This document shows positions 1 through 32,186 of a DNA stretch of 32,186 nt, in pieces. The first letter of the stretch is position 1. The number at the start of each line of letters is the position of its first letter. The stretch comes from Pseudomonadota bacterium (lineage in GTDB: Bacteria > Pseudomonadota > Alphaproteobacteria > GCA-2731375). A model generated the notes under the pieces. The model saw nothing but the letters and a program-made list of their open reading frames with translations, did no database searches and was not told the DNA's origin. Both the position numbers and the translations under genes were made by a program. The stretch covers positions 1-32,186 of the forward strand of contig JAQBYC010000050.1 of NCBI GenBank assembly GCA_027623205.1. Reading direction: 5' to 3'.

Positions 1-180
1 GACAACAAGAATCCTTTAAAATGAATTTGGCAAGGATTTTTCGCTTACTCAATGAGTCGGAGTATACCACAATTTACCAGAGCCCGCCCCGGCGTCAAGA
101 GAACCGGCGTCGAAGAACGGTCTGGGCAATCCGGCCATATTTGCGCAATACCACTGTTCTGCTGTAACATGTTGATTCCC

Positions 181-195
181 AACATTTATAATGTT
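181..195. promoter_or_regulatory. Perfect palindrome upstream of the PAS_5 gene
   Basis: AACATT-TAT-AATGTT is a perfect inverted repeat with 6-bp arms and a 3-bp centre, ending 34 bp before the TTG start of the PAS gene. It contains a TATAAT hexamer (187-192) that could be a -10 box, so a repressor bound here would cover the promoter. A second small palindrome, AACATGTT, lies just upstream at 168-175. The palindrome is seen directly; the operator role is inferred. Confidence 0.3.
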
Positions 196-229
196 CTGCA
201 CTTAATATCCGGCGGCGAGGGGTGGAAAC

Positions 230-709
230 TTGAGTATTCATATCAACATCGATCCGCTGCTCGATTTCCAGCAGCCTGTTCTGGCGGAGTTGCTGGGAAT
301 TTGGCGTGGGCAGGCGAACGCTGACGTGATGCCTCGGTGGAGCGTGTTTGACCCGGTCAGAATCCCGCCAAGAATTCTTCCTCATCTCTATCTGATCGAC
401 GGTCTCGACGAAAAGGAGCCGCGGCCCAGGTGGCGCCTGCTCGGAACCCACACCACGGATACACTCGGTCGCGACAATACGGGAAAATACTTTGACGAAA
501 TCTATTCCGCCGAAGATGCCAGAGATATGTCGGTCCCGGTGTTGTGGGTGATGGAGAAGCGGGTCCCCGCGCGTATCACCGGCCGCACGCGTTATGCCGA
601 TATGGATTGGTTGCCCTTTGAAAGTATTTACCTGCCTTATTCCGGTAACAGCGAAAACGTCAAGCGAATCCTCGGCGGGGTCGTTTATGAATTCGATAGC
701 ACCAAATGA
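230..709 (+). CDS. PAS domain protein (PAS_5-like)
   Basis: A 159-residue protein that is essentially one PAS-type sensory domain. It resembles the PAS_5 family found in many alphaproteobacteria: an N-terminal helix followed by 'LLGIWRGQ', then a central 'PRWRLLGTHTTDTLGRDNTG' block and a C-terminal strand 'GGVVYEF'. There is no attached kinase, DNA-binding or cyclase domain, so it is a stand-alone sensor or adaptor; the ligand is unknown. No signal peptide or membrane segment is visible, so it should be cytoplasmic. The start is a TTG preceded by a GGCGAGGGG ribosome-binding-like stretch; no ATG gives a full domain. It has no co-directional neighbour. Family assignment is fairly sure, function unknown. 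Confidence 0.8.
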   Translation: MSIHINIDPLLDFQQPVLAELLGIWRGQANADVMPRWSVFDPVRIPPRILPHLYLIDGLDEKEPRPRWRLLGTHTTDTLGRDNTGKYFDEIYSAEDARDMSVPVLWVMEKRVPARITGRTRYADMDWLPFESIYLPYSGNSENVKRILGGVVYEFDSTK

Positions 710-825
710 TGGGCGCATCATGGCCGCGTATCTTTGACTTCACTGAAATCGGTTCGGCGGTCATCGCAATGACTATCGGATAGCAGCCATATCGGTCTCG
801 TTCGCGTTCGGAACAGCCTTTGCCT

Positions 826-926
826 AGAGCAATTTTCAATCAACTGGATTCGCTTTGGCGATCCAAGTGATTGGTTCAATTGCTCTTTTCTTAAGAGCCC
901 GAGCATGTTTAGAAGAAACATGCTCT
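826..926 (+). repeat. 101-bp palindromic repeat, copy 1
   Basis: First of three copies in the window (others at 15886-15987 and, inverted, 19964-20064). It starts AGAGCA and ends TGCTCT, and consists of two back-to-back hairpins. The first, about 60 bp, pairs AGAGCAATT with AATTGCTCT. The second pairs GAGCATGTTT with AAACATGCTC around a 5-nt loop. It differs from copy 3 at only about nine positions. It lies in the gap between two convergent genes (PAS gene and LLM oxidoreductase), so it could also act as a bidirectional transcription end. It is likely a MITE-like or REP/BIME-like intergenic element. Confidence 0.85.
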
Positions 927-949
927 GGGGCCATGGTCTGTATCGCCGA

Positions 950-1132
950 TCAGAAAATCCAGCCCCAGGTAAGCAGCAGCAAAACTGCGGTGAGAGAGCC
1001 CGCGAGAATACTCACAAGGATGGCCGGAGCTGATTGCCGGCCCCGGCACCGAAATCCGCAACGTCTCCGTTCGGCGCCCGAACTCAGGGCCGCTTTTGGC
1101 CGAATTCTCCGCCTATTCCCGCACTGTCTCAA
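950..1132 (-). CDS. Possible small single-TM protein
   Basis: A 60-codon ORF that overlaps the last 20 bases of the LLM oxidoreductase gene on the same strand. Its C-terminal half (about residues 35-60, from 'SAPAILVSIL' to the end 'TWGWIF') would make a clean membrane helix after an Arg-rich, positively charged N-terminus. Overlap with the upstream gene would allow translational coupling. Against it: the N-terminal half is Arg-rich in the way shadow frames of GC-rich DNA usually are, and no ribosome-binding site stands out. I recognise no family. Confidence 0.22.
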   Translation of the reverse strand: MRQCGNRRRIRPKAALSSGAERRRCGFRCRGRQSAPAILVSILAGSLTAVLLLLTWGWIF

Positions 1133-1967
1133 TTAGCCGGGCGATTTTGTCCAGGCGGGGCAGGATCACATCTCCCGGCGCGGCCGCGAGGCCAAAGATG
1201 CAGCGTGTGACGCCGGCCTTGGCCAGCGTCTCGATCGCATCCGGGTCGCGGGGCGTCCCGAAGGTGGTTATGGGATAGGGTTCGCGGCCGGCCTCTTTCG
1301 CAAGCGCCGCCAGTTCGGCCATCCGGCCGGTCTTGAGATTGAATTGCCCGTCCGCCCCCGCCAGCATGGGAAGCCAGCCATCGCCGTAGCGCAGCAGCCG
1401 GCGAAAGGTCCCGTCCGCATCGCCGCCAATGAAGATCGGCGGGTGTGGTTTCTGCATCGGCTTGGGCCAGGACTGAATGCGTTCGAAATTGACAAACTCG
1501 CCCGCATAGCTCGCCTCGTCCCCGGTCCAGATCGCTTTCATCGCCTCGATCCGTTCCCGGGCCACCTTCCAGCGGCGGTTCCAGGGCGCGCCGTGATTTT
1601 CCATTTCCTCGCGGTTCCAGCCGCCACCGATGCCGAAATCCACCCGCCCGCCCGAAATGTGATCCAGGCTCGCGACTTCCTTGGCTGTGATGATGGGGTC
1701 CCGCTCGACGATCAGGCAGATGCCGGTGCCCAGGCGGATGCGTTTGGTAACGGCGGCTGCCGCAGCCAGGGCCAGGAACATATCGACGTTATGGGAATAG
1801 TCCGGCGGCAGCTCGCCGCCCAAAGTGTACTGGCTGTCGCGGCTGGCCGGAATATGGGTGTGGTCGGGTATGAAGAGGGCGTCGTAGCCACGCTCTTCGA
1901 CCGCGATGGCAAGATCCGCCGCCTGCATCGAATAATCCGTCGCAAACATGCAAATGCCAAATTCCAT
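1113..1967 (-). CDS. LLM class flavin-dependent oxidoreductase
   Basis: A 284-residue TIM-barrel enzyme of the luciferase-like monooxygenase class, closest to the TIGR03619-type 'F420-dependent' subgroup. Characteristic blocks are 'ALFIPDHTHIPASR' near the N-terminus, 'RIRLGTGICLIVERDP', 'LDHISGGRVDFGIGGGWN' and 'KPHPPIFIGGD'. Such enzymes use reduced FMN or F420 to oxidise small organic substrates; which cofactor applies here cannot be told from sequence. The start at 1967 ('MEFGICMFATD') is preferred over an upstream in-frame ATG at 2024, because a strong GGGAGG lies just before it and the extra 19 residues fall in a tandem repeat. It is divergent from the SDR/P450 cassette and may share its control region and substrate. 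Confidence 0.85.
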   Translation of the reverse strand: MEFGICMFATDYSMQAADLAIAVEERGYDALFIPDHTHIPASRDSQYTLGGELPPDYSHNVDMFLALAAAAAVTKRIRLGTGICLIVERDPIITAKEVASLDHISGGRVDFGIGGGWNREEMENHGAPWNRRWKVARERIEAMKAIWTGDEASYAGEFVNFERIQSWPKPMQKPHPPIFIGGDADGTFRRLLRYGDGWLPMLAGADGQFNLKTGRMAELAALAKEAGREPYPITTFGTPRDPDAIETLAKAGVTRCIFGLAAAPGDVILPRLDKIARLIETVRE

Positions 1968-1981
1968 TCCCGCCTCCCTAG

Positions 1982-2030
1982 CGTGCCTGGCCAAGTGTCG
2001 TGCCTGGCCAAGTGTAGGGTACACTGGCCA
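1982..2030. promoter_or_regulatory. Tandem 17-bp repeat with inverted half-site (operator-like)
   Basis: CGTGCCTGGCCAAGTGT occurs twice in perfect tandem (1982-1998 and 1999-2015). After a short gap comes ACACTGGCCA (2021-2030), which mirrors the TGGCCAAGTGT half with one base missing. The block lies between the LLM gene (-) and the SDR/P450/C45 cassette (+), where a regulator of both would bind. The repeat structure is seen directly; regulator binding is inferred. Confidence 0.45.
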
Positions 2031-2150
2031 GTTATCTCACGGCTTTATCCCTGCTTGCGGCTAAATTCCCCGGCCAATCTGGTCCATGACGCTGTACTGG
2101 GGCGTGATTATAGGCCAAAATCGGGCGAAATCGAGTTTGGGGGAAATGCC

Positions 2151-2930
2151 ATGCAACTAGAACATCCAGTCCTTTTGACGGGCGGCGCCTCCGGGGTCGG
2201 CGAGGCAACGGCGAAACTGCTGCTGGCGCGGGGCCATGCCGTGGTTTCGCTGGATATCAAACCGTCGAACAATCCAGAGGTTCGCCATCATGCCTGTGAT
2301 TTGAGCGATCCGGCCAGTATCGATGCGGCGCTGGACGGCCTGGACGGCCCCTTCTCGTCCTTGTTGAACGTGGCCGGGGTGCCGGGCACCGTAGGCGCGG
2401 CGCTGACCTTCAAGGTCAATTTTCTGGGCCTGCGCTATTTGACCGAAAAGATCTGGGACCGTCTGGCCGATGGCGGCACGGTGGTTAGCGTATCCTCCGT
2501 CGCGGGCAATAACTGGCGCAAACGGCGCGGCTACCTGGCCGAGGTCTTGGCCACCAAAAGTTTCGCCGAGGGCCTGGCCTGGTGGACCGCGAACGCCGAG
2601 GCCGTGGGCATCGACGCCTATACTTTTTCCAAAGAGGCCGTGGTGGTCTACACCATGCAATTGGCCGGCAAGGGATTGGCCCGGGGTATCAGGGTCAACG
2701 ACGTGGGGCCGGGTCCCGTTGATACACCAATCCTGCCCGATTTCACGGTGGACGTGGGCGCAGAGACCATGCAGACCATGATCGATATGGTCGGACGTTC
2801 GGCCCAGCCCCATGACATTGCCGAGGCATTGGTCCATCTGGCGGAAGCGCAGATCGGTTGGCTGAATGGTCAGCATATCGTCGTGGACGGCGGTATGACC
2901 GCCGGGTTTTCCGCCAATTGGAAAGGCTAA
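2151..2930 (+). CDS. Short-chain dehydrogenase/reductase (3-alpha-HSD-like)
   Basis: A 259-residue classical SDR. It has the nucleotide-binding glycine motif TGGASGVG (residues 10-17), an NVAG block at 73-76, the catalytic Ser in SVSSVAG (115 or 116) and the Y157-x-x-x-K161 pair. The spacing between Ser and Tyr is about 40 residues, longer than in ordinary SDRs, as in bacterial 3-alpha-hydroxysteroid dehydrogenase/carbonyl reductase. The likely reaction is NAD(P)-dependent oxidation of a secondary alcohol or reduction of a ketone. The start follows a GGGGGAAA stretch. The P450 gene begins 20 bp after its stop, so the two are almost certainly cotranscribed. The exact substrate is unknown; steroid or terpenoid alcohols are reasonable guesses. 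Confidence 0.87.
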   Translation: MQLEHPVLLTGGASGVGEATAKLLLARGHAVVSLDIKPSNNPEVRHHACDLSDPASIDAALDGLDGPFSSLLNVAGVPGTVGAALTFKVNFLGLRYLTEKIWDRLADGGTVVSVSSVAGNNWRKRRGYLAEVLATKSFAEGLAWWTANAEAVGIDAYTFSKEAVVVYTMQLAGKGLARGIRVNDVGPGPVDTPILPDFTVDVGAETMQTMIDMVGRSAQPHDIAEALVHLAEAQIGWLNGQHIVVDGGMTAGFSANWKG

Positions 2931-2950
2931 GGCCCCATGCGTGCGGTATC

Positions 2951-4201
2951 ATGATGGCCGGGCCAGTCATTGCGGGCCAACCGTTGCAGGTTGACCCCAG
3001 GCGGATTCCTGATTTGGCGGATCCGGTGCCGCTGTTGCAGCGCCTGCAGGATGAGGATCATATCCATTGGTCGGGTGAGGCCGGGGCCTGGCTGATCACC
3101 CGTTATGACGATGTGCGCGCGGGGTTTCTGGACCGCCGCCTTGGGGTCACACGGCCCATGCCGGCGCCGGAGCGGTTCGAGGAGGAATTCAGGGAAGTCT
3201 ACCGGGCCTATCGCAATTCCCTCGAAACCTGGATGGTGATGTCCGAGCCCCCCGATCACACGCGGCTGCGCAAGCTGGCCAATCGGGGCCTGACGCCCAC
3301 GGCGATCGAGGGGTTGCGGCCCCAGGTCGGTGAAATCGTAGATGGGTTGTTAGCCGCCATGCCGGACAGTGGCGACTGCGATTTCGTCAATGCCTTCGCC
3401 TATCCCTTGCCGGCGGCGGTGATCGCGCTGTTGATCGGCGTGCCAACGACCATACTGCGGGATCTCCATCGCTGGTCCGACGACATCGCAAAGGGGCTGG
3501 GCGCGCCGGGTGAGGACATTATTCGCCCGCCCGCATACGCGACCTTCGAGATGTCCGCATACCTGACTGACTTCATCGCCGAGCGGCGGGCTAATCCCAA
3601 GGATGCCATTATTGATCAATTGATTGCGGCCCGTGACGGCGATGCGCGCATGAGCTCGGATGAACTGATAGGCAATTTGATCCTGTTCCTGTTTGCCGGT
3701 CACGAAACCACCATGAACCTGCTGTCCAGCGGCCTGCGCAGCTTGCTCCGGCACCCTGGGCAAATGCAAGATTTGCGGGACAATCTCGACAACCGATCGG
3801 TTATTGCCGGCGCCGTGGAGGAGATCCTGCGCTACGATGGCGCATTGTTCATGCTCATGCGGTTTGCCGCGCAGGATTTTGAATGGCACGGCCGCAGGAT
3901 AGCCAAGGGCGATAAGGTATTTCTTTATTGTCTGGCGGCGAACCGCGATCGGCGCAAGTTCGAGCAGCCTGACAGGTTCGATATCCGCCGCCCCGACAGC
4001 AAACAGCACATCGCGTTCGGCTATGGACCGCATTTCTGTCTTGGCGGACCTCTCGCGCGGCTGGAGATGGAGGTCGCCTTGCCGGCCCTGCTGCGGCGGT
4101 TCCCCGCCTTGAGCCTGCCCGGTGAAAATGTCGCGTGGCGCAACAACATGACCCTGCGTGGTCAACCCTCCATGCCGCTGCGCATCGGGGTTGGCGTCTG
4201 A
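2951..4201 (+). CDS. Cytochrome P450
   Basis: A 416-residue soluble bacterial (class I) P450. It carries the I-helix oxygen-binding motif AGHETT (around residue 248), the K-helix ExxR (E291-R294) and the heme-ligand loop FGYGPHFCLGG with Cys363 as thiolate ligand. There is no membrane anchor. It would hydroxylate a lipophilic substrate using electrons from a ferredoxin and reductase, neither of which is encoded nearby. The start is placed at the ATGATG of 2951/2954; ribosome binding there is weak. A five-codon mini-ORF (ATG at 2936) ends at the TGA overlapping this start, so translation may be coupled to upstream reading. It sits between an SDR and a C45 hydrolase/acyltransferase on the same strand. 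Confidence 0.93.
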   Translation: MMAGPVIAGQPLQVDPRRIPDLADPVPLLQRLQDEDHIHWSGEAGAWLITRYDDVRAGFLDRRLGVTRPMPAPERFEEEFREVYRAYRNSLETWMVMSEPPDHTRLRKLANRGLTPTAIEGLRPQVGEIVDGLLAAMPDSGDCDFVNAFAYPLPAAVIALLIGVPTTILRDLHRWSDDIAKGLGAPGEDIIRPPAYATFEMSAYLTDFIAERRANPKDAIIDQLIAARDGDARMSSDELIGNLILFLFAGHETTMNLLSSGLRSLLRHPGQMQDLRDNLDNRSVIAGAVEEILRYDGALFMLMRFAAQDFEWHGRRIAKGDKVFLYCLAANRDRRKFEQPDRFDIRRPDSKQHIAFGYGPHFCLGGPLARLEMEVALPALLRRFPALSLPGENVAWRNNMTLRGQPSMPLRIGVGV

Positions 4202-4206
4202 AGTAC

Positions 4207-4223
4207 TTCCAGTTTAACTGGAA
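4207..4223. promoter_or_regulatory. Perfect 17-bp palindrome after the P450 gene
   Basis: TTCCAGTT-T-AACTGGAA is a perfect inverted repeat with 8-bp arms, six bases after the P450 stop and about 90 bp before the C45 gene. It has no T-tract, so it is a poor intrinsic terminator; an operator for the C45 gene or an RNA-processing hairpin is more likely. The role is inferred. Confidence 0.35.
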
Positions 4224-4310
4224 ACGCCCCGGTGTTTCATCATCTGGCATCGGTTCGGCCGGCAGCCGAAGACTGAAAACGAAGACGATGGATTAGGGGA
4301 GAGTGAAATT

Positions 4311-5420
4311 ATGGCCGAACTGAAAATTCTGAATCTGGGGGAAGACCCACACGAAAGGGGCCTGTTGCATGGCCGCCAATTTCCCGCCCAGATCCGTGAG
4401 AATATCGAAATCTATCTCAGCCGCTTCGAACTTGCCGGCAACGACCGCAATGCCGTGCTGCGCGGCGGTCATGACTGGGCCCGGCGGATCAAGGACTTTG
4501 ATGAAGAATACGCCGTGGAAATGGCCGGTGTCGCCAAAGGCGCGGACCTGCCCCTGGAACAGATCGCGGTTCTGAATGCCCGCTACGAGCTGACCTATCT
4601 GTCTTCGTTGAGCGAGACCCGGGGCAAGCTGACGGCCGAAGACCAGCGCGACGGCTGCACCGCCTTTGCCGCCCTGCCGGAAGTGACCCTCGATGGCGGC
4701 ACCCTGATGGGGCAGAACTGGGACTGGCTGGCGCCCATCCGGGGCCAATGCTTTGTGATGCGGGTGCGGCGCCCCGACCGCCCGAACTTCATCTGCCTGA
4801 CCCAGGCGGGCATTGTCGGCGGCATGATCGGCCTCAATGAAAACGGTCTTGGCCTGTGCGTGAACGGACTGATCTCGGACCAGGACGGCAACAACCTGGA
4901 ACAACGGCCGTTCCATCTGCGGGTCCGCGATATCATGAACGCCCGCAATATGAACGAAGCGATCAAGGCGGTGCTGTCGTCCAACCGCAATACTTCGGCC
5001 AATTTCCTGATCGGCCATGCGGATGGCGAAGTGATCGACCTGGAATCCGCGCCGGAAAAGGCCAACTACCTCTATCCCACCGATGGCCTGTTGACCCATG
5101 CCAATCATTTCGAGGTCTGGAACGGTATCAATTCCATGCTGGAACTGCAGGGCCCCTCCACCCTGTACCGCAGCCAGCGCCTGCGCCGCCTGTTGGAGCA
5201 GCGCAACGGGCCGGTGGATATCACCCTGGTGCAGCGCCTGCTGGGGGATCATTTCGGCCACCCCTATGCCATCTGCCGCCACGAAGGCGATGACGAACCG
5301 GAAAACAACAGGAAGCTGACCGTGGCCTCGGTCATCCTGTCCCTGAACGACCAGGTCATGTACGCCGCCGACGGCCCGCCCTGCGAAAACGCCTACCAGC
5401 GCATCCCGCTGGCGGCGTAA
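4311..5420 (+). CDS. C45-family peptidase / acyl-CoA:6-APA acyltransferase-like
   Basis: A 369-residue N-terminal nucleophile hydrolase related to the acyl-CoA:6-aminopenicillanic acid acyltransferase (C45) family. The hallmark is GCTAF at residues 115-119: precursor self-cleavage between Gly115 and Cys116 would expose Cys116 as the catalytic nucleophile. The GQNWDW block about 20 residues later matches the family. A helical pro-segment (residues 1-115) has 'GLLHGRQFP' near its start, another family feature. The reaction is likely amide bond hydrolysis or acyl transfer; real substrates in proteobacteria are mostly unknown and need not be penicillins. The start follows AGGGGAGAG. It is probably the last gene of the SDR-P450 cassette. 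Confidence 0.85.
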   Translation: MAELKILNLGEDPHERGLLHGRQFPAQIRENIEIYLSRFELAGNDRNAVLRGGHDWARRIKDFDEEYAVEMAGVAKGADLPLEQIAVLNARYELTYLSSLSETRGKLTAEDQRDGCTAFAALPEVTLDGGTLMGQNWDWLAPIRGQCFVMRVRRPDRPNFICLTQAGIVGGMIGLNENGLGLCVNGLISDQDGNNLEQRPFHLRVRDIMNARNMNEAIKAVLSSNRNTSANFLIGHADGEVIDLESAPEKANYLYPTDGLLTHANHFEVWNGINSMLELQGPSTLYRSQRLRRLLEQRNGPVDITLVQRLLGDHFGHPYAICRHEGDDEPENNRKLTVASVILSLNDQVMYAADGPPCENAYQRIPLAA

Positions 5421-5424
5421 ACCT

Positions 5425-5577
5425 TCACCGCAGGTTGCAGTTCACGGCGCTGCACCTTCCAGGGAAGGCCGCATAACCGTTCTCGGAACAGGCATAGGGT
5501 CGGGGACGGGAATTTCGCGACACAGGCGGGATAAACTGCGTTAGATTAGTAGGCTCACGCTGGCGGGACTGTTTCAT
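5425..5577 (-). CDS. Possible 50-aa Cys-containing small ORF
   Basis: An ATG-initiated 50-codon ORF opposite and upstream of the radical SAM gene, 91 bp from its start. Its C-terminal half is rich in Cys and Gly ('ACSENGYAAFPGRC', then 'NCNLR' at the end; Cys30, 42 and 47), while the N-terminus is polar and basic. No clear ribosome-binding site precedes the ATG, and no family is recognised. It is listed because small Cys-rich ORFs next to radical SAM genes are sometimes peptide substrates. It may well be a chance ORF. Confidence 0.2.
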   Translation of the reverse strand: MKQSRQREPTNLTQFIPPVSRNSRPRPYACSENGYAAFPGRCSAVNCNLR

Positions 5578-5668
5578 GTTTCAAACGGGCACCAGGAACA
5601 GCGCTGCTTTTGGCGCCCGTCTCAATCCGGCAACTTGACCGCCACCCTCAAACCAGCCGCGGACAACC

Positions 5669-7081
5669 GTGATGAATGTGCTACTTGTATCTACCTATGA
5701 ACTTGGGCATCAGCCCTTTGGCCTGGCATCGCCGGCGGCGTGGCTCACGGATGCCGGGGCCGAGGTAAATTGCCTCGATCTGGCGATAGACCTGCTGGAC
5801 GAGACAGCCATACGCGCCGCCGACCTGATCGCGATCTATCTGCCCATGCATACCGCGACGCGCCTGGCCGGCATGCTGGTGCCGCGGATCAGGGCTTGCA
5901 ATCCGTCGGCTCATCTCTGCTTTTACGGCCTCTATGCGCCTCTGAACGAAGACTATTTGCGGACGGAATTAGGTGCCGGGACGGTTCTCGGCGGTGAATT
6001 CGAGAGCGGCTTGCTCAACCTGTACAAACGCTTGTCGGCGAATGGCGCCGCTGCGTTGGAACCGCAATCGGAGCCTGTCATTTCCCTCGTCAAACAGGAC
6101 TTCCGTGTGCCACGGCGAGACGGCCTGCCGCAGCTGTCACGTTATGCCTATGTGGACATGGGCGGTGAGAGGCGCCGCACGGTGGGCTATACCGAGGCGA
6201 GCCGTGGCTGCAAGCATCTCTGCCGTCATTGCCCGGTGGTACCCGTCTATAACGGCAAGTTTCGCATCGTCCCACGCGGCGTGGTCATCGCGGATATTCG
6301 CCAGCAGGTAATGGGCGGCGCCGAGCATATCAGCTTCGGCGATCCGGACTTCTTCAATGGCGTCGGCCACGCCATCCGAATTATCGAAGACCTTCATGCG
6401 CAGTTCCCAGAGCTGACCTATGACGTGACCATCAAGGTCGAGCACTTATTGAAGCAAGCACGTCATTTCCAGGTGCTGGCCCGCACGGGCTGCCTGTTTG
6501 TTACCACGGCGGTGGAAGCCGTCGACGATGGGATTTTGCGCATCCTGGATAAAGGCCATACGCGGGACGACTTCATCCATCTGGCTGGTCTGGCGCGCGA
6601 GGCGAAGCTGACGCTTTCCCCCACCTTCATTCCGTTTCTGCCCTGGACCAGCCGCGAAAGCTATCTGGACCTCCTGCGGCTCCTGGCCAGCCTCGGACTG
6701 GTCGATTACGTGGCGCCCGTTCAGCTCACTATTCGGCTGCTGGTCCCCAAAGGGTCGCGGCTATTGGACGTTTCCGAAATGCGGCAACACCTGGGTAATT
6801 TCGATGCCGCCGCCCTCAGCTATCAATGGACCCACCCGGACCCGGGCATGGACGCCCTGCATGATCGCGTGCAGCGGGCGGTGGAGGCCGGCGAGGCCGC
6901 GGGCGCCTCTCGACGCGATACCTTTGCCGTGCTGTGGCGCCTGGCGCACGAGGCCTGCGGCCTGGACGCGCCGGACCTCTATCATGCGGCAACCTTGGAC
7001 GCGCCGGTCCATGTGCCATGTCTGAGCGAACCCTGGTACTGTTGCGCCGAACCCTCGGCAAGTCAGATCGCTGATATTTAG
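5669..7081 (+). CDS. Radical SAM protein with CCAEP C-terminal tail
   Basis: A 470-residue protein with three parts. Residues 1 to about 125 look like a Rossmann-type, B12-binding-like domain ('NVLLVSTYELG', 'IYLPMHTAT', 'GGEFESG') but lack the DxHxxG cobalamin-ligand motif. Residues about 170-400 form a radical SAM core with the cluster motif CKHLCRHC (Cys181, 185, 188), which binds a [4Fe-4S] cluster and S-adenosylmethionine. The C-terminus carries YCCAEP (Cys458-Cys459). This matches, as I recall it, a family described as CUAEP/CCAEP-tail radical SAM (seleno)proteins, in which the first or second tail residue pair is Sec-Cys or Cys-Cys; here both codons are Cys (TGT TGC). The reaction is unknown. 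The start is GTG at 5669 with ATG at 5672 as a near-equivalent. Confidence 0.87.
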   Translation: MMNVLLVSTYELGHQPFGLASPAAWLTDAGAEVNCLDLAIDLLDETAIRAADLIAIYLPMHTATRLAGMLVPRIRACNPSAHLCFYGLYAPLNEDYLRTELGAGTVLGGEFESGLLNLYKRLSANGAAALEPQSEPVISLVKQDFRVPRRDGLPQLSRYAYVDMGGERRRTVGYTEASRGCKHLCRHCPVVPVYNGKFRIVPRGVVIADIRQQVMGGAEHISFGDPDFFNGVGHAIRIIEDLHAQFPELTYDVTIKVEHLLKQARHFQVLARTGCLFVTTAVEAVDDGILRILDKGHTRDDFIHLAGLAREAKLTLSPTFIPFLPWTSRESYLDLLRLLASLGLVDYVAPVQLTIRLLVPKGSRLLDVSEMRQHLGNFDAAALSYQWTHPDPGMDALHDRVQRAVEAGEAAGASRRDTFAVLWRLAHEACGLDAPDLYHAATLDAPVHVPCLSEPWYCCAEPSASQIADI

Positions 7082-7161
7082 AACGGTTTTCAAAAAACGG
7101 GCAACAGCCCGATCCATGTCATCCGGACGAGTCAGGCATCAGGCCGGGATACGCGTGAAGT

Positions 7162-7443
7162 TTACGCACTCCCCTGGCTATCTGCGTCAATTGGAGCCGC
7201 GGGATCCTTGGCTTTCAGAACGCCTTCGGATTTTAATTTTTCCACCATGCTTTGCATCGAACCCAATGAGCGCAAGAACCCGTCAAGTGGCATGAACAGG
7301 CGCAGTTTTCCGGAAAATTCGGGGGCCTCGCCTTCCATCGGCGGCCGCGAGAGTTCGCCGAAATCGATCCGTACCACGCCGGCCATCAGTCGCATGGACG
7401 TGATGCCGTCGATGAAAACCTCGGTTTTTTGATTCTCGCTCAT
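7162..7443 (-). CDS. Conserved-looking 93-aa protein of unknown function
   Basis: A 93-residue acidic protein beginning 'MSENQKTEVFIDGI'. A beta-rich N-terminal half ('MRLMAGVVRIDFGEL', 'GKLRLFMPLDGFLRSL') is followed by an amphipathic helix ('MQSMVEKLKSEGVL') and a disordered tail. There is no signal peptide, membrane segment or metal motif. The start at 7443 has an AAGGA seven bases upstream, which is better than the in-frame TTG at 7449. It converges on the radical SAM gene (81-bp gap) and lies upstream of the M23 lipoprotein gene on the same strand. The composition and good ribosome-binding site indicate a real gene; I do not recognise a family with confidence. Confidence 0.65.
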   Translation of the reverse strand: MSENQKTEVFIDGITSMRLMAGVVRIDFGELSRPPMEGEAPEFSGKLRLFMPLDGFLRSLGSMQSMVEKLKSEGVLKAKDPAAPIDADSQGSA

Positions 7444-7583
7444 CTTCAATTCCTTTGTATTTGCTTGCCGTCCGCAACTGTATTTACTGCGTCACACGGG
7501 TGAAAATGCGTCCGCGAACATTAGCACAATTCACCACTGCGCTACCCCGGTTTTGACGGATAATGGAATTATGTCGTTGAGTC

Positions 7584-8273
7584 TTATGAAGCTTTATCCA
7601 ACTTGCGCGACGGCTTGCACCGCAACGGCGCGACAGCCTTTCCCTTGGGCACCGATACGCCTGCATTAAAGCAGGTCACGTTCCCGGGGCCGTTCAGCCA
7701 ATGCGGGCTGGGATCAACATGCTCCCGCTTGTTGTCCAAAACACGCAATTCGTAGTGGACATGCTCGATGGGGCCGCTGCATTTGTCCGCGGCCCAGGGT
7801 TGCACAAAACCGATATGATCCCCAGGCTGAATGGCGTCGCCAGCCTTGAGGCCATCTTTTATAGTGACGTGGACATACTTTGCATAGACAGGAATTCGCA
7901 TTTTAGACCGTGGCTCATAATATCCTACGATATCCGTCATCACCGTTAGCGTTCCACCGCCGCAGCCGTGCACCGCGAACCCGGTAATTTCTCCATGGGT
8001 CGCGGATATGATCGCGGTTCCCGACGGCGCCGAAAAATCGATCCCTGGATGTGAGGTCTGCCCGTCCGGCATCCGATAATTGTCTCCGGCACAGGAGAGG
8101 CGCGATCCGTAATCGCTGCAGACGTCCAACCCGGAACTCCGCGGCAAAGACGCGCTTGCAACCCCTTTCGTTGCGAACCCGGAACCCCAGGACGATGCCG
8201 CACTGGGGCCACCCGTCGTTTGGCAAGCGGCCAGCGGCATTGCAATCGAAACCAGAACCAAAAATCGTAGCAT
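7584..8273 (-). CDS. M23-family peptidoglycan endopeptidase, lipoprotein
   Basis: A 229-residue LytM-type zinc metallopeptidase. The N-terminus is a lipoprotein signal with lipobox LAAC (Cys17 lipidated), so the mature protein is membrane-anchored on the periplasmic side. The zinc ligands are visible: H75 and D79 in SHPGID, and H173 in EHVHYEL, with H171 as the partner histidine. The disordered segment at 20-45 looks like a linker. It would cut peptide cross-links in peptidoglycan or act as an activator of amidases. The start at 8273 is chosen because a GAGGAG lies upstream and the signal peptide begins there; an in-frame upstream start would bury the signal. Four extra Cys residues in the domain could form disulfides. 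Confidence 0.88.
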   Translation of the reverse strand: MLRFLVLVSIAMPLAACQTTGGPSAASSWGSGFATKGVASASLPRSSGLDVCSDYGSRLSCAGDNYRMPDGQTSHPGIDFSAPSGTAIISATHGEITGFAVHGCGGGTLTVMTDIVGYYEPRSKMRIPVYAKYVHVTIKDGLKAGDAIQPGDHIGFVQPWAADKCSGPIEHVHYELRVLDNKREHVDPSPHWLNGPGNVTCFNAGVSVPKGKAVAPLRCKPSRKLDKAS

Positions 8274-8409
8274 AACCCGCAATCTCCTCGGCACCGTGTT
8301 AAGGCAAAAAGCGGCCTTTAGCGCCAATGAAGTAGAAGCTGCATTGCTTAAATCCTAATGAAGATTTTTTTCCTTTGGAAAGCGTGCCGTCGCAATGAAG
8401 CGGACGGCG

Positions 8410-9027
8410 TTAGCCCGGCTTGAAGACCGTATCGGCAAAGGCGGGCAGGGCGCCACAGCGCCGGGACAGGGCGGCCAGGGCAGGGTAGGGGTTGTCCTTC
8501 ACCAGGTACGGCGCGGAGATGGCGGTGAAGTCATGCGCCACCACGGCATTGACATCCGCCAGGGTCAGGTGATCGCCGTACAGCCAATCGCCGGCCGCCG
8601 CTGCGTCGTTCAGGGCGACGAGGCCGCCGGTAACCTGGCTGTCCACCTGGTTGACCCAGCCGTCGAATATCTTTTCCTTGGGGCGGCGGTTGCGCTCATA
8701 GGATGAGGCAACCGATTTTTCCATCACACCGTGGCCAATGGCGGCGAAGCGCAGAACCGCGCGCCGCGCCGCGCCGCTGGCCGGCAACAGCGCATGGCCG
8801 GGATCACCCATTTCCAACAGATGGTCAATGATGGCATTGCTGTCGACCAGGATTTCGCCGCCATCCAAAATCAGGGACGGAACCCGCACCACCGGGTTGA
8901 TCTTGGCGATTTCTGCTGTGTCATCGGCCGTGGAAAGGCCCACCTGTTCATAGGGCAGTTCCAGCAGCTTCAGAACAATGGCGGTGCGCCGGACGAAAGG
9001 TGAAAGGTTGCGGCCAATCAATTGCAT
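8410..9027 (-). CDS. Glutathione S-transferase family protein
   Basis: A 205-residue GST with an N-terminal thioredoxin fold ('MQLIGRNLSPFVRR'; 'NPVVRVPSLILDGGEILVDS' contains the cis-Pro glutathione-binding loop) and an all-helical C-terminal domain ('YGDHLTLADVNAVVAHDF' is the usual N-capping/hydrophobic staple region). It would conjugate glutathione or catalyse glutathione-dependent isomerisation or reduction. The start ATG overlaps the TAA of the racemase gene by one base (TAATG), so the two are translationally coupled. It is the last gene of the D-carbamoylase operon, which suggests it handles a metabolite of the same pathway. Its substrate is unknown. Confidence 0.87.
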   Translation of the reverse strand: MQLIGRNLSPFVRRTAIVLKLLELPYEQVGLSTADDTAEIAKINPVVRVPSLILDGGEILVDSNAIIDHLLEMGDPGHALLPASGAARRAVLRFAAIGHGVMEKSVASSYERNRRPKEKIFDGWVNQVDSQVTGGLVALNDAAAAGDWLYGDHLTLADVNAVVAHDFTAISAPYLVKDNPYPALAALSRRCGALPAFADTVFKPG

Positions 9028-9761
9028 TATGCTTGCTCCACGTTGAGGTTGGTTTTGTTGTTGCGATAGCCCAGGCGCACGGCGGCGATGGCCTGGGCCA
9101 CCGCCGCCTGGCTGGGATCGATTACGGGTACGCCCAGGGTGTGTTCCAGGCGTTGGCGATAGCGGGCCATGCCGGCGCAGCCCATGATCAGCACATCGGC
9201 GCCGTCGTCCTGGATTAATTGCCGGCCCACGGCGGTCATGCGCCCCTCCACCGCGTCCTCGGCGCCGCTCGCGTTCAGGCCCGCGACCCCAACACCGATC
9301 GGCCGGTCGCCGGCCAGGCGCCCTTCCAGGCCCATTTGCCGGATATAGCGGCGGTGGCGGGCAACGCCGGCGGGCAGAATGGCGATGATGCCGAAGCGTT
9401 CGCCAAGGGTCAGGGCGGTGGTGATGGCGCTCTCCGAGATCCCCATGACCGGCTGCGGTGTGGCCTCCCGCGCCGAATGCAAACCAGGGTCCGAGAAACA
9501 GGCGATAACAAAAGCGTCGGCGCTGTTGCCCTCCCGTTCGATCAGGGCGCAGAGCGGTCCCACCACGCCATCCACATGGCGCTGGGTCTCGATGCCCGGC
9601 GGCCCCTCGGCAAGGGTCAGACAATCGATACGGGGCCCGTCGGCGAAACGCAGGGGCGCCATGGCCGCGTCGATCCCTTCGGTGACATCGACCGAAGAAT
9701 TGGGATTGATGACGACAATCCGTCCAGATTGTGGGCGTTCAGACCCGGCGCGTTCGGACAT
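9027..9761 (-). CDS. Asp/Glu/hydantoin racemase family protein
   Basis: A 244-residue member of the aspartate/glutamate/hydantoin racemase family. It starts with the family strand 'IVVINPNSSVDVTEGI' and has two symmetric catalytic cysteines, one in 'VIACFSDPG' and one in 'IMGCAGMA'. These act as acid and base in proton abstraction at C-alpha. Next to a D-carbamoylase the most natural role is racemisation of 5-substituted hydantoins or a related ureido compound, feeding the D-specific hydrolase. Other members of this fold are maleate isomerases or decarboxylases, so the substrate is inferred from context only. It lies 34 bp downstream of the D-carbamoylase gene and overlaps the GST gene. Confidence 0.85.
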   Translation of the reverse strand: MSERAGSERPQSGRIVVINPNSSVDVTEGIDAAMAPLRFADGPRIDCLTLAEGPPGIETQRHVDGVVGPLCALIEREGNSADAFVIACFSDPGLHSAREATPQPVMGISESAITTALTLGERFGIIAILPAGVARHRRYIRQMGLEGRLAGDRPIGVGVAGLNASGAEDAVEGRMTAVGRQLIQDDGADVLIMGCAGMARYRQRLEHTLGVPVIDPSQAAVAQAIAAVRLGYRNNKTNLNVEQA

Positions 9762-9795
9762 GATGATTTCCCTGTCTTTTTGGCTTTACGGCCCG

Positions 9796-10737
9796 TTATT
9801 CCGGCGGCGGCACCGCTTCCGTCCGCTCGGTGATCAGGCCATAATTTTCGATCCGCCGATGCTGGGCGAAATTGAACACGGTCTCGCGGATATACTTGCC
9901 CCGGTCCAGATCCGCTTCCGCGACGATCACCTCGTCCCCGGCCGTGGTGGCCAGGGCCACGATTTCCCCCGTGGGCGCAATGATGCACGACCCCGCCATC
10001 ATGTCCACGCCGCCCTCCATCCCCGCCTTGGCGGTGCCGACGGCCCAGGCGCCATTCTGATAGGCGCCGGCCTGCATGGAGATATGATTGTGAAACATCC
10101 GCAAATGCGGCCCTTCCGCCGCGACCGAATTATAGACCGGCGTGTTGTAGCCCAGCATCACCAGATCGACCCCCTGCATGCCCATTACCCGCCAGGTTTC
10201 CGGCCAGCGGCGGTCGTTGCACAGGCACATGCCCATGACGCCGCCCATGGTGCGGAAGACGGGAAAGCCCAGGTTGCCGACCTCGAAATAGCCTTTTTCC
10301 AGATGTTGCCAGGGCCGTTCCGGTTCATAGGTCGCATGCCCGGGAAGATGCACCTTGCGGTACTTGCCGACGATTTCCGCCTGCTGATCGACCAGGATCG
10401 CGGTATTGAAACGGCGTTTCCGGCCGCTTTCGTCAACGAACAATTCGGCGTAGCCCAGGTAGAAGCCAACGCCCAGTTCCCTGGCCAGATCGAACAGGGG
10501 CTGGGTCTCGTTCGAGGGCATGGAGGTTTCATAGAAACTGTCCAACTCTGCCTCGTCCTCGATGTGCCAGCGCGGGAAGAACGTTGTCAGGGCCATTTCC
10601 GGATAGACCACCAGACGGGCGCCGCGGCCGTGGGCGTGGCGCATCATCTCCCGCATGCGCCCAATGACGCTGGTCTTGCTCTCCTCCCGTTCGATGGGGC
10701 CAAGCTGTGCGGCGGCGACGGTGATCAAGCGTGACAT
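9796..10737 (-). CDS. N-carbamoyl-D-amino acid amidohydrolase (D-carbamoylase)
   Basis: A 313-residue nitrilase-superfamily amidohydrolase. It closely follows the known Agrobacterium D-carbamoylase: 'PEMALTTFFPRWH', 'DEAELDSFYET', 'RRFNTAILVD', 'GKYRKVHLPGH', 'CNDRRWPETWRVMG' and 'SMQAGAYQNGAW' all have direct counterparts. The catalytic triad is Glu47, Lys128 and Cys173. It hydrolyses N-carbamoyl-D-amino acids to the D-amino acid, CO2 and ammonia in the cytoplasm. The ribosome-binding site AAGGAG lies eight bases before the ATG. It is the first gene of a three-gene operon (then racemase and GST). No hydantoinase (dihydropyrimidinase) gene is in the window, so the N-carbamoyl substrate must come from elsewhere. 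Confidence 0.93.
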   Translation of the reverse strand: MSRLITVAAAQLGPIEREESKTSVIGRMREMMRHAHGRGARLVVYPEMALTTFFPRWHIEDEAELDSFYETSMPSNETQPLFDLARELGVGFYLGYAELFVDESGRKRRFNTAILVDQQAEIVGKYRKVHLPGHATYEPERPWQHLEKGYFEVGNLGFPVFRTMGGVMGMCLCNDRRWPETWRVMGMQGVDLVMLGYNTPVYNSVAAEGPHLRMFHNHISMQAGAYQNGAWAVGTAKAGMEGGVDMMAGSCIIAPTGEIVALATTAGDEVIVAEADLDRGKYIRETVFNFAQHRRIENYGLITERTEAVPPPE

Positions 10738-10828
10738 GGTGGCTCCTTGGATCTCTTGACGGACTAACTGGCGGGTGGTTCAGTGAACCTGAAAAATGCT
10801 CTAACATTATAGGGCAAGATGCAATGAG

Positions 10829-11031
10829 GGATAATACCAATGGTCCTTGCCATTGAGCTGTTTCACCGAGAACCATCCGGCCGAAGCTGGGCCGGTCCGG
10901 CCCGCGGACGGCGTTGCGGCACTTGCCCCCGGATTGGCGGAATGCACCACATCGCGCGGCGTGCCGCGCCTGGCCCGCGAACCGGACCGAGCCATGAAGC
11001 AGCTCAATATCAAGGACCCTTGGTATAGTCC
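10829..11031. repeat. Inverted-repeat-bounded intergenic element (about 203 bp)
   Basis: A 32-bp arm at 10829-10860 matches the reverse complement of 11000-11031 at 27 of 32 positions (shared core ATACCAA-GGTCCTTG and ATTGAGCTG). The arms enclose about 139 bp of very GC-rich sequence with many GGCC/CCGG runs and no convincing gene. The right arm ends exactly at the base before the TTG start of the GhrA-like gene. This size and shape fit a MITE-like element or a large intergenic hairpin between two divergent genes. The inverted match is seen directly; mobility is inferred. Confidence 0.55.
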
Positions 11032-11961
11032 TTGGCCATTCTTTTTCATAGCCCCTGGGACAATGCGGACCAATGGTTGGCCGCGTTGCGCATGGCGCTA
11101 CCCGATGACGAGATCAGGGTTTGGCCGGCTGTGGGCGCGCCGGAGGAAATCGATTTTGCCATGGTCTGGCAAATTCCCCATGGTGTGCTGGCGGGCTTCC
11201 CCAACCTGTTGGCGATCGCGTCCCTGGGCGCCGGGGTCGATGCCCTGGTGGCGGATCCTGATCTGCCGCGCCATGTTCCCATCACCCGCCTGCTCGACCC
11301 GCTCATGGCCGACCGCATGGCGGAATATGTCTGTGCTGCGGTATTGCATCATCATCTGGGCCTTGATGTTTACGCGGAACAGCAAGGCCGGGAACAGTGG
11401 CGGCGCCAACCGGCCAGGGACGCCAGGGACCGCAGCGTGGCTCTGCTGGGCCTGGGACAGATGGGGCAACGCTGCGCCCACCGCCTGGGCGGCCTGGGCT
11501 TCAATCTGCTGGGGTGGAGCCGGCGTGCGAGAAAAATCGATGGCGTGCGCTGCAGCCACGGCCCCGACCGCCTGCATCGGCTGTTGGCAATGGCGGATAT
11601 CGCGGTGGTATTGCTGCCCTTAACGGCGCAAACCACGAACTTGATGGACCAGGCGGCCTTTGACCTCATGCGGCGGGGCAGCTATCTGATCAACTGTTCC
11701 CGCGGTGAAATCGTGGTGGAGGATGAATTGATCGCGGCCCTGGACGATGGCCGTCTGGCCGGCGCAACCCTGGATGCCTTCCGCGTGGAACCCTTGGCCG
11801 CCGGCCATCCCCTCTGGCGGCATGCCAGGGTGCGGGTCACACCCCATATCGCCAGCCTGTCCGCCCCCGCCACCGCCGCCTTGATCCTGGCCGATCAGGT
11901 GCGCCGGGCCCGCACTGGCCAGCCGCAGCAGGATCTGGTCGATGTCAGGCACGGCTATTAG
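11032..11961 (+). CDS. D-2-hydroxyacid dehydrogenase, GhrA-like
   Basis: A 309-residue NAD(P)-dependent D-2-hydroxyacid dehydrogenase of the glyoxylate/hydroxypyruvate reductase A type. Visible features: the family's N-terminal strand 'MAILFHS', a dinucleotide-binding GLGQMG (140-145), the substrate-binding and catalytic Arg224 in 'NCSRGE', Glu253 in 'FRVEPL' and catalytic His272 in 'PHIAS'. It would reduce glyoxylate or hydroxypyruvate (or related 2-oxoacids). The start is TTG at 11032, because it gives the normal GhrA N-terminus; no good ribosome-binding site precedes it, and the upstream bases belong to an inverted-repeat arm. It is divergent from the D-carbamoylase operon and convergent with a GST gene. 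Confidence 0.87.
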   Translation: MAILFHSPWDNADQWLAALRMALPDDEIRVWPAVGAPEEIDFAMVWQIPHGVLAGFPNLLAIASLGAGVDALVADPDLPRHVPITRLLDPLMADRMAEYVCAAVLHHHLGLDVYAEQQGREQWRRQPARDARDRSVALLGLGQMGQRCAHRLGGLGFNLLGWSRRARKIDGVRCSHGPDRLHRLLAMADIAVVLLPLTAQTTNLMDQAAFDLMRRGSYLINCSRGEIVVEDELIAALDDGRLAGATLDAFRVEPLAAGHPLWRHARVRVTPHIASLSAPATAALILADQVRRARTGQPQQDLVDVRHGY

Positions 11962-12008
11962 GCCGTATTTAAAGCTTGCCCAGCCGTCCGCGTTAATCTT
12001 GATATTGT

Positions 12009-12638
12009 CTATAGCTTGGCGCTGGGCCGCGCGGATACCGCGTCGTACCAGCGCTGGGCATTCCCGGCCCCTTCGGGCAGGCTCAATTTCAGCCAGCCGG
12101 CAAAATCGATCAGGATCAGCAAATCGATGTCGGCGATGGAGTAATGCTCGCCCGCCACGAACGGTTTGTCGCCGATCATGTTGTCCACATTGTCCAAAAA
12201 ATGCCGCACCCGCAGTTTGCCCCGTTCGGCCAGTTCGGGGATTTGTTCGTAGTTGACCGGCCCCGGCAAGGCGCGGCCCTTCATGCCCGGCACCGAATTG
12301 CGCAACGCTTCGGCCACACCCATGAAGCCATTGAATTCAATTTGCCATTGCGTATCCGCGATCACGCCCTTTTCCATCGCCGTGGCGCCCATCAAGGGCG
12401 GCTCGGGATGCAGGTCCTCAAGGTAATTGCGGATCCCGGCGGTGCTCAGCAGCCTGCTGCCATCATCAAGTTCCAACACCGGCACCGTGCAATTGGGATT
12501 GATGGCCCGGAACTCGGGGCTCAGTTGTTCGCCCTTGCGCATATCGATCTCGACCGTTTCGATTTCAAGGCCTTTTTCTGCGATGAAAATACGCACCCGC
12601 CGGGGCGACGGGGCGGTGTGGCAATCATAAAACTTCAT
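12009..12638 (-). CDS. Glutathione S-transferase family protein
   Basis: A second GST (209 residues), clearly different from the one at 8410-9027. The N-terminal thioredoxin fold has 'CHTAPSPRRVRIFIAEKGLE' and the glutathione-binding loop 'NPNCTVPVLELDDGSRL', and the C-terminal helical domain contains 'FVAGEHYSIADIDLLILIDF'. Cytoplasmic. A GGGAG ribosome-binding site lies about eight bases before the ATG. The gene lies 108 bp downstream of the YdjM-like membrane protein on the same strand, so cotranscription is possible but not required. Its substrate is unknown. Confidence 0.87.
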   Translation of the reverse strand: MKFYDCHTAPSPRRVRIFIAEKGLEIETVEIDMRKGEQLSPEFRAINPNCTVPVLELDDGSRLLSTAGIRNYLEDLHPEPPLMGATAMEKGVIADTQWQIEFNGFMGVAEALRNSVPGMKGRALPGPVNYEQIPELAERGKLRVRHFLDNVDNMIGDKPFVAGEHYSIADIDLLILIDFAGWLKLSLPEGAGNAQRWYDAVSARPSAKL

Positions 12639-12746
12639 TAAGGTACTCCCGCGCTGTTTTTTGGGCCGGGCTCAAGGGGCCGGCGCCAAAAGATCCAGAT
12701 TATAGTCTAAAGGATCCACCGCGGCTGACCAAGTGGCTGTCGGTCT

Positions 12747-13904
12747 CTATCCTAGGGTGGTGGCCAACGGTGGGATTGGTGTTCCGCAACCCATTGACAG
12801 CATTTTGATAGCCGCTGTTTTGACGGCCGCCAACTTTTTTGCACCGGGCGGCGGGACCAAGGCGGCAATATCGATCCGGGTAGCGCCCTCCGCCGGCCGT
12901 ATCGCCGGATCATGTAACAGATTGGCCAGCAGCCAGTCGATATCGGCCTGACCGCCCCGCGACCCGCCAAGGCGGCGCGGCGGGATGGGCGCTGTGCTGT
13001 CGCCTTGTTGCGCGGCGATGGCGTACCGGAAAACATAACTTGGCGTCAGGCCCATGCGCAGATCGGAAAAGACAATTTCGTTTTGCCTTAGATCGAGGCG
13101 GTAATAGCCGCGGCTAAACCGGGCCAGCTTGCCAAAGGCGCTGTTTTCACCGAGGCAGCCGGCCATGGACATGCCCCGTGGATGAACATAACTGGTGGCC
13201 TGTTCAGCGCCGCCAAAGACCGGCAGATAGAGGTTCAGATATCGATCATCCTGTAACGCCAGCGCGCGCCAGAGATAGCTGTTGAACGGTGTTGGGACGA
13301 CCAGCATTTGCCGCGGCGTGACGCCTGCCTGGTCCAGCATCGCCCGCGCCCGCCCGGTTGCGATTTGCTGGGCCGTGATACACCACCCCTGATAGGCGGT
13401 CGACAATGCCAGACCCACGGTGACAACAGTGCGGATCCGGCGTGTCCAATGGCCGAGGCACAGGGCCCAGACGGTCGCCACCAGCAACGGCAGGGTATAA
13501 AGCGGATCGATGATGAAGACTGAACTTACGGCGAATGGCTCCGGCCACAGGGGCCACAGAAGCCTGGTGCCATAGACCGTCAGGGCATCCAGCAGGGCAT
13601 GGGTGGCGAGGCACAGATAGACCGCCAGATAGGTCGCCGGACGCTGCTGCCGCAGCGTGGTGATGAAACGCACCATGGCTTCGCCGAACAGCGGCGTCAG
13701 AACCGCCTGCACCACCAGGGAATGGCTCCAGCCACGGTGCAGCAGGAAGTTGTCCACTGGGTCGTCGTAGCGTATCAGGATATCCAGATCCGGCAGGGTG
13801 CCCAGAATGCCGCCCGCGATAGCTGCCCGCCGTGGGCCCAGGCGCCGGCCCAGCACGGCAACCCCGACACTGGCGCCAAGGACAATCTGGGTCAGGCTAT
13901 CCAT
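12747..13904 (-). CDS. Metal-dependent membrane hydrolase (YdjM/DUF457-like)
   Basis: A 385-residue inner-membrane protein of the YdjM-type metal-dependent hydrolase family. The N-terminus 'MDSLTQIVLGASVGVAVLG' and the pattern 'GTLPDLDIL' / 'LLHRGWSHSLVV' / 'LATHALLDALT' supply the conserved Asp and His residues thought to bind metal, set among about four membrane helices (to roughly residue 180). The remaining C-terminal 200 residues are soluble and lack any other motif I know. The true substrate is not established for this family. Neighbours: GST downstream, PLP aminotransferase 56 bp upstream on the same strand. The ribosome-binding site is weak. Confidence 0.8.
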   Translation of the reverse strand: MDSLTQIVLGASVGVAVLGRRLGPRRAAIAGGILGTLPDLDILIRYDDPVDNFLLHRGWSHSLVVQAVLTPLFGEAMVRFITTLRQQRPATYLAVYLCLATHALLDALTVYGTRLLWPLWPEPFAVSSVFIIDPLYTLPLLVATVWALCLGHWTRRIRTVVTVGLALSTAYQGWCITAQQIATGRARAMLDQAGVTPRQMLVVPTPFNSYLWRALALQDDRYLNLYLPVFGGAEQATSYVHPRGMSMAGCLGENSAFGKLARFSRGYYRLDLRQNEIVFSDLRMGLTPSYVFRYAIAAQQGDSTAPIPPRRLGGSRGGQADIDWLLANLLHDPAIRPAEGATRIDIAALVPPPGAKKLAAVKTAAIKMLSMGCGTPIPPLATTLG

Positions 13905-13960
13905 GCGGCCGGTCTAGTCGTGATGGCTAGCGGACCGGGCCACAGTTTGCCAAAAATGCG

Positions 13961-15181
13961 CTACCGTTCCACATTGGCGCCGCGCACCGGCACGCCGAAT
14001 TCAGCGTGGCAGATTTCCGCCAGGCGGGCAACGCCGCCACGGATGGTTTCGTGGCTGGGATGGCCGAAACAAAGGCGCAGGCGGCGGCGGCCGCTGTCCG
14101 CATCCGCGGACCATTCGGAACCTGGGTTGATCAGCACGCCCTGGGCCGCGGCGGCCTTTGCCAGTTGGTCCGTATCGACAGTTTCGGGCAGGGTGACCCA
14201 GATGAATATGCCCCCTTTGGGCGCGCTGAATTCCGCGGCCGCACCGAATTGTTCTTCCAAGGCGTTGACCATCACCGTGCACTTCCCGCGCAGGAGAGTC
14301 TGCAATTCATCCACGTGGCCATCGAATTGGGACGGACAATATTCAGCCAGCGCCATTTGCTCCAACGCACCACAACCGCCATCGGACTTCAGGGGTATGA
14401 TCCGGCTCAGTACGGGCCAATCGGCCACCACATAGCCGATGCGCAGGGCCGGTGCGATGGATTTCGAGAAACTGCCGCAGTAGATCACCTGTCCGGTTTG
14501 GTCCATGGACCGTATGGTGGCCGGACGCTCGCCGTCCCACAGCAGGTCGGCATAGCAATCGTCCTCGAATATGGGCACGCCATATTCCACCGCCAGGTCC
14601 AGCAAGTCCCGCCGCCGTTGTACGGTCAGCACGGTACCAGACGGGTTTTGCACCGTGGGTATGGTATAGATGTACTTGGGCCGCACGCCATTCTGCTTTT
14701 GCGCCGCCAGCACTTCGGCCAGATGATCCATGCGCATGCCGTCCTCATCAACTGTGATGCCCACATAGTCCACGCCAAGGCCGCGCATGCGGCTCAACGC
14801 ACCGCCGTAGCTGACATCTTCGACGATGACTGTGTCGCCGGGGGCCAGCAAGGCCCCGTTGACCAGATCCAGGCCCTGAAGTGAGCCTGTGGTGATCAGG
14901 ATATTGTCCGGATCGGTGGCCATTCCGGCGCGGGCCTCAAGCATCGCCGCGATGCTGTCCCGCAACGGGCCATAGCCCAGTGCGCCATAGCCCATGCCAT
15001 AGGTCGCCAACCGCTTGCCGTCGCGCTGCATGACATTGGTCAGGGCAGTGGCCAGGGCCTCGACAGGGACGCCATCCGCATCGTTGTGGCCCCCGACGAA
15101 GTTGTATTCCGGAAAGCCGCTCCAACGAACAGCGGCGGGGGGCAGGTCGGCACGGAAAAACGGGGCGTAATCAAAACTCAT
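13961..15181 (-). CDS. PLP-dependent aminotransferase, class I/II (2-aminoadipate type)
   Basis: A 406-residue fold-type I aminotransferase like the C-terminal half of MocR regulators and the LysN/2-aminoadipate transaminase group, with no DNA-binding domain. Key features: 'YGMGYGALGYGPLRDSIAAM' near residue 60-80 (typical of this group), 'ITTGSLQGLDLV', Asn179-Pro180 in 'PTVQNPSG', Asp208 region 'FEDDCYADL', PLP-binding Lys240 in 'GSFSKSIAPALRIGY', and a C-terminal 'RLRLCFG' Arg for the substrate carboxylate. It would transfer amino groups between an amino acid and a 2-oxoacid. The donor is unknown. Transcribed away from the PuuD-like gene, with a 100-bp divergent gap. Confidence 0.88.
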   Translation of the reverse strand: MSFDYAPFFRADLPPAAVRWSGFPEYNFVGGHNDADGVPVEALATALTNVMQRDGKRLATYGMGYGALGYGPLRDSIAAMLEARAGMATDPDNILITTGSLQGLDLVNGALLAPGDTVIVEDVSYGGALSRMRGLGVDYVGITVDEDGMRMDHLAEVLAAQKQNGVRPKYIYTIPTVQNPSGTVLTVQRRRDLLDLAVEYGVPIFEDDCYADLLWDGERPATIRSMDQTGQVIYCGSFSKSIAPALRIGYVVADWPVLSRIIPLKSDGGCGALEQMALAEYCPSQFDGHVDELQTLLRGKCTVMVNALEEQFGAAAEFSAPKGGIFIWVTLPETVDTDQLAKAAAAQGVLINPGSEWSADADSGRRRLRLCFGHPSHETIRGGVARLAEICHAEFGVPVRGANVER

Positions 15182-15281
15182 CTTGCATGGTCTTTCTTGT
15201 TCTGGCGGGAATTCTTGATTTAAGCAGTTTTAATGATACTCTGACCAACGGGAATCATCAAATTGGGTTAGGGGCAGGAAA

Positions 15282-15887
15282 GTGGCAGCAATACTTACAT
15301 CATTACGCAACACGGTGATCGCGGGGCTCGTGCTGGCGGTTATCATGGTCGTCGCTCTCATGTTCTGGCATGCGGGCAGCATCGCTTTCGATATGGCATG
15401 GGCCACTTTCGTGGTCCGCTGGCTGCATGTGCTGAGTGGTGTCATGTGGATCGGCATCCTGTGGTATTTCAACTTTGTGCAGATCCCGACCATGCCGGCC
15501 ATTCCGGACGATCAGAAACCGGCGATCGGCAAGCATATCGCGCCGGCGGCGCTCTACTGGTTCCGCCATGGCGCCATGGCCACCATCGTCACCGGCCTGC
15601 TGCTGGCCTGGATGAGTGGATATGTCGTCGACGCCATTGCGCTGGGTCTGACGGACGGCGTGGCAAAGCACACCGCCATCGGCATCGGCATGTGGCTGGG
15701 CGCCATCATGTGGTTCAACGTCTGGTTCATTATCTGGCCGAACCAGCAACGGGCCCTGGGGCTTGTCGAGGCGGATGCGGCCAGCAAGGCGGCGTCGGCC
15801 CGTACGGCGATGTTGTTCAGCCGCACCAACACGATGCTGTCGTTCCCCATGCTCTATGCCATGGTGTCGGCGCAGAATATCTATTAG
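15282..15887 (+). CDS. PuuD-like urate hydroxylase membrane domain (short form)
   Basis: A 201-residue integral membrane protein matching the N-terminal membrane domain of urate hydroxylase PuuD: 'RWLHVLSGVMWIGILWYFNFVQ', 'ALYWFRHGAMATIVTGLLL' and 'MWFNVWFIIWPNQQ', with about five to six membrane helices and several His residues that could be heme ligands. Full-length PuuD also has a C-terminal cytochrome c domain; this protein stops without it. The start is GTG at 15282 with GCAGGAA upstream. Its stop TAG overlaps the first two bases of repeat copy 2, so the natural end may have been changed by repeat insertion. Whether it oxidises urate cannot be said; no other purine genes are adjacent. 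Confidence 0.75.
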   Translation: MAAILTSLRNTVIAGLVLAVIMVVALMFWHAGSIAFDMAWATFVVRWLHVLSGVMWIGILWYFNFVQIPTMPAIPDDQKPAIGKHIAPAALYWFRHGAMATIVTGLLLAWMSGYVVDAIALGLTDGVAKHTAIGIGMWLGAIMWFNVWFIIWPNQQRALGLVEADAASKAASARTAMLFSRTNTMLSFPMLYAMVSAQNIY

Positions 15888-15987
15888 AGCAGTTTTCAAT
15901 TAATTGAAGTCGCTCTCGCGACTTAAGTAATTGGTTCAATTGCTCTATTCTTAAAGAGTCCGGGCATGTTTTAAGGAAACATGCTCT
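15886..15987 (+). repeat. 102-bp palindromic repeat, copy 2
   Basis: Same family and orientation as copy 1 (826-926), one base longer. It keeps the double-hairpin layout: AGAGCA...TGCTCT outer ends, a central TCGC-TCTC-GCGA turn in the first hairpin, and GCATGTTTTAAGGAAACATGC in shortened form in the second. It is the most diverged copy, but many changes are compensatory (both sides of the first stem differ together from copy 1), which suggests selection or recent common folding. Its first two bases are the last two of the preceding gene's TAG stop. Confidence 0.85.
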
Positions 15988-16022
15988 AAGCGCCACTTCG
16001 CCTGATGGCGGCGTGCAAATGC

Positions 16023-16050
16023 GAGGCCCGAGCCGGTTGGCTCGGGCCTC
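16023..16050 (+). terminator. Strong 12-bp hairpin (terminator-like)
   Basis: GAGGCCCGAGCC-GGTT-GGCTCGGGCCTC forms a perfect 12-bp GC-rich stem with a 4-nt loop. It is followed by CTTGCGTTTGG rather than a run of T, so termination by the simple intrinsic mechanism is only moderately likely. It lies about 135 bp after the PuuD-like gene, separated from it by repeat copy 2, and is probably that gene's original end signal. Confidence 0.6.
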
Positions 16051-16217
16051 CTTGCGTTTGGTCCAGCAAATAATTGGACCGTCTAAATTTTTCGCCGTGA
16101 TTGCGGAAAATGTTGCTGTAACATCCTGCGTCTGCAATCGTGGTGCGCTGCAATTCTGCATCCATCATAGAGTGACCAATCGTATTGGCGTCCCGGAAAT
16201 CGGAGGCATGGCGTACC

Positions 16218-17321
16218 ATGACAGGCTGCACGGATATCACCTCTTCGACGGCCGGTTCCAAGGATGGCCTCGTGTTTGTTGCCTGCGGTTTGGAGTCCGG
16301 GCCGCCCGGCCACGAAAACCCCGGACGCCGCGCAGTGGTCATCAACGGCACGCGCGTCAGGACCGTGGACATCCACGCCCATTGTGCGGTGCCCGCGGCG
16401 CTGGCTCTGATGGGTCAGAAACTGGCCGGGCCGGGGTTGCGGCCCGACCTCGATATGGCAACCGCGGTCGGCTTGCGCCTCAAAAACATGGACGAGCAGG
16501 GCATTGATTTCGAGGCCTTGAGCATCAATCCCAACTGGTACGGGGTTGCTGATCGCGATTTGGCGGAACAGATCATCCAGCTTCAAAATCAGGCGCTGGC
16601 CGAGGCGTGCGCAAAAAATCCGGACCGTTTTGTCGCCTTCGCATCGGTTGCGCTGCAGTTTCCCGATCTTGCGGCCGCGCAGCTCGAGGCGGGCGTGAAG
16701 ACCTACGGCCTGCGTGGCGTGGCGATCGGCGGCAATGTCGCCGGCGACGAAATCGCCGATTCGAAATTCGACCCGTTCTGGGCCAAGGTGGAACAGCTGG
16801 GCGTACTCGCCTTCATTCATCCACAGAGCGACGGCGCGCCGGCGCAGTTGGCCTCACGGTTCACGGGGAATGGCTATCTCGCCAACGTGATCGGCAATCC
16901 GCTGGAAACCACGATTGCCCTCTCGCATCTGATTTTCGAGGGCACGCTGGACAGATTTCCGGGCCTGAAGATCTGCGCGGCCCATGCCGGCGGCTTTTTG
17001 CCCTCTTATGCCGGCCGCTTTGATCGCGGCGGTCCCGTTCGCCCCGATCTATGTCCTGGCGGGACCCACGGGCCCATCAGGAAGTCGCCGTCAGAGTACC
17101 TCAGGCAATTGTACTACGACACCATGGTCTTCCGGCCCGAAGGCGTCCGCCATCTGGTGGCCGAGGTGGGCGCCGGCCAACTCATGGTGGGAACCGACTA
17201 CCCCTATCCGTGGACCACGACGGCGATCGATCTTATCCTTGAAACGCCGGACTTGAGCGATGCCGACAAGGTTGCCATCCTCGGTGGCACGGCCGCCGGG
17301 CTGCTGGGCATATCGGTATAG
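16218..17321 (+). CDS. Amidohydrolase family protein (ACMSD-like)
   Basis: A 367-residue TIM-barrel metal enzyme of the amidohydrolase-2 family, which includes 2-amino-3-carboxymuconate-semialdehyde decarboxylase and related aromatic-acid decarboxylases. Metal ligands are visible: HxH in 'DIHAHC' (His53, His55), a mid-protein His in 'FIHPQS', a His in 'CAAHAGGFLPSYAGRFDR' and the late Asp in 'GTDYPYPW'. The first about 40 residues have no family counterpart, so the true start may be further in. The chosen ATG (16218) has a GGAGG 11 bases upstream. Cytoplasmic. It could decarboxylate or hydrolyse a ring-cleavage product; the substrate is unknown. It converges on MsrA with an 18-bp gap. Confidence 0.85.
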   Translation: MTGCTDITSSTAGSKDGLVFVACGLESGPPGHENPGRRAVVINGTRVRTVDIHAHCAVPAALALMGQKLAGPGLRPDLDMATAVGLRLKNMDEQGIDFEALSINPNWYGVADRDLAEQIIQLQNQALAEACAKNPDRFVAFASVALQFPDLAAAQLEAGVKTYGLRGVAIGGNVAGDEIADSKFDPFWAKVEQLGVLAFIHPQSDGAPAQLASRFTGNGYLANVIGNPLETTIALSHLIFEGTLDRFPGLKICAAHAGGFLPSYAGRFDRGGPVRPDLCPGGTHGPIRKSPSEYLRQLYYDTMVFRPEGVRHLVAEVGAGQLMVGTDYPYPWTTTAIDLILETPDLSDADKVAILGGTAAGLLGISV

Positions 17322-17339
17322 GCGGGATCCGCCCTATTG

Positions 17340-17855
17340 TCAGGCTGCGTCTTCGCGCCGCGGCAGCTTCCAGTTCGGCCTGATGAAATGGCAGGTGTAT
17401 CCGTGCGGGATGCGCTGCAGATAATCCTGATGCTCCGGTTCCGCCTCCCAGAAATCACCGGCTGGTTCGACTTCCGTCACAGCCTTGCCCGGCCATACTC
17501 CCGATGCGTCCACATCCGCGATGGTGCGTTCGGCCTCGGCCTTCTGGGCATCGTCAAGATAGTAGATGCCCGAACGATAAGAGGGGCCCATATCATTGCC
17601 TTGCCGATTGACGGTGGACGGATCATGGATCTGAAAGAAGAACTCCAGCAGCGCCCGATAGCTTGTCTGCTTCGGATCAAACACGATCTCTATGCCTTCC
17701 GCATGGCTGCCGTGATTGCGATAGGTGGCATTCGGAACATCGCCGCCGGTATATCCAACGCGGGTCGAAATCACTCCTGGACGCTTGCGGATCAAATCCT
17801 CCATGCCCCAGAAACAGCCGCCAGCCAAAATGGCGCGCTCGCTATCCTTGCTCAT
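17340..17855 (-). CDS. msrA: Peptide-methionine (S)-S-oxide reductase MsrA
   Basis: A 171-residue MsrA that reduces the S-epimer of methionine sulfoxide in proteins or as free amino acid. The catalytic Cys14 is in the family motif GCFWG, and 'RVGYTGG', '[17 protein letters not shown]' and '[23 protein letters not shown]' are all canonical. I see no downstream Cys pair at the extreme C-terminus, so the recycling mechanism probably relies on other residues or thioredoxin directly. The start at 17855 ('[10 protein letters not shown]') has GGGGAG upstream; an in-frame ATG at 17870 is the alternative. It lies 45 bp downstream of the Baeyer-Villiger monooxygenase gene on the same strand, so the two may share a transcript. 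Confidence 0.93.
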
Positions 17856-17900
17856 ACCCTGACTCCCCATGCAGCAAAACGTTTCGCAAAAATCTGACCT

Positions 17901-19787
<1,887 letters not shown>

Positions 19788-19963
19788 TTTTTCATACTCT
19801 TGGGGCCAAGTTGCGGATGTTGATTATATGAGTGACGGCATCGGAGTCCAGCACCCGCGCCGAATGCCCGATTATATGCTGAAGGCAGTCGCCCACTACA
19901 GCCGAGGCAAACCTAAATCTGATGGTGCAAAAACGAACGAACCATGGTTTTCTGAAAGCCACT

Positions 19964-20064
19964 AGAGCATGTTTCTTCTAAACATGCCCGGACTCTTAAG
20001 AATTGAGCAATTGAACCAATCACTTGGATCGCTAAAGTGAATCCAATTGATTGAAAACTGCTCT
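19964..20064 (-). repeat. 101-bp palindromic repeat, copy 3 (inverted)
   Basis: Third copy of the family, in reverse orientation to copies 1 and 2. It is most like copy 1, with both hairpins intact, and its ends form CTAGAGCA...TGCTCTAG. It lies in the divergent 330-bp gap between the monooxygenase (-) and dehydratase (+) genes, ending about 53 bp before the dehydratase ATG, so its transcription or folding could affect that gene. The rest of this gap (19788-19963 and 20065-20117) holds one unconvincing 45-codon ORF and nothing else recognisable. Confidence 0.85.
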
Positions 20065-20117
20065 AGGCCAGGAGATCTCCGGATGCCGGCTGGCATTTAG
20101 CAGGATAGGTTGGACCG

Positions 20118-21848
20118 ATGAGTGACAAAAAGCAAAAACGACGCAGCCAGCACTGGTTTGGCGGCACGGGCCTGACCGGATACGTGCATCGCAGCTGGAT
20201 GCGCAATCAGGGCCGCCCGGATGATTTTTTCGACGGCAGGCCCGTCATAGGGATCTGCAATACCTGGTCTGAATTGACCCCCTGCAATGGCCATTTCCGC
20301 GAGCTGGCGGAGAAGGTGAAAATCGGTATTTATGAGGCGGGCGGCGTTCCCGTGGAATTCCCGGTGACCAGCCTTGGCGAAACATTGATGCGTCCGACGA
20401 CGATGATGTTTCGCAATCTGGTTTCGATGGATGTCGAAGAAAGCATCCGGGCCAACCCGATGGATGGCGTCGTCCTGCTCACCGGCTGCGACAAGACCAC
20501 GCCCGCGCTGATGATGGGCGCGGCCAGTTGCGACCTGCCGACCATGGTGTTGTCCGGCGGCCCGATGTTGAACGGCAAGTTCAAGGGCCAGGACATCGGT
20601 TCAGGCACACATATCTTCAAGTTTCAGGATGAAGTTGCCGCCGGCACCATGAGCCGGGATGATTTCCTGAAAACCGAAGCCGGCATGAGCCGGTCGATCG
20701 GGCACTGCATGACCATGGGCACCGCCTCGACCATGGCCAGCATGGCGGAGGCCCTGGGCATCGCCCTGCCGGGAAACGCCGCCATCCCGGCGGCGGACGC
20801 CAACCGCGGGCTGCTGGCGCAAATGGTTGGTCGGCGCATTGTCAAGCTGGTGGACGAGGATGTGAAAATGTCACGGATCCTCACCCGTGATGCATTTGCA
20901 AACGCCATCAAGGTCAACGGCGCCATTGGCGGGTCAACCAACGCCGTCGTGCATCTGCTGGCCATCGCGGGCAGGCTGGGCATTGATCTGACCCTTGATG
21001 ACTGGGACACTTTGGGCGCCGGCGTGCCGACCCTGGTCAATCTGTTCCCGTCGGGCAGCTATCTGATGGAAGATTTTTACTACGCCGGCGGCCTGCCCGT
21101 CGTCATGAAACGGATTGCAGCCTATCTGAACACCAATGCCCTGACGGTCAGCGGCGGTACGGTGGCGGAAAATATTGCGGATGCCGAATGCTACGATGAC
21201 GATGTCATTCGGCCTCTCGATAAACCGCTGACCGAAAATGGCGGCATTGCCGTTCTGCGCGGCAACCTGGCACCCCAGGGCGCCATCATCAAGCCCTCCG
21301 CTGCCTCTGAAACGCTGATGTCTCATACCGGCCGGGCGGTCGTCTTCGAGGATATGGACGACTACAGATCGCGCATTCGGGACAGCGGCCTTGATGTCAC
21401 AAAGGATGACATCCTGGTCCTGAAGAACAATGGCCCGGTTGGCTATCCCGGCTTTCCGGAGACCGGCAATCTGGCGCTGCCCCCCAAAATCCTGCAGGAC
21501 GGGGTGCGTGACATGGTGCGCATATCCGACGCCCGCATGAGCGGCACCGCCTTCGGCACGGTTGTGCTGCATGTGGCCCCGGAAGCCGCCGTTGGCGGAC
21601 CACTGGCCCTGGTGCAAACGGGCGACCGGATCACCCTTGATGTGCCAGGCCGCCGGCTGCAGCTGCATGTCCCGGACGAGGAACTGGCGGCGCGCCGAAA
21701 AAGCTGGCAGCCGCCGGCAATCCCGGAAGATGAAGAGCGCGGCTATGCCAAATTATACCGCAGCGCCGTCACCCAGGCCGACACGGGCGCCGACTTCGAT
21801 TTCCTGATCGGCAAAAGCGGTGCAAAAATTCCCAAGAGTTCCCACTGA
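20118..21848 (+). CDS. IlvD/Edd-family sugar-acid dehydratase ([2Fe-2S] type)
   Basis: A 576-residue dehydratase closest to the L-arabinonate/D-xylonate dehydratase branch of the IlvD/Edd family, rather than dihydroxy-acid dehydratase proper. The N-terminal 'HRSWMRNQGRPDDFFDGRP' and 'NTWSELTPCN' are typical of that branch. Three Cys (56, 124, 197) fit the [2Fe-2S] cluster ligands of the characterised Rhizobium arabinonate dehydratase with a uniform offset of three, and Lys126 in GCDKTTPA fits the Mg-bound carbamylated Lys. The Ser in 'RMSGTAFG' is the expected catalytic base. Substrate is a pentonate or other aldonate, giving a 2-keto-3-deoxy acid. No sugar-pathway partner genes lie nearby, so it is an orphan here. 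Confidence 0.9.
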   Translation: MSDKKQKRRSQHWFGGTGLTGYVHRSWMRNQGRPDDFFDGRPVIGICNTWSELTPCNGHFRELAEKVKIGIYEAGGVPVEFPVTSLGETLMRPTTMMFRNLVSMDVEESIRANPMDGVVLLTGCDKTTPALMMGAASCDLPTMVLSGGPMLNGKFKGQDIGSGTHIFKFQDEVAAGTMSRDDFLKTEAGMSRSIGHCMTMGTASTMASMAEALGIALPGNAAIPAADANRGLLAQMVGRRIVKLVDEDVKMSRILTRDAFANAIKVNGAIGGSTNAVVHLLAIAGRLGIDLTLDDWDTLGAGVPTLVNLFPSGSYLMEDFYYAGGLPVVMKRIAAYLNTNALTVSGGTVAENIADAECYDDDVIRPLDKPLTENGGIAVLRGNLAPQGAIIKPSAASETLMSHTGRAVVFEDMDDYRSRIRDSGLDVTKDDILVLKNNGPVGYPGFPETGNLALPPKILQDGVRDMVRISDARMSGTAFGTVVLHVAPEAAVGGPLALVQTGDRITLDVPGRRLQLHVPDEELAARRKSWQPPAIPEDEERGYAKLYRSAVTQADTGADFDFLIGKSGAKIPKSSH

Positions 21849-21977
21849 ATTTCGGTGACGGACAAATAACGCTGGACCTCTTTCTCCCTGGCTGGTCTAC
21901 ATTTTCGTAGAGGCGGTAGAAAGCCTTGTGGTCCGTTCCATATTTGTTTATCTCCTTTCCTGTATACGGGGGGGCGC

Positions 21978-23156
21978 ATGCGGCACAAAAAATTAGTGAT
22001 TTTTCAGGGGCTTCTGTTGCTGCTTTTGGGGGCCTGTGCATCGCCTTCCGAGCGGACCCTCTCTTTAAACGCGCCGTCATACGCTGTGTTGCCAAATGGT
22101 TCCCAGCCGCTGGATCCAAAGCAACTTTCGCCGATGTTTGCCGCGGTCGCGGCCATTCCCGGCGATAACTTGATCCGCTACCTGGAGCGCAAGAGCGGAC
22201 ACGCGTTGAACATGCTTTCTCTCTCCGGCGGCGGCCAGAATGGCGCCTTCGGGGCCGGTTTCCTCATCGGCTGGCGCGAAAAAGGCGGTCGTCCGGCGTT
22301 CGATGTGGTCGGCGGTGTCAGCACCGGCGCGTTGCTGGCGACCCACGCTTTGCTCGGTACCCCGGCCGATGATGCGAAGCTGGAAGAGATGTATACGCAG
22401 ATCACAAAGCATAACATCTATAACGATAAATCGATCTTTAACCTCCTGTCCGGCGCTGATTCACTACGCGACACGGCGCCGCTACGCGCGCTCATTGCCA
22501 AGTATGTCACCGCCGAGACTTTGCGGCGGGTGGCTTCGGCCTATGACGATAATCGTCTGTTGGTCGTGGGCACCACCAACATCGATTACGGCCAGACCTG
22601 GGTCTGGAATATGTCGCTGATCGCGAAGGCCGCGGATTTAGAGCTCTATCGCAAGGTTTTGCTGGCCTCCGCCTCGTTCCCCATTATCTTTCCGCCGGTG
22701 GAAATAGAGGGCCACCTGTTCGTCGACGGGGCCGCCCGTTCGAATGTGGTCGTTCCCGGGATGGGGGGAACGCAAAAGCCCAATCCGCCGCTGTTCGGCC
22801 CGGGCAATCTTTACCTGATTGACAACGGCAGGGTCACGCAGCCGCCCGAGGCCTTGCGCCGGGCCCTTGGCGATGTCGCGGCCACAACCATTGGCGTGAT
22901 GATGGAGCAGTCCATGCAGACAGCGCTGATAAGGTCTTACTTCGGGGCAAAGGCCCTGGGCTATGCCTACAAAATGGTTGGAATTCCGGACGAGGTGAAT
23001 ATCGGCAAGGACGTGCTTGCCTTCGATCCAATCCAGATGCGCGCGGCTTTCGACGCGGGGCGCGCCCTGGCGAAACAACCCGACCCATGGACAAGAACCC
23101 CGCCCAATTCCGGCGATATTCCCGCCTGGGCTTTAAAATCGCTGATAACCCCATAG
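21978..23156 (+). CDS. Patatin-like phospholipase, lipoprotein
   Basis: A 392-residue patatin-domain lipid acyl hydrolase carried on a lipoprotein. The signal peptide ends in lipobox LLGAC (Cys20). Domain features: the oxyanion-hole SGGGQNGAFGAG (83-94), the nucleophile elbow GVSTG (Ser115) and the dyad Asp250 in 'VDGAARSN'. The catalytic dyad is complete, so it should be active, releasing fatty acids from membrane phospholipids on the periplasmic or outer-membrane side. A run of seven G lies just before the ATG in place of a standard ribosome-binding site. It is 129 bp after the dehydratase and probably separately transcribed. Confidence 0.88.
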   Translation: MRHKKLVIFQGLLLLLLGACASPSERTLSLNAPSYAVLPNGSQPLDPKQLSPMFAAVAAIPGDNLIRYLERKSGHALNMLSLSGGGQNGAFGAGFLIGWREKGGRPAFDVVGGVSTGALLATHALLGTPADDAKLEEMYTQITKHNIYNDKSIFNLLSGADSLRDTAPLRALIAKYVTAETLRRVASAYDDNRLLVVGTTNIDYGQTWVWNMSLIAKAADLELYRKVLLASASFPIIFPPVEIEGHLFVDGAARSNVVVPGMGGTQKPNPPLFGPGNLYLIDNGRVTQPPEALRRALGDVAATTIGVMMEQSMQTALIRSYFGAKALGYAYKMVGIPDEVNIGKDVLAFDPIQMRAAFDAGRALAKQPDPWTRTPPNSGDIPAWALKSLITP

Positions 23157-23367
23157 GGCGTATTCGGTCAAAAATGCGATTTGCGGGACGTCACGAAACA
23201 CGTCTCGCCGGCTCAAGCCGGTTTCTACCGGCACTGCCGCGACAACGCGGCGTGCATCCAGGCCTGGTCCATCAAGTCTGAAATGGCGCCGGCCCATAAT
23301 GGCGCGAAGCCGCGGCGACCGACCGGCACCCTTGCTGATGCAACACCGACCATGACCAGAAGCGGCC

Positions 23368-23384
23368 TTAAGGAATTGTTTACA
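23368..23384 (+). promoter_or_regulatory. CtrA-like motif upstream of divK
   Basis: TTAAGGAATTGTTTACA reads TTAA-N7-TTTA, three-quarters of the CtrA consensus TTAA-N7-TTAA. A GATAAT-like -10 (23394-23399) lies downstream such that the motif covers the -35 region, the normal position for CtrA-activated promoters. It ends about 59 bp before the divK ATG and matches 13 of 17 bases of a motif before the kinase gene. Binding by CtrA is inferred. Confidence 0.4.
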
Positions 23385-23443
23385 TTGGCAATAGATAATT
23401 TCGCCGCGCCCGTCTGCGCGCAGCGCTTTAGAACTGGTTGAAA

Positions 23444-23830
23444 ATGTCAAAAAAGATCCTGATTGTTGAAGACAACGATACGAACATGAAGCTGTTTCAT
23501 GATCTCTTGGACGCGCATGGGTACGACACGCTGCAAACGAAGGACGGTAGGGAAGTTTTGGCAATCATGCGTGAAAAGCACCCGGATCTGATCCTGATGG
23601 ACATTCAGTTGCCGGGAATGTCCGGTCTGGAGATAACCAAACTGATAAAAGCCGACGATGAACTGAAATCCATTCCCATCGTCGCCGTCACTGCCTTTGC
23701 CATGAAGGGCGATGAAGAAAAAATGCGCCTCAGCGGTTGCGACGCATATATTGCCAAACCGATCTCGTTGAAGCCGTTTCTCGAAACGATCAAGACATTG
23801 ATCGATGAGGATCGCAGAGCGATCGCTTGA
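23444..23830 (+). CDS. divK: Single-domain response regulator DivK
   Basis: A 128-residue receiver domain almost identical in layout to Caulobacter DivK ('[20 protein letters not shown]', '[17 protein letters not shown]', '[15 protein letters not shown]', '[10 protein letters not shown]', 'FLETIK'). Phosphoacceptor Asp53, acidic pocket Glu9-Asp10 and the conserved Lys of 'AKPIS' are all present. DivK has no output domain: phosphorylated by DivJ-type and dephosphorylated by PleC-type kinases, it signals cell fate through DivL and CckA to control CtrA. The start at 23444 gives the normal DivK N-terminus; a TTG two codons earlier is less likely. In Caulobacter pleD follows divK; here a histidine kinase follows instead. 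Confidence 0.93.
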
Positions 23831-24051
23831 TCGAGGTCCAAAGTTTCGGCTTACTTATCTGCAAGCTTGCGGACACTAAACCTGTTTTACCGGGCTGTAT
23901 CTTGTTTGGAGAGGCCATGCTCCTGACCGAGTTCCAATATTCTGGCAAGGCGGCGCGCGGGCGAGGACGCGATGAAACCTTGAAGTTGCGGCGATCGGCG
24001 CCCGCGGACACAGGTTAATGATGTTTTAAGAACCAATCTCTAGTCAATTAG

Positions 24052-24068
24052 TTAGGAAATTATTTACC
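24052..24068 (+). promoter_or_regulatory. Second copy of the divK-type motif, upstream of the kinase
   Basis: TTAGGAAATTATTTACC matches the motif before divK at 13 of 17 bases and again has the form TTA-N8-TTTA. It ends 22 bp before the first possible kinase start (24091). Sharing a motif suggests that divK and the kinase are co-regulated; the regulator (CtrA or another) is inferred. Confidence 0.35.
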
Positions 24069-24090
24069 AATTACTGCGGAAATTCTGACA

Positions 24091-26025
24091 ATGGGGCTGA
24101 CGGTAATGTCGACTATTGATGATTCGAACGCAAAGGCAGCGCCTGATACCCTTTCTAATGTTTCAGGCGGATCATACTTCAAAGGTATATTCGGGCATAA
24201 TCCCGCCACCGGAATACGTCTTCAGTTCATTCTGTTCATGTGCTTCCTGCTAATTTCAGCCCTGCCGGTTGTACTGCTGTCGGCCTGGGACCAGCATAAC
24301 GCTTTGCGCGAAGAGTATGAGGCCGTCAGCGAGAAGCATCTCATTATCGCGAAGAACCTTAGCGGTGTGTTTGGCCGCTACGTTAAGGATGTCAAAGAAG
24401 GTTTCCGCTTTGCTGTCCAGTATGCGGAAAGTGGTGTGTCGAACCAGGCATCCAGCCGTTTTCTCGAGTCATTGAGTTTCTGTGATGTCAGTATACTTGA
24501 TGGCGCCAACAACGTCCTTCAATCCCTGATGGCGATCGAGGATGGCAGGCCCCCGCTTCCGACGGCGACAGTCATCGCGCGGTTGCGTGAAGCAAGTATC
24601 GGCAGTAAGGGCGACGTCATCATCTCCGATATCATCCGGGACCGAGACCAGCCACGCTTCTTCGTCGTGATGGCATTGGCTGGTTCGCGGATCGCGGTTG
24701 GCACATTGACCACGGATTACGTACGCACAGTCCAGCGCCAGATCGCGTTTGGCGAACGCGGCCATTCCATGGTCGTCGATGCGAAAGGCGTGGTGGTCGC
24801 GCATCCGAACAAAACCTGGGAAGAGACCTCGAAGAACGCCGCCAAATTGTCCGTTGTCGGCGCCATGATGCGCGGGGAAACGGGTGTTTCAGAATTTTAT
24901 TCGCCGCCTATGAAGGCGGACATGATCGCCGGCCACACCGCGGTTCCAGGGGTCGGCTGGGGCGTCATGGTGCCGCAACCGGTCGCGGAACTTGAACATC
25001 ACGCCAATATTGTCAAAAGGTCCGGGATACTTATCACCGTGATTGGTATCGTATTTGCGTCGATTTTCAGCTGGTGGCTGTCACGTTTCCTCAGCAGACC
25101 GATCGTTGCCATTGATGATGCCGCCGTCGCCGTAACCTCGGGTGCGTTGCAAACCCAGGTGGCAAAGTTACCAAAGGGAAGTCCAAGGGAATTACATAGC
25201 CTATCCCTGGCCTTCAACACCATGGTCAGGCAACTGCGCGAGCGTGAGGAACGTTTGCACATAGCAATGAACGAGGCGGTTGCCGCAAACCAGGCAAAAA
25301 CAGAATTCCTTGCCAATATGAGCCATGAGCTGCGAACGCCACTGAATGCGGTCATTGGGTTTTCCGAAATGATGAAGGAGGAAACATTTGGCCCTATTGG
25401 CGCCCCGAAATACGTCGATTATGCGGCTGAAATCCATAATTCAGGCCTTCATTTGATGGATGTCATCAACGACGTGCTTGACATGTCCAAGATCGAGGCG
25501 GGCCAGTTGGAGCCCACATTCAGCGAAATCGATATGTCCGCTATAGCTGAAACGTGCATTTCTTTTACCTCGGAGCGGGCGCGCAAGGGGCATGTCATCC
25601 TGGAGGCCAATGTGCGCGATGGTCTGCCAAAGATGATCGCCGATGACCGGATGATGAAACAGATCATCCTGAACCTGCTTTCCAATGCGATCAAATTCAC
25701 GCCTCAAGATGGGAAAGTGGAGCTTTTCATAGATATCGATGCGCAGCGGCGTTGCGTGGTCAAGGTCCGGGACAACGGCATCGGCATCGATCCGGCGAAG
25801 TTGAGCATCGTCATGCGGCCTTTCGGCCAGATCGACGCTGAACTGAATCGAAAATATGAGGGGACCGGCCTGGGCCTGCCGCTGGTCAATTCCATGGTCG
25901 GCATGCATGGCGGTACCCTCGAAATCGACACGGCACTGGGCCAGGGCACCACGGTGACCATCACCCTGCCGGCGGAACGCGTTGTAGAAGACGACGACGG
26001 ATCTCAATCGCAGTCGACAGCATAA
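24091..26025 (+). CDS. Membrane sensor histidine kinase (PleC/DivJ-type)
   Basis: A 644-residue histidine kinase. Order: TM1 (about 44-66); a periplasmic Cache-like sensor domain of about 240 residues; TM2 (about 312-332); HAMP (about 332-385); HisKA with phosphoacceptor His412 in 'ANMSHELRTPLNAVIGFSEMM'; and HATPase_c with 'NLLSNAIKFTPQDG', 'DNGIGID' and 'GLGLPLV' boxes. The catalytic core is close to PleC/DivJ-type kinases, which act on DivK and PleD. With divK 260 bp upstream, it is the likely cognate kinase or phosphatase for DivK. The Cache domain suggests small-ligand sensing. Starts at 24091 and 24106 (five codons later) are about equally supported. Confidence 0.9.
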   Translation: MGLTVMSTIDDSNAKAAPDTLSNVSGGSYFKGIFGHNPATGIRLQFILFMCFLLISALPVVLLSAWDQHNALREEYEAVSEKHLIIAKNLSGVFGRYVKDVKEGFRFAVQYAESGVSNQASSRFLESLSFCDVSILDGANNVLQSLMAIEDGRPPLPTATVIARLREASIGSKGDVIISDIIRDRDQPRFFVVMALAGSRIAVGTLTTDYVRTVQRQIAFGERGHSMVVDAKGVVVAHPNKTWEETSKNAAKLSVVGAMMRGETGVSEFYSPPMKADMIAGHTAVPGVGWGVMVPQPVAELEHHANIVKRSGILITVIGIVFASIFSWWLSRFLSRPIVAIDDAAVAVTSGALQTQVAKLPKGSPRELHSLSLAFNTMVRQLREREERLHIAMNEAVAANQAKTEFLANMSHELRTPLNAVIGFSEMMKEETFGPIGAPKYVDYAAEIHNSGLHLMDVINDVLDMSKIEAGQLEPTFSEIDMSAIAETCISFTSERARKGHVILEANVRDGLPKMIADDRMMKQIILNLLSNAIKFTPQDGKVELFIDIDAQRRCVVKVRDNGIGIDPAKLSIVMRPFGQIDAELNRKYEGTGLGLPLVNSMVGMHGGTLEIDTALGQGTTVTITLPAERVVEDDDGSQSQSTA

Positions 26026-26040
26026 TGCCGCGCCGCTCCG

Positions 26041-26382
26041 GCTATAGAGATATTTTCAAGGGCCCTGGCCCCGGCGCTTGATGGCGGCGCGGGTCGAGCT
26101 GTTTTTGACGAGATATGCCGGTCCGACAACTTGCATCTGTTTGTGTTGGAAGATGACAATGCCAACGTTCAAGCAACGCGCTATCTGAACATAATTCCCA
26201 ACATAACGAATGGTGCGTCCCCCTACGGGATCATCGAAAACGTCGTTACCGAAGCGGCCTTGCGCGGCCAGGGTTTAGGCTCAAAGCGAAAGTCGACACA
26301 TAATTTCTACAAAGCCTGTGGTTTCAGTGGAGACGACAAGTTCGGATTTATCGCTCGACCTCCCCGCAACCATGGCCGGTAA
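26041..26382 (+). pseudogene. GNAT acetyltransferase remnant, doubly truncated
   Basis: An open frame of 114 codons without a proper start reads clearly as GNAT N-acetyltransferase: 'LDGGAGRAVFDEI', 'LFVLEDDNANVQATRYLNIIPN', 'YGIIENVVTEAALRGQGLG' (acetyl-CoA-binding RxQGxG) and 'THNFYKACGFSGDDKFGFI'. Two parts are missing. The N-terminal strand and helix of about 25-30 residues are gone, with the kinase stop lying just upstream. Also, about 24 residues normally found between RGQGLG and the SKRKSTHNFY block are missing, at 26277-26285; this deletion is in frame. The acetyl-CoA site and fold core would be broken, so it should be non-functional. The remaining 26383-26511 shows no gene. Confidence 0.8.
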
Positions 26383-26511
26383 CATCAGGCCGGCGCCATC
26401 AACCCCAACATGTCGCGGTGCGAATTTTACCGCTCAAGAAAAAGGCCTGGCATTCGGAGCCCGGATCGCAATGCCTGCCGCGCTCGCCGCCGGTGCGACC
26501 TCAAGATTACG

Positions 26512-28017
26512 CTACACCGGCGATCGATCAGGCCAGTCTGTGTCCTGGTCCAGCGGAAAGATCGGTCTTGGCACGTTCCGGTACGGCAGGCGTTCATAGT
26601 GCAGGGTGCACAGGGCGCCGCTATCGCAGACGATGACCCGCCCGGCGATGGGCTCAAAAGCAGCGCGAAAATGCTGCATCGACTTAAGGGCAATGACGCT
26701 TTTGCGTTCGGGCTCGACGCCGAACGATTTGAACTGTTGCAGGTCGAGCATTTGTTTGGCAATCGTGACGATTAGGATCTCGATACCGTCAACGCGCAGG
26801 ACGGCGCTTGGGCCATATGAGCGGTGCAGCCCGCCGAGGATAGGTCCGTCACCCACATAGTGTCCGTCGCTAATCGAGACCAATTCGCCTTCGAGTATCA
26901 ACGGGCCGCCGCCAAATGCAGCGTCGGTCTTGCCGCCGAGAGAAATGGGCGCTTTCTCACCGATCTTGACCTTGTGCAGCGCCTGAGCGGCCGCGCCGTC
27001 CACCATCGGCCCGAAACAGGCGTTGTTGACGCCCGCTTCGAGGAGCGCGCCAAGCAGAGCCGTGGAATCGCCGTAGCCGCCCGCGCCGGGATTGTCGGCA
27101 TAGTCCGCGATCACGAGGGGACCATTTCGGGGATCGTGCCCGACGGCGACAGCGGCGGCGGCCTCGACTGTAAGATAGTCATTCAGCGTCTCATGGCGCC
27201 GCGCCCAAATGTCGTCGGCCAGTGTTTCAGCGAAGGCAACGTGCGGGTCGGGATCGCCCTGACCGGTGACAAGAACGGTCGGGCCGACATCGGCGACATC
27301 GGTGCTGGCAAAGCCTGCGTTGATACTAACGGCGAAAACGTCTGCATAACGCTCGTAGTCCTTGGCTGCGTTCAAGCGCGGGATCATCGGTCCAACATCG
27401 GTGCGCCCGCCATTTGTTTCCTCGAGCATCGGGCGGCTCACCCGGACCGTGTACGGTCTGATCTCGCCCGCCATGGTCCGCTGCAGGATCGCGCCCGTCC
27501 GGCGGCCGGTTTCGCGCATATCGACGTGGGGGTAGGTTCGGAAAGAAACAATGATGTCGGCGAGCGAACACATCCGCTGACCAACATTCCCATGCGGGTC
27601 GAGGGTGATGGCTATCGGGGTCTCGGCCCCGACCGAGGCGCGAATGCGGCGCAAAATTTCGCCGTCGCCGTCCTCGCAGAAATCAAGGACCATCGCCCCA
27701 TGCAGGCCGAGGAGAATGCCATCGAATGTTCCGTGCTCTGCCGCGGCGACGATCGGATCGCAAAGCCACTCGAAGGCGGCGCGCGCCACTTTGCCGCTCG
27801 GCCCCGCTGCCGCGCTAAGGACATGGTCCATTTGCCAGCCGTATTCCCTGCCGGCATCGGCGAAACCGGCCAGTTCCGTATTTGCGTCGCCTCGCGCGCC
27901 GATGGCGTCATCTCCCAGCAGAACATAATGGTCCTTGAATGACTGTGCGTCGGTGACCCGGCGGCTGAAGGTGTTGGTCTCATGCGCGAGTTCGGCGGTG
28001 AGGACCCGGAATGTCAT
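26512..28017 (-). CDS. M81-family metallopeptidase (MlrC-like)
   Basis: A 501-residue member of the M81 family, named for microcystinase C (MlrC), which finishes breakdown of linear cyanobacterial peptides. Predicted zinc-site residues include H12 in 'ELAHETNTFS', H106 in 'GLHGAMV', D140 and H142 in 'TLDPHGNV' and H164 in 'TYPHVDMRETG'. No signal peptide is present, so it acts in the cytoplasm. In bacteria that do not degrade microcystin these proteins probably hydrolyse other short peptides or amides, and here no mlrA/B/D genes are nearby. A GGAG lies about seven bases before the ATG. It is followed downstream only by the GNAT remnant on the other strand. Confidence 0.88.
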   Translation of the reverse strand: MTFRVLTAELAHETNTFSRRVTDAQSFKDHYVLLGDDAIGARGDANTELAGFADAGREYGWQMDHVLSAAAGPSGKVARAAFEWLCDPIVAAAEHGTFDGILLGLHGAMVLDFCEDGDGEILRRIRASVGAETPIAITLDPHGNVGQRMCSLADIIVSFRTYPHVDMRETGRRTGAILQRTMAGEIRPYTVRVSRPMLEETNGGRTDVGPMIPRLNAAKDYERYADVFAVSINAGFASTDVADVGPTVLVTGQGDPDPHVAFAETLADDIWARRHETLNDYLTVEAAAAVAVGHDPRNGPLVIADYADNPGAGGYGDSTALLGALLEAGVNNACFGPMVDGAAAQALHKVKIGEKAPISLGGKTDAAFGGGPLILEGELVSISDGHYVGDGPILGGLHRSYGPSAVLRVDGIEILIVTIAKQMLDLQQFKSFGVEPERKSVIALKSMQHFRAAFEPIAGRVIVCDSGALCTLHYERLPYRNVPRPIFPLDQDTDWPDRSPV

Positions 28018-28316
28018 CAGGCAGCTCCGTTAGGGCTCGAATTTCAGAAGATCGCGATATCCGATGGTCATGGGCGGCGGCATGGCCTTCATCCAAGGCC
28101 GAAGGGAGAGGTGGCTCTGTTTAGCCGTTCTCCGGGATGGGCGCCACGCCTTTGGTCGCCGTTGGATCATTTGTGGATCATTTGTTGGACCGCGTGGCAA
28201 CGATCCACCGAGGTGGTCCCACTTTGTTGGCAACAAGATCAGAACCTACTGTCGTTTATGTAAGTCAACCTCGAAAATGGTCCAGGAACCGGGACATAGT
28301 GGGATACTCGGAGATA
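28018..28316. other. Gene-poor stretch, no confident gene
   Basis: About 300 bp between the M81 start and the TPR remnant. On the minus strand 28030-28236 is open for 68 codons ending 'TIGYRDLLKFEP', which I do not recognise. Around 28163-28185 the sequence GGATCATTTGT occurs twice nearly in tandem, and TTGTTGGCAACAA near 28225 is a short palindrome. No tRNA, transposase or attachment site is identifiable. Confidence 0.4.
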
Positions 28317-28520
28317 TTACGGGACGGGTGATGCCTGGATCGCCGTTTTTGCTGCTTCCAGGGAAACGGCGTCGTCATCAATAAAAGCTGCCATGGCGAT
28401 GGCGAGATGGGCGTTGCCGATACTTGGGTCTTTCGGGCGAAGACGAAATACTTCCTCGGCGCGCGTCCGGGCCTCGGCCGTTTCACCTATCTGCGCCTGG
28501 CGATTTATCTGAAGAGCTTT
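28317..28520 (-). pseudogene. C-terminal TPR-like remnant
   Basis: A minus-strand open frame reads 'GETAEARTRAEEVFRLRPKDP' and 'AHLAIAMAAFIDDDAV', the pattern of tetratricopeptide repeats as found at the C-terminal end of adenylate-cyclase-like and other TPR proteins. It has no credible start and its upstream end runs into the 3' end of the TauD-type gene, so it is probably a leftover of a larger gene. The TPR call rests on pattern only. Confidence 0.4.
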
Positions 28521-28545
28521 CAGATTACATCGCCCATAACGCGGC

Positions 28546-29520
28546 CTAGAGCGCGGCAACGCTGTTGGGGGCCATCGTCGCCTTATATCTCCGGTCCTTG
28601 GTTTCGCCGCGTAGCAGCGCCAGCTCCGTGGCCAGCGCCTCCCTGCCGGCGGCGGCTTCAGGGTCCGTGGGGTGGTAGGTGAATTCGCTGTCTTCCCCCG
28701 CCACCCGGGTAGCGATCACCGTCCGCGGCTGCGTGTAATCGTACGGCAGGGCGCGGTGCAGCAACGCCCGGTTATCCCACACCAGCAGATCGCCAGGCCG
28801 GTAATTATGTTCGTACACCCGCGCCTCATCGGCGACGACGAAATCCAACAGCGATTTCAACAGCGCCCGGCTTTCCTCCCGCGACAGCCCCGGAATGCCA
28901 AACGCGTGGCGCCCGATAAAAAGGTTCTTGACCCCGGTCTGCGGGTGCACCTTGACCAACGGCCGCAGATAGGCCTCGCCATGATAGATCGTGCCCTCCT
29001 GCACCGCCGGGAAATCGCCCAGGTCGTTGGCTTGGGAATAAAGGTTCGAATGATAGGCGGCAAGGCCGGCGATACGGTCCTTTGTCGCCTGATCCAACGC
29101 GGCGTAGCCGGTCCGCATATCGGCCAGCCCGGTGCCGCCGCCCTGTTCGGGCACCACCACCGCCGACAGCATGGCGCATTTGCTGCTGTAGGGTTTATAG
29201 GTCGAATCCGTATGCCAGGCTTCATTGCCGAGGATCATCCGCATGCGCTGGGAGTTGATGTCATAGACTTCGCCCGGCGTGCCATCCGCATTGGCGTCCT
29301 GGTTCGACAAAAAGGGCACGACGGCGAATTCCAGCTCGCCAAATTTTTTGGCGAAGGCGATGGTGTCGCCGTCAGAAGGAGAGAGTTCGGAAAAGACCAA
29401 GAAGCCACGGTCCAGCAACGCCGCCTCGATGGCCGCAAAGTCGGCATCGCGCAACGCGCCGATGTTGGCGCCGGTGACGATGGCGCCGAACGATTTGTTT
29501 TCAACAGGGGTGATTTTCAT
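28546..29520 (-). CDS. TauD/TfdA-family Fe(II)/2-oxoglutarate dioxygenase
   Basis: A 324-residue non-heme iron dioxygenase of the TauD/TfdA group. The iron triad is His103-x-Asp105 ('WHTDSTY') with distal His255 ('ALLHRAL'), and Arg266 (in 'QPRTVIATRVAG') binds 2-oxoglutarate. These enzymes hydroxylate substrates such as taurine, alkyl sulfates or 2,4-D, releasing sulfite or an equivalent group. Which one applies cannot be told, and no transporter is adjacent. The ATG at 29520 is chosen over a longer in-frame form starting at 29652, since GGAGGAAAC lies about eight bases upstream and the extra 44 residues have no family counterpart. It stands alone, flanked by remnants. Confidence 0.9.
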   Translation of the reverse strand: MKITPVENKSFGAIVTGANIGALRDADFAAIEAALLDRGFLVFSELSPSDGDTIAFAKKFGELEFAVVPFLSNQDANADGTPGEVYDINSQRMRMILGNEAWHTDSTYKPYSSKCAMLSAVVVPEQGGGTGLADMRTGYAALDQATKDRIAGLAAYHSNLYSQANDLGDFPAVQEGTIYHGEAYLRPLVKVHPQTGVKNLFIGRHAFGIPGLSREESRALLKSLLDFVVADEARVYEHNYRPGDLLVWDNRALLHRALPYDYTQPRTVIATRVAGEDSEFTYHPTDPEAAAGREALATELALLRGETKDRRYKATMAPNSVAAL

Positions 29521-29684
29521 TTTTGTTTCCTCCGATGACGGGCGATAGAAAAGCGTACAGGAGACGGAGTACTGACAGACCTGTTTATCCTGCGCGGGGT
29601 TATTAATTGCAATTGGTTTTCTTAACTCTAGTAGGCGCGACAAGGCCTGCATCTGGAAAATTTCGGCCAGAATTCTTCCCCCCG

Positions 29685-29909
29685 TCAGCCACGAAGCTTT
29701 GAGATCCCCTCACTGGCTATCCGCTCAAAGGTGAAAAGCTTTTCGTCTTTCAAATAATAATCGGCACAGATGCGTTGGACCCGATCAACGGTACGGCGCC
29801 GTAAAAATCCTATCTGTGCGATATCCGGGCGATCGCCTGAATTTCTTCCGATGTCGACGATGGCAGAGCAGCGGCCGTAGTCCCTGACAATCGTGATTGC
29901 GTAGGACAA
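29685..29909 (-). CDS. Hypothetical 74-aa ORF
   Basis: A TTG-initiated open frame of 74 codons ('MSYAITIVRDYG' to 'FERIASEGISKLRG'). Its composition is mixed, unlike the Arg- or Pro-rich shadow frames common in this DNA, and the last 25 residues ('YYLKDEKLFTFERIA') look protein-like. It may be part of a longer disrupted gene. There is no clear ribosome-binding site and I recognise no family. It lies in a one-kilobase zone without intact genes. Confidence 0.3.
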   Translation of the reverse strand: MSYAITIVRDYGRCSAIVDIGRNSGDRPDIAQIGFLRRRTVDRVQRICADYYLKDEKLFTFERIASEGISKLRG

Positions 29910-30569
29910 ATTGTCCGGATTTGATGCTGTGGACGGCTCCCACCCGCCGCTATCTGGGTGCCAAAATTGTGGTTGAGGAACTGCATATTAGAATTTTCTA
30001 CGAGTCCGTTGATGGCAATAGCTGAAGTCGGAACCTGGCCTCAGCGCGTCCCCTTTACCCCAGCAAGCCGACTTGCAGATCTGATGATTGCCGTTATGCC
30101 AAATTATTTGAAGTTGATTTGAAGTGCTCGGAAATGATGCCAGCCTCGCCCCAGGGACATTATTCTGAACGTCAATATTCGCGCCGCGAAATGTTGCGGT
30201 GCGGCGAAGATTAATAGGGTGGGGCGCCGGGGCCGCCGATGGTTTCAGCCAGGTCGGCCAGGAGGCCGCCAAGGGGTGTGCGTAAGGCGGCGCATCGGAA
30301 TTCAAGAAGAAAGACCTGACCCTAATTCTTCCATTCGACATTGAGGAGGTCGAAACCACCTACACGCTGGCGGGCAACAACAAGGCTAAGCAGGTTGGTG
30401 AGTTGATCATCACGGGGTTTTAAGGGCGGTTTCGGTGACGTCTAAAGGGGATCGTCATTCACCCGATGGTGTAATCCTGATATAGTCGCCGAAAGCTTGT
30501 AGTAAGTCGGCAAATTGTAAGTGTTGGATCTACTTTTACGTCGAGGCACATCGCCACCACAAGGAGCCC
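29910..30569. other. Decayed, coding-like scraps without intact gene
   Basis: About 660 bp upstream of the STAND gene hold only short protein-like pieces. One (+, 29924-30025) reads 'GAKIVVEELHIRIFYESVDG' then stop. Another (+) reads 'DGFSQVGQEAAKGCA' ending at a stop at 30283-30285, followed in the same frame by the 30286-30423 fragment. The final 146 bp before the STAND ATG contain no obvious ORF and should hold its promoter, though no convincing -35/-10 pair is visible. Confidence 0.45.
30286..30423 (+). pseudogene. Unidentified gene fragment
   Basis: From just after an in-frame stop, 45 codons read as plausible protein: 'FKKKDLTLILPFDIEEVETT' followed by 'YTLAGNNKAKQVGELIITGF' and TAA. 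No start codon lies at its beginning, so it is the C-terminal end of something now lost. The DLTLILPFDIEE strand-like stretch is unlike random GC-rich sequence. I cannot assign a family. Confidence 0.35.
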
Positions 30570-32186
30570 ATGGCCGCACCGCGAGAATTTAGGGATCGTC
30601 GTGATCGTCTATTCGGGCGCAAAGATGATGTAAGCGCTCTGACCGAGCGCTTGCAAATCAAGGGCCTCACTGCTGTCGCGGCACGCCCCTTGATGGGCAA
30701 AAGTTGGTTGCTGGAGGAACTGGCGCGCCACATTGCCGTGGATCGTAAACCGCGCGCCCTAGTTGGTATTGCCGAATCGTCAGGAGAGGGGGCCGATTTA
30801 CTGCTGCGCGCGGTCGTCGACCTTTATGCGCGCTGGCTGTCCGACAGCGATTTCCTGGAGCAGGCCAGGATGACCTGGGACCAGCAAAAACCAAATCTGC
30901 TGCCGAGCGTTGCGGGCGCAGTCGGCCGGATTCTCATGAAGACGGGGGAGGCTGTCGCAAAGCCTATCGCCGCGGTGGTGGAAGAGGCCCTTAAGGGCTT
31001 GATCGCAGCGAATAACACATTGACGACAGGCGGTGTTCTTCTGCCGGTGTTACAGTATGATCAAGCCCGTGACTTGGTTGCGGCGGTCGCTGCGATAGCT
31101 GAACGGCCCATTGTTCTTATCCTTGATCAGTGGGAGAAGTCTCCCGATCCGGAGTTTGAGGCTAAAACTCTGGATGCGTTTTTGCACCATCTCGATGAAT
31201 GGCCGAATTGCCATATATTCGTGGCCTTGCGTCCTGACGAACCGGCTTTCGCCATCGTTGAGAGACTGGTCGCCGGGCGGCCCGGACCCGCTCAGCTTTA
31301 TCAGTTAGAGCCGATGGCATTGGAGGAGAGTGCCGAGCATGAGCGTCTGGTGCGGTTTATTCAGAAATCCGTGTCCGGCGCGGACGGCGAGGATGGCGAA
31401 ACTCTGTTGTCCCTGATTGATGGCTACCCGGGCGTTATCTATCAATGGAGCAACGACTACCAGCAATTCCACATGACCTCGCTTGAAGACCTGACCAAAG
31501 TGGCCAGGGACGCCCAGCAGTATAGATTTTCAGATCTTGATCAGCTTCTTCCCACGCTGGGTGGCGAACAGCTTCAAATAGCTATCAGGCTGGCCTTGTT
31601 GCCATTAGGTGGGACCTTATCTTGGCCGCATATCAAGACGGAGGTGCTGGATAGCCTAAGCGAAACTCTCGTCGAAGATCTGAAGCTGGCCAAAGTACTG
31701 GAGGAGGCCGATCCGCCTAGCTATGGGCATGCCAAGCGTTGGGAGGTGGCACAAGAGTGGTTATTAGAAAATCGAAGGGCCTCGGCCCGAATAGAGGCTT
31801 CGTCGCTCATCGGGAAACTGGCGGAACCGGTTCGCGACGTCAGCCCGGAGTTCATGCATCATTCCGCTGCTCTGCGGGGGCTACTACCCCAATGCCTGCG
31901 CCTCGGCATCGATGATAATCCGATTGCCCTTTGCCAAGCGGCGGCCACGTTGTTTGGTGACTACATTGACGTCGATGATGCCTTAATGAGAGGCGCCGCG
32001 CAGGCCAGAGCTGCTGGTGATTCTAAGATTGCGCCGCTGCTGGCCATAGGCCTGAACAACACGCTGAACGATGCCAAGGCTGAGGATGATCTTGAGCGGC
32101 GCGACGCATTGTTGGAGGAACTGCGCTCCCTGGCCGAGGCCTGGCCGGAAGATGCGGCGGTGCGTGAGCCACTGGCCATGGGCCTG
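30570..32186 (+). CDS. STAND-type NTPase, 3'-truncated by window end
   Basis: An open frame of 539 codons without stop, continuing beyond the window. The N-terminus 'RLFGRKDDVSALTERL' is the usual start of STAND (signal-transduction ATPase with numerous domains) proteins. Walker A is RPLMGKS (39-45), with Ala in place of the first Gly. Walker B is IVLILDQWE (Asp186), followed by 'IFVALRPDEP' and a GYP at 285-287 matching the STAND GxP motif. After about residue 330 come a winged-helix-like region and helical, TPR-like sequence. Such proteins are NTP-driven switches that assemble on a trigger; many bacterial ones act in anti-phage defence or as regulators. The effector domain is not visible in the N-terminal part and may lie downstream. 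AAGGAG lies only three bases before the ATG. Confidence 0.75.
   Translation, partial: MAAPREFRDRRDRLFGRKDDVSALTERLQIKGLTAVAARPLMGKSWLLEELARHIAVDRKPRALVGIAESSGEGADLLLRAVVDLYARWLSDSDFLEQARMTWDQQKPNLLPSVAGAVGRILMKTGEAVAKPIAAVVEEALKGLIAANNTLTTGGVLLPVLQYDQARDLVAAVAAIAERPIVLILDQWEKSPDPEFEAKTLDAFLHHLDEWPNCHIFVALRPDEPAFAIVERLVAGRPGPAQLYQLEPMALEESAEHERLVRFIQKSVSGADGEDGETLLSLIDGYPGVIYQWSNDYQQFHMTSLEDLTKVARDAQQYRFSDLDQLLPTLGGEQLQIAIRLALLPLGGTLSWPHIKTEVLDSLSETLVEDLKLAKVLEEADPPSYGHAKRWEVAQEWLLENRRASARIEASSLIGKLAEPVRDVSPEFMHHSAALRGLLPQCLRLGIDDNPIALCQAAATLFGDYIDVDDALMRGAAQARAAGDSKIAPLLAIGLNNTLNDAKAEDDLERRDALLEELRSLAEAWPEDAAVREPLAMGL

What the first reader, a model, noticed from the sequence alone, without database searches (positions are those of the whole stretch)
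5669..7081. CCAEP-tail radical SAM protein of unknown reaction
The protein combines a B12-binding-like N-domain without the cobalamin DxHxxG motif, a CxxxCxxC radical SAM core and a C-terminal YCCAEP. In a family I recall, this tail can contain selenocysteine (CUAEP). A Cys/Sec pair at the very tail suggests redox exchange or metal binding near the active site. This copy is the all-Cys form (TGT TGC at 7040-7045), one base from a TGA.
Basis: partly seen in the sequence, partly recalled or inferred. Interest (0 to 1): 0.65.

Follow-up and report, generated by a model that had tools for sequence, protein, structure and literature searches.

The report
Selenoprotein-family radical SAM, ArsL-like, Cys form
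The gene makes an all-cysteine member of a known but uncharacterised radical SAM enzyme family whose last few residues hold a cysteine-cysteine or cysteine-selenocysteine pair; the family is a sister of the enzyme that builds the arsenic antibiotic arsinothricin and nearly always keeps company with an amino-acid-joining enzyme, so it probably makes an unusual amino acid on a soft atom held by the tail.

Summary
ORF 5669-7081 (+) is a full-length member of NCBIfam NF040546, "CUAEP/CCAEP-tail radical SAM (seleno)protein" (621.7 bits, cut-off 500). It has CX3CX2C, a B12-domain-like N-half without DxHxxG, and the tail YCCAEP. All 82 complete members read end W[YF]-xx-[AS]EP with xx = CC (37), CU (43) or UC (2).

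Sec is real: 41/45 UGA members have a SECIS-like stem against 10/37 Cys members, and all 21 UGA genomes tested have selA. Two Chloroflexota put Sec at the first tail position, so the pair behaves as a unit. The window's genome has selA and tRNA-Sec, yet this copy is Cys-only without the hairpin.

New here is the context. The family is collinear with the C-As-bond enzyme ArsL (~33% identity), which also ends in Cys-Cys. An L-amino-acid-ligase ATP-grasp occurs in 72/80 family genomes, often as Nfu - rSAM - ATP-grasp; here Nfu and ligase sit together on another contig. ArsL loci often carry an ATP-grasp too, but CUAEP loci have almost no arsenic genes.

Best reading: ArsL-like transfer of SAM's 3-amino-3-carboxypropyl group to a thiophilic acceptor held by the tail, then peptide ligation. 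The family is known; the reaction is inferred.

The parts
5669..7081 (+). CUAEP/CCAEP-tail radical SAM protein, all-Cys form (470 aa)
   Evidence: NF040546 621.7 bits, cut-off 500; Pfam Radical_SAM 41.6 bits; 80 relatives at 53-87%
5672..6037 (+). N-terminal Rossmann-like B12-binding-type domain without DxHxxG
   Evidence: Model residues 1-122 match the corrinoid-binding protein 1y80 at Z 12.2; sub-threshold Pfam B12-binding; motif absent
6209..6232 (+). Radical SAM cluster motif CKHLCRHC (C181, C185, C188)
   Evidence: Cys invariant in 83 aligned members
6491..6493 (+). C275, a further Cys invariant in the CUAEP family but not in ArsL
7034..7054 (+). C-terminal tail WYCCAEP (C458, C459)
   Evidence: TGT 7040-7042, TGC 7043-7045

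Best explanation
The protein is an all-Cys member of the CUAEP/CCAEP radical SAM family (shown). It works in a small pathway with a dedicated Nfu-type Fe-S carrier and an L-amino-acid-ligase-like ATP-grasp enzyme, which in this genome are encoded together on another contig, C193 (co-occurrence shown; joint function inferred). [quoted passage not shown] This gives a non-protein amino acid that the ATP-grasp enzyme joins to another amino acid (inferred). The identity of the acceptor (As, Se, Sb, Hg or other) is open.
For: Closest characterised family is ArsL (278 bits, next family 36.5), with collinear alignment, 32-35% identity to five plasmid ArsL/RCCLKC proteins, some 60 invariant columns, and Cys-Cys at the C-terminus of both. 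ArsL's reaction is proposed as ACP transfer from SAM to As(III) (PMC8552651). The ATP-grasp enzyme lies in 48 of 80 loci, in 37 of them within 500 bp downstream on the same strand; 23 of 31 further genomes plus the window's own have it elsewhere, 72/80 in all. Its nearest solved structures are L-amino acid ligases (3vot 2.5e-30, BacD) and family members carry LAL_C2. Nfu lies directly upstream in about 19 loci and beside the ligase in the window's genome. ArsL/RCCLKC plasmid loci in Alicyclobacillus, two Priestia and Pantoea also carry an ATP-grasp gene. Cys/Sec swaps at both tail positions. Two loci place a Sec-form member beside CpaM and an HgcAB-like fusion, relatives of the mercury-methylation proteins; these are the only two of 50 family genomes with that fusion.
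Against: The ArsL equivalog cut-off (450) is not met. ArsR, ArsM, ArsQ, ArsN1, ArsI and arsenic transporters of ArsL loci have no match in 1.03 Mb of CUAEP loci; one ArsC does. The ATP-grasp enzymes of the two families are only distantly related (22-26%). In the window's genus all 11 genomes have the ATP-grasp gene (Nfu beside it in the nine read) but only 4 have the radical SAM gene, so the ligase pair persists without it. Eight family genomes lack the ligase. ACP transfer by ArsL itself is inferred from its product, and no enzymology of the CUAEP family was found.
Confidence: 0.4

Rival explanations
1. The tail pair is a redox or hydrogen-atom donor: ordinary 5'-deoxyadenosyl chemistry on an organic substrate, with the vicinal Cys/Sec giving an electron or H atom, becoming disulfide or selenenylsulfide, and being re-reduced.
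For: Best fold match is AprD4, a radical SAM diol dehydratase with a B12-like domain and no cobalamin (Z 26.8, 405 residues; no cobalamin from own knowledge). Vicinal Cys/Sec with interchangeable positions is what a redox pair would look like.
Against: Sequence is far closer to ArsL than to AprD4 (278 against 28.8 bits); ArsL has the same Cys-Cys end and no redox role is reported for it in the paper read.
Confidence: 0.22
2. It is functionally an ArsL: it makes hydroxyarsinothricin or a near relative from As(III), and the ligase makes an arsenic-containing dipeptide.
For: Homology and shared Cys-Cys end; ArsL loci with an ATP-grasp enzyme.
Against: Almost no arsenic genes in 80 loci; ArsL cut-off not met; ArsL's third tail Cys (CCLKC) is absent, while C275 is family-specific; wide spread in many phyla.
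Confidence: 0.12
3. The tail cysteines ligate an auxiliary Fe-S or other metal cluster, perhaps with C275, as auxiliary clusters do in MiaB-like or HydE-like enzymes.
For: MiaB, RimO and HydE are among the fold matches; a dedicated Nfu carrier next to the gene fits heavy Fe-S demand.
Against: Sec is not a usual Fe-S cluster ligand (own knowledge); the N-domain cysteines that hold MiaB's auxiliary cluster have no conserved counterpart here.
Confidence: 0.12
4. The ATP-grasp/Nfu association is incidental genome company, and the enzyme acts alone.
For: Seven genus members keep the ligase without the radical SAM gene; the window copy is unlinked, next to a C45 acyltransferase and P450 in two genomes.
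Against: Adjacency recurs in Acidobacteriota, Pseudomonadota, Methylomirabilota, Tectimicrobiota and others, over distances that erase chance neighbours.
Confidence: 0.12

Closest known systems
NCBIfam NF040546, CUAEP/CCAEP-tail radical SAM (seleno)protein
   Same: Full-length match over cut-off, tail, CX3CX2C, N-domain
   Different: Nothing: it is a member, in the all-Cys form; no function is assigned to the family in what I could read
ArsL, arsinothricin biosynthesis radical SAM protein (NF040542; RCCLKC tail)
   Same: Collinear homologue at 32-35%, same N-domain and cluster motif, C-terminal Cys-Cys, frequent ATP-grasp neighbour
   Different: Below the ArsL cut-off; about 45 extra residues before the tail; tail CCAEP rather than CCLKC; extra invariant C275; no arsenic genes nearby; Sec forms exist
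AprD4 (PDB 6fd2), radical SAM 1,2-diol dehydratase
   Same: Nearest solved fold; B12-like domain
   Different: 20% identity over aligned residues; only 28.8 bits to the AprD4 family model; aminoglycoside substrate; model residues 434-469, tail included, not aligned
HgcA/HgcB and the HgcAB-like fusion (NF043039) with CpaM (NF043040)
   Same: Soft-metal chemistry with vicinal C-terminal Cys in HgcB (own knowledge); physically linked to Sec-form members in two Acidobacteriota
   Different: Not homologous to the radical SAM protein; absent from nearly all CUAEP genomes

Membership tests
NF040546 CUAEP/CCAEP-tail radical SAM (seleno)protein | Whole-protein score over the curated cut-off (500) | tested here: met
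   621.7 bits, residues 4-468 of 470
NF040546 CUAEP/CCAEP-tail radical SAM (seleno)protein | C-terminal C[CU]AEP | tested here: met
   YCCAEP at 457-462; 82/82 complete members
NF040546 CUAEP/CCAEP-tail radical SAM (seleno)protein | CX3CX2C radical SAM core | tested here: met
   C181/C185/C188, invariant
ArsL (NF040542) | Whole-protein score over the curated cut-off (450) | tested here: not met
   278 bits
ArsL (NF040542) | RCCLKC terminus | tested here: not met
   Ends ..YCCAEPSASQIADI
ArsL (NF040542) | Arsenic gene context (arsQML, arsR, arsN1) | tested here: not met
   No match in the window or in CUAEP loci except one ArsC
ArsL (NF040542) | ACP transfer from SAM to As(III) | not testable with these tools
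   Needs enzymology
Cobalamin-dependent radical SAM | B12-binding domain with DxHxxG | tested here: not met
   Motif absent in all 86 sequences; the fold of the domain is present; His-off cobalamin binding is not excluded
Selenoprotein (this copy) | In-frame UGA with SECIS hairpin | tested here: not met
   TGT TGC, no hairpin at the family position, although the genome has selA and tRNA-Sec

The most novel reading that the evidence does not exclude
CUAEP proteins are the core of a widespread, undescribed pathway that builds a metalloid- or selenium-containing amino acid by radical ACP transfer onto an atom held between tail Cys and Sec, followed by peptide ligation; the rare HgcAB-like/CpaM variant adds a methyl group to the same atom, as ArsM does after ArsL.
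Probability: 0.2. Interest if true: 0.88.

Novelty: new member of a known kind. Interest (0 to 1): 0.55.

Why it matters
The family has a curated name but no function that I could find. Linking it to ArsL, to an amino-acid ligase and to Sec at either tail position turns an unknown into a testable enzyme: look for an ACP product on a soft atom. If right, organometalloid amino acids would be made in many soil, sediment and marine bacteria, not only in the few known arsinothricin producers.

Tried and rejected
Linked operon in the window itself: none; neighbours are an LLM oxidoreductase, SDR, P450, C45 acyltransferase, GST and nitrilase-like genes, some of them syntenic only in the nearest relative. 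Rfam in the window: nothing. That the window copy might be a mis-sequenced Sec form: rejected, since its clade is all Cys and no SECIS-like stem is there. MiaB-like sulfur insertion: no conserved N-domain cysteines. HgcAB-like as a general partner: rejected, 2 of 50 genomes, and other Acidobacteriota HgcAB-like/CpaM loci lack the radical SAM gene in the stretch read. DUF169 as a general partner: not found in the four genus genomes searched, close matches only in a sub-group. Measuring the tail-to-cluster distance: no coordinates available. A free-energy test of the SECIS region was weak (p 0.009); the stem count was clear, though it was designed after seeing the sequences. Literature: no paper on CUAEP found; the two Haft selenoprotein papers are not held. 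Sample limits: the 80 loci are the closest by identity, found by patterns that include EPWYCCAE, so tail conservation is partly favoured by the search; the family-profile search and the Thermomicrobium copy (45%) agree independently.

Full report
What is there. The ORF at 5669-7081 (+) codes for 470 aa. It scores 621.7 bits against NF040546, 'CUAEP/CCAEP-tail radical SAM (seleno)protein' (cut-off 500); the next family is NF040542, ArsL (278 bits, cut-off 450), then nothing above 36.5. It has CX3CX2C at C181/C185/C188, no DxHxxG, and ends EPWYCCAEPSASQIADI with TGT TGC at 7040-7045.

Is the tail real and conserved? Eighty relatives in GTDB genomes (53-87% identity), one Thermomicrobium plasmid copy and one genus relative were read through with UGA allowed; one relative (L057) is cut by N's at the tail. 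All 82 complete sequences, the window's included, end W[YF]-xx-[AS]EP. The pair is CC in 37, CU in 43 and UC in 2. The two UC members (L053, L056) come from separate Chloroflexota assemblies, form one clade, and lie among mostly CU forms (support 84 for the wider group). So Sec can sit at either position. On the quick tree the Sec/Cys label needs at least 7 changes, of which starred branches force 3.

Is UGA read as Sec? Downstream of the tail, 41 of 45 UGA members have an uninterrupted stem of 5 or more pairs where a bacterial SECIS is expected, against 10 of 37 Cys members (Mann-Whitney p 7e-9 on stem length; the sequences are related, so this p is optimistic). All 21 UGA genomes tested have selA (one split over two contigs), against 18 of 28 Cys genomes (Fisher 0.0026). 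The window's genome has selA and tRNA-Sec, but its copy and its clade are Cys only, and the stem is missing from the window copy. The Cys form is therefore a settled state here, not a gene cut off from the Sec machinery.

Kinship. Aligned with five ArsL/RCCLKC proteins the family is collinear, 32-35% identical, with about 60 invariant columns; the tail Cys-Cys falls together in both, after an insert of about 45 residues in CUAEP. That last pairing rests on the aligner bridging a long gap, so positional homology of the two tails is likely but not proved. ArsL is proposed to move the 3-amino-3-carboxypropyl group of SAM to As(III) (PMC8552651). An AlphaFold model (mean pLDDT 93.8) matches AprD4 best (Z 26.8, rmsd 3.8, 405 residues), closely followed by MgmA, OxsB and TsrM. 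A shared fold does not give a function.

Partners. Clustering of neighbours gave an ATP-grasp enzyme with an L-amino-acid-ligase C-terminal domain in 48 of 80 loci, 37 of them within 500 bp downstream on the same strand. In 31 of the other genomes it was sought elsewhere and found in 23; the window's genome has it too (C193:32609-33838). That is 72 of 80 genomes. Its best solved relatives are L-amino acid ligases. An Nfu-type Fe-S carrier sits directly upstream in about 19 loci; Fe(2+)-trafficking and DUF169 genes recur. In the window's genome a MarR-type regulator with a Cys-rich end, Nfu and the ATP-grasp gene lie together on C193; locus L012 has MarR, Nfu, the radical SAM gene and the ATP-grasp gene in one place. 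The radical SAM gene has thus left, or been lost from, what looks like the ancestral operon in this genus: all 11 genus genomes have the ligase, 4 the radical SAM gene.

Links to soft-metal chemistry. ArsL-type plasmid loci in Alicyclobacillus, Priestia and Pantoea also carry an ATP-grasp gene, although of a different branch (22-26%). In two Acidobacteriota (L032, L042) the order is Sec-form radical SAM, DUF169, CpaM, HgcAB-like fusion; these are the only two of 50 family genomes with that fusion. Against this, arsenic genes are absent from CUAEP loci except one ArsC.

Mechanism, step by step. Shown: family, fold, tail, Sec/Cys exchange, partner genes. Inferred: SAM cleavage toward the ACP group (from ArsL), holding of a thiophilic acceptor by the tail pair (from the Cys/Sec exchange and from ArsL), ligation of the product (from the ATP-grasp class). 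Unknown: the acceptor and the product. A redox or H-atom-donor role for the tail is the main rival.

Novelty. The gene is one more member of a curated family and is not itself unusual. The position swap of Sec, the ligase/Nfu pathway and the HgcAB-like variant are, as far as the held papers show, not described; two relevant papers could not be read, so part of this may be known.

Noticed in passing
L053:8001-9416 and L056:8001-9395: Family members with Sec at the first tail position (WY-U-C-AEP), TGA followed by TGT or TGC, in two Chloroflexota genomes that both have selA.
   Followed up: yes
L032:8001-12282 and L042:7992-12252: Sec-form radical SAM gene followed by DUF169, CpaM and an HgcAB-like fusion; the only two HgcAB-like genes in 50 family genomes.
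   Followed up: partly
L121:5076-7851 (window genome contig C193): MarR-type regulator with a Cys-rich end, Nfu carrier with an extra NifU-like repeat lacking CxxC, and ATP-grasp ligase; kept in genus members that have no CUAEP gene.
   Followed up: partly
L016:7815-13971 and L064:3843-11367: In Actinomycetota the gene sits with DUF169, a methyltransferase, a PLP aminotransferase and an isoleucine-dioxygenase-like gene, and in L064 also a glutamate-cysteine-ligase-like gene, without the ATP-grasp ligase: looks like a natural-product cluster.
   Followed up: no
L118:7935-9440: The Thermomicrobium roseum record ends the coding sequence at the UGA of the tail; reading on gives WFCUAEP.
   Followed up: no
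L120, L138, L139, L140: ArsL/RCCLKC loci on plasmids carry an ATP-grasp gene, hinting at arsinothricin-type peptides.
   Followed up: partly
L004: Contig filed under a Nitrospira bin carries a copy 81% identical to the window's alphaproteobacterial one; probably mis-binned.
   Followed up: no
window:2858-5420: A P450 and a C45-family acyltransferase upstream are syntenic with the radical SAM gene in one genus relative (G010) but were not found beside it in others.
   Followed up: partly
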